Below are positions 1 to 64,000 of a stretch of DNA of 64,000 bases, piece by piece. How positions within the stretch are numbered: position 1 is the stretch's first letter; every line of letters starts with the position of its first letter. The translations under genes were made by a program, and so were the position numbers. Source of the stretch: Fusobacteriales bacterium. Lineage in GTDB: Bacteria > Fusobacteriota > Fusobacteriia > Fusobacteriales > Fusobacteriaceae. The stretch spans positions 1 through 64,000 of the forward strand of contig JAICDD010000013.1 of NCBI GenBank assembly GCA_020063625.1, given 5' to 3'. The notes beneath the pieces were generated by a model that had not been told where the DNA came from, did no database searches, and saw only the letters and a list, made by a program, of their open reading frames with translations.

Positions 1-110
1 TTTTCTTTGTGGTTCTGATTTTTTTCTCTTTGTGTTCTTCGTGTAATTTTTTAATCCGCGTTTTCCCGCGGCTAATTTTAATTCTTCTCATTTCTTACTT
101 TTTACTATAT
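1..110. repeat. Dispersed mosaic repeat, partial copy at window edge
   Basis: The first ~110 bases contain the words TTTGTGGTTCTGATTTTT, CTTTGTGTTCTTCGTGTAAT and a CCGCGTTTTCCCGCGG-like palindrome. The same words recur at 6082-6600, 14526-15045, 43082-43620 and 47330-47840. The open frame across this stretch is only the translation of the repeat. The copy is cut by the window start. Confidence 0.8.
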
Positions 111-184
111 TTGATATTATACCAAATTTCAAATAATTTCAAACAATTTTATTTAGAAATATTGTTTATCTATTTTTTATTTTA

Positions 185-193
185 TGCTATAAT
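185..193 (+). promoter_or_regulatory. Extended -10 promoter for the lipoprotein gene
   Basis: TGCTATAAT is a TGn-extended -10 element about 45 bases before the start codon at 238. The -35 is weak: the nearest TTGTTT lies 20 bases upstream. This is inferred from consensus only. Confidence 0.45.
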
Positions 194-237
194 AAAATTA
201 TCTAAAATCCGTATTATTAAAGGAGTTTATATACACA

Positions 238-807
238 ATGTTTAAAAAATTTTATTTTTTTATTTTTTTATTTTTTTTAGGTTGCTCCAATGTGTCTGAA
301 TATAAAAATATTATTTATAAAAATTATAAATTTAAAAATGATTTTAAAATAAAAACTACTGAAACCGATACATATTATAAAAGTAAAAAAAATCTAAAAA
401 ATTTTATAATAATTCATAAAACAAAAGATAATATTATTCCAATTCTACATATTACATCTATTGAAAAAAATTGGATATATCCTAATAAAATTGAATTTAC
501 TTCAGAAGAAATTTATTCAAATTTTTTAATTGATTTTTCTGAAAATAAATATGATAATGTATTATTATTTGATAAAACTACTATTACTTTAAAAACTATT
601 GAAAAATTAGCTATTCCTTTAACTGATGAACAATTTAATTCTATTATAAAATATGTTGAAGCTATTGATTGTAAAATAAAATTATATAGTGAATATGATG
701 ATAAAACTAGTTATATTATTTTATCTGAAACTGAGAAAAAAGAAATTATTAAAACCTTTACATTATACAACAAACTAAAAGAAGGAGAGATCGCTAATGG
801 CAATTAA
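238..807 (+). CDS. Hypothetical lipoprotein
   Basis: 189 residues of unknown function. The N-terminus has basic residues, a strongly hydrophobic stretch and a lipobox (FFLGC, Cys at about residue 16), so it should be lipidated and membrane-anchored, facing the periplasm or outer surface. The rest is rich in Lys, Ile, Asn and Tyr and has no motif that I recognise. The spacing to GGAG in AAAGGAGTTTATATACACA supports the ATG at 238. Its 3' end overlaps the next gene by 11 bases and carries that gene's ribosome binding site (GAAGGAGAG), so the two are probably translationally coupled. The base composition is even more AT-rich than the neighbour. Confidence 0.75.
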   Translation: MFKKFYFFIFLFFLGCSNVSEYKNIIYKNYKFKNDFKIKTTETDTYYKSKKNLKNFIIIHKTKDNIIPILHITSIEKNWIYPNKIEFTSEEIYSNFLIDFSENKYDNVLLFDKTTITLKTIEKLAIPLTDEQFNSIIKYVEAIDCKIKLYSEYDDKTSYIILSETEKKEIIKTFTLYNKLKEGEIANGN

Positions 808-1501
808 ATTAAAATACTTCTTAGCTGGAGAAGCTGGAGGATTAAACAAACAAACTGGAAGAATAGATATGCATGGGATTTTTGATGTACTTACATCACC
901 AATATTTCCTATTGTAATTCCTAATATGGCTATCTTAATCGGAATAGAAGCTAATGGAAAAGAACAAACTTTAGAACTTAGATTAAATAGTCCAAAAGAT
1001 GAATTATTAGGAAAAATACAAGTAACTTTCCCTCCTACATATCCAGGACTTACAGCTAAACAAACTTTAAAACTTGAAAAATTACCTGTTATTTTAAAAG
1101 GAAAATATACTGTTGATATATTAGAAGTAAAAGCAAAAGGTGGATACCAATTTATTGCTACTGAAGATTTATTTACAGCTGTATTCCCACCAAAAAGAGA
1201 GTTTGCTGAGGGAGAAATTGAAGAAATATTAAAAAGAGATGACGTTATCAAAACTGTTGTCACTGATTATAAAGTACCAGATCATGATGAAGTATTTAAA
1301 TTCCAATTAAGTCTTGACCCAAATGAAGAGTTACCAGAAGGGGTGCAACCATTCCCAGAAGATGATAAACTTGTAGTAGATGAAAAAGAGTATGATTTAA
1401 CTGGAATTAGAAGAAATATAGAATGGATGTTTGGTAGAAAAAAACAACAACCTAAGCCAGAAGAAAATAACAGCGAAAATACAAATGAAACTGTAAATTA
1501 A
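797..1501 (+). CDS. Conserved hypothetical protein, DUF6941-like
   Basis: 234 residues with no signal peptide or membrane segment, so probably cytoplasmic. Residues 1-130 look like a beta-rich domain (AGEAGGLNKQTGRIDMHGIFD, then alternating hydrophobic strands and FPPTYPGL). The GIFD pattern followed by a short FP-containing loop resembles the DUF6941 family, whose function is unknown; this match is tentative. The C-terminal 60 residues are acidic and low complexity. It overlaps the upstream lipoprotein gene, has a good Shine-Dalgarno, and is followed by a strong terminator, so the pair forms a short transcription unit. Confidence 0.7.
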   Translation: MAIKLKYFLAGEAGGLNKQTGRIDMHGIFDVLTSPIFPIVIPNMAILIGIEANGKEQTLELRLNSPKDELLGKIQVTFPPTYPGLTAKQTLKLEKLPVILKGKYTVDILEVKAKGGYQFIATEDLFTAVFPPKREFAEGEIEEILKRDDVIKTVVTDYKVPDHDEVFKFQLSLDPNEELPEGVQPFPEDDKLVVDEKEYDLTGIRRNIEWMFGRKKQQPKPEENNSENTNETVN

Positions 1502-1509
1502 AATATTTT

Positions 1510-1546
1510 CCCTAGTTGAATTTTTTATTCAATTAGGGATTTTTTA
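1510..1546 (+). terminator. Rho-independent terminator
   Basis: Inverted repeat CCCTAGTTGAAT / ATTCAATTAGGG (1510-1521 and 1527-1538, one G-T pair) followed by ATTTTTTACTTT. It lies 9 bases after the stop at 1501 and ends the first transcription unit. Confidence 0.85.
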
Positions 1547-1570
1547 CTTTATTACCAAGTCTTTAAAATC

Positions 1571-1599
1571 TTGATATTTAAACATATTTATGATATAAT
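1571..1599 (+). promoter_or_regulatory. Sigma-70-type promoter for yqhQ-prfA operon
   Basis: TTGATA (1571-1576), a 17-base spacer, then TATAAT (1594-1599), 35 bases before the yqhQ start codon. Both boxes and the spacing fit the consensus well. Confidence 0.75.
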
Positions 1600-1633
1600 T
1601 TATAGACAAATTTAAAGAAATTAAGGTGATTTA

Positions 1634-2557
1634 ATGGATGTAAAAAAAATTAAAAGTGTCGGTGGTCAAGCTGTAATTGAAGGAGTTATGATGAAAAGTC
1701 CTGATAGAATAGCCACTGCTGTAAGACGGGCTAATGGTGAAATAGTATATAAAGTTAAAAGTTTAAGTAAAAGTAATAAATTTTTTTCTAAAATTCCTTT
1801 TATAAGAGGTGGATTTATTTTAGTTGAAAGTTTATTTGCAGGTATAAAAGAGCTTACTTTTTCTGCAAATCAGTTTGATGATACAGAAGAAGATTTATCT
1901 GATTTCCAACTTGCTTTAACTGTTTTTATTTCAATGAGTTTAGGAGTAGGATTATTTATCCTTTTACCTTCATTTATTAGTAATTTTATTTTTCAAAACA
2001 GTTTATCATATGCAAATATTTTAGAAGCAATTTTAAGAATGATATTTTTTGTTGTATATATAAAATTAATATCTTTTTCAAAAGATATTCAAAGAGTATT
2101 TCAATATCATGGTGCAGAACATAAATCTATTTATACATTTGAAAATGATGAAGAATTAACAAAAGAAAATGCAAAAAAATACACTACTTTGCATCCTAGA
2201 TGTGGTACATCATTTTTACTAATAGTAATGATAATAAGTATTATTATATATTCAATTGTAGATTTATTCTTGCCAACTCCAGATACACTATTTATGAAGC
2301 AAGTAATGAAGTTATCTACTAGAATATTACTTTTACCTTTTGTAGCTGGAGCTTCTTATGAATTTCAAAGATATACAAGTAGACATTTAAATAATCCAAT
2401 TATAAGATTACTTGCTGCTCCAGGATTAAAATTACAAAATATTACTACAAAAGAACCTGATTTTGATCAATTAGAAGTTGGAGTTGTAGCATTAAGAGCA
2501 GCGCTTGGAGAAACTATTGAAAATGCAAAAGATATAACAGAGGAGGAACTACAATAA
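1634..2557 (+). CDS. yqhQ: YqhQ family membrane protein (DUF1385)
   Basis: 307 residues. The N-terminal [14 protein letters not shown] is the hallmark of the DUF1385/YqhQ family, which has no established activity. Hydrophobic segments near residues 90-125, 130-150, 190-215 and 225-245 predict a multi-pass inner membrane protein, and the conserved [15 protein letters not shown] and LHPRCGTSF motifs are present between them. As in many Firmicutes and fusobacteria it sits directly before prfA: its stop codon overlaps the prfA start as TAATG. The length is normal for the family. The start at 1634 follows AAGGTGAT at good spacing. Confidence 0.9.
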
Positions 2558-3633
2558 TGTTTAATAAACTAGAAGAAGTTGTAAAAAGAAGTGAAGAGTT
2601 AACCCAATTATTAAGTACACAAGAAGTAGCTAGTGACCCAAAAAAAATGATGGAGTACAATAAAGCACTTTCAAGCTTAAGTGAAATTGTAGAAAAATAC
2701 AAAGAATATAAAAAAGTAAAATCTGATTATGAGAGTCTTAAAAATGATCTCCATTCTGAAAAAGACCCCGATATGAAAGAGATGATACATGAAGAAGTAA
2801 AAGAATTAGAGGCTAAAATCCCTGAATTAGAAAAACAATTAAAAATATTATTACTTCCAAAAGACCCTAATGATGAAAAAAATGTTATCATTGAAATAAG
2901 AGGTGGAGCTGGTGGAGATGAAGCAGCTCTATTTGCAGCAGATTTATTTAGAATGTTTACAAGATATGCTGAAAGACAAAAATGGAAAGTTGAAGTAATA
3001 GATAAAAGTGAAATCGGTGTTGGTGGATTAAAAGAGATTATATTTTCTATAAGTGGTAAAGGTGCTTATTCAAAATTAAAATTTGAATCTGGAGTACATA
3101 GAGTACAAAGAGTCCCAGAAACTGAATCTCAAGGTAGAGTACACACTTCTACAGTTACAGTAGCTGTTTTACCAGAAGTAGAGGATGTTGGTGAAGTAGA
3201 AATAAATCAAAGTGATCTTAAAATAGATACTTATAGAGCAAGTGGAGCTGGAGGACAACATGTAAACATGACAGATTCAGCTGTTAGAATTACACATCTT
3301 CCTACTGGAATTGTAGTATCTTGTCAAGATGGTAGATCACAATTAAAAAATAGAGAACAAGCAATGAAAGTACTTGCTACAAAACTTTATGAAATAGAGT
3401 TAGAAAAACAAAGAAGTGCTGTAGATAATGCTAGAAAACTACAAGTAGGAACTGGTGCTAGATCTGAAAAAATAAGAACATATAATTTCCCTCAAGGAAG
3501 AGTTACTGATCACAGAATAAAATTAACTCTTCATAAATTAGATGCTATTCTTGATGGAGATTTAAACGAATTAATAGATGCATTAATTACATATGACCAA
3601 ACTGAGCAATTACAAAATTTAGGTGAAGAATAA
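2557..3633 (+). CDS. prfA: Peptide chain release factor 1
   Basis: 358 residues, full length. RF1 recognises UAA and UAG in the ribosomal A site and triggers peptidyl-tRNA hydrolysis. The catalytic GGQ lies at residues 232-234 within SGAGGQHVN, and the stop-codon reading PxT element appears as P187-E188-T189 in [10 protein letters not shown], which identifies RF1 rather than RF2. It is coupled to yqhQ by a 1-base overlap. It precedes prmC, whose product methylates the Gln of GGQ, so enzyme and substrate are encoded side by side. Confidence 0.97.
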
Positions 3634-3634
3634 G

Positions 3635-3660
3635 CCACAGGTATTTCCTGTGGTTTGTTA
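3635..3660 (+). terminator. Hairpin between prfA and prmC, weak terminator or attenuator
   Basis: CCACAGG-TATTT-CCTGTGG (3635-3653) followed by TTTGTTATTT. The stem is only 7 bp and the T-run is interrupted, so partial readthrough into prmC is likely. The prmC start is 29 bases after the stem. Confidence 0.5.
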
Positions 3661-3681
3661 TTTGAAAACTGAGGTAAAATA

Positions 3682-4800
3682 ATGAATAAGCTTATTGATA
3701 TATTAAATTTTTCTACAGAATATTTAACAAAAAAAAATATTTCAAATCCTAGATTAAATGCTGAAAAAATCATTTCAGAAGTTTTAGGACTAGATAGAAT
3801 TATGCTTTATGTACATTTTGAAAGACCTATAAATAACGAAGAAAAAGAAAAAATAAAATCTCTTTTAAAAGAGATTTCTACAAATAATCAATCTGAAAAT
3901 TTTAATACTAAAAAAAATTCCAATATTCTATCAAAAAATAATTTTAAAGAAAAAAATAGCTTTATTTTTAATGAAAGTATAGAATATTTAAAAAAACATA
4001 ATATTCAAAATGCTAAATTAGAAGTAGAACTTATTTTTTCTCATATTTTAAAAATTAATAGAATGTTGTTATCATTAAATTTTAATAAAGAAATTAGCAA
4101 AGAAAATTTAGATAAAATAAAAATTTTATTAAAAAAACGTGCTAAAGAAAAAATTCCAATACAATATTTATTAGGATACGAAGAGTTTTATGGCTATAAA
4201 TTTAATGTAAATAAACATGTATTAATCCCTAGACCTGAAACAGAATTATTAGTAGAAGAGTGTATTAAACTTTTAGGTGAAGTAAAAGAACCTAAAATAT
4301 TAGATATTGGAAGTGGTAGTGGTGCTATATCAATTACTCTTGCAAAAGAATTACCAAATTCTAAAGTAATTGGAGTTGATATTAGTGATGAAGCATTAAA
4401 AGTAGCTGAAGAAAATCGTATATTAAATAATTGTGAAAATTTAAAATTTATAAAATCTAATGTTTTTGAAAATATTAAATATAAAAGTTTTGATTTAATA
4501 GTTTCAAATCCCCCTTATATTCCAGATTATGAATATGCAGAATTACAGCCAGAAGTAAAACTTCATGAACCTAAATTAGCTCTTGTTGCTGAAAATAATG
4601 GATATTTCTTTTATGATAAAATATCTAAAGAAGCAATAAATCATCTCAAAAATGATGGAATTCTTGCATTTGAAATGGGATATAATCAAAGTGAAAAGAT
4701 AAAATCATTTTTAGAAAGAGATAAATATAAAAATATTATAATAAAAAATGATTATAACAATATACCTAGAATGATATTTGCGAAAAAAGGAGAAATTTAA
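3682..4800 (+). CDS. prmC: Release factor glutamine methyltransferase with duplicated N-terminal domain
   Basis: 372 residues, against about 280 for typical PrmC. The enzyme N5-methylates the Gln of the GGQ motif in release factors using S-adenosylmethionine. The catalytic domain is normal: DIGSGSG at 208-214 binds SAM and NPPY at 276-279 binds the target Gln. The extra length comes from a second copy of the substrate-binding helical domain. Residues ~1-66 ([20 protein letters not shown], then [13 protein letters not shown]) and ~95-155 ([20 protein letters not shown], then [13 protein letters not shown]) align over their whole length, joined by a polar Asn/Lys-rich linker. The gene is coupled to queA through TAATG. 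Confidence 0.93.
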
Positions 4801-5825
4801 TGGATATAAAAGATTTTGATTATTATCTACCAGAAGAATTAATAGCACAAACACCTATTAATCCAAGAGATAATTCAAGACTTATGATAGTAGATAAAAC
4901 TAATAAATCAATTGAACATAAAATATTTAAAGATATTATAGATTATCTTAATCCTGGTGATGTATTAGTTAGAAATTCAACAAAAGTTATTCCTGCTAGA
5001 CTTATTGGAAAAAAAGAGACAGGTGGTGTATTAGAACTCTTTTTATTAAAAAGACTTGATCTAAACAAATGGGAAGTACTTTTAAAACCTGCAAAAAAAT
5101 TAAAGCTTGGACAAAAATTATATATTGGTGAAGCTAATGAATTGGTTGCAACTTTACTTGAAGTAAAAGAAGATGGAAACAGAATTGTGGAATTTAAATA
5201 TGATGGAATCTTTGAAGAAATTTTAGATAAATTAGGTGAAATGCCTCTTCCACCATATATAAAAGAAAAATTAGAAGAACAAAATAGATACCAAACTGTT
5301 TATGCTCAAAAAGGAGAATCTGTTGCAGCTCCTACAGCTGGACTTCATTTTACAAAAGAATTATTACAAAAAATAGAGGATAAAGGAATTGAGATAGTAG
5401 ATATATATTTAGAGGTAGGTTTAGGTACATTTCGACCAGTGCAAACAGATAATATATTAGAGCATAAAATGCATAGTGAATTTTTTGAAATTCCTGAAAA
5501 AGCTGCTAATATTATAAATAAAGCAAAATCTGAAAATAGAAGAATTATTGCTGTAGGTACTACAAGTGTACGTACTTTAGAGTCTTCTGTTGATGAAAAT
5601 GGAAAAGTTATTGCTCAAAAAAATGATACAGAGATTTTTATTTACCCTGGTTATAAATTTAAAATAGTAGATGCATTAATTACTAATTTTCATTTACCAA
5701 AATCTACATTGCTTATGTTAGTATCTGCATTTTCAAATAGAGAATTTATGATAGATACTTATAAAAAAGCTGTTGAAAATAAATATAGATTTTTTAGTTT
5801 TGGAGATGCTATGTTTATAAAATAG
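4800..5825 (+). CDS. queA: tRNA preQ1(34) S-adenosylmethionine ribosyltransferase-isomerase
   Basis: 341 residues, normal length for QueA. It transfers and isomerises the ribosyl part of SAM onto preQ1 at the wobble position of GUN tRNAs to give epoxyqueuosine. Family motifs visible are [14 protein letters not shown] at the N-terminus, [26 protein letters not shown], and [12 protein letters not shown] near residue 255. It overlaps prmC by one base. The de novo preQ1 genes of the same pathway lie 38 kb away (queC/folE/queE/queD). No tgt is seen nearby. Confidence 0.96.
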
Positions 5826-5837
5826 GAAGTGATTAAA

Positions 5838-6080
5838 ATGCCCAGTAAAGAAACTATTAAAATTATTAAAGAGATGAGAACTCTTTATAAACAACTTGTT
5901 GAAAGACAAAAAGAAATAACTACTAAATTAAAACTTGGTAATCTAGAAAATAGTGAGCATATGAAGCTAGAATATGAGTTAGAACAAAATAAAGAAACTA
6001 TGGAGAACATAAGAGAGTATTTTGCTCGAATTCAATATGTGGAAGAAATTAATAAAAAAATGAATGAGAAAAAGAATTAG
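5838..6080 (+). CDS. Small hypothetical coiled-coil protein
   Basis: 80 residues from the ATG at 5838. A GTG at 5829 is also in frame, but AGGAAG at 5824-5829 is correctly spaced only for the ATG. The protein is almost entirely charged helix (Lys, Glu, Gln, Met heptads), so it probably forms a coiled coil; there is no membrane segment or signal. It directly follows queA and ends the prfA-prmC-queA unit before a repeat block. I do not recognise a family. Confidence 0.7.
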   Translation: MPSKETIKIIKEMRTLYKQLVERQKEITTKLKLGNLENSEHMKLEYELEQNKETMENIREYFARIQYVEEINKKMNEKKN

Positions 6081-6081
6081 A

Positions 6082-6600
6082 ATTTAGCCACGGAAAACAC
6101 GGATTTAAAAATTACACGAAGAACACAAAGATTGAAAAACAGAACCACAAAGAAAAAGGCTTGGAACCACAAAATGAACACAGGATAAAAAAATTAGTGA
6201 AAAGTAAGGAGTAAAATAAAAAAATCAACACAGAGGAACAGAGTAATCAGAGTATCGCAGAGAAAATAAAAATTAGCCACGGATCTGATGTAAGTCTCGT
6301 GTGAATCTCGTGGTTTCAAAAAAAATACTTAGTGGTCCTTAGTGCTTTTCTTAGTGCCCTTTGTGTAACAAGAAAATCCTGTGTGTCATCCTGTGTAAAT
6401 CCCGTGGTTTCAAAATAAAACTCTGTGTATCTCAGTGTGCCCAAAGTCTCTGTGCTGAATATTATATCCCGTGATTTCAAAAAAATACTTAGTGGTCCTT
6501 TGTATTTTTCTTAGTGCCCTTTGTGTAACAAAAAATTAGAGTTCATTTGTGTAATTCGTGACAAAAAATCCCGTGTGAATCACGTGGTTTCAAAAAATTT
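6082..6600. repeat. Mosaic intergenic repeat block (~520 bp)
   Basis: No gene is supported here. Bases 6086-6270 hold words in one orientation (AGCCACGGAAAACACGGATT, TTACACGAAGAACACAAAG, AACCACAAAG). Bases 6285-6600 hold them in the other orientation and in tandem: TCGTGGTTTCAAAAA, ACTTAGTGGTCCTTAGTGC, AGTGCCCTTTGTGTAACAA, each occurring two or three times with changes. The second half is the inverted counterpart of 14526-14726. G+C is clearly above that of flanking DNA. The block ends at the ribosome binding site of the next gene. Confidence 0.85.
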
Positions 6601-6614
6601 AAGGGGGAATTATA

Positions 6615-7001
6615 ATGAAAAAATTATTATTAATCGGAGTATTTGCTTTATCTATACTATCATATTCAATGAATTTAGATGTTGAGGCTCTTCTTTATAA
6701 CAATAATACAGAATTTAAATTAGCATCTGATTTAATAAGTTTATCATCAACTGACAGTATTAATTTTAGTTTAGGCGCTGGTTATTTATCTAGTTCATCT
6801 ACTGGATTTGCTACACTAAATATGGTTGCTGATTATGATACTTTTATAGATGGTCAAATTGCACTTAGAATAGGTTCTACTTTTACATCATCTCTTTACT
6901 TAGCTACTGATATCTCTTTATCTCAAGGTAGCTTCGCTCCAATACTTTCATATAATTTTAATGGTGATGTAGTTGGACTTGGACTTAGATTAAATTTTTA
7001 A
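6615..7001 (+). CDS. Small predicted outer membrane beta-barrel protein
   Basis: 128 residues. A cleavable signal peptide is likely (MKKLLLIGVFALSILSYSM, cut near residue 18-20). The mature part consists of alternating strands rich in Ser, Thr, Gly and Tyr, such as INFSLGAGYL and GLGLRLNF. It ends in Phe after an alternating pattern, the usual beta-signal of outer membrane barrels inserted by BamA. With about 108 mature residues it could form only a small barrel or an oligomer. AAGGGGG at 6601-6607 gives a strong ribosome binding site. The upstream 500 bases are repeat DNA, so its promoter lies in or next to repeats. No family is recognised. Confidence 0.7.
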   Translation: MKKLLLIGVFALSILSYSMNLDVEALLYNNNTEFKLASDLISLSSTDSINFSLGAGYLSSSSTGFATLNMVADYDTFIDGQIALRIGSTFTSSLYLATDISLSQGSFAPILSYNFNGDVVGLGLRLNF

Positions 7002-7019
7002 TACAAAAGGAGTTACATT

Positions 7020-7568
7020 ATGAGAATTGTTGCTGGTATTGCTAAAAATAGAAAATTAAAAACTAGAAAAGGTCATGATACTAGACCTACTCTTGAAAAA
7101 ATAAAAGAATCTTTATTTTCAATAATACTTCCATATGTAGAAAATAGTAATTTTTTAGACTTATATAGTGGTACAGGAAATATAGCTTTAGAAGCAATAA
7201 GTAGAGGTGCAAAAAAAGCTATAATGATAGAAAAAGACCCTGAAGCATTGAAAATAATTATTGAAAATGTAAATAATTTAGGTTTTGAAGAAAGATGTAG
7301 AGCTTATAAAAATGATGTTTTTAGAGCTATTGATATATTACATAAAAAAAATGAAAAATTTGATATAATATTTATGGACCCTCCATATCATGATGAAATA
7401 TGCGAAAAAGTAATAAAAAGAATTTTAAAAACTAATATATTAAAAGAAAATGGAATAATTATTGCTGAACATTTTATCGCTGAAAAAATGCCAGATTCTA
7501 TTGGTGAATTAAAAAAAGTAGATGAAAGAAATTATTCTAAAAAAGTATTAACTTTTTATACTAGATAG
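7020..7568 (+). CDS. rsmD: 16S rRNA (guanine(966)-N2)-methyltransferase RsmD
   Basis: 182 residues, full length. It methylates G966 (E. coli numbering) of 16S rRNA during 30S assembly. The family N-terminus MRIVAGIAKNRKL is followed by RPTLEKIKESLFS, the SAM-binding DLYSGTGNIALEA near residue 50, and the catalytic DPPY near residue 120. It starts 18 bases after the barrel protein gene, behind AAAGGAG, and leads the run rsmD-xseB-ispA-hydF-ruvA. Confidence 0.93.
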   Translation: MRIVAGIAKNRKLKTRKGHDTRPTLEKIKESLFSIILPYVENSNFLDLYSGTGNIALEAISRGAKKAIMIEKDPEALKIIIENVNNLGFEERCRAYKNDVFRAIDILHKKNEKFDIIFMDPPYHDEICEKVIKRILKTNILKENGIIIAEHFIAEKMPDSIGELKKVDERNYSKKVLTFYTR

Positions 7569-7587
7569 CAAAAGGAGTGTTTTTATA

Positions 7588-7818
7588 TTGGCACGTAGTA
7601 AAAGTTTTGAGGATAACTTAAAAGAAATAGATGATTTAATAAATGAAATTGAAACAAATGAAACTCTTTCATTAGAAGAATCAATAAAAAAATATGAAAA
7701 AGCTATGAAACTTATACAAAATTGTAGTCAAATACTAGAAAAATCAGAAGGTAAAATATTAAAAATTAAAGAAGAAAATGGAAAACTAATTTTTAATGAG
7801 TTTGAAAAGGGGGAATAA
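7588..7818 (+). CDS. xseB: Exodeoxyribonuclease VII small subunit
   Basis: 76 residues, normal for XseB, which binds in several copies to XseA and forms the exonuclease that degrades single-stranded DNA. FEDNLKEIDDLINEIE, the SLEESIKKYEKAMKLIQNC stretch and LEKSEGKI are the family pattern of two helices. The start is TTG at 7588, 10 bases after AAAAGGAGTG; no ATG fits. The stop overlaps the ispA start as TAATG. xseA is not in the window. Confidence 0.92.
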   Translation: MARSKSFEDNLKEIDDLINEIETNETLSLEESIKKYEKAMKLIQNCSQILEKSEGKILKIKEENGKLIFNEFEKGE

Positions 7819-8711
7819 TGTCTACTAATCTTAAAGCTAAACTTGATTATTATAAAAATTTAACTAATACTAATCTTGAAAATTTTTTTAATGAATTAAA
7901 TTATCCTCAAGTTATTTCAGAAGGAATGAGATACTCTGTATTAAATGGTGGTAAAAGACTTAGACCTTTTTTACTTTTAGCTACTCTTGAAATGCTAAAT
8001 ATTAATATAAATAAAGGTATTCCTACTGCTTGTGCAATAGAGCTTATACATTCATACTCTTTAGTTCATGATGATTTACCTGCTCTTGATAACGATGACC
8101 TTAGACGTGGAAAATTAACTACTCATAAAAAATATGGAGAAGCAAATGGTATTTTAATTGGTGATGCTTTACTTACTCATTCTTTTTATCTTTTATCTGA
8201 AAAAAATTTAAATATTTTACCAGCAGATAAAATTATAAAAATAATCTCATTAACTTCAAAATATGCTGGAATCAATGGTATGATTGGTGGTCAAACTGTT
8301 GATATTGAATCAGAAAATAAACAAATAGACCTTCCTACTTTACAATATATTCATACACATAAAACAGGAAAAATGATATTATTACCTATTGAAATAGCTA
8401 CAATTATTGCTGATTTAGATGATATAAAATCTAATGCTTTAAAAAAATATGCTGAAATAATTGGCTTGACTTTTCAAATAAAAGATGATATTTTAGACAT
8501 TGAAGGAGATATTGATAAAATTGGTAAACCTGTTGGAAGTGATTTAGAACTTAATAAATCTACTTATCCATCTATTTTTGGCCTTGAAAAAACTAAAGAA
8601 ATTTTACAAGAAAAAACTAAAGAAGCTAAAGAAATTTTATTAAGTAATTTTGGAAAAAATTCTAAAATTTTAATAGATTTAGCTGATTTTATTGCAAATC
8701 GTGATAACTAG
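7818..8711 (+). CDS. ispA: Polyprenyl (geranyl/farnesyl) diphosphate synthase
   Basis: 297 residues. It condenses isopentenyl diphosphate with allylic diphosphates to make geranyl or farnesyl diphosphate. The first aspartate-rich motif is DDLPALD at 85-91, with GGKRLRP at 44-50 and the second aspartate motif in IKDDILDIEGD near residue 222. The adjacency xseB-ispA with coupled translation is typical of FPP synthases. The chain length of the product cannot be read confidently from sequence alone. Confidence 0.94.
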   Translation: MSTNLKAKLDYYKNLTNTNLENFFNELNYPQVISEGMRYSVLNGGKRLRPFLLLATLEMLNININKGIPTACAIELIHSYSLVHDDLPALDNDDLRRGKLTTHKKYGEANGILIGDALLTHSFYLLSEKNLNILPADKIIKIISLTSKYAGINGMIGGQTVDIESENKQIDLPTLQYIHTHKTGKMILLPIEIATIIADLDDIKSNALKKYAEIIGLTFQIKDDILDIEGDIDKIGKPVGSDLELNKSTYPSIFGLEKTKEILQEKTKEAKEILLSNFGKNSKILIDLADFIANRDN

Positions 8712-8725
8712 AAAGAGAGGAAATT

Positions 8726-9952
8726 ATGTCAAATCTAAATAAAACTCCTACTGCAAATAGATTGCATATTGCAATATTTGGTAAAAGAAACATGGGAAAA
8801 TCTACTCTTATTAATGCTCTTACTAACCAAAATATCGCTATTGTATCAGATTATGCTGGTACAACTACCGACCCTGTTTCTAAAGCAATGGAAATACTTC
8901 CTATTGGACCTTGTGTAATAATTGATACTGCTGGTATTGATGATGTAGGAGAGCTTGGAAATCTTAGAATACAAAAATCTATTGAAGTAATTAAAAAAAC
9001 AGATATAGCTTTATTAGTAATAGATTATAACGGTTTCAATGATTTTGATTATAAAATAATGGAACTTTTAAAAGAAAATAATACAGAATTTATTATTGTT
9101 ATAAACAAATCAGATATTCAATCTATAAATAAAGAATTTAGAGACACTTTAAATAATTATAAATATATTGAATTATCTGCAAAAAATAAAACTAAAATTA
9201 GTGAATTAAAAGAACTTATAATAAAATATTCACCTAAAACTTTTGAACAACCTTCAATTTTAGGTGATCTTATTTCTCCAGGTGATGATATTGTCCTTGT
9301 AATTCCTATTGATACTGGTATGCCAAAAGGACGGCTTATTTTACCTCAAGTACAAACAATAAGAGATATCTTAGATAATGATGGAATTATTCATATAAGT
9401 AAAGAGCGTGAGCTTCGTTGGACTTTAGAAAATCTTAAAAGAAAACCAAAATTAGTAATAACCGACTCACAAGAATTTGCAAAAGTTAGTGCTGATACTC
9501 CAGATGATATATTACTTACATCTTTTTCTATACTTTTTGCTAGATATAAAGGAGATTTATTTGAATTAGTAAAAGGAGCTAAAGTACTAAAAAATTTAAA
9601 GCCAAATGATAAAGTTCTTATTGCTGAAGCTTGTACTCATCATGCTCAACCTGATGATATTGGTAAAGTGAAAATCCCTCGTTGGATAAAACAAAACATA
9701 GAGCCAGAAGTAAAATTTGAATTTTGCTCTGGAAGAGATTATCCAGAAAATCTTACTGAGTATAAATTAGTTATTCATTGTGGTGGTTGTACATTAAATA
9801 GAAAAGAGATGCTTAGTAGAATAGAAGCTTCTACAAAAAATGGAGTACCTATAATAAATTATGGACTTTGCATTGCTACAATTCATGGAATTCTTGATAG
9901 AGCATTAAAACCATTTGAAGAAGTTTACTTAGAATGGCTTGATTCAGAATAA
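8726..9952 (+). CDS. hydF: [FeFe]-hydrogenase H-cluster maturation GTPase HydF
   Basis: 408 residues. HydF is the scaffold on which the 2Fe subcluster of [FeFe]-hydrogenase is assembled and delivered to HydA. It has an N-terminal Era-like GTPase domain (P-loop GKRNMGKS at 19-26, DTAG near residue 72, NKSD) and a C-terminal iron-sulfur domain with the three invariant cysteines: C303 in ACTHHAQ, and C352 and C355 in HCGGC. HydE, HydG and the hydrogenase are not in the window. Its presence points to hydrogen metabolism in an anaerobe. It sits between ispA and ruvA in one close-packed operon. Confidence 0.96.
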   Translation: MSNLNKTPTANRLHIAIFGKRNMGKSTLINALTNQNIAIVSDYAGTTTDPVSKAMEILPIGPCVIIDTAGIDDVGELGNLRIQKSIEVIKKTDIALLVIDYNGFNDFDYKIMELLKENNTEFIIVINKSDIQSINKEFRDTLNNYKYIELSAKNKTKISELKELIIKYSPKTFEQPSILGDLISPGDDIVLVIPIDTGMPKGRLILPQVQTIRDILDNDGIIHISKERELRWTLENLKRKPKLVITDSQEFAKVSADTPDDILLTSFSILFARYKGDLFELVKGAKVLKNLKPNDKVLIAEACTHHAQPDDIGKVKIPRWIKQNIEPEVKFEFCSGRDYPENLTEYKLVIHCGGCTLNRKEMLSRIEASTKNGVPIINYGLCIATIHGILDRALKPFEEVYLEWLDSE

Positions 9953-9970
9953 TTTTAAAAGGGGAATTTT

Positions 9971-10573
9971 ATGTACGAATACTTATTTGGAAAAATAGTA
10001 AAAAAAAGAGTAGATTCAGTAATTTTAGATATAAATAATATTGGATATAAAGTCTTTATCTCTTTAAATACATATGAAAAAATAAAAGATGATAAAGTTA
10101 AACTATATATTTATTCACATATAAGAGAAGATGCTTATGTTTTATACGGTTTTTATAGTGAGACAGAGAGAGATTTTTTTGAAAAATTAGTAAATATAAG
10201 CGGTGTAGGTCCAAAGCTTGCAATAGCTATATTATCTACATTTACTGTAAAAGATTTAAAAACAATAATATATAATAATGATATAAATTTATTAAAAAAA
10301 GTCCCTGGACTTGGACCTAAAAAAGCTCAAAAATTAATATTTGAAATACAAGATAAAATTGATTATAAATTTAGTCTTGAAGAAAATTTTGAAACAAAAG
10401 ATAGTATTCATATTAATAATTTAAAAGATGATATTTATTTAGCAATGGAATCTCTTGGATATAATAAAAAAGATATTGATAAATTTATTGATTCTACAAA
10501 AATAAATAATTACACTTCTATTGAAGAAGCAATAAAAGATATATTAAAAACTATTCAGAATAAAAAAAGATAG
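9971..10573 (+). CDS. ruvA: Holliday junction branch migration protein RuvA
   Basis: 200 residues, normal length. RuvA tetramers bind Holliday junctions and recruit the RuvB motor. The order is OB-fold (residues 1-64, MYEYLFGKIVKKRVDSVILD), two helix-hairpin-helix motifs (NISGVGPKLAIAIL and VPGLGPKKAQKLIFE), and the C-terminal RuvB-binding domain after a short linker (MESLGYNKKDID). AAAAGGGG precedes the start. ruvB and ruvC are not adjacent. Confidence 0.95.
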   Translation: MYEYLFGKIVKKRVDSVILDINNIGYKVFISLNTYEKIKDDKVKLYIYSHIREDAYVLYGFYSETERDFFEKLVNISGVGPKLAIAILSTFTVKDLKTIIYNNDINLLKKVPGLGPKKAQKLIFEIQDKIDYKFSLEENFETKDSIHINNLKDDIYLAMESLGYNKKDIDKFIDSTKINNYTSIEEAIKDILKTIQNKKR

Positions 10574-10581
10574 GGGGAACA

Positions 10582-11481
10582 ATGACTACAGTTAATAGAA
10601 GTAAAGAAGCTAATAAAATTACTATTATTGGTTCTATAGAAAATTTATTCCTTACAATATTTAAACTTTTTGCTGGAGTTATCGGAAATAGTAGTGCTAT
10701 GTTAGCTGATGCAATACATTCACTTTCAGATTTTAGTACAGATTTTATAGTTATACTTAGTTTTTTATTTTCAAAAAAACCAGAAGATGAAGACCATAAC
10801 TACGGACATGGAAAAATAGAAACACTTTCTACTGCAATTATAAGTATAATATTGATTTATGTAGGTATCATGCTTATGAAAAATGGTAGTTTGAAAGTTT
10901 ATTCTATTTTAAATGGTGCTCAAATTTCACCACCAAAAAGTATTGCAGTTTGGGCTGCTTTTTTATCAATTATAATTAAAGAGATAATGTATAGACAAAC
11001 TTTATATGTTGCAAATAAAATAGATAGTCCTATTCTAAAAGCTAATGCTTGGCATCATAGGTCTGATGCTTTTTCATCACTTGGTACTTTTATTGGAATT
11101 GGTGTAGCTTTTTTATTTGGTCATAAATGGATAATTTTTGACCCTATTGCCTCAATTATAGTAAGTTTATTTATTATAAAAGTAGGATTATCAATTCTTT
11201 ATACTACTGTAAATGAGTTAATTGAAGGTTCATTAGATGAAAAAGAGATAAAAAAAATAGAAGATATAATATCTAATTGTAATGATATAATTAATTTCCA
11301 TGACCTTAAAACAAGAAGAATAGGAAATAGTATAGCTATTGAATTTCATATATTAGTTGATAGAAATTATTCTTTTGTAAAAGTACATGATATTACAGAA
11401 TCCATAGAAAATAATTTAAAAAAAGCATTTACTAATCAACATTTATATATTTCTATTCATATGGAACCAACTGAAGAATAA
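10582..11481 (+). CDS. Cation diffusion facilitator family transporter
   Basis: 299 residues. CDF proteins export divalent metals (Zn, Fe, Mn, Cd or Co) in exchange for protons. Six predicted membrane helices span about residues 10-215. Metal-site residues are visible in LADAIHSLSDFSTDF (H/D of helix 2) and HHRSDAFSSLG (H/D of helix 5), and NYGHGKIE follows helix 2. The last ~85 residues form the cytoplasmic dimerisation domain. Metal specificity is not clear from these motifs. It is the last gene of the rsmD-to-ruvA run, 8 bases after ruvA, and ends at a strong bidirectional terminator. Confidence 0.92.
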   Translation: MTTVNRSKEANKITIIGSIENLFLTIFKLFAGVIGNSSAMLADAIHSLSDFSTDFIVILSFLFSKKPEDEDHNYGHGKIETLSTAIISIILIYVGIMLMKNGSLKVYSILNGAQISPPKSIAVWAAFLSIIIKEIMYRQTLYVANKIDSPILKANAWHHRSDAFSSLGTFIGIGVAFLFGHKWIIFDPIASIIVSLFIIKVGLSILYTTVNELIEGSLDEKEIKKIEDIISNCNDIINFHDLKTRRIGNSIAIEFHILVDRNYSFVKVHDITESIENNLKKAFTNQHLYISIHMEPTEE

Positions 11482-11490
11482 TTTTATATT

Positions 11491-11529
11491 AAAAAACGAG
11501 TTCTTAAAAAAATTAAGAACTCGTTTTTT
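11491..11529. terminator. Bidirectional rho-independent terminator
   Basis: A perfect 17-bp stem (11491-11507 with 11513-11529) around ACGAGTTCTTAA with flanking A and T runs. It separates the convergent cation transporter (+) and beta-phosphoglucomutase (-) genes. A closely related hairpin occurs at 47842-47879. Confidence 0.92.
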
Positions 11530-11530
11530 C

Positions 11531-12181
11531 TTATTTTGATACCTCATCTAAATCTATGTCTTTTACACTATTATACACAAAATCAGCTTTTGTAAAATCT
11601 TCTTTTTTACCAATAGCTACTCCTAACATACCTGCACTTTTTGCTGCTTCAATTCCTGCTACTGCATCTTCTATTACTACACATTTTTCAGGAGATATAT
11701 TTAAATTTTTAGCTACATACAAGAATAAATCTGGTGCTGGTTTACTTCTATCTACACTATATCCATCACCTATAAAATCAAATATTTCCTCAATTCCAAG
11801 ATTTTTTATAACTGCTTTTGCATTTTTACTAGCTGACCCTAAAGCTATTTTTATATTTTTTTCTTTTAATTTATTAAAAATATCTGTTATCCCTTCTAAT
11901 AAATCATTTGGTGTAACTTTTTGAATCAGTTGTTTATATCTTTCATTTTTTTCTGTAGCCCATTCAACTAATGTTGTTTCTGGTATATCATCTTTTTTAT
12001 TGTGCTCCATAATAATTTTTATTGAATCAATTCTTGATACTCCTCTAAGTCTTTCATTAACTTCTCTATCAAATAAAAGTCCTTTATCATCACAAAGTTC
12101 TTTCCACGCTAAATAATGGTATTCAGCTGTATCTGTAATAACTCCATCTAAATCAAAAATAAAAAGTTGTATATCTTTCAT
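11531..12181 (-). CDS. pgmB: Beta-phosphoglucomutase
   Basis: 216 residues, HAD superfamily. It converts beta-glucose 1-phosphate to glucose 6-phosphate. The nucleophile and acid/base are D10 and D12 in FDLDGVITDT. The cap domain carries WKELCDDKGL and ERLRGVSRIDS, characteristic of beta-PGM rather than generic phosphatases. GSASKN and VIEDAVAGIEAAKSAGM complete the HAD motifs. It lies 10 bases after the GH65 phosphorylase gene, whose product supplies its substrate, so the two are one unit. Confidence 0.94.
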   Translation of the reverse strand: MKDIQLFIFDLDGVITDTAEYHYLAWKELCDDKGLLFDREVNERLRGVSRIDSIKIIMEHNKKDDIPETTLVEWATEKNERYKQLIQKVTPNDLLEGITDIFNKLKEKNIKIALGSASKNAKAVIKNLGIEEIFDFIGDGYSVDRSKPAPDLFLYVAKNLNISPEKCVVIEDAVAGIEAAKSAGMLGVAIGKKEDFTKADFVYNSVKDIDLDEVSK

Positions 12182-12191
12182 TTTTTCACCT

Positions 12192-14444
12192 CTATTCTAC
12201 AGTTTTTTTATTATTATTTATATACACATCTAGACTATTTCCAGATATTAATTTTATATCTAACCCTTCTTTGTCTAAAGTTATCTCTAACTCTCTATGT
12301 TTAAAATTAATTTTAAATTTTATTTTATTTATCTTGTCTGGAAGTAACGGATTAAAGTGTAATTCTCCATTTTTAATACGCATTCCTACAAATCCAAATA
12401 CAACTCCCATCCAGCTACCACCCATAGCTGCTGTATGTATTCCATTTTTTGTATTATGATGTAAGTCATCAAGGTCAAGTCTAGCATTATTTATAAAATA
12501 ATCATAAGATTTTTCTTTTAATCCAAGTCTACTAGCCATAATACTAAATATACAAGTTGATAATGATGAATCATGAGTAGTTATTTTTTCATAATATTCA
12601 AAATCATTTTTTATAATATCAATAGTTGTCTCTTCTTCTCTTAAAAAATGAGCTAATACAGTATCTGCTTGTTTACATACTTGATATCTATATAATGTAA
12701 GAGGATGATAATGCAAAAGTAATGGATAATTTTCTTTTGGAGTATTTTTAAAATCCCATACTTTTTTATTTAAAAAACTATCATCTTGAGGATGAATTTT
12801 TAATTTTTCATCAAATGGTAAATACATATTTTCTTTAGCTTTTTCAAATGCTTTTATTTCTTCTTCATCAATTCCTATTTTACTTATTAATTCTTGTAAT
12901 TTTTCTTTATTTTCATTTAATATTTCCCATGCTAATTTAGTATTTTCAAACAAATATTTTGTCATTACATTTGTATAATAATTATTATTTACAATACAAG
13001 TATATTCATCTGGTCCAGTTACATCATTTATTACAAATTTTCCTTCTCTATTAAAATGTCCAATATCAAACATAACTCTAGCTGTTTCAAATAATACTTC
13101 AGCTCCATAATTTTGCATAAATTCTTTATCTTCTGTAATTAAATAATATTGAATAAATGAATACGCAATATCTGTATTTATATGATACTGTGCTGTTCCT
13201 GCTGGAAAAAATGCTGAACACTCATCTCCATTTATAGTTCTCCATGGATATAAAGCTCCTTTTAGATGTCCCATCATTTTTGCTCTATTTCTTGCTCTAT
13301 CTAAAGTATTATATCTATACATTAATAAATTTTTAGCCAAGAAACTATTTGTAAACATAAAAAATGGTAATATATAAATATCAGTATCCCAAAAATAATG
13401 CCCCTCATATCCTTCTCCAGATATTCCTTTAGCTGCAATATTTGTATACATATCTTTTCCTACTGATTGTAAAAGTTGATAAAGATTATATCTAAGTCCT
13501 TCTTGTAATTTTTCATCTCCATCAATTATAATATCTGATGATTTCCAAAATTCATTTAAATACACTTTTTGTGCATCAAAATAAAAAGCTTTTCCGTTTT
13601 CTACTACTTCTTTTAATATTTCTAAATTTTCTATATAATTATTCTCATATCTTACACTATCAGTAAATATGCTATATTTTACAAATTCTATTTTTTCATT
13701 CTCTTTTGCTTCTAAAGAAAATTTAAAAATAATTTTATCCTCTTTTTTATCAATATTTAATCTATTTTCTTTATTTAAATCATGAGTACAAGATGTAATT
13801 ACACTCATATTTGAGTTTCTTGTTTTATTTTCTATTATTCCAATATTTTCTTTTACTTCACATCTAATTACATCTAAATGTTTTGCATTTGCTGTCCCTA
13901 TTCTTGGATCATCACTAGCTGTAATATTTGATACATCACCATCAATTATTGAAATAATTTCTATTTCTCCATTAAAATTTAAAGGTGTTACATTATATTC
14001 TATTATAAATAATTCTTTTCTCGTAAAAGAAACCATTCTTTTTATATCTATTTTTAAAACTTTCCCACTGTTTGATTCCCATAAAATCTCTCTTTTTACA
14101 TATCCCTCTTTTACATTTAATTCATTTTTAAAACTTTTTATATTTCCCTCTAATAATGAAAATCTCTCACCATCTATATTTAATAATATAGTTTGAACAT
14201 CAGTAATATTTAATATACTTTGAGAGTATTCAGCATACCCATATAACTTTTCTCCATACTGAATATCTTCTGTTTCATAAAATCCATTTATATATGTTCC
14301 TCTTACTGATTTTAATTTCCCTCTAAAATCCTCTTCAAATGAATCCCTAACTCCTAAATATCCATTTGCTAAATGAAAAAGTGTTTCATTTAACATAAAA
14401 TTTTCTTTGTCAAAATTTTCTTTCACAATACACCAGTTTAACAT
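12192..14444 (-). CDS. GH65 family disaccharide phosphorylase (maltose or related)
   Basis: 750 residues, normal for GH65. Inverting phosphorylases of this family split maltose, trehalose or kojibiose with phosphate to beta-glucose 1-phosphate plus glucose. The catalytic acid is E480 in VTGPDEYT, within the (alpha/alpha)6 barrel; GISGEGYEGHYFWDTDI and HTAAMGGSWMGVVFGF are other barrel motifs, and the N-terminal beta-sandwich includes NGYLGVRDSFEE. Together with pgmB and the nearby importer this makes a phosphorolytic alpha-glucoside route. Maltose is the likeliest substrate, but trehalose or kojibiose cannot be excluded. Confidence 0.92.
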   Translation of the reverse strand: MLNWCIVKENFDKENFMLNETLFHLANGYLGVRDSFEEDFRGKLKSVRGTYINGFYETEDIQYGEKLYGYAEYSQSILNITDVQTILLNIDGERFSLLEGNIKSFKNELNVKEGYVKREILWESNSGKVLKIDIKRMVSFTRKELFIIEYNVTPLNFNGEIEIISIIDGDVSNITASDDPRIGTANAKHLDVIRCEVKENIGIIENKTRNSNMSVITSCTHDLNKENRLNIDKKEDKIIFKFSLEAKENEKIEFVKYSIFTDSVRYENNYIENLEILKEVVENGKAFYFDAQKVYLNEFWKSSDIIIDGDEKLQEGLRYNLYQLLQSVGKDMYTNIAAKGISGEGYEGHYFWDTDIYILPFFMFTNSFLAKNLLMYRYNTLDRARNRAKMMGHLKGALYPWRTINGDECSAFFPAGTAQYHINTDIAYSFIQYYLITEDKEFMQNYGAEVLFETARVMFDIGHFNREGKFVINDVTGPDEYTCIVNNNYYTNVMTKYLFENTKLAWEILNENKEKLQELISKIGIDEEEIKAFEKAKENMYLPFDEKLKIHPQDDSFLNKKVWDFKNTPKENYPLLLHYHPLTLYRYQVCKQADTVLAHFLREEETTIDIIKNDFEYYEKITTHDSSLSTCIFSIMASRLGLKEKSYDYFINNARLDLDDLHHNTKNGIHTAAMGGSWMGVVFGFVGMRIKNGELHFNPLLPDKINKIKFKINFKHRELEITLDKEGLDIKLISGNSLDVYINNNKKTVE

Positions 14445-14525
14445 TTTTCCTCCTAAAATTTATATATTAATTAATTTATTATTTAATATTTTTCAGCACT
14501 AATATATACAGCGTTTTATATATTT

Positions 14526-15045
14526 AAGTCACGAATTACACGAATGAACTCGAATTTTTTGTTACACAAAGGGCGCGAAGAAAAGCTCTAAGAACCACGA
14601 AGTTTTTTGAAACCACGGGATTTACACAGGATGAAACACAGAATTTTCTTGTTACACAAAGGGCACGAAGAAAAGTACTAAGGACCACTAAGTATTTTTT
14701 TGAAACCACGAGATTCACACGAGATGATAATCTGTGTTTATCTAGTAGTAATCTTGTGGTTCCATAATTCTTTTCCCTTTGTGGTTCTGATTTTTTTCTC
14801 TTTGTGTTCTTCGTGTAATTTTTTCTTCGTGCTAAATTAAATCCGCGTTATTCCGTGGCTAATTTTTATTTTCTCTGCGATACTCTAATTACTCTGTTAC
14901 TCTGCGTTGATTTTAAAATTGCTATCACTTTTTACTATCCACTATAATTAGTATTATTTATGATTCTAGATTATTTTCTCTTTGTGGTTCTGATTTTTTT
15001 ATCTTTGTGTTCTTCGTGTAATTTTTCTCACTATTTTTTCCTAAA
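14526..15045. repeat. Mosaic intergenic repeat block (~520 bp)
   Basis: Fills most of 14445-15128, which has no gene. Bases 14530-14725 hold two tandem versions of a ~95-bp unit (TTACACAAAGGGCRCGAAG, AAACCACGRGATT) and match 6285-6560 in inverted orientation. Bases 14750-15030 hold the TTTGTGGTTCTGATTTTT and TTTGTGTTCTTCGTGTAAT words twice, plus AATCCGCGTTATTCCGTGG. The open frame here is a repeat translation. Confidence 0.85.
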
Positions 15046-15069
15046 TTTTCTATTTAATAAAAAATTTAG

Positions 15070-15120
15070 AAAAAAATACCTAAGAGAAACTGAAATCTCT
15101 TCAGCTTCTCAGAGGTATTC
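15070..15120 (-). terminator. Rho-independent terminator after the ABC binding-protein gene
   Basis: On the minus strand AATACCTCTGAGAAGCTGAA pairs imperfectly with TTCAGTTTCTCTTAGGTATT around a GAGAT loop, followed by TTTTTT. It lies just after the stop at 15129 and separates the importer genes from the GH65/pgmB unit. Confidence 0.85.
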
Positions 15121-15128
15121 AGTTTAAA

Positions 15129-16454
15129 TTATTTTATTGGAAATCCTGTTATATCTTCTAAATCATATGCTAAATCTTCTAAAGCTGCTTCTGCTGTTGA
15201 TTGTCCATTTAATACTGAGTATACAGCTTGATAGAATTTTTGAGATACTTGTGCATAGTTTGGCGCAGTAGCTGTTGATGGTCTAGGTGTTGCATTTGTA
15301 AATACATCATATAATGATCCAAAGAATGGTGCTGCTGCTAATACTTCTTTATCTTGATATAATGATTTTATAGTTGGATTAAATGATCCTTCTATAGCTC
15401 TCATTTTTTGAACTTTTTCTGATGCCATGAATAATGCTACGTCTGCTGCTATTTCTGGATGTGCACTATATTTACTTACTGCTAATTGCCATCCTCCAAG
15501 AGCTGCTGCATGTTTTCCACCTTTATCCATTGGAAGAGGTGCTACTCCAAATTTACCTTTAATAACTGAATTATCTGCATTTCCTAATGAATAAGCATAT
15601 GGCCAGTTTCTCATAAATGCTGCATTTCCACCTTGCCAAATCGCTCTTGCATCTTCTTCTTTCATAGATATAACTCCATCTGGAGAAATTGTTCCTATCC
15701 ATGATTTAGCTCTATTTATTGCTTTTATAGCTTTTGGATTATTTACTGTTATTTCTTTTTCTGGGCTAATTACTGTACCTGCTCCATGCGAATCTAACCA
15801 TTCAACTGCATCACATGTAAGTCCTTCATATGCATCTCCTTGCCATACATATCCCCAGAAATCTCTATTCCCACCTTTTCTTTCTCCATCTTGAATTATT
15901 TTAGCTGCTTTTTCTAATTCATCCCATGTAGTAGGAACTTCTAAATTATATTTATCTAATAAATCACTTCTATAATATAATAATCCTGCATCTGTAAACC
16001 AAGGAATAGCTACTAATTTTCCGTCAACAGTATTGTTTTGAATAATTGGTTCAAAATGTTTTGCTGCTGCTTCTTTTCCACCATATTGATTTAAATCTAA
16101 TAAATGGTCTGCCATATCTCCTGGCCAAATTACATCAATTTGATAAATATCTACTTTTTGTGATTTTGCTTCTAATAATTGTAAATATAATCCTAATCTG
16201 TCTGAAGATGAATCTGGAGTATCCCAAAGTTGAATTTCTACATTTGGATGTTCTTTCATATACATTGCTGCTGCTTTTTTGTTGATTTCTAATTCTTGTC
16301 CTACAGCTCCTGATGCTAAAGTTATTACTACTTTTTCATCTTTCATTTTTGGTTCTTCTGTTTTCTTTTTAAAAAATAATCCTGCTTCTGCTGAAGTTGC
16401 CATTGTTCCTAATAATGCCGCTGTCATTAAACCTGTCATTAATTTTTTGTTCAT
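15129..16454 (-). CDS. ABC transporter sugar-binding protein (maltose/trehalose type)
   Basis: 441 residues. It has a Sec signal peptide (MNKKLMTGLMTAALLGTMAT, cleavage near ATSAEA) and is periplasmic; no lipobox Cys is present. The mature protein has the cluster 1 solute-binding fold: VVITLASGAVGQELEINKK, IDVIWPGDMADHLLDL, IPWFTDAGLLYYRSDLLDKY, VPTTWDELEKAAK and LGGWQLAVSKYS. These resemble ThuE/MalE-like binding proteins for trehalose, maltose or sucrose. It follows the two permease genes at about 64 bases, an unusual order with the binding protein last. No ATPase gene is present, so a shared MsmK-type ATPase elsewhere is inferred. Confidence 0.9.
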   Translation of the reverse strand: MNKKLMTGLMTAALLGTMATSAEAGLFFKKKTEEPKMKDEKVVITLASGAVGQELEINKKAAAMYMKEHPNVEIQLWDTPDSSSDRLGLYLQLLEAKSQKVDIYQIDVIWPGDMADHLLDLNQYGGKEAAAKHFEPIIQNNTVDGKLVAIPWFTDAGLLYYRSDLLDKYNLEVPTTWDELEKAAKIIQDGERKGGNRDFWGYVWQGDAYEGLTCDAVEWLDSHGAGTVISPEKEITVNNPKAIKAINRAKSWIGTISPDGVISMKEEDARAIWQGGNAAFMRNWPYAYSLGNADNSVIKGKFGVAPLPMDKGGKHAAALGGWQLAVSKYSAHPEIAADVALFMASEKVQKMRAIEGSFNPTIKSLYQDKEVLAAAPFFGSLYDVFTNATPRPSTATAPNYAQVSQKFYQAVYSVLNGQSTAEAALEDLAYDLEDITGFPIK

Positions 16455-16518
16455 GATACCCTCCTTATATTTTTTGTTTATATCAGTTTTCTTATATAGA
16501 AAATTATATTTAATAAAA

Positions 16519-17388
16519 TTATCCTTTTACAGCGCCTGCTGTAAGTCCTGCAACAATTCTTTTTTGGAAATATAACACTAAAACTATTATTGGTATAGTT
16601 ACAATAACTGCTGCTGCCATTATTTCACCAAATGGTTCTTGTCTTGATACAGCTCCTGTAAATAATGCTATTGCTACTGGTATAGTTCTAGCTGATGGTT
16701 CTATTGATGTAAATGTAAGTGCAAATAAATATTCATTCCATGCAGCTATAAAAGCTAAAAGTCCTGTTGTTACAAGTGCTGGTGCTGTAAGTGGTAATAA
16801 TATATACCTAAAACTTTGAAATGGTGTAGCACCATCTACTTGTGCTGATTGCATAAGTTCTATTGGTAATTCTTTAAAAAATGATGTAAGTACCCATGTT
16901 GTAAATGGTAATGTAAACAGCATATACGATAATATCATACTTGCCATTGCTGGTAATCTAAGTGCATTAATTACAGCATATAATCCAGTAAGTACTGTTA
17001 CTTGTGGAAACATTGTCATAGCTAAAATTATATAAAGAGAAGCATTTTTCCCTTTAAATCTAAGTTTCCCTAATGCAAATGCCGAAAATGAACCTATTGC
17101 TAAAGCAAGTAAAGTAACTGATGTAGCGACTATTGTACTATTTACTAACCCTCTTAAAAATGTCCCATCACTAAATATAGCTTTATAATTTTTCAAATCA
17201 AAGAATACTTTATTTGTTACTGGATCTCTCGGTAAAAATGTTGCTGGCACCATTTGTAATTGAGCTTCATTTTTAAATGATGAAACTACTGCCCACCAAA
17301 ATGGAAATAACATATAAAATGCAATAATTATAACTAATATATATAATAATATTTTGTTAATAATTTTTTTTGTTTCTTTACTAATCAT
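16519..17388 (-). CDS. ABC sugar transporter permease (MalG-like)
   Basis: About 289 residues from the ATG at 17388, which is spaced correctly from AGGGGT; the TTG and ATG just upstream are too close to it. Six membrane helices are predicted. The EAA loop that contacts the ATPase is ELPIELMQSAQVDGATPFQS. The C-terminus FQKRIVAGLTAGAVKG is the usual MalG/LacG ending. It overlaps the MalF-like gene by 8 bases, so translation is coupled. Confidence 0.92.
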   Translation of the reverse strand: MISKETKKIINKILLYILVIIIAFYMLFPFWWAVVSSFKNEAQLQMVPATFLPRDPVTNKVFFDLKNYKAIFSDGTFLRGLVNSTIVATSVTLLALAIGSFSAFALGKLRFKGKNASLYIILAMTMFPQVTVLTGLYAVINALRLPAMASMILSYMLFTLPFTTWVLTSFFKELPIELMQSAQVDGATPFQSFRYILLPLTAPALVTTGLLAFIAAWNEYLFALTFTSIEPSARTIPVAIALFTGAVSRQEPFGEIMAAAVIVTIPIIVLVLYFQKRIVAGLTAGAVKG

Positions 17389-18397
17389 TTGCATCAACCC
17401 CTAAAAACTTGATATATCCTATTGCAAATCCAAAGATAATAATAAATATAATCACTCCAATAGCTGATGCCATTCCCATATTCTTATATTTTATAAGTTG
17501 TGTATAGTTATAACTTGCCATTGAATATCTTCTATCAGCTAATAATACTTGGAACACATCAAATGCTCTAAGTGCATCTAAAGTTCTAAATATTAAAGCT
17601 ACTGCAATAGTTGGTTTTAATAAAGGTAATGTTATTGAGAAAAATTGTCTAATTGAACCTGCTCCATCTACTCTTGCTGCTTCATATAATGAAGTAGGTA
17701 TAGTTTGTAATCCTGCTAATAATAATAATGCCATAAATGGTGCTGTTTTCCATACGTCTACTGCTATTATTGCAGGAAGTTGTAATGCTTTATCAGTTAA
17801 AAATGATGCTTGTCCATCTCCTAAACCCAAATTTGATATAACTGTATTAAATAATCCTGTTCTATTTGCTTTAAACATCCATTCCCAAATTCTAGCACTT
17901 ACTACTGTAATTACTGCCCAAGGTACAAGCATTATAGCTCTCATTGGACCTTTCCCTTTAAAATTTGAATTTACCACAAGTGCTATTATTAATCCTATTA
18001 TTAATTCTAATAGTACCGACCAAAATGTAAAATAGATTGTATTTCCTATTGAGATCAAGAAATCTGGATCTGCTGCACCTATTACATAATGAGTATTTCC
18101 AAATTTAAATCTTGTCAACTCTTTATATCTAGTTGGTTGTTTTGGAAGAACTTCTCTTGAATTTTGTTCTTCATTATCAAGTTTTTTTATAGTTATTGAT
18201 AATAGTTTTTTATAATTTTCAAATCCAACCACTTTTGTTTTTTGAGTTGAAGCAAAACGTTTATTAGTAAAACTTGTATAAAATACACTGAATAATGGAT
18301 ATGCTGCTATTAATAGCATTATTAAGAAACTAGGAAAAAGAAGTTTATATGCTAATAATTGTTCTCTTTCAGCTAAAGTTTTTTTAGACTTTCCCAT
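17381..18397 (-). CDS. ABC sugar transporter permease (MalF-like)
   Basis: 338 residues from the ATG at 18397, which follows TTAAGGAGG; an in-frame upstream start at 18427 would overlap the operator. Six helices are predicted. A periplasmic segment of about 90 residues after helix 1 is longer than in short permeases but shorter than in E. coli MalF. The EAA loop is SLYEAARVDGAGSIRQFF. It is the first gene of the importer operon and lies behind a promoter and operator shared in type with the divergent LacI regulator. Confidence 0.92.
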   Translation of the reverse strand: MGKSKKTLAEREQLLAYKLLFPSFLIMLLIAAYPLFSVFYTSFTNKRFASTQKTKVVGFENYKKLLSITIKKLDNEEQNSREVLPKQPTRYKELTRFKFGNTHYVIGAADPDFLISIGNTIYFTFWSVLLELIIGLIIALVVNSNFKGKGPMRAIMLVPWAVITVVSARIWEWMFKANRTGLFNTVISNLGLGDGQASFLTDKALQLPAIIAVDVWKTAPFMALLLLAGLQTIPTSLYEAARVDGAGSIRQFFSITLPLLKPTIAVALIFRTLDALRAFDVFQVLLADRRYSMASYNYTQLIKYKNMGMASAIGVIIFIIIFGFAIGYIKFLGVDAND

Positions 18398-18421
18398 CTT
18401 ATGCCTCCTTAAATATTTTTC

Positions 18422-18439
18422 GTGCACACGTTAGCACAA
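18422..18439 (-). promoter_or_regulatory. Operator for the sugar importer operon
   Basis: Minus-strand TTGTGCTAACGTGTGCAC matches TTGTGCACACTTGTGCAT at 18609-18626 (shared pattern TTGTGCnnACnTGTGCA). It lies between the -10 box and the MalF-like start codon, as expected for repression by the adjacent LacI-type regulator. Confidence 0.75.
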
Positions 18440-18453
18440 TTCTTACATTAGTA

Positions 18454-18482
18454 AATATACCTCAAAATTTTCATAAAGTCAA
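18454..18482 (-). promoter_or_regulatory. Promoter of the sugar importer operon
   Basis: TTGACT (18482-18477), 17-base spacer, TATATT (18459-18454) on the minus strand, just upstream of the operator at 18422-18439. Confidence 0.75.
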
Positions 18483-18575
18483 CTTTTTTTGAAAATTTTG
18501 TTTTGTTTTTTTACATTTTTTTCTTAAAAACCTTGTTTTAACTAGTTTTTTTAATAATTTTTTTATAAAAAAACA

Positions 18576-18604
18576 TTGTTTTTTATCTAATAATATAGTA
18601 CAAT
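18576..18604 (+). promoter_or_regulatory. Promoter of the LacI-type regulator gene
   Basis: TTGTTT (18576-18581), 17-base spacer, TACAAT (18599-18604). The operator at 18609 lies immediately after the -10, so autoregulation is likely. Confidence 0.65.
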
Positions 18605-18608
18605 AAGA

Positions 18609-18626
18609 TTGTGCACACTTGTGCAT
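18609..18626 (+). promoter_or_regulatory. Operator in front of the LacI-type regulator gene
   Basis: TTGTGCACACTTGTGCAT, the same motif as the one in front of the importer operon. It covers the transcription start region of the regulator gene. Confidence 0.75.
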
Positions 18627-18642
18627 AAAAAAGGAGGAAATT

Positions 18643-19671
18643 ATGGCTATTACAATTAAAGATATTGCAAAAATTGCAGGAGTAAGTCATTCTACTGTAT
18701 CTCGTAGCTTAAATGATAATCCTAGAATTTCAAAAGCTACTAGAGAGAGAATTAAAAAAATTGCTTCTGAACTTGGATTTGAATACAATTCTAACGCTAG
18801 AGGGCTTAGTTCTTCTAATATAACCAACACTATTGGAGTTATCTTTCCAAAAACATTTGATGATGTTGTATCTGGATTATTTCTAAATTCCATGGTAAAA
18901 AGAGTCCAATATAATATTGAAAAAAATAATTTTGATACTATCATTGAGTTTGCAGAAAATAGATTTAATAAAAAAAGTAACATACAACGATTAATCGACA
19001 GAAAAAAAATTGATGGACTTGTATTAACAACTCCAGAAATTACACATGATGACTATAAATATATTCTTTCTCACAATATACCTCACATATTTTTACATAA
19101 CAAACCAAAATATTTTTCTCAAGAATCAACTATAGTTTTTACAGATCATGAAGAGGGTGGATATATTGCTACAAATTATCTTATAAAAAATAATCATAAA
19201 AACATTTTAACAATAAGTGAAAAGGCACAGGAGATAGAGTTCCAAGAAAGATGTCAAGGTTATGAAAGAGCTTTAAAAGAACATCAAATTAAAATTGATA
19301 AAAATCTTATGCTTTATTGTGATATTACTTTTTATGATGGATACAATGTTATTATGGAAAATAAAGATTTATTAAAAAACATATCGGCAATTTTCTTTCA
19401 ATCTGATATAATAGCATTAGGAGGAATTAAAGCTTTAAAAGAATTAGGATACTCTATTCCAGATGATATATCAGTAATTGGTTATGACAATTTAGAGTTA
19501 GGGACTTATTATCATCCCTATCTTACTACTGTACACCAACCTAAAAATGAAATTGTTGATATTGCTATAGAAAAACTTTTTCATTTTATAAACACAAAAG
19601 AACAGATAAAAAAAGAGGAAATCATTGCTGCGCCTACTTTAGTTATAAGAGAATCTGTAAAAAAAATATAG
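18643..19671 (+). CDS. LacI/GalR family transcriptional regulator of alpha-glucoside genes
   Basis: 342 residues from the ATG at 18643 behind AGGAGG; an upstream TTG frame would start inside the operator. The N-terminal helix-turn-helix is classical (ITIKDIAKIAGVSHSTVSRS), followed by the hinge and a periplasmic-binding-protein-like sensor domain (NTIGVIFPKTF, then VIGYDNLELGTYYHP and TTVHQP). It is divergent from the importer operon and two near-identical operators occupy both promoters. This suggests it represses both until a maltose-type inducer binds. The ligand is inferred from context. Confidence 0.93.
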   Translation: MAITIKDIAKIAGVSHSTVSRSLNDNPRISKATRERIKKIASELGFEYNSNARGLSSSNITNTIGVIFPKTFDDVVSGLFLNSMVKRVQYNIEKNNFDTIIEFAENRFNKKSNIQRLIDRKKIDGLVLTTPEITHDDYKYILSHNIPHIFLHNKPKYFSQESTIVFTDHEEGGYIATNYLIKNNHKNILTISEKAQEIEFQERCQGYERALKEHQIKIDKNLMLYCDITFYDGYNVIMENKDLLKNISAIFFQSDIIALGGIKALKELGYSIPDDISVIGYDNLELGTYYHPYLTTVHQPKNEIVDIAIEKLFHFINTKEQIKKEEIIAAPTLVIRESVKKI

Positions 19672-19683
19672 TGAGGTTATTTT

Positions 19684-20760
19684 ATGAATATAAATATACT
19701 TGATATTCAAAAAAAATATGAAAACAATTTTAGTGAGTATGAAAAATTTGCAAACTTTTTAAAAGAACGTTTAAATTATCTCTTTTTAATTAATAATTTT
19801 ACTCCTGCAAAATTTGAAACTCGAGTTAAATCTATAAAAAGTTTTATTAAAAAAGTTGAAAAAAAATATCCTAAATACAAAGATCCTTTTCATGATGTTA
19901 CTGATATTATAGGTCTTAGAGTTATCACTTATTACAACACTGAAATTGATGATGTTGTAAAAATATTAAAAGATAATTTTGAAATAGATTATGAAAATTC
20001 TTCTGATAAAGAAAACCTTTTAGAGTATGATAAAATGGGATATATCTCTGTACATTATGTATGTAAATTTGCTGATAATAATACTATTTATCCTTATAAA
20101 TTTGAAGTTCAAATAAGAAGTTTACTCCAACATGTATGGGCATCGATCGACCACAAACTTCGATACAAAACATATGTAGAAATCCCAAAAGAAATAAAAA
20201 GAAAACTTTTTAGACTTAGTGCTCTTTTAGAAGTTGCTGATAGTGAATTTGCAAGTATCAAGGAAGAGATAGAAATGCTTAAAAAATTTTATGAAAATAA
20301 TTTTGATAATAAAAAATATAATCTTCGTATTGATATTTCTTCTATTAACTATTATTTAAAATATAATAATGAGCGTATTAAAAATATTTCAAAAAATTTT
20401 AATATTGAAAGATTTAAATCTTTTGAAACAGCAAAATCAGATAATTTAGAAAGAAAACTTTTACATTTTTCATTAAAAACAAACAAACATTTTATTTATG
20501 ATTTAGACAATTTTTTAACTACTATTGAATCAAATCAAAACTTAATAATTGACTTATTAGATGATGAAATCATTAAAAAATTGACTATAATGATTAATTC
20601 TAGTTGCTCTTTTTTAATTGCTTTTATTATTTTAATTGATTTAGAAATTGATAGAGTAAAAAAAATATTAAATCTTACAGAAAATCAATTATTAAAAATA
20701 TTAAAATTAAGAGAAATTTTAAATTCTTTAAATTGTAGAGATATTATTATAAAAAAATGA
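19684..20760 (+). CDS. RelA/SpoT-domain alarmone synthetase-like protein with C-terminal extension
   Basis: 358 residues. Residues ~1-190 form a RelA/SpoT nucleotidyltransferase (ppGpp synthetase) domain: KSIKSFIKKVEKKYP, the acidic DITDLIGLR-type motif seen as DVTDIIGLRVITYY, YISVHYVCKF, and EVQIRSLLQHVWASIDHKL. There is no HD hydrolase, TGS or ACT domain, so it resembles a small alarmone synthetase. About 160 further residues of mostly helical, Ile/Asn/Lys-rich sequence of unknown role follow. It starts 12 bases after the LacI-type gene, and its stop abuts the next start. Synthetase activity is inferred from the conserved motifs. Confidence 0.88.
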   Translation: MNINILDIQKKYENNFSEYEKFANFLKERLNYLFLINNFTPAKFETRVKSIKSFIKKVEKKYPKYKDPFHDVTDIIGLRVITYYNTEIDDVVKILKDNFEIDYENSSDKENLLEYDKMGYISVHYVCKFADNNTIYPYKFEVQIRSLLQHVWASIDHKLRYKTYVEIPKEIKRKLFRLSALLEVADSEFASIKEEIEMLKKFYENNFDNKKYNLRIDISSINYYLKYNNERIKNISKNFNIERFKSFETAKSDNLERKLLHFSLKTNKHFIYDLDNFLTTIESNQNLIIDLLDDEIIKKLTIMINSSCSFLIAFIILIDLEIDRVKKILNLTENQLLKILKLREILNSLNCRDIIIKK

Positions 20761-20761
20761 G

Positions 20762-21232
20762 GTGAGAAAAATAGATAAAAAAAATATATACGAAAATATT
20801 ATAACTTTTATAGAAGGATTAATTTCTGATGAAAAAAATTATATTGCTAATCTTGCAAATATATCTGCTATTCTTTTTGAAAATCTTCCAAATTTAAATT
20901 GGGCAGGTTTTTATCTATATGATGGAAAAGAATTAGTTTTAGGCCCTTTTCAAGGAAAATACGCTTGTATTAGAATCCCTCTTGGAAAAGGGGTATGTGG
21001 AAATAGTGCAAAAGATAGAAAAACTTATATTGTTGATAATGTACATGAATTTGATGGACATATTGCATGTGATTCTGCTTCAAATTCTGAAATAGTTGTT
21101 CCTATTGTAAAAAATAATCAATTAATTGGTGTTCTTGACATTGATAGCTATGAATTTTCAAATTTTGATGAAACTGATAAAATATATTTAGAAAAAGTCG
21201 TTGAAATATTTTTACAATATAGCGAAATTTAA
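20762..21232 (+). CDS. msrC: Free methionine-(R)-sulfoxide reductase (GAF domain)
   Basis: 156 residues forming a single GAF domain. The enzyme reduces free Met-R-sulfoxide using a catalytic disulfide relay. NLNWAGFYLYDGKELVLGPF, YACIRIPLGKGVCGNSAKD and HIACDSASNSEIVVP contain the conserved cysteines of this family. The start is GTG at 20762, directly after the previous stop; the ribosome binding site is weak, so re-initiation is probable. Confidence 0.93.
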   Translation: MRKIDKKNIYENIITFIEGLISDEKNYIANLANISAILFENLPNLNWAGFYLYDGKELVLGPFQGKYACIRIPLGKGVCGNSAKDRKTYIVDNVHEFDGHIACDSASNSEIVVPIVKNNQLIGVLDIDSYEFSNFDETDKIYLEKVVEIFLQYSEI

Positions 21233-21263
21233 AACTTTAAGATAGATTTTTTTACATAAAAAA

Positions 21264-21272
21264 TGGTATAAT
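21264..21272 (+). promoter_or_regulatory. Extended -10 promoter before the leader ORF and corA
   Basis: TGGTATAAT is a TGn-extended -10 box about 36 bases before the leader ORF start. No good -35 is visible at 17 bases; TTTACA at 21251 is too close. Confidence 0.55.
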
Positions 21273-21307
21273 AATTATATAAATCTTTAAAAAGGAGTGT
21301 GTTTAAT

Positions 21308-21355
21308 ATGGATTGTTTTAATTGTGATGATGATTCCAAGTACAAGCCCCCATAA
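21308..21355 (+). CDS. Putative 15-residue leader peptide upstream of corA
   Basis: The ORF encodes MDCFNCDDDSKYKPP. It starts with ATG 10 bases after AAGGAG (21292-21297), so it is as well equipped for translation as a real gene. It lies 29 bases before the CorA-family gene. The peptide has three consecutive Asp and ends Pro-Pro just before the stop. The last six sense codons (TCC AAG TAC AAG CCC CCA) include several G/C-ending ones that are rare in this genome. Acidic and proline stretches destabilise or stall ribosomes, and the Salmonella/E. coli mgtL leader uses this to sense Mg2+. A similar role here is an inference. No terminator hairpin is visible between leader and gene. Confidence 0.6.
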   Translation: MDCFNCDDDSKYKPP

Positions 21356-21384
21356 TATCTTATTAACACAAGGAGGAAAAAAAT

Positions 21385-22314
21385 ATGGTAAAATTTTACA
21401 AAAGAGAAAATAATGAATTAATTGAAGTTAAAAGCTTAGCAAAAAATGATACTCTAATAAAAGTAGTTAATCCCTCATCAGACGAGACACATATGCTTTC
21501 AAGTCTTTTAAACTTTGATCCAGATTTTATAAATGATTCATTAGATGATGAAGAAAGAGCGCGTATAGAGGTTGATGAAGATACTATTCTTATTATTTTA
21601 AAAGTCCCTATAAAAAATGAAAAAAATGAAAAAATACCTTATAAAACAATTTCATTAGGAATTATAATAGGCGTTAATTATGTTTTATTTGCTACAAAAT
21701 ATAAAATAGAATTTTTAGAAAAAATGATTGAAAAAAATCTATTAAATCCTAATAAAAAAAGCAAAATGATTTTTGAAGTTTTCTTTGAAAATTCAAAATT
21801 ATTTTTAAATTATTTAAAAGAGATAAATAAAAAAATTGATGCTTCAGAAGAAGAATTACATAATTCTATGCGAAATTATGAATTAGAAACTTTAATGTAT
21901 CTTGAAAAAAGTTTAGTTTATTTCACAACATCATTAAGATCAAATGAAATTATGATGGAGAAACTATTACGTGGAAAATTATTAGAATTATATGAAGAAG
22001 ACCAAGAACTTCTTGAAGATTCTTTAATTGAAAATAAACAAGCTATTGAAGTAACTAATATTTATAGTAATATCTTATCAGGGATGATGGATGCATATGC
22101 TTCTGTAATTTCAAATAATTTAAATATTGCTATGAAAGTACTAACAGTTGTAACTATAATTCTTCAAATACCTACAATTATAACAAGTTTTTATGGGATG
22201 AATGTGAAATTACCACTTCAAGAATCACCATTAACTTATATAGGAATTATATCTTCATCAATTATAGCTATGTTTCTTATATTTTTATTATTTAAAAGAA
22301 AAAAATGGTTATAA
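21385..22314 (+). CDS. corA: CorA-family magnesium/divalent cation channel
   Basis: 309 residues. CorA proteins form pentameric inner-membrane channels for Mg2+ or related divalent ions. The long N-terminal cytoplasmic alpha/beta domain and stalk helix precede two C-terminal membrane helices. The signature YGMN stands between them (TSFYGMNVKLPLQESP), and the basic end FKRKKWL matches the family. AGGAGG precedes the start. The short leader ORF upstream and the extended -10 promoter suggest its expression responds to a translation-linked signal. Confidence 0.94.
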   Translation: MVKFYKRENNELIEVKSLAKNDTLIKVVNPSSDETHMLSSLLNFDPDFINDSLDDEERARIEVDEDTILIILKVPIKNEKNEKIPYKTISLGIIIGVNYVLFATKYKIEFLEKMIEKNLLNPNKKSKMIFEVFFENSKLFLNYLKEINKKIDASEEELHNSMRNYELETLMYLEKSLVYFTTSLRSNEIMMEKLLRGKLLELYEEDQELLEDSLIENKQAIEVTNIYSNILSGMMDAYASVISNNLNIAMKVLTVVTIILQIPTIITSFYGMNVKLPLQESPLTYIGIISSSIIAMFLIFLLFKRKKWL

Positions 22315-22385
22315 TTTTTAACTAATGAATCATAATAATAGTTTTTTATTGTATAAATAATATAATGAAATACTATTATTAAAAT

Positions 22386-22425
22386 AAAGAAGTCAAACTA
22401 TTAAGAATAATAGTTTGACTTCTTT
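22386..22425. terminator. Bidirectional rho-independent terminator
   Basis: An 18-bp stem (22386-22403 with 22408-22425, core AAGTCAAACTATTA) with A and T runs on both sides. It separates convergent corA (+) and the chemoreceptor gene (-). Confidence 0.92.
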
Positions 22426-22429
22426 TATA

Positions 22430-24262
22430 TTATTGCTTAAATCTATGAAGCATATCATCTAAATGATTGGATGTTTCTTTAAGGTCTGTTGCACCTTCTC
22501 CTAATGAATTTATTACTTCTGAAGTTGACATAACTGCTGCATCTATCTCTTTTACTCTTGTATTAATTTCTTCAAATGAATTTGTTATCTCATTTGAATT
22601 ATTTTGTAATTGTCTTAAATCTTCTGTTTGATTAGATATTCCTAAATGTATATTATTTAATTCATTTATAAGTGTTTCAAATGATGAAACTATTTTTTCT
22701 ATAGTCTCTGCTACACTATTTACCTCTTCATTTGTTTCTGATAATTTTTCTACATTTTGATTAGAAATATCTACTGACTCATCTATTTTTTCTGTTATAT
22801 GGTTTATTTTCCCTTCTATATCTTCTGCTGTTTCTCTTGATGTATTTGCTAATTTTCTAATTTCTTCTGCTACTACAGCAAATCCTTTTCCTGCTTCACC
22901 TGCTCTAGATGCTTCTATTGCAGCATTTAATGCAAGCATATTCGTCTGTTCTGTTACCTTATAAATTTTATTTATAAATACATGTATTTCTGATGATAGT
23001 TCTTTTAAAACATTTATTTCTTGTGCACTATTTTTTATGTCTTCACTAATTGATGATATTTTTTCTAATGTTCTTAATAAATTTTTCTTTTCATCTAATG
23101 TTTCTTCTAATACTAAACTATTATTTGTACTAATTTCATCTACTAAACTAAGCATTTCTTGTGCATTTTCTGATATTGCTTTTACTTTATTATCAACTTC
23201 ATGTAAATTATTAAATGATACAGATACTGAATCTGATATATTATTTATAGTTGCTGATAATTCCTCAGTAGTTGCCGCTGTTTTTAATGCTGAATCTGAT
23301 ATATTTTCTGATTGATGTTTTACATTTTTTGATACTTCTTTTATCTCATATATAGTTTCTTTTAATGTATCAACCATTGTTTTAAATGATAAAGTTAATA
23401 AACCTGTTTCATTTTTTTGGATTTTTTTAGGAAATGCCACTGTTAAATCTAAATCTGATAATTTTTTACCTATATCAGTTAAATTTTTAAGTGGTTTTGC
23501 TATACTTCTAACTAATACAGCAAATACTATAATAGAGAATATTACTATTACAATTATATATATTCTATTTCTTACTGCTACTGATTTTATTAATTCAATA
23601 TTACCTTTTGAAATACTTTTTACATTATCTATTGTCCAACTATTTTCTTTATTTTTCTTATCTACATATGGAGCCAAAGAATTATATACAGAATCCATAC
23701 TTATAGCTACTTTACCTAAATAAGTATATTTTTCATCTCCTAATAGCTTCATAAACTCTTGATTTTTTTCTTCTAAAATTTTTATTAATTCTTTTGATTT
23801 ATTTATATCATTACTATCTATTGCTTTTTTTAAATCTTGATTTAAAAGAAAAATTTCATCTTTTATTTTTAATTCTTTCTCTTTTTCTTCTATTAATTTA
23901 TCCACATTTTTTCTAAGTGACTTTATAACTAAATCTAATGTCCCCTTTAATCCTAAGCTTTCTGATACTTTATATACATTATCTATATTTTTTTCAAATT
24001 TCTTTAATACTCTCTCTTTCTCTTCTTGGTTTTCAATATAGATAAATTCATTTGCCGAAGCAAACAATTTTATTAAAGCATCTTGAATTTTTTTTACTTC
24101 TATACTTTCATTAGATATTTTTTTTAATGTTTCCACATTTTGATTTATTTCATCACCTTTTTCTGCAAATAACTTTGTATTTGTTGAAAGATTATATGAA
24201 ATTCCTGCTAAACCTAAAAAAATAAATAAGAACCCTATAAATAACTTTGTACTTATTTTCAT
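22430..24262 (-). CDS. Methyl-accepting chemotaxis protein
   Basis: 610 residues from the ATG at 24262, which is correctly spaced from GGGAGG; a GTG 27 bases upstream lies before that site. Membrane helix 1 is near residues 5-25, followed by a helical periplasmic sensor of about 200 residues (four-helix-bundle style), membrane helix 2 ([18 protein letters not shown]), HAMP, and the cytoplasmic signalling coiled coil. The conserved hairpin tip is [20 protein letters not shown] followed by [12 protein letters not shown]. The ligand is unknown. It stands alone, away from cheA, and terminates at a shared bidirectional hairpin. Confidence 0.94.
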
Positions 24263-24431
24263 AATATACCTCCCAAATAAACTTATCACACTCTATATCT
24301 ATTATATTATATTTTATTCGCCATTTCAAATTATATAATCAATTATTTCATATACTTTATTAATCATTTTTATATTTTATAAATAATTTTTACACCTAAA
24401 ACATTAAGTCTTTTTTTAGATATACAAAAAT

Positions 24432-24470
24432 AAAAAAAGAGTAAAAACTCTTAATAAATTTCTACTCTTT
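24432..24470 (-). terminator. Rho-independent terminator of ddl
   Basis: AAAGAGTA / TACTCTTT (24463-24470 and 24436-24443) with a long AT-rich loop, then TTTTTTA on the minus strand. The hairpin abuts the ddl stop codon. Confidence 0.6.
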
Positions 24471-25528
24471 TATTTTAAATTATTTTTTATAAGTATATCA
24501 ATAAGTTCTGAATATGATATTCCTTCTTCATTCCAAAGCTTTGGATACATACTTATTTTTGTAAATCCTGGAAGAGTATTTATTTCATTTACATAAACAT
24601 CTCCATTTTCACATAAAAAACTATCTACTCTAGCTATATCCTTACATTCAAGAATTTTAAATACTTCTTTTGATATATTTTGTACTTTCTTTACAATCTC
24701 TGTTTCTAATTTTGCAGGTATTTCTAATTTAGCTCCATTTTCATCTATATATTTTGCTTCATATGAATAAAATTCATGTTTATCTAAATTTGGGGTAATT
24801 TCTCCTATTCCACTAGCTAGTATTTCTCCATTTTTCTCTAAAATAGCACACTCTATTTCTCTACCTTTTATAAATTCCTCTATAATAATTTTATTATCAT
24901 ATTTAAATGCTTCACTTATTGCTTCTTTTAATTCTGTTTTATTTTTTGCTTTATTTATCCCGACAGATGACCCCATATTTGCAGGTTTTACAAACATTGG
25001 ATATCCTAATTTTTCTTCTATTTTTTCATAATCAACAATATCTTTTTCTCTTATTGCAATATAATTTGATGTTTTTATCCCTGCATTTATTAATAATCTT
25101 TTCATTATCTCTTTATCCATACCAACAGCAGAACCTAAAATCCCTGCTCCTACAAAAGGAATATTTAAAACTTTTAACATTCCTTGAAGTGCTCCATCTT
25201 CTCCTATTGTTCCATGAATTATTGAAAAAACTATATCTAAATTTATCTCTTCTTTGTTATCTAATTTTATCAATTTACTATTTTTACCCCTTAATGAAAA
25301 TCCTAATTCAATTCCATTTTTTTTTAATTTTATATTTTTAGGGTCATTTTCATTTTCTAAAAAAGCTTTATCAAATAAAAACCAATTTCCCTCTTTATCT
25401 ACTCCTATTAATTTTATATCATATTTATCCTTATTTACTGCTTCATAGATATTTTTTGCTGATTGAAGTGATACTTCATGTTCTTGTGATTGCCCACCAA
25501 AAATAAGTCCTAATGATACTTTTGACAT
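24470..25528 (-). CDS. ddl: D-alanine--D-alanine ligase
   Basis: 352 residues, ATP-grasp enzyme that makes D-Ala-D-Ala for peptidoglycan. It has LGLIFGGQSQEHEVSLQSAK at the N-terminus, GEDGALQGML, KPANMGSSVGINKA, the omega-loop FYSYEAKY and NEINTLPGFTKISMYP. The Tyr-containing omega loop is that of ordinary Ddl enzymes, not the VanA-type D-Ala-D-Lac ligases. AGGAGG is well placed before the start. The neighbours are functionally unrelated. Confidence 0.95.
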   Translation of the reverse strand: MSKVSLGLIFGGQSQEHEVSLQSAKNIYEAVNKDKYDIKLIGVDKEGNWFLFDKAFLENENDPKNIKLKKNGIELGFSLRGKNSKLIKLDNKEEINLDIVFSIIHGTIGEDGALQGMLKVLNIPFVGAGILGSAVGMDKEIMKRLLINAGIKTSNYIAIREKDIVDYEKIEEKLGYPMFVKPANMGSSVGINKAKNKTELKEAISEAFKYDNKIIIEEFIKGREIECAILEKNGEILASGIGEITPNLDKHEFYSYEAKYIDENGAKLEIPAKLETEIVKKVQNISKEVFKILECKDIARVDSFLCENGDVYVNEINTLPGFTKISMYPKLWNEEGISYSELIDILIKNNLK

Positions 25529-25556
25529 AATCTCCTCCTGATAAATTTATTTCTAA

Positions 25557-26147
25557 TTATTTTAAAAAATTTGCTACTCCTACAAGTATCATTTGTGCTG
25601 ACATAGCTGATAAAATAAGCCCTGTAAGTTTTATTAATATATTTAATCCTTTTTGTTTTAACAATTTTTCAATAATATTACTTATATATAGTAATATCCC
25701 TAATGAAAGAATTGATAAAATCAATGATATAAATAATAATATTTTTTCACTATATTTTGTAATTTCTGCTCCCATTACAAGTAGAGTCCCTACTGTAGCA
25801 GGTCCTACTGCTACTGGAATAGCTAATGGTACTACTGCAATATCTTCTGTCTCACTATTTGGGGTTTCTACATTCCCTTTTACTAAATTAATAGAGGATA
25901 ATAAAAGAAGTATCCCAGCTCCTACTCTAAATGAGTCTACTGTTATTCCAAATAGTTTAAATATCGCATTTCCTGCAACTAACAAAATAATAGTGATTAT
26001 AGTTATTGCAATTGTTACTTTTATTGCTAATGCTTTTCTATCATGTTTACTCCATGTACTAGTCATTGATAAAAAAGTTGATAAAATAAAAAATGGTGTT
26101 AATATAAAAAATATTTTTAGATAATTTTCAATTATAGTTCTAACCAC
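25557..26147 (-). CDS. MarC family integral membrane protein
   Basis: 196 residues with six predicted membrane helices (MarC/UPF0056 family). PLAIPVAVGPATVGTLLVMG and the N-terminal ILTPFFILSTFLSMT are family features. The function of MarC proteins is not established; the earlier link to multiple antibiotic resistance was not upheld. The start is GTG at 26147 after AGGAGG. Confidence 0.88.
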   Translation of the reverse strand: MVRTIIENYLKIFFILTPFFILSTFLSMTSTWSKHDRKALAIKVTIAITIITIILLVAGNAIFKLFGITVDSFRVGAGILLLLSSINLVKGNVETPNSETEDIAVVPLAIPVAVGPATVGTLLVMGAEITKYSEKILLFISLILSILSLGILLYISNIIEKLLKQKGLNILIKLTGLILSAMSAQMILVGVANFLK

Positions 26148-26289
26148 ATTTCCTCCTAAAATTTATTAAGTTTAATTTGAATAACCGAAAAATATTATAA
26201 AAAATTAATTAAACCTAGCTTTTCGGTCTTTAAATTTGACTTTACAATTTTTTAATCTATAAAAAAGACAATCTTTTATTTAATTTTAC

Positions 26290-26316
26290 AAAAAAATAAG
26301 AGGCTTATTTTGCCTC
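26290..26316 (-). terminator. Rho-independent terminator of accB
   Basis: Minus-strand GAGGC-AAAATAA-GCCTC followed by TTATTTTTTT. The stem includes the accB stop codon. Confidence 0.8.
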
Positions 26317-26763
26317 AATTAAAAATAGTTTATCTCCTTTTTTTACTGGTTGCCCATCTTCAATAAGTACTTTCACTATTTTTCCTGATATATTTGATTT
26401 TACTTCATTCATAAGTTTCATTGCTTCAACAATGCAAAGAGTGTCTCCCTCTTTTACTATATCTCCTTCTTTTACAAATGGTGCTGCTCCTGGTGATGGT
26501 GCTTTATAAAAAGTTCCTACCATTGGAGATATTACTTCTTCATAATTTCCATTATTTTCTTCTACTACTTCTTCTGTTAATACTTCAGAGTTTATTACTT
26601 CTTCTACATATTCTACTTTTTGTGGTACAACTGTTTTTGCTACTTCAGAACTACCTCTTTTTAATATTACTTTCCCTTCTTCTGTTTCAAGAATAAATTC
26701 AGAAATATTATTTTTTTCTACACTTTTAGCTAGTTCTTTTAAATTTTCAACAGTAATTTTCAT
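26305..26763 (-). CDS. accB: Biotin carboxyl carrier protein of acetyl-CoA carboxylase
   Basis: 152 residues. It carries the biotin that moves CO2 between AccC and AccAD in the first step of fatty acid synthesis. The biotinylation site is Lys in VEAMKLMNEV. The biotinyl domain (residues ~78-152) begins at ISPMVGTFYKAPSPGAAPFV, whose thumb-like APSPGAAPF insert is typical of AccB. An acidic Val/Glu-rich linker joins it to the N-terminal segment. accC is not adjacent, which is unusual; instead it is the last gene after pheB. Confidence 0.94.
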   Translation of the reverse strand: MKITVENLKELAKSVEKNNISEFILETEEGKVILKRGSSEVAKTVVPQKVEYVEEVINSEVLTEEVVEENNGNYEEVISPMVGTFYKAPSPGAAPFVKEGDIVKEGDTLCIVEAMKLMNEVKSNISGKIVKVLIEDGQPVKKGDKLFLIEAK

Positions 26764-26777
26764 AAAAATCCTCCGTT

Positions 26778-27221
26778 TTAGTTATTTCCAATTATTCTTA
26801 AATCTTTCACTCCATCTATACCTCTTATCTCTTCAAGTGTAATTTCTATATCACGAAGTTTTTCTTCTCTTGCTTGTAGAGATATCGTTGCAGCTGCTAG
26901 ATTATCTATTGGTATATTTTGAATAATTGTTAAAATATTCAAATTTGATTTCGCTATAACATCAAGTATTGATGATAAAATACCTGGATGATCATCCATA
27001 AGTAAATAAAGATTAAAAACTGTATCTCTTCCACTTTCAAAAAATGGTCTAATATAATCTTTATACTTATAATATGTGCTTCTACTTATTCCAACTTTTT
27101 GAATAGCTTCATACTTAGATATTTTTTCACTTTGTATTAAATCATTTACTTCTATAACTTTTTGAATAGAAGTAGGAAGTATTTCCCTATCCACAATAAA
27201 ATATTCTTTTTTCTTTTTCAT
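26778..27221 (-). CDS. pheB: ACT domain-containing protein PheB (UPF0735)
   Basis: 147 residues. The N-terminal half looks like a helix-turn-helix (KYEAIQKVGISRSTYYKYKD) and the C-terminal half is an ACT amino-acid-binding domain (LMDDHPGILSSILDVIAKSN). This matches the UPF0735/PheB family. The name comes from linkage to phenylalanine synthesis in Bacillus, but the biochemical role is unproven. A regulator binding an amino acid is plausible. It lies 14 bases before accB and shares its transcript. Confidence 0.85.
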   Translation of the reverse strand: MKKKKEYFIVDREILPTSIQKVIEVNDLIQSEKISKYEAIQKVGISRSTYYKYKDYIRPFFESGRDTVFNLYLLMDDHPGILSSILDVIAKSNLNILTIIQNIPIDNLAAATISLQAREEKLRDIEITLEEIRGIDGVKDLRIIGNN

Positions 27222-27286
27222 TTCATCACCCTATAGTATTATTTTTTAATACAATACTATCATTTTTTTAATATTTTTTCAAGTTT

Positions 27287-28381
27287 TTATACATTAAATA
27301 AAAACTCCATTAAATCTCCATCTTGTACTATATAATCTTTCCCTTCTATTCTAAGAACTCCAGCTTCTTGAGCTCCTTTCCATCCTTTATTTTTTATAAA
27401 ATCATCATATGACACAACTTTTGCTCTAATAAACCCTTTTTCAAAGTCTGTATGGATTTCTGACGCTGCTTTTGGAGCTGTTGCACCTACTTTTATAGTC
27501 CATGCTCTTACTTCTTTTACTCCTGCTGTAAAATATGTTTGAAGCCCTAAAAGTTTATACCCAGCTTTAATAAGTCTATTAAGTCCTGCTTCTTTTACTC
27601 CTAATTCTTCTAAAAACATTTGTTTATCTTCTTCTTCCATCTCTGCAAGTTCTGCTTCTACTTTTGCAGATACTATAACAACTTCAGATCCTAAATCTTT
27701 TGCATATTCTTTTACTCTTTCTACATATTCATTTCCGGTTGCTAAGTCATCTTCTGACACATTAGCAGCAAACATCATTGGTTTCAAAGTTAAAAATTGA
27801 TAAACTTTTATTAAATTTAATTCTTCCTCTGTTAATTCAAGTGTTCTTAATAATTGAAAATCTTCTAAATGATTTTTACATTTTTCTAATATTGGCATTA
27901 TTTGTAATGCTTCTTTGTTTTTAGCTCTTACTAGTTTACCGTATTTTACTATTGCTCTCTCTACTGCTTCTAAATCTGATAAAATTAATTCTGTATTAAT
28001 TACTTCTATATCTCTAATTGGATCTACACTTCCATCTACATGTACTACATTTCCATCATCAAAGCATCTAACTACTTGACAAATTGCTGCTGTATTTCTT
28101 ATATTGCTTAAAAATTGATTTCCTAATCCTTCACCTTTTGAAGCTCCTTTTACAAGTCCTGCTATATCAACAAATTCTACTGTAGCATTTACTACTCTTT
28201 GTGGATTTATTATTTTAGCTAATTCTTCTATTCTTTCATCAGGAACTGTTACCATTCCTACATTTGGTTCTATTGTACAAAATGGATAGTTTGCAGCTTC
28301 TGCTGCTCCAGCTTTTGTTATTGCATTAAAAAGTGTTGATTTTCCTACATTAGGTAATCCAACTATTCCAATACCTATCAT
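27287..28381 (-). CDS. ychF: Ribosome-binding ATPase YchF (Obg family)
   Basis: 364 residues, full length. YchF binds ribosomes and prefers ATP over GTP. The P-loop is GLPNVGKST at residues 6-14. A coiled-coil insert follows the G-domain, and the C-terminal TGS domain begins near [15 protein letters not shown] and ends [19 protein letters not shown] stands where canonical GTPases have NKxD, the reason for ATP preference in the family. Confidence 0.95.
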
Positions 28382-28446
28382 TAGTTATATTTCCTCCTAA
28401 ATTTTTAAAATTACACTAAATCTTATCATAAAATAGCTATTTTTGC

Positions 28447-28502
28447 AATTAATTAAAAAAGTTATATATAAAAACTTGACAGTACAAGTTTTTATATATA
28501 AC
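28447..28502 (-). terminator. Strong terminator of the flagellar operon after csrA
   Basis: A perfect 18-bp stem, 28461-28478 with 28485-28502 (GTTATATATAAAAACTTG and its complement), and a TTTTTTAATT tail on the minus strand. It ends 2 bases from the csrA stop. It is the end point of the late flagellar gene run. Confidence 0.9.
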
Positions 28503-28503
28503 T

Positions 28504-28740
28504 CTATTTTTTCTTGAATTTATTAAATAATCCTGATAATCCAGATATTTCTTTTGGTGTTTCTGCTGCTTTTCTATTTTCTGCTTGTATCTCTTCATAT
28601 ACTTCTGCTCTATGTACACTTACACTTCTTGGTGCTTTTATCCCCAGTTTTACTTGATCTCCTTTTATATCCACAACAATTACTTCTATATCATCACCTA
28701 TAATTATACTTTCATTTTTTTTCCTTGATAATACTAACAT
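28504..28740 (-). CDS. csrA: Carbon storage regulator CsrA
   Basis: 78 residues. CsrA binds GGA-containing hairpins in mRNA leaders and blocks translation; in motile bacteria with FliW it controls flagellin synthesis. [20 protein letters not shown] is the family N-terminus, with [10 protein letters not shown] in the RNA-binding helix region. It follows fliW by 8 bases, and FliW is the known protein antagonist of CsrA, so the pair forms the flagellin-sensing switch. The flagellin gene itself is not next to it here. Confidence 0.96.
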
Positions 28741-28748
28741 ATCTCCTC

Positions 28749-29192
28749 CTACCCTAAATATTTCTGCATTTCTTCTAAAATATAGTGTTTCAACTTGTGT
28801 TTTGGATTAGTTGAAATTACTTGTTTCCCTATTTTCTTTTTAGTATTTATAACTATAGGTCCTTGGAGATTTGCAGTCATTTTTGATGGGTCTTCTGGCA
28901 CTACTACAATAGCAAATATATCTGAATCTTCTGGTGCTTCTAATTCTAATTCTTCTGCATCTTTATCAGACAAATTTAAGCTATAATTAGGATTAAATTC
29001 AAATGGTCTTATTATAACAAAAGCAAGTTCTGGTTCATCTACAGCTAAAAGCCACATTAATGGATTATTTTCCTCTATATTTAATATAGTAAATCTTTTT
29101 ATATTCTCAAATCCAAAAATTCCATCTTTAAAATTTACTATATCCTCTTCTACTATCTCTATTTCTCCAAATCTTGAAGTATTTAGCTTCAT
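28749..29192 (-). CDS. fliW: Flagellar assembly factor FliW
   Basis: 147 residues, normal length. FliW binds flagellin and, when released, binds and inhibits CsrA. Family features are [32 protein letters not shown] and [19 protein letters not shown] near the C-terminus. GGAGGAATAT precedes the start. It sits in the Bacillus-like order flgL-yviE-fliW-csrA. Confidence 0.95.
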
Positions 29193-29201
29193 ATATTCCT
29201 C

Positions 29202-29774
29202 CTATATTTTTGTATCGATTTTATTATCATATGTAGTTATTTCAACTTTTGGATATCTATCTACTCCAATATTTAATGTTCCTTTATTACTATCTATATT
29301 CAGATTTTTCTTTACATCTAAATTAATTTTATATGGTTTATAATCTATTTTTACATATCCTTTTTTTACTCTAATTTGAATAGGTTCTTTTGGAAAATAT
29401 CCTACATTTATCTCTTTTTTACCATTTCTATATGTTTTTTCTACAGATATATTAGCTATAGCATTTTTTTCTTTATTTTCAATTCTCATCATTCTATCGC
29501 CATCTCGGACATATTCACTAATTCCTTGATTTCCTTTTTGAACACTATAACTTGATATATCTCTTTGTAAATCAACAGGATTTTTTCTATATAATTGTTT
29601 ATCAGCTGGATAATTATGAATCTCTACTGTATCTGATTTAGTTTTTATATTAAATTTAGACTTAGTTTTACTAAGATTCATAGTAGCATCTTGACCACTT
29701 ATTCTCATTTTAGGTCTTGTGCTACTAATTCTAATATTACTATTTATAGTATTTATTTGTATCAGTTTTGACAT
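29202..29774 (-). CDS. yviE: YviE-like flagellar-locus protein (DUF6470)
   Basis: 190 residues from the ATG at 29774; the GTG at 29783 overlaps the likely ribosome binding site. It begins LIQINTINSNIRISSTRPKM and is rich in short strands and Lys. There is no signal peptide. Its place between flgL and fliW and its beginning fit B. subtilis YviE and the DUF6470 family, whose role is unknown. Confidence 0.8.
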   Translation of the reverse strand: MSKLIQINTINSNIRISSTRPKMRISGQDATMNLSKTKSKFNIKTKSDTVEIHNYPADKQLYRKNPVDLQRDISSYSVQKGNQGISEYVRDGDRMMRIENKEKNAIANISVEKTYRNGKKEINVGYFPKEPIQIRVKKGYVKIDYKPYKINLDVKKNLNIDSNKGTLNIGVDRYPKVEITTYDNKIDTKI

Positions 29775-29802
29775 AATTATCACAACCTATTATTATTAAT
29801 TA

Positions 29803-30807
29803 TTATTTTACAAAATCTACTAAAGTTGGTTGAATAACCTTTGCTCCAACAGAAAGTGACATTCTTTGAACATTTTCTTGTGTTTTTAAATCCATTATAG
29901 ATTTAGTTATATCTGTATCTTGAGTTCTAGATAATAGATCACTCATACTTATTTTATTATCCTCAAGTCTAGCTTCTACTTGTTCTACTCTTCTCATTTT
30001 AGCTCCAACTTGAGATCTATATTTCATTATCATATTAAATATTCTATCTAATTCACCTATTTGAGATTCTATAGTATGCCCATCATTATCTGTATCTTTA
30101 TTTACATCACCTTTATAAATACTATCTCTTAAATACAATAGTTCCTCAAATAGATCTCCATCTTTATTTTTAAAAATTTTATCTCCTGTAACATTATACT
30201 CTAATGTTACTCCTTTGTCTACCTCTGTCATCATTACACCTTGATCTCCAGTATAATCAATTCTAACAGGTACATCTTTTAATATATCTTTTCTAGTATT
30301 TCCTTCTACATCTATTAAATCAAGATTAGCTTCTTCTCCTTCTTTTAATAAATCTTCTCCAGTAAATATTTTAAAAGGTTTTTCTTGAGTATTATAACCT
30401 GCAAAAATATATCTTCCACCGATACTCGAATTTCCTACAACAACTAATTGTTCTATTAATTCATTAATTTCTGATGCTACTGCATCTCTAGCAGTTTGCT
30501 CAAAACTATCATTTGCTGCTTGTACAGATAATTCTCTTATTCTTTGTAGTATTTCACTAACTTGAGTTAATGATACATCTGTTGAATTAAGATAAGTTTT
30601 TGCATTATCTACATTTTCTAAATATTTTTCTATTTCAGTAAGTGCTGTTTGATAAGACATAACTTTTACAGCACCAATTGGATTGTCTTGAGGAAGATTA
30701 ATTTTAGTTCCTTTTGACAATCTATCATTAGTAATATCCATTTTTTCCATATTATTTTGTATATTACTAATTGCATTTGTTGTCATCATTTTTCCCGTTA
30801 CTCTCAT
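29803..30807 (-). CDS. flgL: Flagellar hook-associated protein 3 (FlgL)
   Basis: 334 residues. FlgL joins the hook to the flagellin filament and is exported by the flagellar type III system. The flagellin-like N-terminus (MRVTGKMMTTNAISNIQNNM, then RLSKGTKINLPQDNPIGAV) and C-terminal coiled coil (SQVGAKMRRVEQVEARLEDN and SDLLSRTQDTDITKSIMDLK) are present, with a variable middle. It follows flgK by 11 bases. Confidence 0.95.
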   Translation of the reverse strand: MRVTGKMMTTNAISNIQNNMEKMDITNDRLSKGTKINLPQDNPIGAVKVMSYQTALTEIEKYLENVDNAKTYLNSTDVSLTQVSEILQRIRELSVQAANDSFEQTARDAVASEINELIEQLVVVGNSSIGGRYIFAGYNTQEKPFKIFTGEDLLKEGEEANLDLIDVEGNTRKDILKDVPVRIDYTGDQGVMMTEVDKGVTLEYNVTGDKIFKNKDGDLFEELLYLRDSIYKGDVNKDTDNDGHTIESQIGELDRIFNMIMKYRSQVGAKMRRVEQVEARLEDNKISMSDLLSRTQDTDITKSIMDLKTQENVQRMSLSVGAKVIQPTLVDFVK

Positions 30808-30818
30808 TTTCTACACCT

Positions 30819-32690
30819 CTATAATCTATTAATAAGTGTATCCATCATCTCATTAACAGTCGTTATATATTTAGCTGCAGCATCATATCCATGTTGATAT
30901 TTTATCATATTTGCCATTTCTTCATCTAATGATACTCCTACAACAGCTTCTCTTCTTTTTTCTAAATTATCTATCATTACTTTTTGATTTTTCATAAATT
31001 TTTTAGCTTCTTGTGAGCTAACTCCAAGGTCTGATATAACTGCTTTAAAAAATTCTGCATAAGTAAAATCTCCAATTGATTTTTTATCTTTTAATGAAGC
31101 CATTCTAAGTGCATTTCTACCATCACCTTCATTTCCTGGTGAATCAGGTATTCCATCTCCATCAGTATCTACTCCTACAGATGCTGCTATTTCATCTACA
31201 TTTTCAATAGCAAATCTCATTCTAAAAGCTGCACCTTCTCTTGGTTGTCCTGTTATCTCTGGACTTAAACTAGTTATACTATCTGCTTTCCTAAAATCAA
31301 AATCTGCATTTTCTACTGAAAGAATTCCTAGTTTATTTAACAATGTTCCTGATTTTTGATTTAATGTTTTTATATAATAATCTTCATCTTTTAAAGCTCT
31401 TATTTTTAATTTTCCATTTGGTCCAGCTGATGCTACTACTCCAGCTTTTGATTTATTTATCTCTTCAATAATATCTGCTAAACTATCTTGAGATGTATTA
31501 TAATTTATCCTAACTCCATTTATCTCAAAATATCCTTCTTCATTATATGGTTCATTAGTTGTTACTGTATTTCCATTTGCATCTGTTGTTTGTGTTTCTA
31601 TTTTCAATACTTCTGAAAGAGGTTTTTTTAATTCTGCTATCTCTTTTGTACCTGATAATTTATATACTAAAGCTTCATTTCCTCCATCATTATTTATATC
31701 TCTAACTAAAGGATATGTTGAAAAATCTTCAAAAAAATCTTGACCTCTTCTACCCTTTAAGTCAAATCCTGCTCTATTCATCTCATTTGTAGTATCTATT
31801 ATTCCTATAGCCAACTCATCTAGATACTTCATATATTTTACACTTTCTTTATCTCGAAGTTCTATTAACCCTTTTAGGTTACCATTTTCTACTCTTACAG
31901 GTTCTTCTAAATCTGCCCACAATAATTGAGCCATACCATGATTTACTTTTGAGTCTCTTTTTACTGTTATCTCTTTATATTGGTCTTTTTGGACAACTAC
32001 TCTTCCACCTAGAGAAACAACATTTTCTCCATCTTTTCTTATTACCTTTACACTTACTATTTTAGATAATTCTTCTGTTAATAAGTCAAACTCATCTCTC
32101 AAATCATTAGCATTCTGTCCACCAGCTTCTGCTCTTTGTATTTGTGAGTTTATTTCTGCTAATCTTTTTAAATAGGAATTTATAGAAGTTACTGTAGACT
32201 CTATATCACCATCAAAACTATTTTGAAGAGCTTGAAATCTTTCATAAGATGAAGAAATTGCTGTTGCTAATTCTTCTGCTCTTTCTTTCACATTTGCTCT
32301 AATAGCCATATCTTCCGGGTTTTTACTAAGTTCTTGCATCGCTCCCCAATATTCATCTAAAGTATTTCTTATACTTTGTTCAGAAGGTTCATTTATTATA
32401 TATTCCATATGCTTTAAATTAAGCTCTTTTGTCTCCCATTTTCCACTTTCAGATTTTTCTTTCATTATTCTATCATCAATAAAACTATCTCTTACTCTTT
32501 TTATTGTTTCTACTTCTGAACCTATTCCTAGTCTACCATATCTTGGGTCTTGCATACTTACAGTTTCCATATCTACCATTTGTCTACTATAACCCTCTTT
32601 ATTAGCATTTGATATATTATGTCCTGTAGTATCCATAGCTAATTTATGACTAACTAAACTTCTTTTTCCTATTTCTAAACTATTAAACAT
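30819..32690 (-). CDS. flgK: Flagellar hook-associated protein 1 (FlgK)
   Basis: 623 residues. FlgK is the first junction protein at the hook tip. The N-terminus carries the rod/hook motif (AMDTTGHNISNANKEGYSRQ) and the C-terminus ends in the paired helix EEMANMIKYQHGYDAAAKYI followed by TTVNEMMDTLINRL. The central region is variable and includes a DTDGDGIPD stretch (residues ~500-512) that resembles a calcium-binding loop. It is separated from flgN by a terminator-like hairpin. Confidence 0.95.
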   Translation of the reverse strand: MFNSLEIGKRSLVSHKLAMDTTGHNISNANKEGYSRQMVDMETVSMQDPRYGRLGIGSEVETIKRVRDSFIDDRIMKEKSESGKWETKELNLKHMEYIINEPSEQSIRNTLDEYWGAMQELSKNPEDMAIRANVKERAEELATAISSSYERFQALQNSFDGDIESTVTSINSYLKRLAEINSQIQRAEAGGQNANDLRDEFDLLTEELSKIVSVKVIRKDGENVVSLGGRVVVQKDQYKEITVKRDSKVNHGMAQLLWADLEEPVRVENGNLKGLIELRDKESVKYMKYLDELAIGIIDTTNEMNRAGFDLKGRRGQDFFEDFSTYPLVRDINNDGGNEALVYKLSGTKEIAELKKPLSEVLKIETQTTDANGNTVTTNEPYNEEGYFEINGVRINYNTSQDSLADIIEEINKSKAGVVASAGPNGKLKIRALKDEDYYIKTLNQKSGTLLNKLGILSVENADFDFRKADSITSLSPEITGQPREGAAFRMRFAIENVDEIAASVGVDTDGDGIPDSPGNEGDGRNALRMASLKDKKSIGDFTYAEFFKAVISDLGVSSQEAKKFMKNQKVMIDNLEKRREAVVGVSLDEEMANMIKYQHGYDAAAKYITTVNEMMDTLINRL

Positions 32691-32705
32691 TCACGTTCAC
32701 CTCTA

Positions 32706-32731
32706 TTAAAAAAGCAGCTCGACTAGCTGCT
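32706..32731 (-). terminator. Intrinsic terminator-like hairpin between flgN and flgK
   Basis: Minus-strand AGCAGCT-AGTCG-AGCTGCT followed by TTTTTT. The stem begins at the flgN stop codon and no promoter is visible in the 39 bases before flgK. It could reduce transcription of flgK and downstream genes relative to flgM-flgN. Confidence 0.65.
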
Positions 32732-33188
32732 ATATTTTAGTGTTTAATAAATTGTTACTTGATACATTTTCTTTTTTCTTATACTTATTATATCCTATCT
32801 CTTTTTTCCCAGATAATTCTTTTAATACTTTTTCTAGCATCTCATTAGATATTTCTATTATATTTTTACAGTCATTATTTTTTTGAACAATATCCTCAAT
32901 AATAGATTTCAATTTATTTCGAAGTTCTAATAAAATATTTTTCATCTCTTCATCATCTAATTCATTGATATAATCTATTAATTTAATATTTTTTTTATCA
33001 TCAAAAAGAGCTAATCTTTGTTTTTCAAGTATTTCTATCTCTTTAGTAAGTTCTCGTTCTTTTGATATAATTTTATTTAATTTTTTTATATCATTTTTTT
33101 CTATTGCATCAAACCTATCACAAGCTAATTCATATTCATTTTTATGAAGTTGTAATTGTTTTTGCAATATTTCAACTAATTTATCCAA
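32730..33188 (-). CDS. flgN: Flagellar export chaperone FlgN
   Basis: 152 residues, almost wholly helical with long charged coiled coils (DKLVEILQKQLQLHKNEYEL). FlgN keeps FlgK and FlgL unfolded and delivers them to the export gate. Identification rests on the family-like N-terminus and on its position between flgM and flgK, as in Bacillus (YvyG). The start is TTG at 33188, 8 bases after AGAGGGGA; there are only 3 bases between the flgM stop and this start. Confidence 0.85.
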   Translation of the reverse strand: MDKLVEILQKQLQLHKNEYELACDRFDAIEKNDIKKLNKIISKERELTKEIEILEKQRLALFDDKKNIKLIDYINELDDEEMKNILLELRNKLKSIIEDIVQKNNDCKNIIEISNEMLEKVLKELSGKKEIGYNKYKKKENVSSNNLLNTKI

Positions 33189-33191
33189 AAA

Positions 33192-33494
33192 TTATCCCCT
33201 CTTTGAATCTAAAATTGCATCAGCTAATTTATCTAACGAAACATTATAAGTTCCAGCTTCAATTCTAGACTTAATATCTGCTATTCTATCTGCTCTATCA
33301 TTAGAAGCATTTAATTTTGCTTTTAGATAATTTACTTCTGCTTTATCTACTGTAGTTTTTTTAGCATTAAAAGAAATATCAACCTTATCTTGAATTACTT
33401 TTTTATTATTAGTTACTGCCGTAGCTTTTTTAGTGGTTGTTACATCTTTTGTATATTTCCCATAAATGCTATTGATATTTCCTACAACTTTCAT
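33192..33494 (-). CDS. flgM: Anti-sigma-28 factor FlgM
   Basis: 100 residues from the ATG at 33494, spaced correctly from GGAGAGGTG. FlgM holds sigma-28 (FliA/SigD) inactive until it is exported through the finished hook. The conserved C-terminus is present: ADIKSRIEAGTYNVSLDKLA followed by DAILDS. The sigma-28-type promoter immediately upstream makes it a late gene under its own partner sigma factor. Confidence 0.93.
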   Translation of the reverse strand: MKVVGNINSIYGKYTKDVTTTKKATAVTNNKKVIQDKVDISFNAKKTTVDKAEVNYLKAKLNASNDRADRIADIKSRIEAGTYNVSLDKLADAILDSKRG

Positions 33495-33543
33495 CACAAT
33501 TCACCTCTCCTTCTAAAAAAGCCTTTATATCCTCCTACTAAAT

Positions 33544-33570
33544 ATATCGACAAATCACATTAAAACATTA
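33544..33570 (-). promoter_or_regulatory. Sigma-28 (FliA/SigD) promoter of flgM-flgN-flgK operon
   Basis: Minus-strand TAATGTTT (33570-33563), exactly 11 bases, then GTCGATAT (33551-33544). The consensus is TAAAGTTT-N11-GCCGATAA, so 13 of 16 positions match and the spacing is exact. It lies in the only sizeable gap of the locus, directly after yvyF. Confidence 0.8.
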
Positions 33571-33576
33571 ATATTT

Positions 33577-33978
33577 TTATTTTCTTTTTTCAGCTATATG
33601 CATAGATGGTCTTTTAACTTTATTTTCTTGTGCTGATGCTGAAGATCCTCCAAGTTCACTTTTCATATCTTCTTGACATCTTTTACATATTCTTCCTGCT
33701 AATATTGATCTACCACATATTTCACATTTAGTTGTTGGTGTTACATCTGATTTTTCTAATCTTCCTTGGTCATACCATTTAAGTATAAGCTCTTCTCCAA
33801 CTCCTGTTTCTCTTGCTATCTCTTTTGCAGTTGCTCCTGGATAATCATATAAATAATCCTTTACTACTCTAAAATGAGCTTCTGCATCTTTCATACAATC
33901 TGGACATAAATCAAGATTTTTCCTTACTTGTAAAAAAGTTTTTCCGCAGTTAATACATTTTGTATGTTTGTGTAACAT
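33577..33978 (-). CDS. yvyF: Flagellar operon protein YvyF (TIGR03826)
   Basis: 133 residues from the ATG at 33978, which follows GGGAGAGATTAG; an earlier start overlaps comF by 17 bases. Two zinc-ribbon CxxC pairs (CINCGK/CPDC and CEICGR/CKRC) flank a helix-turn-helix-like centre (PGATAKEIARETGVGEELIL). This is the YvyF/TIGR03826 family, found at comF-flgM junctions; its molecular role is not firmly known. A regulatory role is plausible. Confidence 0.9.
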   Translation of the reverse strand: MLHKHTKCINCGKTFLQVRKNLDLCPDCMKDAEAHFRVVKDYLYDYPGATAKEIARETGVGEELILKWYDQGRLEKSDVTPTTKCEICGRSILAGRICKRCQEDMKSELGGSSASAQENKVKRPSMHIAEKRK

Positions 33979-33979
33979 T

Positions 33980-34666
33980 CTAATCTCTCCCATCATTTAA
34001 TATTTTTTTAGCTGTCTTTGTTATTGATAGCGTAAAAATATAGACCTCTTTTATCCTGTATTTTTTATTAATTGTATTTATTAATTCATTTATTGTAGAA
34101 CCAGTAGTAATTACATCATCTACTATTAATATAGTTTTATTTTGTAATCTACCTTCTACTTTAAAAGCATTTTTTATATTTTCTTTTCTCTCTTTTTCAT
34201 TTAAAATTTTACTCATTTTTTTAGTATTTTTTATTCTTTTTGCTTTTAAATATTTAATATTTAATTTTTTTAAAATTTCTTCTACTTGGTTAAAACCACG
34301 CTCTCTAATTCTATTATTACTTATCGGCACAGGTATTATTATGTCTATATTTTTTTTATTTAAAATTTTAAAAAAATCATCTTTTATTATCTCTACAATA
34401 ATATTTTCCAAATTTTTTATACGATTCAATTTATAATTTCTTAATAATTTTCTTAATAACGTTTCATAATTCCAGATATAATATATATTTTTTATATTTC
34501 TTAGCTTCGCTATTGATTTTAAATGTTTAAAACAATTATAACATATATACATATTATTGTCAGTAGATTTTTTACATAAAATACATTTATCATAGAAAAA
34601 ATATCTATGAATAAATTTATAAAAATTCTGGTGTAAGTTGTTTATTATCTTCGACAATTTTTGCAT
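33980..34666 (-). CDS. comF: ComF family phosphoribosyltransferase-like protein
   Basis: 228 residues from the ATG at 34666, preceded by AGAGGT at good spacing; a longer frame upstream lies inside the previous gene. The N-terminal zinc-binding cysteines (CILCKK/CYNCF) precede a PRTase domain: PVPISNNRIRERGFNQ and the phosphoribosyl-pyrophosphate loop ILIVDDVITTGSTINE. In B. subtilis ComFC acts in DNA uptake for competence. Whether this organism is transformable is unknown. It overlaps the preceding zinc ribbon gene by 50 bases. Confidence 0.9.
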   Translation of the reverse strand: MQKLSKIINNLHQNFYKFIHRYFFYDKCILCKKSTDNNMYICYNCFKHLKSIAKLRNIKNIYYIWNYETLLRKLLRNYKLNRIKNLENIIVEIIKDDFFKILNKKNIDIIIPVPISNNRIRERGFNQVEEILKKLNIKYLKAKRIKNTKKMSKILNEKERKENIKNAFKVEGRLQNKTILIVDDVITTGSTINELINTINKKYRIKEVYIFTLSITKTAKKILNDGRD

Positions 34667-34817
34667 TATATACCTCTGTAAAACCACAGTGAATACAAGT
34701 TTTAAAATAATATTTACCAACTTCTAATTTTATTCCTGGTTCTTTTTCAGGTAAAAAAACTGTTTTTACAATATATTTTTCTGAGCCACATTTAATACAT
34801 CTATATTCCAATATCAT
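34617..34817 (-). CDS. Small zinc ribbon protein
   Basis: 66 residues from the ATG at 34817; an in-frame ATG at 34832 has no ribosome binding site. Two CxxC knuckles (CIKCG near residue 7, CIHCG near residue 41) form a zinc ribbon, with FTEVYNAKI at the end. Such proteins are annotated as nucleic-acid-binding zinc ribbons without known function. It overlaps yraN by 17 bases and comF by 50 bases, so the three are translationally linked. Confidence 0.75.
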   Translation of the reverse strand: MILEYRCIKCGSEKYIVKTVFLPEKEPGIKLEVGKYYFKTCIHCGFTEVYNAKIVEDNKQLTPEFL

Positions 34818-35160
34818 CACCCCAAAATGCATCTTTTATCCAATTTATTTTATTATCATTTATTGCTATTATATCAAATCTAATTAATTTATTTTGCAAA
34901 TTATTTCTTATTAAATAATTAATGGCTCCCTTTATCATCCTTTTTCTCTTTTTATAATCTACACTCTCTTCTGCATAACCATATTTTTTATTTTTTCTAT
35001 ATTTAATCTCAAAAAAAATAATATTTTTATTATCCTTTCCTATTATATCTATTTCAAATCCTCTTCCATAATAGTTTTTTTCAAGTATTTTTATTCCTTT
35101 ATCTTCAAGGTATTTTAAAGATATTTCTTCATATTTTTGTCCTATTTCTCTTTTATTCAT
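34801..35160 (-). CDS. yraN: UPF0102 family protein YraN, endonuclease-like
   Basis: 119 residues, normal. The restriction-endonuclease-like core is visible: KREIGQKYEEISLKYLEDKG, NYYGRGFEIDIIGKD, and FFEIKYRKNKKYG with E-x-K, followed by VDYKKRKRMIKGAINYL. The family is linked to DNA processing and uptake but is not well characterised. Its start codon overlaps the stop of the 30-residue ORF upstream (TAATG). Confidence 0.92.
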   Translation of the reverse strand: MNKREIGQKYEEISLKYLEDKGIKILEKNYYGRGFEIDIIGKDNKNIIFFEIKYRKNKKYGYAEESVDYKKRKRMIKGAINYLIRNNLQNKLIRFDIIAINDNKINWIKDAFWGDDIGI

Positions 35161-35252
35161 TAGATTTCATTTACCTCAAATTCTTCATCATCATTTAAAT
35201 CTTTTAAAAAATCTATCATCTCTGAGATTATTATAAATACATCATCTTCCAT
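35160..35252 (-). CDS. Very small acidic protein upstream of yraN
   Basis: 30 residues: it begins MEDDVFIIISEMIDFLKDLN and continues with an acidic tail (DDEEFEVNEI). It starts 3 bases after the FliK-like gene ends, behind GGGG, and its stop overlaps the yraN start as TAATG. Such exact packing between two real genes suggests it is translated and not random. It could form one amphipathic helix. No homology is recognised. It is too short for most gene callers. Confidence 0.55.
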   Translation of the reverse strand: MEDDVFIIISEMIDFLKDLNDDEEFEVNEI

Positions 35253-35255
35253 AAT

Positions 35256-36236
35256 TTACCCCTTTAAGTTTAAATTATCTATTTTTTGTATATTATCTAT
35301 TTTTATTAAAATATCGCTTACAATTAAATTATACCCTATTTTTTTTAATTTATCCTTAGTTATTTCTATTTTTTTTAATATATCTACTTTTGATACCATT
35401 TTTTCAAATTCAAACTTTGTATAAATATTTTTATTTTTAATTGTAATTGTTAATTTTACTCTTCCTAATCTCTTAAATTCTATAATAATTATATACTCTT
35501 TTTCTTCTTCTTTATTTCTAGAATTTATTTTCTCTTTTACTATTATCGGTTTATCTACTGTTATTAATCCAAACATGTATAATAAATAGCCATATTTTTG
35601 ATTATATTCATTATAAGCTTTACATACCTCATATAACTCTTCATTAGTATTTTGAAATTTAATATATTCCTGTTTTAAGTTTTCAAATAGTTTCTCATTT
35701 ATCTCTATTTTTTTTAACTCTAATTCTCCATTTTCATATAAAAAATATTTTCGTAATAGTTCAATTCTTTCATTATCATTTAGCTTATTTATTTCATTTG
35801 CTATTATAAGTGCCTTTTGTAAAAATATATTTTGTTTTTCTTTATCAAACATTTTATATTTTTTTACTAGTTCTTTTATTTTTTCTGGTTTTAATAAAAT
35901 TTTTTCTTTTACTAATAGAGTCATAAATTCTTTTTGAATATCTATATCAGATTTTGATTTATCAATAAACTCTACACTATTTTCATCGATTATTTTTACA
36001 AATATCTCATTATTTTTTATATCTGTTATTTTCAACTTTACTACACTATTTACTTTTATGTTTTTATTGCTTTTAGCCTCTATTTTTATGCCATTCATAT
36101 ATAAAACTACACTATTTTTTTTATTGTCTAATACTCGTGCATTTACTATCATTCCAGGCTTTAGATGTGTTATATCTTGTTTTTCTATTATTTTATTTGC
36201 TATTATATTCTCTATAAATTTCAACACATTAATCAC
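35256..36236 (-). CDS. FliK-like / YlqG-like protein
   Basis: 326 residues, very rich in Lys, Ile, Asn and Glu. Residues ~24-70 resemble a small beta-barrel (LKPGMIVNARVLDNKKNSVV). The C-terminal ~110 residues (FKRLGRVKLTITIKNKNIYT, then helices) have the pattern of the flagellar hook-length control protein C-terminal domain. The place between rnhB and yraN matches B. subtilis ylqG, a FliK-like protein of unknown role. A flagellar function is possible but not shown. Confidence 0.65.
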   Translation of the reverse strand: MINVLKFIENIIANKIIEKQDITHLKPGMIVNARVLDNKKNSVVLYMNGIKIEAKSNKNIKVNSVVKLKITDIKNNEIFVKIIDENSVEFIDKSKSDIDIQKEFMTLLVKEKILLKPEKIKELVKKYKMFDKEKQNIFLQKALIIANEINKLNDNERIELLRKYFLYENGELELKKIEINEKLFENLKQEYIKFQNTNEELYEVCKAYNEYNQKYGYLLYMFGLITVDKPIIVKEKINSRNKEEEKEYIIIIEFKRLGRVKLTITIKNKNIYTKFEFEKMVSKVDILKKIEITKDKLKKIGYNLIVSDILIKIDNIQKIDNLNLKG

Positions 36237-36308
36237 CCTTTGTATACACTATTATTATTAAATTATTATTTAAATAAGTCGACTTAATTTTTAAAAAAGT
36301 TTAAGATT

Positions 36309-36920
36309 TTATTCTCCTTTACTTTCATCTTTTCCTAAAATTTTAGTTAAAAAACTTTTTCTATGTATCGGTGATGCTCCATATTTTAATAATAATTCTC
36401 TGTGCTCTTTAGTCCCATATCCTTTATGTTTTTCAAATTTATAGTCTGGATATTTTTTTGCTTCTTCTAGCATTATTCTATCTCTTGTTACTTTTGCAAT
36501 AATAGAAGCTGCTGCTATTGCTAAACTTTTGCTATCACCTTTTATTACTGTTTCTTGATTATAATTACAATTTTTTATTTTTTTATTTCCATCTACAAGA
36601 ATAATAGAATCTTTTACATTTAAATGAGAAATAGCTGTATTCATTGCTAAAAATGTAGCATTCAATATATTTATTTCATCTATTTTTTTCTCATCAACAA
36701 TACCAATTCCTACTTCACAATTTTCTAAAATTATATCAAAAAGTTTCTCTCTTTTTTTTTCTGTTAATTTTTTTGAATCATTTATCATATCAAATTCTTC
36801 TATATATTTATTTATTCTAACACATGCTGCAACTACTGGTCCTGCTAAAGGTCCTCTTCCTGCTTCATCTACTCCTATTGGACTATTATAATTATTATCA
36901 AATTCATATAATTTATTCAT
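36309..36920 (-). CDS. rnhB: Ribonuclease HII
   Basis: 203 residues from the ATG at 36920, 9 bases after GAGAG; the in-frame ATG at 36929 leaves no room for that site. RNase HII cleaves RNA-DNA hybrids and single ribonucleotides in DNA. Catalytic residues lie in GVDEAGRGPLAGPVVAA (D and E), VDGNKKI, and AIAAASIIAKVTRDR with the final aspartates. It overlaps rluD by 8 bases. Confidence 0.95.
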   Translation of the reverse strand: MNKLYEFDNNYNSPIGVDEAGRGPLAGPVVAACVRINKYIEEFDMINDSKKLTEKKREKLFDIILENCEVGIGIVDEKKIDEINILNATFLAMNTAISHLNVKDSIILVDGNKKIKNCNYNQETVIKGDSKSLAIAAASIIAKVTRDRIMLEEAKKYPDYKFEKHKGYGTKEHRELLLKYGASPIHRKSFLTKILGKDESKGE

Positions 36921-37848
36921 AAATCTCATCTCTCAATTCTAATTTATTTAATACAGCAATAAAATCATTTGGTATTTTTGCTTTAAAAATCATAAGTTCA
37001 TTTGTAATTGGATGATTCATCTCTAATTTATATGCATGTAACATCTGTCTATTAACTAAATTACTTTTTTTCCCATAAACTTCATCTCCTAAAATAGGAT
37101 GATTTAAATATTTCATATGTACTCTTATTTGATGTGTTCTTCCTGTTTCAATATTTACTTCTACTAAACTAAAATCTCCTTTTTCATCTAATACTTTATA
37201 GTTACTAATAGCTAATTTCCCATTTTTAGTTACTACAGCCATTTTTTTTCTATCTTTTGGATTTCTTCCTATTAAATTCTCTATTCTTCCCTCTTTTTCT
37301 TTTAATCTTCCTTTTACAATACATAGATAAGTTTTATTCATATTTTTATTTGAAAAATTTTCTACTAATTTATCATATGCTATATCATTTTTAGCTACAA
37401 CTATAACACCACTTGTATCTTTATCAAGTCTATGAACTATTCCTGGTCTTCTTTCTCCTTTTACTTTTAATATCTCAGGATAATAATTTATAATAGCATT
37501 TACTAAAGTACCTGTTTCATTTCCAGCTCCTGGATGTACTACTAAATCTGGTTGTTTATTTATCACTAAAATATCTTCATCTTCATATATTATATCTAAC
37601 TTTATATTTTCACCTATTAATTCTTGTTCTACTCTTTCAGGAATTTTTACTATTATTTTTTCATTTCCTTTTAATTTATAACTAGCTTTTACTTTTTTAT
37701 TTGTCCCTATAACTTCTATATATTCATTTTTTATAAATTCTTGTATCTCTACTCTACTAATTTCTGGTATATTTATACTAATATAACTATCTAATCTACT
37801 ATTTTTATCACTTTCAGTTACAATAAATTCTTTTATATCTTTATACAT
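36913..37848 (-). CDS. rluD: RluD-type ribosomal large subunit pseudouridine synthase
   Basis: 311 residues. An S4 RNA-binding domain (residues ~14-75) precedes the RluA-family catalytic domain with the catalytic Asp in GIVHRLDKDTSGVIVVAKN and the TGRTHQIRVHMKYLNHPILG motif. The family modifies 23S rRNA uridines in helix 69 or elsewhere; the exact target here is inferred. It heads the rnhB/yraN/comF gene chain and starts after the hairpin that follows secA. Confidence 0.93.
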   Translation of the reverse strand: MYKDIKEFIVTESDKNSRLDSYISINIPEISRVEIQEFIKNEYIEVIGTNKKVKASYKLKGNEKIIVKIPERVEQELIGENIKLDIIYEDEDILVINKQPDLVVHPGAGNETGTLVNAIINYYPEILKVKGERRPGIVHRLDKDTSGVIVVAKNDIAYDKLVENFSNKNMNKTYLCIVKGRLKEKEGRIENLIGRNPKDRKKMAVVTKNGKLAISNYKVLDEKGDFSLVEVNIETGRTHQIRVHMKYLNHPILGDEVYGKKSNLVNRQMLHAYKLEMNHPITNELMIFKAKIPNDFIAVLNKLELRDEIYE

Positions 37849-37875
37849 TAAAACTCCCTCATTCTAAATAAATGA

Positions 37876-37920
37876 GGCAGATAGAAAATTGCCCCTATTA
37901 ATTAGACTATTCTATCTGCC
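37876..37920 (-). terminator. Hairpin after secA, probable terminator
   Basis: Minus-strand GGCAGATAGAA pairs with TTCTATCTGCC over a 23-base loop, followed by TCATTTATTT. It lies 6 bases after the secA stop and before rluD. The T-run is interrupted, so readthrough into rluD is possible. The opposite strand has a purer T-run. Confidence 0.65.
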
Positions 37921-37925
37921 ATTTT

Positions 37926-40607
37926 TTATCTACCACAACAGTTTTTATATTTTTTACCACTTCCACAAGGACAAGGCTCATTTCTTCCAACTTTATCACT
38001 TTTTCTAGGTTGTTGTCTTTCTACTTCTCCTGTTTCATTTTGATGAATATAATTTACATTTTCATCATTTCTTTTATGTTTTAATTTTATATTTTCCTCT
38101 TTTTTAATTCTAATTTTAAATAAGAATGATGTTACTTCTTCTTTTATTGTTCCTATCATTTCAGCATAGATTTGAGAAGATAATAATTGATAATGAACTA
38201 ATGGATCACTTTGTCCATATGCTCTTAAATGTATTCCTTCTTTTAATTGATCAAGTGTTTTTAAATTTTCTCTCCATCTAGAATCTGTTACTTCAAGTAA
38301 AATATATTTTTCAAGTTTTCTAAAGATTTCATCTCCAAATTCTTTTTCTTTTAATTCATATATTGATAATAAGTCATTGTATACTAACTCTTTGATTTCA
38401 TCTATTGTAAGTTTTACTATCTTATCTATATCTAAATTATATTCATATAATTCATATAATCTATCAGATAATTCTTTTGTTTTCCAATCTTCTGTAAGCT
38501 CTCCACTAAGTTTAGCAGATATTTCTGCATTTACTACATCTCTTAACATTTCAAGAATAGTTTCTTTTAAATTATCTTTCATAATAGCAGCATTTCTACT
38601 TTTATATACTGCTTCTCTTTGTTTATTCATTACATCATCATATTGAAGTAATGACTTTCTTATACCAAAGTTTCTCGCTTCTACTTTCTTTTGAGCATTT
38701 CCTACTGCTCTCGAAATAAGTGGATGTGTAATAGGCTCATCTTCTGGTATATTTAATCTTTCCATTACACTAGCTACTCTATCAGAACCAAATAATCTCA
38801 TTAAATCATCTTCTAATGAAAGATAAAATTCTGATGCTCCAGGATCTCCTTGTCTTCCAGAACGTCCTCTAAGCTGATTATCTATACGTCTACTTTCATG
38901 TCTTTCAGTACCTAATATAAATAATCCTCCAGCTTCTATTACTTTTTGTTTTTCAGCTTCACATTGAGCTTTATATTTTTCATATACCTCACTATAATTT
39001 TCATGATCTCTGCTTCCAAGCTCTCCTATAGCCATAAATTCAGGGTTACCTCCAAGCATAATATCTGTACCCCTACCAGCCATATTTGTAGCAATAGTAA
39101 CTGCTCCAAGTCTTCCTGCTTGAGCTACTATTTCTGCTTCTTTTGCATGATATTTAGCATTTAATACATTATGAGGTATTTTTCTTCTTTTTAATGCTTC
39201 TGATAACATTTCAGAATTTGCTATTGATATAGTCCCTACAAGTACCGGTTGTCCTTTTTTATGTAATTCTTCTATTTTATTAACTATTGCTCTTACTTTT
39301 GCAGCATGAGTCTTATAAATTATATCTTCTCTATCTTCTCTTATTACTGGTTTATTTGTAGGTATAACTACTACACCTAATTTATATGTATGCATAAATT
39401 CTGCAGCTTCTGTTTCAGCTGTACCTGTCATCCCTGCTAATTTTTTATACATTCTAAAATAGTTTTGAAGAGTAATTGATGCTAAAGTTTGATTTTCTCC
39501 AGCTATATTTACTCCCTCTTTTGCCTCTATTGCTTGATGAAGTCCTTCAGAATATCTTCTACCTTCAAGTGCTCTTCCTGTAAATTCATCTATTATTATT
39601 ACTTCTCCATCTCTTACAAGATAATCTCTATCTCTTTTAAATAGTTCTTTTGCTCTTAAAGCTTGATTTAAATAATGTGTAAGTTCTACATGTTCTGGTG
39701 AATATAGGTTATCTATTTTTAATATTTTTTCTACTTTTTTTACACCTTTTTCAGTAAGTACTATTGTATGTCCTTTTTCATCTACTTCATAATCTCCCCA
39801 TTTTTCATCAGGAATATTCATCTCTTTTTTTAATTTAGGATCTGTAATTTTTTCTGTTTCATAACTTCTTACAAGCTGCTTTGCTACTTCATTAAACACT
39901 GTATACCATTTTGTAGTTTGTTCACTAGGCCCTGATATAATAAGTGGTGTTCTCGCCTCATCTATTAATATAGAATCTACCTCATCGACAATAGCGTAAT
40001 TAAGTTCTCTTTGTACTCTTTGCTCAACAGAAGTAACCATATTATCTCTTAAGTAATCAAATCCAAATTCACTATTTGTACCATATAATATATCACATGC
40101 GTACATTGCTTTTCTTTCTTCATTTGGAAGCCCATTTGTAACAACTCCAACAGTTAATCCTAAAAATTTATATATTCTTCCCATTAAATCACTATCACGT
40201 GTAGCAAGATAATCATTTACTGTAATTACATGTACTCCTTTACCTGGTAGTGCATTTAAATACACAGCAAGAGTTGCAACAAGTGTTTTACCTTCCCCTG
40301 TTTTCATCTCTGCTATTTTACCTTCATGTAGTACAATCCCACCTATTAATTGTACATCATAATGTCTCATTCCAAGCACTCTAACAGAAGTTTCTCTTAC
40401 TACTGCAAATGCTTCTGGTAAAATTTGATCTAATGTTTCACCTTTATCTAATCTTTCTCTAAATTCTACTGTTTTTTGTTTTAATTCTTCATCACTAAGT
40501 TTTTGCATTTCTGGCTCTAATTTGTTAATTTCATTAACTATTTTTCTTATTCTTTTGATTTCTCTATCATTTTTTGTCCCAAAAATTTTAGTTATTGTTT
40601 TAAGCAT
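37926..40607 (-). CDS. secA: Protein translocase ATPase SecA
   Basis: 893 residues from the ATG at 40607, behind GGAGAG; 17 extra in-frame upstream residues carry no ribosome binding site. SecA drives preproteins through SecYEG. The Walker A is MKTGEGKT at 101-108, with the [20 protein letters not shown] helicase motif, [18 protein letters not shown] and [13 protein letters not shown]. The C-terminal zinc-binding SecB-interaction tail is intact ([18 protein letters not shown]). It is monocistronic or leads into rluD. Confidence 0.97.
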
Positions 40608-40648
40608 TGTTTCTCTCCTATCTATATAAAATATAATACTCCAAGGAT

Positions 40649-40678
40649 ATACTATCATAATTTAATAGTTTTAGTCAA
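40649..40678 (-). promoter_or_regulatory. Probable secA promoter
   Basis: TTGACT (40678-40673), 18-base spacer, TAGTAT (40654-40649) on the minus strand, about 42 bases before the secA start codon. Confidence 0.5.
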
Positions 40679-40747
40679 TTTGAAATAATTTATTTTTAGT
40701 AATTATTTTCTAGTTAATAAACTCTGGAAATTATATCCTTATTATTA

Positions 40748-40777
40748 TTGACAATTTAGATAAATTAAAGCTATACT
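40748..40777 (+). promoter_or_regulatory. Promoter of the FAD oxidoreductase gene
   Basis: TTGACA (40748-40753), 18-base spacer, TATACT (40772-40777), 39 bases before the start codon at 40817. Confidence 0.7.
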
Positions 40778-40816
40778 TTTATTACAAAGCTTTTGTCATA
40801 GAAAGAGGTAGATATT

Positions 40817-42262
40817 ATGTATGATATTATAATTATAGGTGCTGGTGTTGTTGGAAGTCTTATTGCTAGAGAATTATCAAAATATAATATAAAAATTGCT
40901 CTATTAGAAAAAGAAAATGACGTTAGTTGTGGAGCTAGTAAGGCAAATTCTGGAATTATTCATGGTGGATATGATGCAAAACATGGAACTTTAAAATCTA
41001 AACTTTCTCACAAGGGAAATCAGATGTATGATAAATTAAATTCTGAATTAAATTTTGGGTTTGAAAGAATAGGAAGTTTAGTTATAGGATATAATGAAGA
41101 AGATTTAGAATCACTAAAAAAATTAATGGAAAATGGTAAAAAAAATGGTGTAAAAAATTTAGAAATATTAACAAAAGATAAAATAAAAGAGATTGAACCT
41201 AATATAAATGATAATGTTAAATATGCTCTATACTGCAAAGATGTAGGAATAGTTTCACCTTATGAAGTAACTATTGCTGCTGCTGAAAATGCTGTTGAAA
41301 ATGGAGTTAAATTATTTTTAAATAATGAAGTTATTTCTATAAAAAAAGATGAATTTTTTATAGTTGAAACTACTAAAAAAATATTTAAATCAAAATATAT
41401 AATAAATTGTGCTGGACTTTATAGTGATAAAATAGCTAATATGGTAGGAATAGATGATTTTTATATCATTCCACGAAAAGGTGAATATATGTTATTTGAA
41501 AAATACTACGGTGATATAGTAAATCATGTAATATTTCAAGTTCCTACAAAACATGGAAAAGGAGTGTTAGTTACTAAAACTTATCATAATAATTTAATGA
41601 TTGGTCCAAATGCACAAGAAATTGATACAAAAGAAGACACTTCTACATCAATAGAAACTTTAAAATCTATTTATGAAAAATCTAAAAATTCTATCCCTAA
41701 TATTGATTATAAAAAAATTATTCGTTCTTTTGCAGGTATAAGGGCTACTAGTGATAGACATGATTTTATTATAGAAGAAAGTAAAGTTAAGAATTTTATA
41801 AATGTAGCAGGAATAGAATCACCAGGACTTACAAGTGCACCTGCTATTGCTAAAATGGTAGAAAACATACTATTAAACAAAGAAAATTTTGAAAAAAAAG
41901 AAAATTTTAATCCATATAGAAAAGCTATTGTTAAGAAAAAATTAAAAACTGAATTACTTTCAAATAATGAATTAAAGCCATTATTAGACAATGAAACATA
42001 TATATGTAGATGTGAACAAGTAAGTAAAGAAACAATTTTAGATGCACTTTCTCGAGGAATAGAGATAAAATCTGTAGATGGAATAAAAAGACGTACTCGT
42101 GCAGGTATGGGAATATGTCAAGGAAATTTCTGTGGACCACGTGTAAAAAAAGTAATTAGTGAATATTACAATATTCCTATTGAATCTGTAAAAGATAGAG
42201 ACCATGCAAGTGGTATTATAAATGAAAGAGTTAATAGAATCGAAATTTTGAAAAAATTTTGA
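40817..42262 (+). CDS. FAD-dependent oxidoreductase with BFD-like [2Fe-2S] domain (GlpA-like)
   Basis: 481 residues. An N-terminal FAD-binding Rossmann motif (DIIIIGAGVVGSLIARELSK) and a DAO-type fold (residues 1-370) resemble anaerobic glycerol-3-phosphate dehydrogenase and L-2-hydroxyglutarate oxidase. The C-terminus (residues ~395-455) has four cysteines in CRCEQV and GICQGNFCGPR, typical of a BFD-like iron-sulfur domain. A likely role is glycerol 3-phosphate oxidation. No glpB, glpC or glpK flank it, so the substrate is uncertain. It ends in a 29-bp repeat that has been duplicated beyond the stop. Confidence 0.85.
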   Translation: MYDIIIIGAGVVGSLIARELSKYNIKIALLEKENDVSCGASKANSGIIHGGYDAKHGTLKSKLSHKGNQMYDKLNSELNFGFERIGSLVIGYNEEDLESLKKLMENGKKNGVKNLEILTKDKIKEIEPNINDNVKYALYCKDVGIVSPYEVTIAAAENAVENGVKLFLNNEVISIKKDEFFIVETTKKIFKSKYIINCAGLYSDKIANMVGIDDFYIIPRKGEYMLFEKYYGDIVNHVIFQVPTKHGKGVLVTKTYHNNLMIGPNAQEIDTKEDTSTSIETLKSIYEKSKNSIPNIDYKKIIRSFAGIRATSDRHDFIIEESKVKNFINVAGIESPGLTSAPAIAKMVENILLNKENFEKKENFNPYRKAIVKKKLKTELLSNNELKPLLDNETYICRCEQVSKETILDALSRGIEIKSVDGIKRRTRAGMGICQGNFCGPRVKKVISEYYNIPIESVKDRDHASGIINERVNRIEILKKF

Positions 42263-42309
42263 TATGAATTGAAATTTTGAAAAAATTTTAATATGAATTG
42301 AAATTTTGA
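42242..42309 (+). repeat. 29-bp tandem repeat duplicating the gene 3' end
   Basis: Units 42242-42270 and 42271-42299 differ by one base and a 10-base partial third copy follows. The first unit contains the last codons (encoding EILKKF) and stop codon of the FAD oxidoreductase gene. Confidence 0.85.
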
Positions 42310-42313
42310 TTTT

Positions 42314-42353
42314 ATAAAAACGCTAGAATTATTTAAAATTCTAGCGTTTTTAT
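42314..42353. terminator. Bidirectional rho-independent terminator
   Basis: ATAAAAACGCTAGAATT pairs perfectly with AATTCTAGCGTTTTTAT around a short loop. It separates the convergent oxidoreductase (+) and queC (-) genes. Confidence 0.92.
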
Positions 42354-42354
42354 G

Positions 42355-43026
42355 TTATTTATTTAAAAATCTTTGTTCAAATTCTTCATAACCTTTTTTT
42401 CTTAGTACACATGAAGGACATTCTCCACATCCATCACCTTTTATTCCATTATAGCAAGTAAGTGTATCATTTTTTATAATATCTAATACTCCTAATTCAT
42501 ACGCCATATTCCATGTTTCAGCTTTATCAAGCCACATTAAAGGAGTTTCGACTACAAATTGATAATCCATAGCAAGATTTAGTGTAGTATTTAATGATTT
42601 TATAAAATGATCTCTGCAATCTGGATATCCACTAAAATCACTTTGTGATACTCCTGTAATTATAATATTTATATCTCTTTGTTTTGCAAAAACTGCTGCA
42701 AAAGTAAGAAAAATCATATTTCTACCATCAACAAATGTATTTGGAATTCCATCAACTTCACCTTTTGGTACATTTACATCTACTCTAGTAAGTGCATTTG
42801 GAGCTAATTGATTTAATAAACTCATATCTAATATATGATGCTCTATATTATATTTTTTAGTTATCTCTTTTGCACATTCAAGCTCTAATTTATGTTTTTG
42901 TCCATAATCAAATGAAAGAGCTATTACTTCTTTATACTCTTTTTTTGCTTTAAATAAAAGTGTTGTACTATCTTGACCACCACTAAATACAACTACTGCT
43001 CTATCTTTATTTATTCTTTCTTTCAA
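42355..43026 (-). CDS. queC: 7-cyano-7-deazaguanine synthase QueC
   Basis: 223 residues. QueC uses ATP and ammonia to convert 7-carboxy-7-deazaguanine to preQ0. The PP-loop motif is [15 protein letters not shown] near residue 11, and the zinc site is the C-terminal cysteine set [20 protein letters not shown]. The start is TTG at 43026, 9 bases after AGGAGG. A ~600-bp repeat block separates it from folE in the same orientation, so it may be transcribed separately from the riboswitch-led genes. Confidence 0.96.
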
Positions 43027-43081
43027 TTTTTCCTGCCTCCTTAAATTTCTTTTTTAAATAAATTTAATTTTTGAAAACACT

Positions 43082-43620
43082 AGATTTTTATCACGGATTT
43101 TTGGTTACACAAAGTACACGAATTTTTATATTTTTTCAGCACAGAGACACAGAGAACACTAAGCTACACAGAGTTTTTATATTTTTTGCCACGGATTGGT
43201 TACACAAAGAACACGAAGAAAACCATTGAGAACCACTAAGAATTTTCTCTTTGTGGTTCTATTTTTTTCTCTTTGTGTACTTCGTGCATTTTTTTTCTAT
43301 TTCGCCTTTGGCGACTTACTTTTTTAAAGATAAAAAAGTAAGCAAAAAATCTTTGCGCTAGTTTCTACGGATATTGATTTTCTATAACTGCATTTTTATT
43401 TAATTTTTAAGTTTTCTCTATTATTCTCTTCTAGTCTATTTTTTATTCTGGGTTTATCTGCATTAATCTTGTAGTTCTTAATCTTTTCTCTTCGTGGTTC
43501 TGTTTTTCTATCTTTGTGTTCTTCGTGTAACTTTTTTAAATCCGCGTTTTTCCGTGGCTAATTTTATTTATTAATTTTTCTATCATATGATAATCTGTGT
43601 TTATCTAGTGGTTCCAAATT
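43082..43620. repeat. Mosaic intergenic repeat block (~540 bp)
   Basis: Fills the gap 43027-43631, with no gene supported. Words include GGTTACACAAAGTACACGAA, CACAGAGACACAGAGAACAC, TTTGTGGTTCTATTTTTT and a TCCGCGTTTTTCCGTGG element. It also contains the 78-bp palindromic element at 43312-43389. Confidence 0.85.
43312..43389. repeat. 78-bp palindrome-bearing repeat, copy 1
   Basis: Matches 47547-47624 at 76 of 78 positions in the same orientation. It contains the hairpin CTTACTTTTTTAAAGA with its partner AAAAAAGTAAG, then CTTTGCGCTAGTTTCTACGG. Confidence 0.9.
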
Positions 43621-43631
43621 TTTTCTTTATT

Positions 43632-44210
43632 TTATAACATTGACAATAAATTATTTAATAACTCTTTATCCTCTTTAAATTTCCCTCTAAGAGTTGTAGT
43701 CAAAGTTTTAGTTCCTGGTTTTTTTATACCTCTTGTTGTCATACAAGCATGTTCTCCTGTTATAATTACTGCTACATCTTCTGTTTCAGTAATTTTTTGC
43801 ATAATCTCTGCTATATCTTTACCGATTCTTTCTTGTAATTGTGGTCTTCTTCCTACCATATCAGCTATTCTTACTACTTTACTTAATCCAATAATTTTTT
43901 CTTTTGGAATATAAGCTACTGCTACTTTCATATTATACATAAGTGCTAAATGGTGTTCACACATAGAAAAAATCTCTATATCTTTTAATAAAACCATATC
44001 TTTATTATTTTCTATATAACAATCTTCTTCATCAAATGTTACCCCAAACATTTCAGCTATTTCATCATTTGTATATTTTAATCCTTCAAATATCTCTTCA
44101 TACATTCTAGCTACTCTCATAGGTGTTCCTTGCAGTCCCTCTCTTTCAGGATTTTCACCTATTAATTTCAGTATTTCTTTTACATGATATGCTATTTTTT
44201 CTTTATTCAT
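43632..44210 (-). CDS. folE: GTP cyclohydrolase I (FolE type IA)
   Basis: 192 residues. It converts GTP to 7,8-dihydroneopterin triphosphate, the first step shared by folate and queuosine synthesis. Zinc and active-site motifs are [35 protein letters not shown] and [11 protein letters not shown]. The zinc-binding Cys of CEHH is present, marking type IA. Its place six bases after queE shows that here it serves the queuosine pathway. Confidence 0.96.
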
Positions 44211-44216
44211 AGTATT

Positions 44217-44885
44217 TTATACCCCTCTTTCTTCAGGATTCCATATAATTTTATGCATTTGCATTTGTAATCTTACATTATTTAATTTGTACTCTTTCAT
44301 AAATTCTACTATATCTTTTGCTTCTATCTCATTAAATACAGGACTAAAATATATTTTCCCCTCTTTTATATGATTTTCTATTATATTTTTTGCTCTAATA
44401 AGATCATAATTACTTCCTACAACAAATTTTATAGTGTCTTTATGTGTTAATTTATCAAAATTTTCAACTTTCATAAACTCTTCCATTTTACTTGTTGGTA
44501 ATTTATAATCCATAGTAATGTGTACTTTTTCTCTATTTACTTTATCTAATTTTGATAAATCTATACTTCCATTTGTTTCTATTTCAATATTTATATTATT
44601 TTTTATAGATAATATATCTTCTATAATCTCATCAATATTTTCTTGTAAAAGAGGTTCTCCTCCTGTTATAGTAATATTTTTGACATTATACATATTTATA
44701 TCATTTTTTATATCTTCTATTGTTATATAAATGGTATCTACATTTTCTTCATTTGCCCACATTGTATCACAATAACTACATTTTAAATTACAATTTGGAA
44801 ATCTAATAAATAAACTAAGCTCTCCTGATCTTTGTCCTTCACCATTTATACTAATAAATTTTTCTACTATTTTATATTGTTTCAT
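44217..44885 (-). CDS. queE: 7-carboxy-7-deazaguanine synthase QueE
   Basis: 222 residues, radical SAM enzyme that contracts 6-carboxytetrahydropterin to 7-carboxy-7-deazaguanine. The cluster motif is CNLKCSYCD (CxxxCxxC) near residue 33, and SINGEGQRSGELSLFIRFP is the family N-terminus, followed by ITGGEPLLQ. It is 2 bases downstream of queD and 6 bases upstream of folE. Confidence 0.96.
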   Translation of the reverse strand: MKQYKIVEKFISINGEGQRSGELSLFIRFPNCNLKCSYCDTMWANEENVDTIYITIEDIKNDINMYNVKNITITGGEPLLQENIDEIIEDILSIKNNINIEIETNGSIDLSKLDKVNREKVHITMDYKLPTSKMEEFMKVENFDKLTHKDTIKFVVGSNYDLIRAKNIIENHIKEGKIYFSPVFNEIEAKDIVEFMKEYKLNNVRLQMQMHKIIWNPEERGV

Positions 44886-44887
44886 TT

Positions 44888-45304
44888 TTACTCCTCGTAA
44901 ATAGCACTATTATTTGGCGTTTCATATACTGTTACTCTTTTTACATCAAAATTTTTTTTAAATTCATTATAAAAATATTTTGAAAAATTTTCTGCCGTAG
45001 GTCTAAAATCTACTTCTATTATTCTAAAATTTTCTGCTACTAACATATCAAAAAGTGCTTTACTTAAACTATTTTTTTCTACTATTAATGCATGGTCATG
45101 AAAATCTACAAATTCTTTTACAACTTTTTTAAAGTCTCCAAAATCTACTATCATCCCTCTAAGATGTCCCTCTTCTACTAATTCATTTGATTTTATCTCT
45201 ACTACTACTCTCCATCTATGTCCATGAATATTAGCACATTTACCATTATATCCTTTTAAAAAATGTGCACTATCAAAACTATGTTCTGTTTGTAATATAT
45301 ACAT
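44888..45304 (-). CDS. queD: 6-carboxy-5,6,7,8-tetrahydropterin synthase QueD
   Basis: 138 residues. It converts dihydroneopterin triphosphate to 6-carboxytetrahydropterin. The zinc and catalytic residues stand in FDSAHFLKGYNGKCANIHGH (His, catalytic Cys, HGH), with MIVDFGDFKKVV and the DHALIVE region following. It starts 47 bases after the activase gene and is packed tightly with queE. Confidence 0.96.
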   Translation of the reverse strand: MYILQTEHSFDSAHFLKGYNGKCANIHGHRWRVVVEIKSNELVEEGHLRGMIVDFGDFKKVVKEFVDFHDHALIVEKNSLSKALFDMLVAENFRIIEVDFRPTAENFSKYFYNEFKKNFDVKRVTVYETPNNSAIYEE

Positions 45305-45351
45305 ATTTTATTCTCCTTTTCTAAATACAATCTTTTACATTTTAAATTTAA

Positions 45352-46119
45352 TTATTCTTTTTCAAAAAAATTCATTCCATAATAACAACATCCAATAGCT
45401 CCATTAAATTGTGGTTCATCTAATATTAAAATGTTATTATAATCATTTTTTAGATACTCTTTTATTGCCTTATTTTTTGCTACTCCACCACTTATTATCA
45501 ATTCATCAGATAAAAATTTTGTAAGCATAGGACGAAGCCTTTTATACATAGAGTAATTTACTCCAGCACAAAGTACTTCAACACTATTTCCTTCAGCTAT
45601 TTTTCCAATTAATTCTGATTCAGAAAATACTGCACAAGTAGAATTAAGTTCTACTGGATTTATATAATGATTTGATAACTCATCTAATGATATTTCAAGT
45701 ACATTACTCATATTCTCTAGATATCTCCCACATGAAGCTGCACATTTATCATTTAAATCAAGGTCAGTAATTACACCTTTTTCTACTTTTATTATTTTTA
45801 CATCTTGTCCACCTACATCAAGTAAAATAAAATCTTTTTTATTTGTTTGATGTATAGCTCCATAAGCATGAGCTTTTATTTCATTAATTGGAGTAAACAT
45901 TTTCAAATCAGTATTATTTCTACCATATCCTGTAGATACTCCAATATCAATATTTTCTATACCTAGTTTTTTTAAATCAACTGTTATTTTCTCATCATAA
46001 TTACAATAATTTTTATAAAATTTAACTGTACTCATTTTAAATTTATCTACTATTTTATTATTTTCCATAAGCACAATTTTTACTTCTCTACTACCTAAAT
46101 CTATTCCTAAGATCCTCAT
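45352..46119 (-). CDS. Activase of a 2-hydroxyacyl-CoA dehydratase-like system (BadF/HgdC family)
   Basis: 255 residues. Family members are homodimeric [4Fe-4S] ATPases that inject one low-potential electron into a partner dehydratase. The ASKHA nucleotide motifs are LGIDLGSREVKIVLMENNK and ILLDVGGQDVKIIKVEKG. The cluster-ligand cysteines appear in NDKCAASCGRYLE and NSTCAVFSESELI. It overlaps the partner gene by 4 bases (ATGA type) and lies under the preQ1 riboswitch with queD, queE and folE. This places it in queuosine metabolism and not in amino acid fermentation. Confidence 0.92.
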   Translation of the reverse strand: MRILGIDLGSREVKIVLMENNKIVDKFKMSTVKFYKNYCNYDEKITVDLKKLGIENIDIGVSTGYGRNNTDLKMFTPINEIKAHAYGAIHQTNKKDFILLDVGGQDVKIIKVEKGVITDLDLNDKCAASCGRYLENMSNVLEISLDELSNHYINPVELNSTCAVFSESELIGKIAEGNSVEVLCAGVNYSMYKRLRPMLTKFLSDELIISGGVAKNKAIKEYLKNDYNNILILDEPQFNGAIGCCYYGMNFFEKE

Positions 46120-47117
46120 TTATTACCTCTCTTTTTTAAATCTAATAACATATCTAAAAATGCTTCTATTCTAAGCTTTGTTCTGGCATCTAGCTTATCA
46201 TCTTTATCTCCTTCAATATTTAATACAGGAATATTCAACCTATTTTTTATAATAATATCTTCCATTGCTCTATGGCAAAAACTTTGTGTATAATGTATTA
46301 TTCCGTCTAATTTTCTATCTTTTATCTGCTTTTCTAATTCTTGTATTCTATAATCTATATCATATGGATAAGTATAATCATAATATTGTTCATAAATATT
46401 GTCATATTTAGTTGCTCTAGGAAATGCAAATTCTCTTGGAACTTCATTATAGATTATCCTTGAATCAAATTTTTCTACAAATTCATGTAAATCACTAAAC
46501 ATTGTAGGAACTCCTATTAGTCCTAAATTTATTTTTTTTATATCTGGCGTTCTTTTTTCTATCTCTTCTAATTTTTCATCTAAAAATCTATCATATTTAT
46601 CTAAATCACCATCAAAATCACTTAAACAAAGTTGTGTAATATGATTTTCAAATCCACTTACTTTCCCTTCTAATGTTAATTCATCTATTTTTTTTGCTTT
46701 TTCTCTAATAATATTTATTTTGTTTCTTATATTTTCTACTTCTTCTATACTAACATTAAAAAGAGATATAAAGTTATCTATTTCTCTAGTTATATCCTCA
46801 ATTTTATGTGAATGTGGATAAGAAAATGGATAAAGCTTTATTCCTTTTTCTTTAAAAAGTTCTAATAATACTTTTGTATTTGAACAATCACCTTCTACTA
46901 CTGCTACTACCTCTTTTATTCCTTCTTTTATACATGCACTATAAATTCCTTTTATCCACGCACACATACTTTTGGGAAATCCATATTTTTCTGCATCATG
47001 TATATACTCTCTATAATCATCAGATACAATAAATGCATTATTTAAATCAACTACTTTATAACCTGCAGCTAATAATACTTCAATTGGTACAGTTGTAGTA
47101 ATTCCAATTTTTTTCAT
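46116..47117 (-). CDS. 2-hydroxyacyl-CoA dehydratase-like protein in the queuosine operon
   Basis: 333 residues of the HgdB/FldB/YjiM superfamily. It starts KIGITTTVPIEVLLAAGYKV and has three candidate cluster cysteines: SMCAWIKG near residue 52, VEGDCSNTK near 78 and SFCHRAMED near 284. True dehydratases usually have two such subunits; here there is only one, plus the activase. It is the first gene after a preQ1-I riboswitch and precedes queD-queE-folE. No fermentation genes (CoA transferase, electron-transfer flavoprotein) are nearby. A role as ATP-driven reductase in preQ1 or queuosine formation is inferred from context only. Confidence 0.88.
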   Translation of the reverse strand: MKKIGITTTVPIEVLLAAGYKVVDLNNAFIVSDDYREYIHDAEKYGFPKSMCAWIKGIYSACIKEGIKEVVAVVEGDCSNTKVLLELFKEKGIKLYPFSYPHSHKIEDITREIDNFISLFNVSIEEVENIRNKINIIREKAKKIDELTLEGKVSGFENHITQLCLSDFDGDLDKYDRFLDEKLEEIEKRTPDIKKINLGLIGVPTMFSDLHEFVEKFDSRIIYNEVPREFAFPRATKYDNIYEQYYDYTYPYDIDYRIQELEKQIKDRKLDGIIHYTQSFCHRAMEDIIIKNRLNIPVLNIEGDKDDKLDARTKLRIEAFLDMLLDLKKRGNK

Positions 47118-47148
47118 TTTATCTACTCCTTAAATTTCTACAAAAATC

Positions 47149-47174
47149 AAAAAAAGGATAGACTTTGCCTACCC
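47149..47174 (-). terminator. Expression-platform terminator of the preQ1 riboswitch
   Basis: Minus-strand GGGTAG-GCAAAGT-CTATCC (one G-T pair) followed by TTTTTTT, 31 bases before the start codon at 47117. A competing pairing of GCTTTG (just before it) with CAAAGT in the loop could form when preQ1 is absent. Confidence 0.85.
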
Positions 47175-47182
47175 TAACAAAG

Positions 47183-47226
47183 CCCTAGTTTTATTTATAG
47201 ACAGGATGGTGCAACTGAACTGTCTT
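47183..47226 (-). ncRNA. preQ1-I riboswitch aptamer
   Basis: On the minus strand AGACAG (47225-47220) and CTGTCT form the 6-bp P1 stem. The loop is TTCAGTTGCACCATC. The A-rich tail ATAAATAAAACTAG follows, in which AACT can pair with AGTT of the loop to make the H-type pseudoknot. Size, order and the A-rich tail match class I preQ1 riboswitches. It precedes a terminator, so preQ1 is expected to switch the operon off at transcription. Confidence 0.87.
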
Positions 47227-47244
47227 ATTTAATTTCAGGAAATA

Positions 47245-47273
47245 ATTATATCATAATTTTAAAAAATTGTAAA
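47245..47273 (-). promoter_or_regulatory. Promoter of the riboswitch-controlled queuosine operon
   Basis: TTTACA (47273-47268), 17-base spacer, TATAAT (47250-47245) on the minus strand. The expected transcription start is about a dozen bases before the aptamer P1 stem. Confidence 0.8.
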
Positions 47274-47329
47274 AATAATTTTTAAATTATGTTTGATATC
47301 GAAAATTTCCATCATCAATTCTTTTTTAT

Positions 47330-47840
47330 CCGGTGTTTATCTATACTAATCTAAGATGTTTTTCGTAGAAAAATATCGAAAGCTGTGCCCGTAGTTCCTA
47401 TTATTTTCTTTGTGGTTCTCTTTTTTTACCTTTGTGTTCTTCGTGTAATTTTTAATCCGTGTTTATCCATGGATAATTCTTACTAATTTTTCCATCTTGT
47501 GTTTATATGTGTATATCTAGTGGTTCCTAATTTTTTCGCTTATCAGCGACTTACTTTTTTAAAGACAAAAAAGTAAGCAAAAAGTCTTTGCGCTAGTTTC
47601 TACGGATATTGATTTTCTATAACTCATTCATCTAATATACTCCGAAAAAGCGCTTTTTAAATTCTTCTTACTTCTTACTCTTAATTTCTCACTATTTTTT
47701 CTCTTTGTGTTACTTTGTGCCCTCTTTTCTTTGTGCTGAAAAATCCGCGTTTTTCCGCGGCTAATTTTAATTTTCAATTATTCATCTGTGTTGAGTTTTA
47801 ATTCTTCTCACTGCTTACTTCTTATTCTTCATTTCTCTAA
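47330..47840. repeat. Mosaic intergenic repeat block (~510 bp)
   Basis: Between the queuosine promoter and the symporter genes there is no gene, only repeat words: TTTGTGGTTCTCTTTTTTT, TTTGTGTTCTTCGTGTAAT, AATCCGTGTTTATCCATGG, AATCCGCGTTTTTCCGCGG. It includes the second 78-bp element at 47547-47624. Confidence 0.82.
47547..47624. repeat. 78-bp palindrome-bearing repeat, copy 2
   Basis: 76 of 78 bases are identical to 43312-43389, in the same orientation. The two differences are C for T in the hairpin loop and G for A just after the stem. Confidence 0.9.
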
Positions 47841-47841
47841 T

Positions 47842-47879
47842 AAAAAAACGAGCTCTTTTAAAATTAAGAACTCGTTTTA
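47842..47879 (-). terminator. Rho-independent terminator of the symporter operon
   Basis: ACGAGTTCTT pairs with AAGAGCTCGT (one mismatch), then TTTTTTTATT on the minus strand. It is related in sequence to the terminator at 11491-11529. Confidence 0.85.
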
Positions 47880-47883
47880 TAAT

Positions 47884-47979
47884 CTATTTATTTTTAGAAG
47901 CAATTGATAAACAAACTCCAAATCCACCCCATAAAACTACCATACTAAATATTGCCATAATTATAGAACTATTACTCAT
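47884..47979 (-). CDS. MetS-like small subunit of an NSS-family amino acid transporter
   Basis: 31 residues: MSNSSIIMAIFSMVVLWGGF then GVCLSIASKNK. It is one membrane helix with the WGG motif shared by MetS-type small subunits of methionine/alanine NSS importers. The ATG at 47979 is 8 bases after AAGGAG; an ATG 6 bases upstream is too close to that site. It lies 18 bases after the symporter stop and before a terminator. In Corynebacterium MetS is required for MetP transport, so a similar partnership is expected here. Confidence 0.8.
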   Translation of the reverse strand: MSNSSIIMAIFSMVVLWGGFGVCLSIASKNK

Positions 47980-47997
47980 ATTCATTTCTCCTTCCCA

Positions 47998-49467
47998 TTA
48001 ATCTGATAATTTATCAAATATTTTCGCTAATACAACTGTTGCTAATACAAATCCTGCTCCATAAAGTCCAATTGCAGTTAATGAATATCCTTCATAAGGC
48101 TTTTTAATATCTTGAACTATATTTAATATTGTCATTACACCTAAAATTGCAGGTGTTAAATATTTTATTGTAAAATTCCACCAATTTCCAATTTTAAAAT
48201 CTGATAACGGATTTACATATTCTCTTACTGATTCTAAATTATAGAACCATGCAAGTACTATTATTTCTATAAGCCCTGATAATGCCACACCATAGTTATT
48301 TATATAATGATCAGCTATATCAAGTATATAAAGTCCTGCTCCAGTTGCAAATATTAATGATACAACTCCTCCTATTAATACTACATAATTAATTGCTTTT
48401 TTTCTTGTTATATTAAAATTATCTACAAGTGCTGCAACTACTGTTTCTATTATTGATATACTTGATGATAATCCAGCAAATAACAGTGATGAAAAAAATA
48501 CTATACCAAATAAAGTATTCATTCCTGGTAATGCATTTATCGCTTTAGGAAATACTATAAATGCAAGACCTACTCCAGCACTAGCTACATCTTTTACAGC
48601 TACTCCTTGTGACTGAGCCATATAACCTAATATAGCAAATACAGCTATTCCAGATAATAAACTAAAACTAGAATTTCCAAGCCCTGTAATAAACGCATTA
48701 TTAACTATATCTGAGTCTTTTGGTAGATAACTAGAATAAGCTAACATAATACCAAATGCAATACTTAAAGAATAAAATATTTGTCCATAAGCAGCTACCC
48801 ATACTCTTGCATCTAATAATTTAGTAAAATCCGGTTTAAAGAAATACTCTAATCCTTTCATTGCTCCAGGTAATGTTAATCCTCTAATTACCATGATTAA
48901 TAATGATACTATAAGAAGTGGCATAAAAATTTTACTTGCTTTTTCTATCCCATCTTTTATTCCAAATGATAAAACTATATAATTAATTCCCCAAACAATC
49001 ACTAATGGGATTAATACTGTAAAATTTAGTCCTCCTATATGTAATGGAGAGCTACTTAATTTTAAATAATCTCCAAATAAAAATGCTTTTGGGTCATTTC
49101 CCCAAGCTAATGTAAATGAATGAATTAAATATCCAAACGCCCATGCTATAACCATAATGTAGTATACTGTAATTGCAAAAGCTATTGCAGTTTGCCACCA
49201 ACCTAAAACTTTCCATTTTTTATTTAATTTCCCAAATACCCCTGGTGCACTACTTCTAATTTTATGACCTAATCCAAATTCTAAAATTAAAATAGGTATT
49301 CCTGCAGTTAATAAAGCAATTAAATAAGGAATTAAAAATGCTCCTCCTCCATTACTTGCTACAGTATATGGAAATCTCCATATATTTCCTAATCCTATTG
49401 CTGACCCTATTGTAGCCATAATAAATCCAATTCTTGAGCTCCACTCTCCACGATTACTGTTACTCAT
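47998..49467 (-). CDS. Sodium-dependent amino acid symporter (NSS family)
   Basis: 489 residues with about 12 membrane helices. The NSS family imports amino acids with Na+. The N-terminus has the sodium/substrate-site motif FIMATIGSAIGLGNIWRFPY, then NGGGAFLIPYL. FFSSLLFAGLSSSISIIETV corresponds to helix 8 of LeuT. Pairing with a MetS-like small subunit suggests methionine or alanine as substrate, but specificity is not proven. A strong promoter and a leader hairpin precede it. Confidence 0.94.
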   Translation of the reverse strand: MSNSNRGEWSSRIGFIMATIGSAIGLGNIWRFPYTVASNGGGAFLIPYLIALLTAGIPILILEFGLGHKIRSSAPGVFGKLNKKWKVLGWWQTAIAFAITVYYIMVIAWAFGYLIHSFTLAWGNDPKAFLFGDYLKLSSSPLHIGGLNFTVLIPLVIVWGINYIVLSFGIKDGIEKASKIFMPLLIVSLLIMVIRGLTLPGAMKGLEYFFKPDFTKLLDARVWVAAYGQIFYSLSIAFGIMLAYSSYLPKDSDIVNNAFITGLGNSSFSLLSGIAVFAILGYMAQSQGVAVKDVASAGVGLAFIVFPKAINALPGMNTLFGIVFFSSLLFAGLSSSISIIETVVAALVDNFNITRKKAINYVVLIGGVVSLIFATGAGLYILDIADHYINNYGVALSGLIEIIVLAWFYNLESVREYVNPLSDFKIGNWWNFTIKYLTPAILGVMTILNIVQDIKKPYEGYSLTAIGLYGAGFVLATVVLAKIFDKLSD

Positions 49468-49505
49468 TATACCATCCTTTCATCTCTACCTTAAAATTTC
49501 TAAAT

Positions 49506-49540
49506 TTATTAAAAAAGACTAATATTGTCTTTTTTAATAA
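49506..49540 (-). terminator. Hairpin in the symporter mRNA leader, possible attenuator
   Basis: TTATTAAAAAAGAC pairs perfectly with GTCTTTTTTAATAA over a 7-base loop, between the promoter at 49582-49610 and the start codon at 49467. The T-run is inside the stem. It may act as attenuator or mRNA stabiliser. Confidence 0.45.
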
Positions 49541-49581
49541 AATACACATATTAAATAAAATTGTACTAAAATATAGGTATA

Positions 49582-49610
49582 ATAATACACTTTTTGCAAG
49601 AATTTGTCAA
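49582..49610 (-). promoter_or_regulatory. Sigma-70-type promoter of the symporter operon
   Basis: TTGACA (49610-49605), 17-base spacer, TATTAT (49587-49582) on the minus strand: consensus -35 and near-consensus -10. It implies an untranslated leader of about 110 bases. The rest of the 49468-49839 gap is AT-rich and holds the divergent promoter for the starch genes. Confidence 0.8.
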
Positions 49611-49746
49611 TATTTTTTTGCTTAATTGTACTTATAAAATCAAACAATTTTCAACTCTTTATTTTAATATATAATTCTACATATTTAATATATAGTTTAT
49701 GTTTATCCTCTTCATATTTTTAAAAACAGAAATTTTTAATTTTATT

Positions 49747-49760
49747 TGATATCGTTTCCA
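49747..49760 (+). promoter_or_regulatory. cre-like / LacI-family operator upstream of the CBM41 lipoprotein gene
   Basis: TGATATCGTTTCCA resembles catabolite-responsive elements with a central CG. It nearly matches TGATAACGTTTCCT at 50382-50395 before the pullulanase gene. An additional inverted repeat TTTCCAAAAA / TTTTTGGAAA spans 49755-49783. Confidence 0.6.
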
Positions 49761-49769
49761 AAAAATATG

Positions 49770-49798
49770 TTGATTTTTGGAAATATATGTAGTATATT
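49770..49798 (+). promoter_or_regulatory. Promoter of the CBM41 lipoprotein and pullulanase genes
   Basis: TTGATT (49770-49775), 17-base spacer, TATATT (49793-49798). The -35 box lies within the TTTCC/GGAAA inverted repeat, so the promoter should be controlled by the protein binding there. Confidence 0.65.
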
Positions 49799-49839
49799 TA
49801 TATTGTTATGTATTAAAATTAAAATAAGGAGTGATTTTT

Positions 49840-50367
49840 ATGAAAAACAAATTGTTTAGCATGAGAGAAGTTTTATCTGGGATAATTTTTATTACAACAT
49901 TACTATTTTTATTTGTATCTTGTTCTTCAAATCAAAAAAAACAAGATAATATTGCTGTAGTAAAACAAGCAATTTCTACAAATAATGATCTAGTATACTT
50001 AACTGGAGATGACCCTTTAGGCAACAATGAAGTAAGAATTCATTACAAACGAAACAATAATGATTATGACAATTTTGTAGTGTGGGCTTGGGGTGATGAT
50101 GTAGATTTTGACGATTCTAAAGGTTGGCCTCATGGTGTTAAATTAAGTGGGAAAACTAACTTTGGCGTTTACTATGATCTACCATTAAAAAGTGTAAAAC
50201 CTACTAGTTTAGGATTTTTATTAGTTGATGAAACAAAAGGTGATGCTGGAAAAGATAGAGGTGATAAAAAATTCAGTAAACTTTCATCATTTAGAGAAAT
50301 TTATGTTATAGAAGGCAGTGATAAAGTTTTTACAAGTGCTGATGATGCTTTAAAAAATATGAAATAA
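49840..50367 (+). CDS. Stand-alone CBM41 starch-binding lipoprotein
   Basis: 175 residues from the ATG at 49840, behind AAGGAG. The signal peptide ends in a lipobox (FLFVSC), so it is lipid-anchored. Residues ~65-170 are one CBM41-type (pullulanase-associated) module: RIHYKRNNNDYDNFVVWAWG, WPHGVKLSG, LGFLLVDETKGDAGKD. The same module occurs twice in the next protein. No catalytic domain is present. It probably binds starch or glycogen fragments at the cell surface, like an accessory protein for the pullulanase. Confidence 0.83.
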   Translation: MKNKLFSMREVLSGIIFITTLLFLFVSCSSNQKKQDNIAVVKQAISTNNDLVYLTGDDPLGNNEVRIHYKRNNNDYDNFVVWAWGDDVDFDDSKGWPHGVKLSGKTNFGVYYDLPLKSVKPTSLGFLLVDETKGDAGKDRGDKKFSKLSSFREIYVIEGSDKVFTSADDALKNMK

Positions 50368-50381
50368 CTTTTAAATTTCAT

Positions 50382-50395
50382 TGATAACGTTTCCT
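50382..50395 (+). promoter_or_regulatory. cre-like / LacI-family operator upstream of pulA
   Basis: TGATAACGTTTCCT, 35 bases before the pulA start codon, with the same core as the site at 49747-49760. GGAAA follows 9 bases later. Confidence 0.6.
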
Positions 50396-50429
50396 AAATT
50401 AATGGAAATATAAATTGAAAGGAGTTATA

Positions 50430-53400
50430 ATGATCAAAATTAAAAACAATTATTTATTATTTATTTTATCGATTTTATTATTTATTTCTTGTTCATTAGA
50501 TAAATCAAATGACACTACAAATAATAGTATTAATCCTACAACTAGTCTTACAACATTAACTGTCTATTACCACAGAAATGATGCTAATTATGATAATTAT
50601 ACTGTTTGGGCATGGGATGATGTAGATTTTACTGGCGAATGGCCTCATGGTATTAAAAATTCTGGAACCGATAATTATGGAGCTGTTTATTCCCTTCCAT
50701 TAAAACCTGAGCCTAAAAAAGCTAGTTTCCTTTTTGTTGATGAAACAGATGGTGAAAATGGAAAAGATGGCGGTGATAAAACTATTGATGTAACTAAAAC
50801 AAATGGCTCTGTATGGGCTATGGAAGGTAGTGAAGTTGTATATTATAGTGAACCAGACCCTATTGAAGATAATGAAATAAGAGTACATTATAAAAGAGAT
50901 GATGGAAATTATGATAATTTTGTAATATGGGCTTGGGGTGATGCTAACTTCAATACTGATGATAATAAAGCAACTTGGCCTAATGGAATTGAATTAAGTG
51001 GTTTTAATAATTATGGTGCTTTTTATGATATCCCTTTAAAATCAACTGATGCTTCTAGTATAGGCTTTTTAGTTGTTGATAAAACAAAAGGTGATTCTGG
51101 AAAAGATGGTGGAAATAAAAATTTTTCTAATATATCAAAATATAAAGAATTATTTATTGAACAAGGAAATGATGCAGTTTATGTAGGTACTAATCATGAT
51201 ATGCCTGATGGACTAAAAAAAGGTGAAATCACATCAAATAATGAAATAACTTTAACTTTTACAACAAATTCTACTTTTGATGAATCTAAACTGATTATAA
51301 AAGATAAAACTGGAAATAATATTTTATTTACAAATACTTCAGCTAGTGGAAGTACAGATGTTATTGTAACTCTGACAATTGATACTTCCTTAGCTCCTTA
51401 TTCAGCAGAATACGAAGGAAATAGCATTAGTATTACTACAGGTTCTACTTATATTGATAATACTACTTCATATGATGGCGACGATTTAGGGGCTACATTT
51501 AATTCTGATGGTAGTATCACTCTAAAAGTATGGGCACCTACTTCTGAAGATGTACAAGTAGCAATATTTAAAAAATCTAATCCTGAAGTTGAAGCTGAAT
51601 CTATTTCTATGACTTTAACAGAAAAAGGAGTATGGGCAGTAACTTTATCTTCTGATTATGAAGGTGATTTTTATCAATATAAATTAAAACATCAAGGTGA
51701 AAAAGAATATACATATGCTTTAGATCCATATGCTAAATCTATGTATGAATTTAAAATAAATACTAATGCATCTAATAGAGCTATAACTGATGCTATTGGA
51801 AAAGGTGCTTTAGTAAATCCTAGTGAAATTGCTAATGTATCAGGTTTTGCTAATATAGATGGTTATACAAAAAGAGAAGATGCTGTAATTTATGAAATGC
51901 ATGTAAGAGATTTTACTTCTCATCCAGAAGCTAATACTAATGCACAATTTGGAACTTATAAAGCATTTATTGAAAAACTTGATTATTTAAAATCATTAGG
52001 AGTTACTCATATTCAACTACTACCTGTACAATCATACTATTATGGTGATGAATCTAAAAATAACGAAAGAGAATGGAAATATTCTGCTAAAAACAATAAT
52101 TACAATTGGGGATATGACCCTCATAGCTATTTTGCTCCAGAAGGAATGTATTCTGAAAATCCAAAAGACCCTGCTTTAAGAATAAAAGAATTAAAAGAAT
52201 TAATTCAAGCAATTCATGATAAAGGTATGGGAGTTACATTAGATGTTGTATATAACCATACTGCAAATTCTGAAATTTTTGAAAGATTAGTTCCAGGTTA
52301 TTATGGATTCTTAAATGCTGATGGTACTCCTAAAACTAGTTTTGGTGGATTACAAATGGGGACTACTCATGCTATGACAAGAAAATTAGTTGTTGATTCT
52401 ATCAAATATTGGACAAAAGAATTTAAAGTAGATGGATTTAGATTTGATATGATGGGAAATCTTGATGCTGAAACTGTACAAATGGCATATAATGAAGCTG
52501 CAAAATTAAATCCTAAAACTTTATTTATAGGTGAAGGATGGAGAACATTTAATGGTGATGCTGGTGTAACAGGTGTTGTCCCTGCTGACCAAGATTGGAT
52601 GGATAAGACTGATAATGTAGCTGTATTCTCTGATGAAATAAGAAATGAATTAAAATCAGGATTTGGTAGTGAAGGTGAACCTAGATTTATTACAGGTGGA
52701 GAAAGAAGTATAAACACTATATTCAATAACATAAAAGGACAACCTAGTAATTTTAATGCTGACGATCCAGGAGATGTAGTACAATATATAGCTGCACATG
52801 ATAATTTAACTTTACATGATGTAATTTCTCAATCAATAAGAAAAAGTGTAGCAGAACATGAAGATGAAATACAAAAAAGAATTAGATTAGGTAATGCTAT
52901 TATTTTAACTAGCCAAGGTATAACTTTCTTACATGGTGGACAAGAATATGGAAGAACAAAACAATGGAAAGGTGCTGGAAATCCAGAAGATAAATATACT
53001 GTAGTTCCTCAAACTAAAGAAATATTTATACATGATTCTTATGACTCATCAGATATAATCAATGCATTTGATTGGACTGCTGTAAAAGAAGATGGAAGAG
53101 GATATTTAACAAAAGAGTATACAAAAGGATTAATAGCCATAAGAAGAAGTACTGATGCATTTAGACTTGGTTCTAAAGATTTCGTTGATTCTAATGTATC
53201 ATTACTTTATCCAGCTGCTAATAAAACTGCTAAAATGATTGCTTATAAAGCTACTGCTACTAATGGTGATGAATACTATGTATTTATCAACGGATATGCA
53301 GAAGGGGAAACTCCTAGAGATTCTTCTTTAAAAGCTGGTGTATTTGAACTAAATGAAGATTTATCAAATGGTCTTGTACTTGCTGATGATGACGAAGCTA

Positions 53401-53492
53401 ATGTTAATGAAGTAAACGAAATTTCTGGTGTTACTTTTGAAGGAAATAAAGTGATTTTAGCTCCATTAAGTGCTGTAATTATAAAAAAATAA
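50430..53492 (+). CDS. pulA: Pullulanase type I lipoprotein with two CBM41 domains
   Basis: 1020 residues from the ATG at 50430, after GAAAGGAG; an upstream TTG overlaps that site. The lipobox is LLFISC. Order: two CBM41 starch-binding modules (~40-135 and ~150-255), an Ig-like segment, a CBM48 N-domain, then the GH13_14 catalytic barrel. Motifs are YNWGYDPHSYFAPEGMYS, VVYNHTAN, GFRFDMMGN (nucleophile Asp), FIGEGWR (acid Glu) and AAHDNLTLHD. It splits alpha-1,6 branches of pullulan, starch and glycogen at the surface, giving maltodextrins that the importer and GH65 genes 30 kb away could use. It is intact and full length. Confidence 0.95.
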   Translation: MIKIKNNYLLFILSILLFISCSLDKSNDTTNNSINPTTSLTTLTVYYHRNDANYDNYTVWAWDDVDFTGEWPHGIKNSGTDNYGAVYSLPLKPEPKKASFLFVDETDGENGKDGGDKTIDVTKTNGSVWAMEGSEVVYYSEPDPIEDNEIRVHYKRDDGNYDNFVIWAWGDANFNTDDNKATWPNGIELSGFNNYGAFYDIPLKSTDASSIGFLVVDKTKGDSGKDGGNKNFSNISKYKELFIEQGNDAVYVGTNHDMPDGLKKGEITSNNEITLTFTTNSTFDESKLIIKDKTGNNILFTNTSASGSTDVIVTLTIDTSLAPYSAEYEGNSISITTGSTYIDNTTSYDGDDLGATFNSDGSITLKVWAPTSEDVQVAIFKKSNPEVEAESISMTLTEKGVWAVTLSSDYEGDFYQYKLKHQGEKEYTYALDPYAKSMYEFKINTNASNRAITDAIGKGALVNPSEIANVSGFANIDGYTKREDAVIYEMHVRDFTSHPEANTNAQFGTYKAFIEKLDYLKSLGVTHIQLLPVQSYYYGDESKNNEREWKYSAKNNNYNWGYDPHSYFAPEGMYSENPKDPALRIKELKELIQAIHDKGMGVTLDVVYNHTANSEIFERLVPGYYGFLNADGTPKTSFGGLQMGTTHAMTRKLVVDSIKYWTKEFKVDGFRFDMMGNLDAETVQMAYNEAAKLNPKTLFIGEGWRTFNGDAGVTGVVPADQDWMDKTDNVAVFSDEIRNELKSGFGSEGEPRFITGGERSINTIFNNIKGQPSNFNADDPGDVVQYIAAHDNLTLHDVISQSIRKSVAEHEDEIQKRIRLGNAIILTSQGITFLHGGQEYGRTKQWKGAGNPEDKYTVVPQTKEIFIHDSYDSSDIINAFDWTAVKEDGRGYLTKEYTKGLIAIRRSTDAFRLGSKDFVDSNVSLLYPAANKTAKMIAYKATATNGDEYYVFINGYAEGETPRDSSLKAGVFELNEDLSNGLVLADDDEANVNEVNEISGVTFEGNKVILAPLSAVIIKK

Positions 53493-53517
53493 AACATTCC
53501 CTCCTTTTAAGATAAAT

Positions 53518-53572
53518 AAAACTATAGCTTTTATATTTGAATTTCTCAAATATATCTGCTATAGTTTTTTAT
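53518..53572 (+). terminator. Rho-independent terminator of pulA
   Basis: AAACTATAGC (53519-53528) pairs with GCTATAGTTT (53558-53567), with further pairing of ATATTTGA and TCAAATAT inside, then TTTTATTTT. Confidence 0.85.
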
Positions 53573-53587
53573 TTTAATATATCAAAA

Positions 53588-53618
53588 ATAAAAAAAACCT
53601 CTAAATTTAGAGGTTTTA
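53588..53618 (-). terminator. Rho-independent terminator of the ROK kinase gene
   Basis: AAAACCTCTAAA pairs with TTTAGAGGTTTT (53595-53618), followed on the minus strand by TTTTATTTTT. Confidence 0.85.
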
Positions 53619-53637
53619 CAGTATTACTTAATTTTAT

Positions 53638-54594
53638 TTATATTTCTAATAACGCTGCAGCTCCTACTACTCCTGCATCATTTCCAAGTGCTGCTTGTAC
53701 TATTTCTACTCCATTTAATGTTACTGAAAGTGCATATTTCTCAAGCTCTTTTTTTACTTTATCAAATAAGAAATCTCCTGCAAGTGCTACTCCTCCACCT
53801 ACAACTATCACTTCTGGATTTAATACATTTAATAAATTTCCTATTCCCATAGCTAAATATTTTGCAGCAAAATCTACTATATCTTCAGAAAATTTATCTC
53901 CCTCTTTTGCCGCATCAAATATCTGTTTTGCTTCTAATTCATCTATATTTCCATTTATTTTTTCCCATAATAAATTATTTTTATTTACTCTAAGTCTTGA
54001 TACAGCTTCTCTAATTATTCCTGTTGCTGAAGAATATGCTTCCCAACATCCTTTTTGTCCACATCCACAAAGTCTACCCTCTGCTTCAAGTTTTATATGT
54101 CCTACTTCAGCTCCTGCTCCAGTAAATCCTTCAACTAATTTACCATCAACAACTATTCCTCCACCAATTCCAGTTCCTAGGGTAAGTCCTAGTACATTTT
54201 TATATCCTTTAGCAGCTCCCATCCAAACTTCTCCAAGAGTTATTACATTTGCATCATTTCCTACTTTTACTGTAAGTCCTAATTTTTCTCCAAGTATTTT
54301 AGCAATATTTAAATTTCTTTCCCATGGGAAATTTGCAAAAAAAGTAACAGTCTCAAAATTTACAACAGGCCCTGGAATACCAAGTCCAGCTCCTTTTACT
54401 TCTGATTTATCAATACTTTTTTCTGCCAATAATTCATTTACTAAATTTGCAATTCTATTAAAAGTATCATCTACACCTTTTTCAGAATTAGTTTTTATAG
54501 ATTTTGATACTACTACTTTTCCTGTAGATTCTTCTACAATTCCAGCTTTTACATTTGTTCCTCCTAAATCGATTCCAACAACATATTTACTCAT
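53638..54594 (-). CDS. glcK: ROK family glucokinase
   Basis: 318 residues from the ATG at 54594, about 12 bases after GGAGG; a longer frame lacks a site. It phosphorylates glucose with ATP. KYVVGIDLGGTNVKAGIVEE is the ATP-binding motif, GLGIPGPVNF-like sequence follows, and the ROK zinc cluster is CGCGQKGCWEAY. TGAGAEVGHIKLE holds the sugar-binding residues. Glucose released by the GH65 phosphorylase would be a substrate. It follows glgC with 77 bases between. Confidence 0.9.
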   Translation of the reverse strand: MSKYVVGIDLGGTNVKAGIVEESTGKVVVSKSIKTNSEKGVDDTFNRIANLVNELLAEKSIDKSEVKGAGLGIPGPVVNFETVTFFANFPWERNLNIAKILGEKLGLTVKVGNDANVITLGEVWMGAAKGYKNVLGLTLGTGIGGGIVVDGKLVEGFTGAGAEVGHIKLEAEGRLCGCGQKGCWEAYSSATGIIREAVSRLRVNKNNLLWEKINGNIDELEAKQIFDAAKEGDKFSEDIVDFAAKYLAMGIGNLLNVLNPEVIVVGGGVALAGDFLFDKVKKELEKYALSVTLNGVEIVQAALGNDAGVVGAAALLEI

Positions 54595-54671
54595 ATTATT
54601 TCTTGCACCTCCAGGTTTTTTAATAATTATATACAAAATAATAACATTTATCAAGCATTTTTAAAGATATT

Positions 54672-55964
54672 CTACAAAAATAAATCAAAAAATCCATTTT
54701 CTTCAGAACGATGTATTGTTTCACCACTTTTTAGTTTATCTATTCCTATAAAATCTATCTCTTCTACTTTTGACATAATTCTACAATTTCTTTCTATTAT
54801 CATATTAGCAGGAATTCTTGCAAATTTTCCAATTACATTTAATCCAGAATAAAGTTTATCAGGTATTTCTTTATTGGGAGTCATATTTTCACCTATTCCT
54901 ACTTGACTGTTTTCTCCTACATAAACTTTTTTATCTATTATTGATTTATCAATATAAGCATTTTTAGCTATAACTGTATCATTTAATATTATAGAATTTT
55001 TTATAATAGCACCTTTTTCTACTACAACTCCTGGTGAAATAACAGAATTTTCAACATACCCTTTTATAACACAACCATTTGAAATAAGTGAATTTTTAGC
55101 TCTACCATCTCCTATAAATTTTACTGGTGGTCTTTCCTCACTTTTTGTTCTTATCATAAAATGCTCTTCATATATATCTATAGGTGGTTTTTCTGATATC
55201 AATTCTAGATTTGTCTTCCAATATTGATCTAAAGTTCCTACATCTTTCCAATATCCTTTAAATTCAAAGGCTTTTATATTGTATTTCCCAATATTTTCTG
55301 GTATTATATCTTTACCAAAATCACTTTTACCATTTGGACCACAACTATTTAGTAATAAATCTTTTAAAACTTCAAATTTAAAAATATAGATTCCCATAGA
55401 GGCTAATTCACTTTTAGGATTTTCTGGTTTTTCTTCAAATTCTAAAATATTTTTATTTTCATCTACAGATAATATACCAAAATGGTGTGCTATTTTTCTA
55501 TCTACTTTTTTTACAGCTATTGTTATATCTGCATCTGTTTCTTCATGTTGTTTTATCATATCTCTATAATCCATTTTATATACATGATCTCCAGCTAAAA
55601 TAAGTACATATTCTGGAGAATAATCTGCTATATAATTTAAATTTTGATATACAGCATTTGCTGTCCCTACATACCATTTACCATTTGTTCTTTGATATGG
55701 TGGTAAAAGCGTTATCCCACCATATGATCTATCTAAATCCCATGGTTTCCCTACTCCTATATGGTCACTAAGAGATCTCGGTAAATATTGAGTAAGTACT
55801 CCTACTGTATAAATATTTGAATTTATACAATTACTAAGTACAAAATCAATTATTCTATATTTACCTGCAAATGGAACTGCTGGTTTTGCTCTATGGTTTG
55901 ATAAAATATCAAGTCTTGTACCAGCTCCCCCTGCTAAAATCATTGCTATTACTTTTTTTCCCAT
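54672..55964 (-). CDS. glgC: Glucose-1-phosphate adenylyltransferase GlgC
   Basis: 430 residues from the ATG at 55964; a GTG 9 bases upstream is too close to the GGTGAAG site. GlgC makes ADP-glucose for glycogen. The nucleotide site is [20 protein letters not shown] followed by [15 protein letters not shown], with [12 protein letters not shown] and a C-terminal left-handed helix domain. No glgD, glgA, glgB or glgP is adjacent. Curiously it follows the cheA-mcp-cheW genes by only 14 bases in the same direction. Confidence 0.95.
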
Positions 55965-55978
55965 ACTCTTCACCAGCC

Positions 55979-56400
55979 TTATTTTATTGTTTCAAATATT
56001 TTATCAACACAAATTATATTCAACTCACTGCTATCTTGAATTTCTACTTTAGCATCGATATATGGATTTACTTTTTTAAATTCTATAATTTTTTCTTTCT
56101 CAATTATTAAGGTATCATAAATTTCGTCTACAATCAATGCAAATTTTTTCTTTTTATTAGAAATTATTATATAAATTTTATGTTTTTGCTTTTCTTCTAC
56201 TTCGAATATATCTAATTTCTTTTTAATATCAAATACTGCAACTATCTCTCCTTTTAAATTAACTATTCCTAAAATATATTCTGGTAATTCTTCTATTTTT
56301 TTTAAATTTAAGTTTATAACTATTTCTTGAATGCTATTTATACTTATTAAAAATTTTTCTTTTCCTAATAAAGTTCTTCATAATTAATATCTTCTAACAT
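55979..56400 (-). pseudogene. cheW: cheW, interrupted by a frameshift near its 5' end
   Basis: The ATG at 56400 follows AGGTGAT and starts MLEDINYEEL but meets TAG at 56367-56365. Moving to the -1 frame around 56371 restores about 130 residues of CheW: LLGKEKFLISINSIQEIV, ELPEYILGIVNLKGEIVAVF, then FALIVDEIYDTLIIE, ending at 55979. The open frame has no usable start of its own after the preceding TGA. One missing T in CTTTATT would explain it. CheW couples receptors to CheA. It may be a recent mutation, a sequence error, or programmed frameshifting; no clear slippery heptamer is seen. It lies 9 bases after the chemoreceptor gene. Confidence 0.85.
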
Positions 56401-56409
56401 TTTTATCAC

Positions 56410-58215
56410 CTAGTTTTCTTTATTTTCTCCTGTTACTTTAAATTGTTCTACTTGCATTATAAACTCTTGAATTTTTTGATAAAATACTGTCATTGCTGTA
56501 GAAACTTCCTCAGCTGTTGAAGCATTTGATTGAGTTGCAGCTTCTAAGTCTGCTATTATTCTATCTACTACTTCTATATCCAATCTTTGTTCATCTACAC
56601 TATCTCTAATATTTTGTATTATTTCATTCATTTCATGAATTTTTTCTGATATTTCACTTATAGAGCTTGTTGTTTCATTTACTAGCTCATTTCCTTTATC
56701 TATTTTATCTACTGTCATTTTTATTCTTTTATTAATTTTTTTAGCAGATTCACTACTTTTTTTAGATAAAGCTCTTATTTCACTAGCAACTACTGCAAAT
56801 CCTCTTCCTTGCTCTCCAGCCCTTGCTGCTTCTACTGCTGCATTAAGTGCTAAAATATTTGTTTGAAAAGCAATTTCATCTATAATTTCTGTTATATCTT
56901 CTATTTGTTTAGAGCTTTCATTTATATCTTCCATAGAATGTTTTAATTCTTTTGAAGCTTGTTCTATTTTTAAAGTATTTGAAACTATTTCTTTTACTTT
57001 CTCTGTTGCTAAAATAGTTTGAGCTACATTATTATTTACCCTTACTCCTATTTGTCTCATTGTACTACTATTATCTTCTAATGATACTGCTTGTTCACTT
57101 GTTTTTTTAGCTAAATCTTCATTTGCTGTATTCATCTCTTCTGCAGAATTTCCTATATTTTGGGCTTCATTTTTTATTATTGATATTACTTTATCTAGTT
57201 TTTCTATAAAAAAGTTAAAATTATTAACTAATGTCATAAATTCATTAGTTGTTGTATTTTCGATTCTTACACTTAATTCTCCTTTTGCTGCTATTTTTAT
57301 TTTATCTACAATATTAATTATAGGTTTTGTAAATTTTCTAGAAAATCTATCTACTATAAAATAAGTAAATAATAGTATTAATACTACTATCAATAAAGTT
57401 GTATTTTGTAAATTATTTAAATCTCTTTTTAAATCTTTTGTTTCCAATGCTCCCATAAGAATCCAATTATTTTTTAATCTACTATAAAATAGTGTTTTAT
57501 TTTTTCCTAAATACTTATACTCTAAAATATTTCTATTTTTTAAAAATTGTTTTTTATCTAGACCTTCTAGTCCATTAATATTAAAAATATTTTTACTATT
57601 AAGGTCTATATTTGGATGATAAATAAAATTAAATCTACTATCTAAAAGTGCATAATAACCACTTTGATAAAATTCCCTATTTTTTAATTCTGTATAAATT
57701 TTGTCATAATCAAATTCTATTCCTAGTACTCCATATTCTTTCCCATCTTTGTATAATACTCTTTGATATTTTATTTCTGTTGTCTCTTTATCATTTTCAG
57801 GAAGGCTCCATCCTTCAAAATAATCAATATTTTTTTCTATTTTTTCTTTTGTATACACGCCATCTTTATCATAATCACTTAGTGCTACTCCTCTACCATC
57901 TTTCAATTTTATATAAATTCCTAATTTTTTTTCTAATTCTAAATATTTAAAAAAGAATTTTTCTAATTCATCTAATGTATTATTTGATATTATTTTTTCA
58001 TTATATAAATTAAAATATATATCTATTATATTTATATCCTGAAAAAGTTCTTTTTCAAATAATAGTTCTTGTTCATTTATTTTAGAATCTAATATTATTT
58101 TATAATTTCGTTCAAACATATTTTTACTTATAATATTTATAGAAAATATCATTAATATCGACATTATTATTACAGCTACCATTACATTTAAAGTAATTTG
58201 TTTTGTTATCTTCAT
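56410..58215 (-). CDS. Methyl-accepting chemotaxis protein with Cache-type sensor
   Basis: 601 residues. Membrane helix 1 is near residues 10-30. A ~230-residue periplasmic domain follows ([19 protein letters not shown], then [17 protein letters not shown]), of double-Cache type, which usually binds small organic ligands. Membrane helix 2 ([16 protein letters not shown]) leads into HAMP and the signalling domain with tip [20 protein letters not shown] followed by [12 protein letters not shown]. It lies 34 bases after cheA and before cheW, forming one chemosensory operon. Confidence 0.94.
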
Positions 58216-58249
58216 TTATATACCTCCAGTTTTTTATATTTTTTATTTA

Positions 58250-60058
58250 TTATAATAATCTTGGATTAATAACAGGAACTAATTCACCATTACCTAATAT
58301 AGTTACTCCTGAATATTTTCTAAGTTTATCATGTGTTATATTTATATCTCTTATGATATATTCTCTTTCATCTAATATATCTTTTACAAAATATCCTTTT
58401 CTATCATCTCCATTTTTAAGTATCATTATTACTCTATTTTCTGTACTTTTATTTGAATCAATATAACCTATATCATACTCCTTTTCTTTATATTTTATTT
58501 TATTTTCTATTATTTTTACATTATTTACATCTATTATTTCTTCTACACTTGATAAAGGTAATACATATTTTTCATTTGTTTCAACTAAAAATCCTTCTAT
58601 TATTGATATTGTATTTGGTATCTTTAATCTAAATCTTGTATATTTATCTGTTTCTGTTTCTATTTTTATTTCTCCACCTAATTCCTCTATTATTGATTTT
58701 ACTACATCCATTCCTATACCACGTCCTGATATCTCTGTAACATAATTAGATGTAGAAAATCCTGGTAAAAATATAAGTTGTAAAATCTCTTCTTTTGTCA
58801 GAGTTTTATTTATATCAATAAGCTCTTTTTCTAAAGCTTTTCTGTATATTTCATTACTATCAAGTCCAGCTCCATCATCTTCTATTTCTATTATTATAAA
58901 ATCATTTTCTTGATATGCTTCTACTTTTATATGTCCTGTTTCTATTTTCCCTTTTCTTCTTCTTTCTCCTCTACTTTCTATACCATGATCTAAGGAGTTC
59001 TTTATCATATGTTTTAATGCTGGTGCTATTTTTTCTAATATAGTTTTATCTATCTTTGTTGTTTCTCCTAATATTTCAAGTTGAACATCTTTATCTAGCT
59101 CTGCACATATATCTTTTACTATTTTATTTAATTGATAAAACAATACATTTGCTTGAACTAAACGAATTTTAAAAATATCTTCTTGTAATTCTTTAGTTAT
59201 TTTTCTTATTTTACTTAATAAATCTGTATATTTTTCTCTATTTTCTTCATCTAATTTGTCTTCAAACATATACAGTTCTGATTGTTTTATTGATATTTCT
59301 GTAATTGAATTAAGTAAACTATCTAATATATTTGTCTCTATTCTAACAAATTGAATATTTTTTAATTCTGTTGTATTACTACTTAATTTTTTCTCTTTAA
59401 CTTTTTTCTTTATTTCACCTTTTTGTACTCTATATTCACCTTCTCCAGATAATAAAACATCTAACATTCCTTTTATTTCATCTAAATTTTCTAATAAAAC
59501 TACTACTTTATAATTACCTTCTTTTTCTTTATCTATTGATTTTAATTTTCCATAAAAATCAAACAGTTGCTCTATCTCTTTTATTTTTAAACTCTTTTCT
59601 TCATAAAATTTTAAATTAAAAGTATATACCTCCATATTTTCTTCTACTTCAATTTCTTGCTTATTTTCTTTTATATCTATTTTCTTCTCTTTTTCTTCTA
59701 CTTTACAACTTTTATCATTTAAACCCTTACCAAAATCAATTGAGATAGCTTTTTCAAACCCTTCATTTTCTGCCACTTTAATAAATTCTCTTACTTCATC
59801 TAGCTTATCTAATACTTCTCTTACTATTTTTTCTTTTTCTTTTCCCTCTTTCCATCTATCCTCTATTTCATGAAAAAATTTTGAGTATTTATCAATATCA
59901 AAAGTTGCAAAATCTCCTTTTAATGTATGAAAATAACGTCTAATTTGTACATCTGTCTCTTCATCTATATCAGAATTATAACTATATAATATTTTTTCTA
60001 AATCTTCTACTATATCATATACTTCCTCAAAAAATATTTTTATGTAAGAATTATCCAT
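58250..60058 (-). CDS. cheA: Chemotaxis histidine kinase CheA
   Basis: 602 residues. The N-terminal HPt domain has the phosphorylated His at residue 44 (RRYFHTLKGDFATF). After a polar linker comes a small alpha/beta domain in the P2 place, the dimerisation helices, and the HATPase domain with N-box LKHMIKNSLDHGIESRGERR, DDGAGL and GRGIGMDVVKSII. The last ~140 residues form the CheW-like regulatory domain. Motility control through CheY is expected; cheY, cheB and cheR are not in the window. AAGGAGGAG precedes the start. Confidence 0.95.
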   Translation of the reverse strand: MDNSYIKIFFEEVYDIVEDLEKILYSYNSDIDEETDVQIRRYFHTLKGDFATFDIDKYSKFFHEIEDRWKEGKEKEKIVREVLDKLDEVREFIKVAENEGFEKAISIDFGKGLNDKSCKVEEKEKKIDIKENKQEIEVEENMEVYTFNLKFYEEKSLKIKEIEQLFDFYGKLKSIDKEKEGNYKVVVLLENLDEIKGMLDVLLSGEGEYRVQKGEIKKKVKEKKLSSNTTELKNIQFVRIETNILDSLLNSITEISIKQSELYMFEDKLDEENREKYTDLLSKIRKITKELQEDIFKIRLVQANVLFYQLNKIVKDICAELDKDVQLEILGETTKIDKTILEKIAPALKHMIKNSLDHGIESRGERRRKGKIETGHIKVEAYQENDFIIIEIEDDGAGLDSNEIYRKALEKELIDINKTLTKEEILQLIFLPGFSTSNYVTEISGRGIGMDVVKSIIEELGGEIKIETETDKYTRFRLKIPNTISIIEGFLVETNEKYVLPLSSVEEIIDVNNVKIIENKIKYKEKEYDIGYIDSNKSTENRVIMILKNGDDRKGYFVKDILDEREYIIRDINITHDKLRKYSGVTILGNGELVPVINPRLL

Positions 60059-60254
60059 AGCTCCTCCTTACCCATTACTTTATAATTAAATTATTTAATT
60101 TATAAATAAATTTTACTATTTTTCTTTAATATATTTTTTCAAAAATATTTTACAATTATCTATAAAAATTTCTCCATATTCTTTATACAAAAAAAAATTA
60201 AAATTCTTTTTTATTTTTTTAATTTTTTTTTAAACTTTACAAACTTCAATTAAA

Positions 60255-60283
60255 TTGATAATATATATATTCTATGATATAAT
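60255..60283 (+). promoter_or_regulatory. Promoter of the tdk-bioD fusion gene
   Basis: TTGATA (60255-60260), 17-base spacer, TATAAT (60278-60283). The leader is very short, since the ribosome binding site begins at 60291. The rest of 60059-60254 is AT-rich without recognised structure. Confidence 0.75.
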
Positions 60284-60304
60284 AAACAATAGAGGTGATG
60301 AAAA

Positions 60305-61549
60305 TTGCATTTATTTTTAACTGAAGGAATGGGTTGGTTAGAAGTTATTACAGGTAGTATGTTTTCTGGTAAAAGTGAAGAATTAATTAGAAGACTAAGA
60401 CGTGCAAAATATGCCAACCAAAAAGTTATTGCTTTTAAACATTCTAGTGATAAACGATATGATGATACAAAAGTAGCTTCTCATTCAAAAAATTTTATAG
60501 AAGCTATTCCTGCAAGTAGTGCAAAAGAGATAGAACAATTAGTATTTGAAAAATATTATGATGCTGAAGTTATAGGAATTGATGAAGTTCAATTTTTTGG
60601 TTTAGATATAGTAAATGTTGTAGAAAGATTTGCTAATATGGGGAAAAGAGTTATTGTTGCTGGACTTGATCAAGATTTTAGAGGTGAACCATTTCACCCT
60701 ATGCCTGAGTTATTAGCTAGAGCAGAACACACAGATAAATTAAATGCTATATGTATGGTTTGTGGAAGTCCTGCTTCTCGTACTCAAAGACTTGTAAATG
60801 GTGAACCAGCTTACTATGACGATCCTATAATCCAAGTAGGGGCTTCTGAATCTTATGAAGCTAGATGTAGAAAATGTCATGTAGTTAAACATAGAGAGAA
60901 AAAAGAGGGAAAACTTTATTTTATAGTAGGTACAAGTACTGAAATAGGAAAAACATTCTCTACTATTAGTTTACTAAAAGATGATTTAAAAAATAATAAA
61001 AAAGTTATTGCTTTAAAACCAGTAGAAACAGGACTTGAAACATTTAATTCAATAGAGGAGTCTGATAGTGGTAAATATGCAAAATTATTAAATAAAAATA
61101 TTTCTGAAATTAATGAATATTTTTTTAATAAACCAGTTTCTCCACACTTAGCTTCTATTGCTGATAATAAAACTATTAATTTAAATAACATTAAAACTAA
61201 AATAAATAGCGCTATTAATGAATATGATACAATTTATGTAGAAGGTGCTGGTGGATTATTAGTTCCATTAAAAGATAAATTTACTTTTTTAGATCTCATT
61301 ATTGCTTATAGACAAAAAGCAGAAGTTATTTTAGTTTCTGCAAATACTTTAGGAACTATTAATCATACATTACTTACTATTGATGTACTTAAAAGAAATG
61401 ATATAAAGATAAGAGGTATTGTTTTTAATAACGTTAATAACATAAAAGATGAAAAATTTTTAAATGATAATATTGAAACTATAAAATCATTTACAAATCT
61501 TGAAATTTTAAAAGTTATAGATTATGTTATAGATTATAAGGAAAATTAA
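60305..61549 (+). CDS. Thymidine kinase-dethiobiotin synthetase fusion protein
   Basis: 414 residues in one uninterrupted frame. Residues 1-201 are a complete type II thymidine kinase: P-loop [15 protein letters not shown] (17-24 core), [25 protein letters not shown], and zinc cysteines CMVCG and CRKCH. Residues 203-414 are a dethiobiotin synthetase (BioD): [14 protein letters not shown] with P-loop at 209-217, [20 protein letters not shown] and [15 protein letters not shown]. Thymidine salvage and biotin synthesis are unrelated, so the fusion is unexpected. The start is TTG at 60305, 7 bases after GAGGTGAT; the downstream ATG at 60329 lacks spacing. No other biotin gene is in the window. Confidence 0.93.
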
Positions 61550-61550
61550 A

Positions 61551-62390
61551 ATGATAGATATTAGAAAATTAGAAAAAAATAATAAATTTGGATATTTTTT
61601 TTGGATAAAATATAATGGTAAATTTTTTGATGCTTTTGATGAAATTAAAGATAAAAAAACAGTAAAAGGTGAATTTAATAAATCTTTAAATAAACTTGGC
61701 ATATCATGGGCTAAAGGTATACAACAAGGTGGAAGAACAGATAGTGGTGTTAGTGCTAATAAAAATTTACTTTATATATCCACTTATTTTAATGGTGATT
61801 TAGAACAGCTTAAAAATGATTTTAATAATTTAAATAAACATTTAAAAATTATTAAAATTGAAAAAACTATTCCTAATCTTGTTATACCTGATATTATTGA
61901 AATGCGTGAATATATTTATAATTATCCAAAAGAAAAAATAGAAATTTCGGAAGAAGAGATTATAAAAAAATGTAATTCTCTTTCTGGAGAATATGATTTA
62001 TCTGAATTTACAGATTTTAAGGGAAAAAAACTAAAAAATCCAATTAGAAAAGTAGAAATTTCTTATGAGAATAATTCTCTTATTTTTAAAGGTAATTCAT
62101 TCCTACCAAAACAAATAAGAATTATGAGTAGTTATATTTTTACTAATACTAAAAAAATATTCCCTGCAAAATATCTTACATTAAATAATATTATTTTAAA
62201 AAAAGAGTATGAAAAATTAATTATTAAAGAAATTAAAGATATTCATATAGATTATGTAACTAAAATTGAAAAATTAAATGATATATATATACTATATACT
62301 GATGATAAAAGTGTTTTAATTGGTAAAAGAGGGAAAAACATAAAAAAACTAAGACAAAAATTGGGGAAAGTCATTATACGTGGGAATTAA
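61551..62390 (+). CDS. TruA-like pseudouridine synthase with C-terminal KH-like motif
   Basis: 279 residues. GGRTDSGVSA at 60-69 is the catalytic loop of TruA-family tRNA pseudouridine synthases, with D64 as the nucleophile. YIYNYP and LSGEYDLSEFTDF fit the second half of the fold, shortened relative to TruA. The C-terminus has SVLIGKRGKNIKKLRQKLGK, a KH-type GxxG loop (GKRG at 258-261). Classic TruA lacks this, so substrate choice may differ. It starts one base after the tdk-bioD stop; coupling is likely. Confidence 0.75.
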   Translation: MIDIRKLEKNNKFGYFFWIKYNGKFFDAFDEIKDKKTVKGEFNKSLNKLGISWAKGIQQGGRTDSGVSANKNLLYISTYFNGDLEQLKNDFNNLNKHLKIIKIEKTIPNLVIPDIIEMREYIYNYPKEKIEISEEEIIKKCNSLSGEYDLSEFTDFKGKKLKNPIRKVEISYENNSLIFKGNSFLPKQIRIMSSYIFTNTKKIFPAKYLTLNNIILKKEYEKLIIKEIKDIHIDYVTKIEKLNDIYILYTDDKSVLIGKRGKNIKKLRQKLGKVIIRGN

Positions 62391-62405
62391 ATTGTGGGAG
62401 GATAA

Positions 62406-62834
62406 ATGCTTTATAAATTAAAACAGGTATTTAATATTATATACCCTAAAATTAAAGAAAAAGATTACCAACTCGTTATAAAATATTTAGAACCACTTGA
62501 ATTAAATATATTTAACGAAATGTCAAATTATGACAAAAAACACTCTGTTAATATTTTAAAAGATTGTTTAAAAAATAAGTATTTGAAAGATGATATTTTA
62601 TATTTAAAACTTGCTCTACTTCACGACTGTGGAAAAGATAAAAAAACTAAATTTTATCAAAGAGTTTTTCACTCTATTACAAAAAAAGGAGTTTTGCAAT
62701 TTCATCCAAAACGTGGTTTTGAAAAAACTAAAGATATAAACTATAAATTAGCTTTACTTATATTAAAACATCATAATAAAAATATACAAAATGAAAAATT
62801 AAAAATATTTAGAAAAATAGATGACCGAAATTAA
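62406..62834 (+). CDS. HD-domain protein, putative phosphohydrolase
   Basis: 142 residues. Metal-binding residues of an HD fold are visible: KKHSVNIL, ALLHDCGKDKK (His-Asp pair near residues 75-76) and ILKHHNKN. Such proteins hydrolyse phosphate esters or nucleotides; the substrate is unknown. GGGAGG precedes the start at good spacing. It lies 15 bases after the TruA-like gene and 20 bases before the radical SAM gene. Confidence 0.85.
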   Translation: MLYKLKQVFNIIYPKIKEKDYQLVIKYLEPLELNIFNEMSNYDKKHSVNILKDCLKNKYLKDDILYLKLALLHDCGKDKKTKFYQRVFHSITKKGVLQFHPKRGFEKTKDINYKLALLILKHHNKNIQNEKLKIFRKIDDRN

Positions 62835-62854
62835 AGAATTTAGAAAGGAAAGTA

Positions 62855-64000
62855 ATGGTAAATATCGAAAAATATCTTTTAAAAGTAGAAAAACCAGCTC
62901 AATATTTAGGAAATGAATTGAATACAGTTCATAAAACTGATTTTATCAGTAATATGTGTTTAATTTTTCCAGATACTTATGAGATTGGTATGTCAAATTT
63001 AGGTATAAAAATATTATATACTATAGCAAATAAAGTAGACGGATTCTCTTTAGAAAGAGCTTTTTCTCCTATGGAAGATATGGAAAATATTCTTAGAGAA
63101 AATAATATCCCTATGTTTTCTCTTGAAAGTAAAACACCACTAAATGAATTTGATTTATTAGGTTTTTCCCTAGGATATGAGCTTTGTTATACAAATATAT
63201 TAAACATACTAGAACTTGCAAATATTCCTCACAATAGAGATGAAAGAGATGAAAGTCATCCTCTTATTATGGCAGGAGGTAGTTGTGTTGTAAATCCTAC
63301 TCCTTTAGAAAAATTTATGGATTTCTTTATTATTGGTGATGGAGAAAGAGCAATAAAAGAGGTTGCTGAACTTTTTGTTAAAAATAAACATCTATCAAAA
63401 AAAGAAAAATTAAATTTATTAAAAGATATAGAGGGGGTTTATGTCCCATCTTTACATGATAAAACTAAAGAAACTATAAAAAAAGCTATTGTTAAAGATT
63501 TAGATAATGTAGAATATCAAGGAGAACAAATAGTATCATATATTAATATCGTTCATGATAGATCTATTGTAGAAATCCAAAGAGGATGTAGTAGAGGATG
63601 TAGATTTTGCCAAGCAGGTATTATATATAGACCTATTAGAGAAAAAAATTTATCTACAAACTTAAAACAAATAGAAAATTCTATAATGACTACTGGATAT
63701 AATGAAGTTTCTTTATCTTCACTTAGCAGTTCTGATTATAGTAAAATAGATGTACTTCTTCAAAATATTCAAAAAAAATATTCAAAAGATAATATTAGTG
63801 TATCATTACCATCACTTAGAATGAACCCACACTCTGTAGAAGTAGCAGAAGAGATTCAAACAGGTAAAAAAACGGGATTTACTTTTGCTCCTGAAGCTGG
63901 TTCTCAAAGAATGAGAGATATTATTAATAAAGGGGTTACTGAAGAAGAAATCATAGAAACAGCTATTGCTGCAACAAAAGCAGGATGGAGTAGTTTTAAA
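62855..64000 (+). CDS. Radical SAM protein, TIGR03960 family (partial, runs off window)
   Basis: 382 residues visible, with no stop before the window end. The N-terminal part resembles a B12-binding-like region (FPDTYEIGMSNLGIKILYTI, PMFSLESKTPLNEFDLLGF), and IVEIQRGCSRGCRFCQAGII holds the CxxxCxxC radical SAM cluster motif near residue 250. PSLRMNPHSVEVAEEI and TFAPEAGSQRMRDIINKGVT follow. This is the pattern of the TIGR03960 family, often found upstream of a TIGR03936/DUF2344 gene and ribosomal protein L21 genes. The activity is unknown. AGAAAGGAAAG precedes the ATG. Confidence 0.9.
   Translation, partial: MVNIEKYLLKVEKPAQYLGNELNTVHKTDFISNMCLIFPDTYEIGMSNLGIKILYTIANKVDGFSLERAFSPMEDMENILRENNIPMFSLESKTPLNEFDLLGFSLGYELCYTNILNILELANIPHNRDERDESHPLIMAGGSCVVNPTPLEKFMDFFIIGDGERAIKEVAELFVKNKHLSKKEKLNLLKDIEGVYVPSLHDKTKETIKKAIVKDLDNVEYQGEQIVSYINIVHDRSIVEIQRGCSRGCRFCQAGIIYRPIREKNLSTNLKQIENSIMTTGYNEVSLSSLSSSDYSKIDVLLQNIQKKYSKDNISVSLPSLRMNPHSVEVAEEIQTGKKTGFTFAPEAGSQRMRDIINKGVTEEEIIETAIAATKAGWSSFK

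Follow-up and report, generated by a model that had tools for sequence, protein, structure and literature searches.

A putative acidic leader ORF before corA in a Fusobacteriaceae genome, and early-Asp leaders before corA and mgtE in Fusobacteriota and Bacillota

The window, the whole 64 kb stretch of DNA analysed here, carries a very short open reading frame (ORF) just upstream of a gene for a CorA-type Mg2+ channel. Is this ORF a regulatory leader of corA and, if so, how would it act? The channel gene (21385–22314, plus strand) encodes 309 residues, matches PF01544 (E = 1.8e-52; 178.9 bits, passing the gathering cut-off of 27), and contains the YGMN motif; its match to TIGR00383 (E = 2.4e-35) lies under that model's cut-off. 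A bidirectional intrinsic terminator-like hairpin at 22386–22425, found in the terminator scan, closes the corA unit. Upstream of the unit, a gene for a RelA/SpoT-domain protein (19684–20760) is directly followed by a gene for a GAF-domain protein (20762–21232).

The ORF, MDCFNCDDDSKYKPP, occupies 21308–21355 on the plus strand. It starts with ATG at 21308, contains 15 sense codons, and stops with TAA at 21353–21355, 29 nt before the corA ATG at 21385. An extended Shine–Dalgarno (SD) sequence, AAAGGAGTG (21291–21299, plus strand), precedes it, and the core of this sequence, AAGGAG (21292–21297), is 10 nt 5' of the ATG. The sequence thus bears out the preliminary description of this locus, which reported an SD-led 15-codon ORF ending 29 nt before corA. 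The same description gave the ORF a promoter of its own. An extended -10 promoter-like box, TGGTATAAT, can be read directly at 21264–21272 (plus strand), but no good -35 element accompanies it, and a promoter scan of this AT-rich stretch gives 16 promoter-like matches, compared with 19.4 expected from shuffles. Therefore, a promoter belonging to the leader is plausible, but its prediction does not exceed chance. The sister species (G001) has TGATATAAT before its mgtE leader, placed as TGGTATAAT is in the window.

The encoded peptide is acidic, with Asp2 and a further run, Asp7-Asp8-Asp9 (21326–21334, plus strand), that is a candidate ribosome-destabilising stretch; its D/E/P content is matched by 4% of background small ORFs. 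The peptide also has CFNC, a Cys-x-x-Cys motif. Proline is present at positions 14 and 15 only, and the proline at positions 3–6 seen in MDxGP or MDxYP is absent. The end of the ORF, Ser-Lys-Tyr-Lys-Pro-Pro (21335–21352, plus strand), is written in rare codons. In particular, codons 10–14 are TCC (2% of synonyms in the genome), AAG (6%), TAC (9%), AAG (6%), and CCC (2%), followed by CCA. The remark that a run of G/C-ending codons is unusual for this genome is correct, and 14-codon windows as rare as that of the leader make up 2.4% of gene windows.

SD-led small ORFs outside genes are very rare in the window. In its 7,983 non-coding nt, beside 58 genes, there are two such ORFs of 6–60 codons, the corA leader and 47884–47979 on the minus strand. 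The latter matches MetS and encodes a 31-residue MetS-like small subunit of an NSS transporter (NF033493, 41 bits, above cut-off). In the 1.79 Mb genome (56 contigs, ~94% complete assembly), the pattern AAGGAG-N7-13-ATGGAY has 13 occurrences, mostly true gene starts. Given an SD-led ORF, a match at Asp2 alone is expected by chance in ~4% of cases (8/222). A second candidate of the same genome, L164 (MDLIWPLKTHKMQYH), sits in a flagellin-like stretch and hence is no leader. Several tandem flagellin-like genes or fragments lie there (L164 and L175, contig 26 of G000), which is unexpected for Fusobacteriota. Members of this phylum are usually described as non-motile.

Conservation of the ORF among relatives, a check proposed in the preliminary description, is not supported. 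A search of 61 genomes of the family with the leader DNA yields no homologous leader and matches only AT-rich promoter and SD segments, and the sister species is without CorA. Ilyobacter polytropus belongs to this family, as 3 kb of G025 are 100% identical to a plasmid record of that species, which places the window genome in Fusobacteriota. The window genome has two CorA genes, and MgtE is not detected in it; the sister species has MgtE. The two species thus appear to differ in their sets of Mg2+ channels. The other CorA gene of the window genome (L001) and 30 genes of its subfamily have a Met-Asp leader in 0 of 31 cases. The nearest CorA proteins to that of the window are ~50% identical, come from Thermotogaceae MAGs, and have no leader; the window CorA groups with leaderless Thermotogaceae CorAs in the CorA tree. 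Leader presence is clustered on this tree (9 changes, compared with 22.6 in shuffles), but at least 7 changes are needed, indicating that leaders have been gained, lost, or replaced often. The window leader may thus be an independent acquisition. Past Met-Asp, it has no clear sequence in common with the leaders described below.

Leaders that start with Met-Asp recur before corA genes of relatives. In one Fusobacteriaceae genus, all seven species with a homologous CorA have MD[TP]xS... leaders (MDTYSLCYKKI, MDTYSPWN..., MDPYSWWNNNKKKY, MDTYSWWNNKKN, MDTYSLCSKNI, and MDTSSLCSNMT). The corA leader of G006 is MDGSQKLSVRKR, and its start, AAAGGAGTG-N8-ATGGA, is identical to that of the window. AAAGGAGTG is also 5' of the leader ORFs in L006, L034, L078, L081, L083, L086, L090, and L096. 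The SD-led corA leaders of Clostridia and relatives read MDEGPS..., MDEGPG..., MDVGPSYRR..., MDSGPEH..., and MDGAPCYKC..., and those of Bacilli are acidic and proline-containing (NEPDP, NEPEP, DPGP). When distinct small ORFs led by an SD are counted in the 400 nt upstream of homologous corA genes, 18 of 40 have Asp2; for such ORFs in other parts of these loci the figure is 8 of 222 (Fisher 3e-11). [DE]x0-2P within the first 15 residues is found in 18 of 40 compared with 15 of 222 (1e-8), both tests treating related genomes as independent. The strict SD list omitted leaders with a weaker SD (L054, L062, L084), so the leader counts are lower bounds. The leaders of L083 and L086 differ by two synonymous and zero nonsynonymous changes.

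Helices are also predicted in corA leaders. In genus g7, all seven species preserve 100% of the pairing in an anti-SD helix, with covariation not above column shuffles, and an overlapping alternative helix shows compensatory change, with 6 cells changed on both sides (0/500 shuffles). In Bacillota, a strong helix between the leader SD/start and the leader end is present in L035, L049, L067, L078, L081, L090, and L096 (z -3.2 to -7.1). The M-box riboswitch RF00380 lies directly before corA in 10 of 80 named relatives, and in L035, L067, and L098 (by eye also in L054, L062, and L084) an M-box is followed by an SD-led acidic/Pro leader, so that two Mg2+-related controls are stacked before the gene.

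Similar leaders precede mgtE, the gene of an unrelated Mg2+ channel family. Of the 30 MgtE loci of the phylum, 12, spread over three genera, have MD[ST]YP[KQ]... leaders, with MEAGP in one (in Fusobacteriaceae, L182, L183, L186, L187, L193–L197, L200, L204, and L205). Their proline codon is CCC in 8 of 8 loci examined, although CCC is rare there (2–9%), and their N-terminal codons vary synonymously (GAC/GAT, TAT/TAC, CGC/CGG). The pattern SD + ATGGAYNNNTAYYCC occurs in 25 places in 98 genomes phylum-wide, compared with 4 for a reversed control pattern; 18 of the 25 are directly before mgtE (12) or corA (6), the downstream gene being assigned from its coordinates and in three cases also from the protein it encodes. 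Psychrilyobacter-like matches (L219–L221) are ordinary starts of a ThiF/MoeB-like gene and are discarded.

In the mgtE leaders, the segment 5' of the mgtE SD can pair with the leader end or with the SD, and the two pairings are mutually exclusive. When the segment is folded in isolation, pairing with the leader end has the lowest energy in 7 of 8 leaders; when the 5' arm is blocked, the SD-sequestering hairpin is predicted instead. In a whole-leader model with a ribosome near the start or at codon 5, SD accessibility rises from 0.18 to 0.81 in L183, from 0.17 to 0.61 in L204, and from 0.17 to 0.51 in L194. The same model gives no rise in L182 and L187, and L195 reaches only 0.29. The MD[ST]YP leaders with SD-sequestering hairpins would lend themselves to experiments better than the leader of the window.

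The sister species has an SD-led 19-codon ORF, MNRYIRAIIPSKLNYYFLR (L206:873–932), 19 nt before mgtE. Its start is not Met-Asp. Rare CCC-TCC codons of this ORF are predicted to pair with the mgtE SD, the modelled accessibility of which is 0.02 without a ribosome and 0.74–0.82 with a ribosome at codon 8 or at the stop. On this model, translation of the leader would turn mgtE on. The sign of the leader effect is therefore not to be taken as fixed across the set, and leader ORFs seem to be a feature of Mg2+ channel genes in the genus of the window.

Is the window ORF a functional leader at all? It might be a chance ORF, an AT-rich intergenic stretch in which an SD-like sequence and a short frame coincide without function. 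It has 15 codons only and no conserved homologue, and its RNA fold is less stable than shuffles (z +1.45). However, SD-led small ORFs are very rare in the window, a run of rare codons is not expected of AT-rich drift, and the start and second codon agree with those of leaders likewise placed before related genes. We consider a chance origin unlikely. The recurrence of early-Asp leaders before corA and mgtE indicates that the set is tied to Mg2+ transport, and the window leader has in common with this set the SD, the Met-Asp start, the rare C-rich codons, and the short gap. Thus, the view of the ORF as a genuine leader in an Mg2+ context is supported in that Fusobacteriaceae and Bacillota repeatedly have early-Asp leaders, often with Asp...Pro and C-rich codons that are rare, upstream of corA and also mgtE, and it is weakened in that the window ORF is itself not conserved and is without an SD-sequestering switch. 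On balance, we judge with good confidence that the ORF is a functional leader and hold a link to Mg2+, read from sequence comparison, to be fairly likely.

How could the leader act? The corA SD, AAGGAGG (21370–21376, plus strand), is predicted to be mostly accessible (0.64–0.69 without a ribosome), and its pairing with the window leader is at chance level (duplex z +0.44 and +0.52). A helix noticed by eye, in which 21361–21370 would pair with the start region of the leader, is not above shuffles (z +0.78) and was dropped. An Rfam search of the window locus gives no family over threshold, although the gamma-proteobacterial corA motif may be absent from Rfam, and no M-box RF00380 reaches the gathering score at the locus. 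By these models, the window leader is without the SD-sequestering switch of its relatives. As the corA SD is mostly open and the pairings are at chance, control by the ribosome itself would be the most economical mechanism for this member. Given that switch hairpins are absent, its mode of action is one that we infer, including its translation, its Mg2+ dependence, the sign of its effect, and steric occlusion as opposed to RNA refolding.

Transcription would start near 21279, and the leader would be translated first. At ample Mg2+, ribosomes would clear Asp7–Asp9 and slow at the rare codons and Pro-Pro, and the leading edge of the terminating ribosome would come near the corA SD (21370), limiting 30S loading. 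At low Mg2+, ribosomes would stall at the acidic residues or leave the mRNA there, the corA SD would be free, and more CorA would be made. In E. coli, acidic runs near the beginning of a peptide destabilise the ribosome (PMC11282234). The occlusion route in particular is possible but doubtful for the window leader.

A generic translation-coupling ORF would instead deliver ribosomes to corA at any Mg2+ level. The gaps of 17–35 nt before several corA genes fit such a role, as does the predicted opening of the buried mgtE SD by leader translation in the sister species. The window corA SD, however, is strong by itself and not buried, so coupling is not needed, and the acidic and rare codons would impede ribosome delivery; coupling of this kind is improbable here. 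The rare codons could also be read as the sensor. As in mgtL, CCC-CCA, with its +1-shift-prone CCC-C, would depend on m1G37 tRNA made by the Mg2+-dependent TrmD, and low Mg2+ would stall or shift ribosomes at the leader end. CCC is used although it represents 2% of Pro codons in the genome, the mgtE leaders share this codon in 8 of 8 loci, and m1G37-dependent Pro codons contribute in mgtL, the mgtA leader ORF, to the Salmonella Mg2+ response (PMC6335274). On the other hand, C-rich codons may serve RNA pairing: the CCC of mgtQ acted via a stem and not as a Pro codon (PMC8092293), and CCC-TCC in the sister species pairs with the SD. As the corA leaders of genus g7 mostly lack an early Pro as well, we think codon-specific sensing rather improbable.

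Ribosome-based control linked to Mg2+ is also to be weighed against a response to another signal, such as a different divalent metal bound through Cys-x-x-Cys, cysteine supply, or a translation inhibitor. Some CorA relatives carry metals other than Mg2+, and the window peptide has CFNC and a single Pro-Pro at its end. But Cys-x-x-Cys is not typical of the set, being absent from most of its leaders, and the relatives of the leader precede mgtE and follow M-box riboswitches, which makes a non-Mg2+ signal distinctly improbable. Transcriptional attenuation in place of initiation control is least probable of all: mgtL and corL use Rho (PMC11552253) and 21335–21372 is C-rich and G-poor for the genome, but the scan finds no intrinsic terminator between leader and corA, the untranslated gap is only 29 nt, and ribosomes that dropped off early would leave the C-rich stretch uncovered, so that corA would fall at low Mg2+, which is the wrong sign.

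We therefore favour, by a little over even chances, the reading that the window ORF is translated, regulates corA as its leader, and belongs by function with the acidic/Pro leaders that Fusobacteriota and Bacillota have ahead of corA and mgtE. Because like mini-genes stand before Mg2+ channel genes of two unrelated families, the window mini-gene probably helps to tune Mg2+ uptake via its translation by ribosomes. The evidence is stronger for the leader set as a class than for the window ORF. More tentatively, Met-Asp leaders may form a widespread and apparently undescribed set that controls both corA and mgtE, Mg2+ channel families unrelated to each other, in Fusobacteriota and Bacillota. Some of these leaders lie behind an M-box, and the window leader would be a minimal, structure-free member that works by ribosome drop-off or occlusion alone. 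For enterobacteria, there is documented sensing of Mg2+ by way of ribosome stability during translation, and the leaders described here suggest a general, repeatedly used coupling of ribosome function to Mg2+ import. They raise the questions of whether such acidic/Pro leaders arose on many occasions and why, in some genes, an Mg2+ riboswitch is stacked on a possibly Mg2+-sensitive leader.

How do these leaders compare with known systems? The preliminary description, which took an Mg2+-sensing leader for corA in this lineage to be new, overstated the novelty, as the corA genes of Salmonella and E. coli are under the control of corL (PMC11552253), and mgtQ controls mgtB (PMC8092293). In the open-access literature, to which our search was confined (subscription papers being outside its scope), corA or mgtE leader ORFs of Fusobacteriota or Bacillota are not described. 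Reports of the corA RNA motif, which is related to corL, are confined to gamma-proteobacteria (PMC6429828), and the published mgtE motif is limited to Thioalkalivibrio (PMC11109978).

The Salmonella leader mgtQ, an 8-codon ORF before mgtB with Asp2, Glu5, and a CCC Pro codon (PMC8092293), resembles the window leader in being a very short SD-led ORF before an Mg2+ transporter gene, with Asp2 and CCC. It resembles the fusobacterial mgtE leaders in its mutually exclusive anti-SD hairpins and its logic of a switch by SD exposure (PMC8092293). It differs from the window leader in being enterobacterial, within an operon, and before a P-type ATPase gene, whereas the window leader has no SD-sequestering hairpin and has its Asp run at positions 7–9. 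Both mgtL and mgtQ act via acidic/Pro codons (PMC11282234, PMC8092293). The former, found before mgtA in E. coli and Salmonella (PMC11282234, PMC6335274), is an acidic/Pro leader like that of the window, and its EPDP motif recurs as NEPDP/NEPEP in the corA leaders of Bacilli; its Rho-dependent termination and long structured leader are not seen in the window. Like the window ORF, corL (PMC11552253) is a leader ORF of a corA gene, and corL is itself Mg2+-dependent, but it has few acidic/Pro codons, starts with UUG, and is Rho-dependent with alternative stems. The M-box RF00380 also exerts Mg2+ control on corA leaders and stands in tandem with leader ORFs in L035, L067, and L098, but it is an RNA aptamer and is absent at the window locus. 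In Mycobacterium, the target of M-box control is a conserved uORF in which a Pro is conserved as well (PMC12810186). Arrest peptides of the RAPP type (PMC12992588) share with the window peptide an end in Pro-Pro; they regulate protein-localisation genes, whereas the window peptide ends in KYKPP and has no RAPP or RGPP motif. Leader control of corA in enterobacteria is thus already known from corL, and what appears to be new, judged by the open-access literature, is that Fusobacteriota and Bacillota have such leaders too, ahead of mgtE as well as corA.

Follow-up and report, generated by a model that had tools for sequence, protein, structure and literature searches.

QueF is a T-fold, NADPH-dependent 7-cyano-7-deazaguanine reductase that works through a covalent thioimide on a cysteine. 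Reduction of a nitrile to an amine is, to our knowledge, known for no other enzyme. When the queuosine pathway is reconstructed, use of preQ0 is scored by the presence of QueF, as in a table of pathway variants (PMC6593275). Among the ATP-driven iron-sulfur enzymes, DCCP has small molecules as substrates, acetylene, azide, and hydrazine among them, and BzdO, of the class I benzoyl-CoA reductases, holds its active-site [4Fe-4S] cluster with Cys95, Cys128, and Cys380 (PMC11971306). The locus described here joins these two fields, with a predicted reductase and activase of the latter kind encoded in a queuosine operon.

The operon lies on the minus strand of a 64-kb stretch of Fusobacteriales DNA, the whole of which is referred to as the window. 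A promoter, an aptamer, and a terminator are followed by the gene for an HGD-D family reductase-like protein (DH, 46116..47117, 333 aa), the proposed catalytic protein of a preQ0 nitrile reductase, and by the gene for a BadF/HgdC-type, putatively ATP-dependent [4Fe-4S] activase (ACT, 45352..46119, 255 aa), the two overlapping by four bases (46119 vs 46116). Downstream are queD (44888..45304; 6-carboxytetrahydropterin synthase, TIGR03367 above cut-off), queE (44217..44885; radical SAM 7-carboxy-7-deazaguanine synthase, TIGR03963 with 291.6 bits, cut-off 260.1), and folE (43632..44210; GTP cyclohydrolase I, profile match). All of these elements, including the overlap, had been named in a preliminary description of the window, which overlooked queC (42355..43026, minus strand; preQ0 synthase), the distal gene of the cluster. 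Between folE and queC lie about 600 bp of dispersed intergenic repeats; in a congener (locus L019), queC directly adjoins folE. The window also contains queA (4800..5825, plus strand), which is unlinked to the operon and indicates that the pathway continues beyond preQ1.

This arrangement is not peculiar to the window. ACT is adjacent to DH in 80/80 loci, and around DH in the same 80 loci queC was found in 63, queD in 59, and queE in 58, linkage counts that place the operon far beyond chance. The co-occurrence of the pair with queD and queE that had been anticipated across genomes is thus borne out at most of these loci, in both Clostridia and Fusobacteriia. Within a more distant DH subgroup (46-49% identity), three of ten members are not beside queC. 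No DH was detected in 50,697 phage records or viral contigs, and the one match in a plasmid collection was the Ilyobacter polytropus megareplicon.

The leader begins with a sigma-70-type promoter (47245..47273, minus strand; TTTACA-17-TATAAT with an extended -10 TG, 11/12 consensus matches), which is weak evidence alone, since shuffled sequence is as rich in promoter-like sites taken together. It is followed by a preQ1-I type I-like aptamer (47183..47225, minus strand; AGACAG-TTCAGTTGCACCATC-CTGTCT-ATAAATAAAACTAGGG) that is conserved in DH leaders. More specifically, the motif AGACAG-TTC..ACCATC-CTGTCT-ATAAACAAAACTAGG, which as RNA reads AGACAG...ACCAUC-CUGUCU-AUAAACAAAACUAGG, occurs in 76/85 leaders of DH orthologs. 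A scan of the 80 DH loci on both strands (2.42 Mb) gave 75 occurrences, all of them on the sense strand and upstream of DH or queD, so that within these loci the motif is near-exclusive to DH leaders. The aptamer has a P1 hairpin, an A-rich tail, and, as the rule for type I preQ1-I aptamers demands (PMC11625349), UC before the 3' strand of P1. A search with Rfam 15 (RF00522) gave no aptamer match even at E-values up to 10, possibly through insensitivity of the model, and the assignment therefore rests on conservation, position, and terminator architecture.

Further downstream, a predicted antiterminator hairpin (47160..47185, minus strand; GGGCUUUG...CAAAGUCU, -10.4 kcal/mol), whose 5' strand begins within the 3' end of the aptamer, is mutually exclusive with an intrinsic terminator (-10.3 kcal/mol). 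This terminator lies at 47148..47175 on the minus strand, with a 9-bp hairpin (47175-47155) followed by U7. Four terminator-like sites were found against 0.2 expected, and a terminator-like hairpin lies downstream of the aptamer motif in 76/76 leader copies. The leader as a whole is a preQ1-I type I-like riboswitch with predicted preQ1 binding. Bound preQ1 would sequester the CUAGGG strand of the antiterminator, allowing the terminator to form and switching the operon off by product feedback.

DH and ACT belong to the HGD-D / BCR-HAD-DCCP superfamily, with its domain, its fold, its three cysteines, and a dedicated activase. DH matches Pfam HGD-D (PF06050) with 134.6 bits (cut-off 28.4), and its Cys52 (91/93), Cys78 (93/93), and Cys281 (93/93) align with the cluster cysteines of DCCP. 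Cys62 is also conserved and may have a role of its own, and conservation extends to the basic and aromatic stretches NEVQREFAFPR and YTYPYD. The structure model of DH (pLDDT 89.9) matches DCCP (6eno/7yyl), HadB (3o3n), and BzdNO (8s02) with Foldseek E-values of 7e-15 to 1e-13 and TM-scores of 0.7-0.78; as modeled, DH shares the fold of DCCP, HadB, and BzdO. ACT matches BcrAD_BadFG with 117 bits and TIGR00241 with 175 bits, its Cys126 and Cys162 are conserved in 82/82, and its nearest solved relatives are 1hux and 4eht (E ~1e-34). The families matched by DH and ACT are other than the PF14489 T-fold of QueF.

Many queuosine-making anaerobes lack QueF, and all of those sampled carry the pair, usually inside a queuosine cluster. 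Whole-genome searches found no credible QueF (PF14489) in any of the 62 genomes with a DH ortholog, where QueF profile cross-matches of 21-27 bits were read as FolE and not counted. Such cross-matches to FolE span 21-32 bits overall (58-70 positions matched, frames mostly 186-225 aa); true QueF scores 75-124 bits, and 75-117 bits in four DH-negative relatives. An unbiased sample of 293 Clostridia contained DH in 22 genomes and QueF in 36, with an overlap of 0. Its 45 QueC-positive genomes comprise 20 with DH, 25 with QueF, none with both, and none with neither (Fisher p = 3e-13), a count that should be read as at least four independent DH/QueF switches on the QueC tree, since the 45 genomes are not independent, and that leaves out QueC cross-matches below ~40 bits (other PP-loop proteins) as well as one genome with an ambiguous QueC match (114 bits) and neither DH nor QueF. 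The expected anti-correlation of the pair with queF is complete here, the two being mutually exclusive and jointly exhaustive in 45/45 QueC-positive Clostridia.

The pair and queF also swap in otherwise similar operons, often under the same riboswitch. In three loci from the window's own family and in five further loci, the same aptamer motif is followed by queD-queE-folE-queC-queF. Absence of QueF from all DH genomes, exclusivity, and the operon swap, all read from sequence, strongly support the suggestion made in the preliminary description that the pair acts in place of QueF.

The steps on either side of this reaction point in the same direction. QueA is present in 61/62 DH genomes, QueC in 53/62, TGT in 16/16 tested, and either QueG or QueH, but not both, in 61/62. 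The reduction of epoxyqueuosine is thereby accounted for, which leaves the conversion of preQ0 to preQ1 as the gap. Outside Fusobacteriia, QueC is absent from eight DH genomes, and in seven of these DH-ACT adjoins a gene for a QueT-like or COG1738 (Vut_1) transporter (Pfam on four), an arrangement that puts the action of the pair after preQ0. QueC-lacking genomes with the pair and a transporter would be the pattern expected for preQ0 salvage. Intact queF and queG/queH combined with a pair unlinked to queuosine genes, the combination first held to speak against the proposal, was not encountered.

We consider it highly likely that DH-ACT is an oxygen-sensitive, ATP-dependent [4Fe-4S] preQ0 nitrile reductase and a non-orthologous replacement of QueF. 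In the proposed mechanism, preQ0 (7-cyano-7-deazaguanine) would be made by QueC or imported by a transporter, and DH would add four electrons to its nitrile, giving the aminomethyl group of preQ1. These electrons would pass one at a time through ACT, which would draw them from ferredoxin or a similar reductant, bring them to a very low potential at the expense of ATP hydrolysis, and hand them to a [4Fe-4S] cluster held in DH by Cys52, Cys78, and Cys281. The preQ1 formed would pass on to TGT, QueA, and then QueG or QueH. The pair very probably performs the step from preQ0 to preQ1 by chemistry different from that of QueF. Several points weigh against this reading, among them the members of the distant subgroup that are not beside queC and the absence of both QueG and QueH from the draft genome that holds the window. 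Spending ATP on each of four electrons seems expensive next to QueF with its 2 NADPH, and the superfamily members known to us have CoA thioesters or small molecules as substrates, with no nitrile reducer among them.

Other roles for the pair would account for part of these data. It could be a tRNA-preQ0 reductase, acting after TGT has inserted preQ0 and not on the free base; the same exclusivity with QueF would result, NEVQREFAFPR and YTYPYD could in principle bind nucleic acid, and guilt by association does not discriminate between preQ0 as the free base and preQ0 within tRNA. However, a preQ1-sensing leader is useful only with free preQ1 made or imported, and the same aptamer motif heads queF operons that make free preQ1, which leaves this role unlikely. 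A role in which the pair feeds ATP-driven electrons to another queuosine enzyme (the QueE cluster or the QueG cobalamin), while a different enzyme reduces preQ0, is very unlikely. ASKHA-type ATP-dependent activators of corrinoid proteins are described (PMC6739815), and the pair is co-transcribed with queE. Yet it accompanies QueG in some genomes and QueH in others, it is kept in QueC-negative genomes without queE beside it, and it is exclusive with QueF and not with any electron donor; a separate preQ0 reductase would need an identical distribution.

Still more doubtful is another salvage reaction, such as release of preQ1 from queuine-like compounds, with preQ1 coming from outside. Some DH loci do adjoin QueT or COG1738 transporters, but the prevalence of QueC in DH genomes and the de novo genes at most loci speak against it, and preQ0 that is made but unusable would be senseless in 20/20 sampled QueC-positive, QueF-lacking DH genomes. 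Hardly credible is the other role first suggested, deoxygenation of epoxyqueuosine in tRNA in place of QueG or QueH. Reductive deoxygenation is within the reach of the superfamily, and the draft genome to which the window belongs (93.6% complete) showed neither QueG nor QueH. We reject this replacement on the count of QueG and QueH given above, which includes a congener (G001) with QueH, and it offers no account of why QueF is missing.

Returning to the preQ0 nitrile reductase, it is likely that DH-ACT represents a second, QueF-unrelated biological route from nitrile to primary amine: an ATP-driven, radical-capable, single-subunit BCR/HAD enzyme with a single [4Fe-4S] cluster and a nucleobase substrate, outside CoA-ester chemistry, that has taken the place of QueF in a sizeable part of the Clostridia and Fusobacteriota that make queuosine. 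We found no published link between the dehydratase-like pair and queuosine in a search whose coverage excluded most subscription journals and bioRxiv, and this absence is not proof of novelty. If the proposal is true, the queuosine producers include many Clostridia and Fusobacteriota that are at present recorded without a step from preQ0 to preQ1, and models of queuine supply in the gut and other anaerobic communities change. The benzoyl-CoA-reductase/DCCP superfamily would gain a clear biosynthetic, nucleobase-level reaction, its chemistry, which in DCCP covers azide, hydrazine, and acetylene, would reach a C-N triple bond, and a new nitrile-reducing biocatalyst would be at hand.

Among known systems, the 2-hydroxyacyl-CoA dehydratases (HgdAB-HgdC, HadBC-HadI, FldBC-FldI) share with the pair the combination of HGD-D and BcrAD_BadFG, the three cluster cysteines, and the HadB fold match. 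Identity is only ~15%, and DH is without a second subunit; all inspected loci hold a single HGD-D gene per operon, and a two-subunit enzyme of HgdAB/HadBC type was rejected on this basis. Furthermore, DH sits in a queuosine operon under a preQ1 riboswitch, whereas the dehydratases lie among amino-acid fermentation genes. Class I benzoyl-CoA reductases (BzdNO-PQ, BcrCB-AD, MbdON-PQ) resemble the pair in fold, three-cysteine [4Fe-4S] site, and ATP-driven electron activation; unlike them, DH would be one catalytic subunit, not two, with no CoA substrate expected, and the catalytic His131 of BzdO (+3 from the second cluster cysteine) is Thr81 in DH.

DCCP/DCCP-R (7yyl, 6eno) is closest to DH in solved fold and sequence, likewise with a single catalytic gene and an activase, and is an ATP-dependent reductase, as proposed for DH-ACT. 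In contrast, identity is ~20%, DH reaches 55 bits against the NCBIfam NF040772 cut-off of 350, and the second-cubane cysteines are absent (no Cys at DH positions 22, 26, and 250), so a single [4Fe-4S] cluster is predicted; without the six cysteines of the [8Fe-9S] double cubane and below that cut-off, DH was not accepted as a DCCP. QueG and QueH are, as proposed for DH-ACT, reductive and Fe-S-dependent enzymes of the same pathway, but differ in fold and already accompany DH in nearly all of its genomes. QueF shares with DH-ACT the predicted step, the operon slot, often the preQ1-I riboswitch, and a genome-by-genome replacement; the two have no sequence or fold relation, and DH-ACT would be an Fe-S, ATP-driven pair.

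The queuosine operon of the window is encoded on the minus strand: its promoter is followed by an aptamer of 43 nt (47225-47183), a terminator and the genes for a 333-residue dehydratase-like protein of the HGD-D family (DH), its 255-residue BcrAD_BadFG/CoA_E_activ activase (ACT), queD, queE and folE. All elements of this series, as given in the preliminary description, were found, but its otherwise accurate gene list left out queC (42355-43026, minus strand), which lies beyond folE, past approximately 600 bp of dispersed intergenic repeats. Because folE and queC directly adjoin in a congener (locus L019), queC is considered a member of the cluster. The queA gene is located at 4800-5825 on the plus strand, and a TGT gene was found elsewhere in the genome. 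Members of the repeat family lie around the operon and make up the interval between folE and queC (43200-43630, 47400-47790), with further copies at 27-43, 6115-6131 and 14799-15018; one example, CACGAAGAACACAAAGG, has 9 matches at ≤3 mismatches versus 0.05 expected, and copies of a 79-nt piece are 97% identical. The genome clusters with Ilyobacter and Propionigenium relatives, i.e., within Fusobacteriota, and RefSeq labels the Ilyobacter DH copy only '2-hydroxyacyl-CoA dehydratase'.

In the 85 DH-ortholog leaders from Fusobacteriia and Clostridia, the motif AGACAG-TTC(N)-ACCATC-CTGTCT-ATAAACAAAACTAGG was present in 76, each followed by a terminator-like hairpin (76/76). Across the 80 DH loci, with both strands of 2.42 Mb scanned, it occurs only 75 times, always on the sense strand and upstream of DH or, at loci with a split cluster, of queD. 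P1 shows compensated variation at its first base pair (A-U, U-A, G-C), and its 3' strand is preceded by UC, the feature given as diagnostic of type I among preQ1-I aptamers (PMC11625349). An Rfam 15 search of the window and eight ortholog loci, run without a positive control, did not call the aptamer, suggesting that its model misses this type I-like subtype, whose aptamer set is very well conserved. The window terminator (-10.3 kcal/mol) and an antiterminator built with the aptamer's terminal GGG (-10.4 kcal/mol) are mutually exclusive folds, and the leader is plausibly a preQ1-off transcriptional switch, as predicted from its sequence. At some Clostridium loci (L060:8953, L063:7214, L108:11564), an opposite-strand gene of ~500 aa interrupts the cluster and a second motif copy stands ahead of queD.

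The DH search, with one genome per GTDB species, confirmed 100 relatives and retained 80 loci, most of them from Clostridia and some from Fusobacteriia and Halanaerobiia-type genomes. ACT adjoins DH in 80/80; the loci also contain queC (63), queD (59), queE (58) and folE (38). Where these de novo genes are lacking, a QueT (PF06177) or COG1738/Vut_1 (PF02592) transporter gene often lies immediately 3' of ACT (verified by Pfam at L081, L098, L093 and L107). QueC is missing from eight DH genomes outside Fusobacteriia; in seven, a QueT-like or COG1738 transporter gene adjoins DH-ACT, and QueA, QueG or QueH, and TGT are retained. This fits import of preQ0, its reduction by the pair and subsequent use of preQ1. 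One DH-ACT locus with riboswitch (L034, G062) has no recognisable transporter adjoining and no queC in its genome. An Ilyobacter-like genome carries a second DH copy (L028, G014:C4:822500-841500, 9436-10401; 62% identity) with neither ACT nor riboswitch adjoining, possibly a decaying or diverged duplicate. A more distant clostridial DH-ACT subgroup (46-49% identity; e.g., L117, L119 and L120 in G129, G224 and G159) has 3/10 members not adjoining queC; close by is a conserved gene whose product of ~525-540 aa carries stalk-like repeats at its C-terminus.

The pair had been proposed to replace either QueF or QueG/QueH. QueF (PF14489) was absent from the 62 DH-carrying genomes searched, where the sole matches were FolE-like (21-27 bits); it scored 75-117 bits in DH-negative relatives (G005, G013, G017, G038). 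Exactly one of QueG and QueH is present in 61/62 DH genomes, which argues against their replacement by the pair: the epoxyqueuosine step is covered and the preQ0 to preQ1 step is not. QueA is present in 61/62, QueC in 53/62 and TGT in 16/16 tested. In the window's own genome, queF, queG and queH were all missing from a draft that is 93.6% complete, the one DH genome with neither QueG nor QueH, but a congener has QueH. Eight DH-negative Fusobacteriota (G002, G003, G007, G008, G010, G011, G012, G039) keep QueA without QueF or QueC, have QueH except for G012, and are apparent preQ1 salvagers.

In an unbiased, evenly drawn sample of 293 Clostridia, DH orthologs were found in 22 genomes (E < 1e-60, ≥46% identity), clearly set apart from all other matches (E > 1e-14), true QueF in 36 and true QueC in 45, with DH and QueF together in none. 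The 45 QueC-positive genomes carry exactly one each, 20 DH and 25 QueF (Fisher p = 3e-13, the genomes being related); G382, with a divergent QueC-like match (114 bits) and neither DH nor QueF, was excluded. Because of this relatedness, a QueC tree was built, on which the known DH/QueF states require at least four changes, each forced by well-supported branches. The expected co-occurrence with queuosine genes is borne out, together with exclusion of QueF. The same motif also precedes queD-queE-folE-queC-queF in three relatives from the family of the window (G005, G013, G017; QueF verified by Pfam at L125) and in Clostridia, among others G303, G234, G241, G213 and G227, with QueC of G303 and G234 67% identical to that of the window. 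Since the same operon and motif carry queF in DH-negative relatives, the pair and queF fill one functional slot. By far the simplest reading, and very probably the correct one, is that the pair takes the place of QueF as an ATP-dependent [4Fe-4S] enzyme that reduces the nitrile of preQ0; the substrate, stoichiometry and cluster are those we infer. No report of such a pair was found in a full-text literature search covering few subscription journals or preprints.

The AlphaFold2 model of DH (pLDDT 89.9) structurally matches the double-cubane cluster protein (DCCP), HadB/HadC and benzoyl-CoA reductase subunits. DCCP lacks an equivalent of Cys62, a fourth near-invariant cysteine of DH (89/93 rows, 2 gapped), for which we can only guess at a role as nucleophile or relay. 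ACT, with Cys126 and Cys162 conserved in 82/82, is most closely related to the activases HgdC (1hux) and HadI (4eht). Cys52, Cys78 and Cys281 of DH are virtually invariant and line up with cluster ligands of DCCP, and the additional cysteines of DCCP are not conserved; DH is therefore predicted to hold one [4Fe-4S] cluster with a free coordination site, as in the benzoyl-CoA reductase subunit BzdO, where Cys95/128/380 and water are the ligands (PMC11971306).
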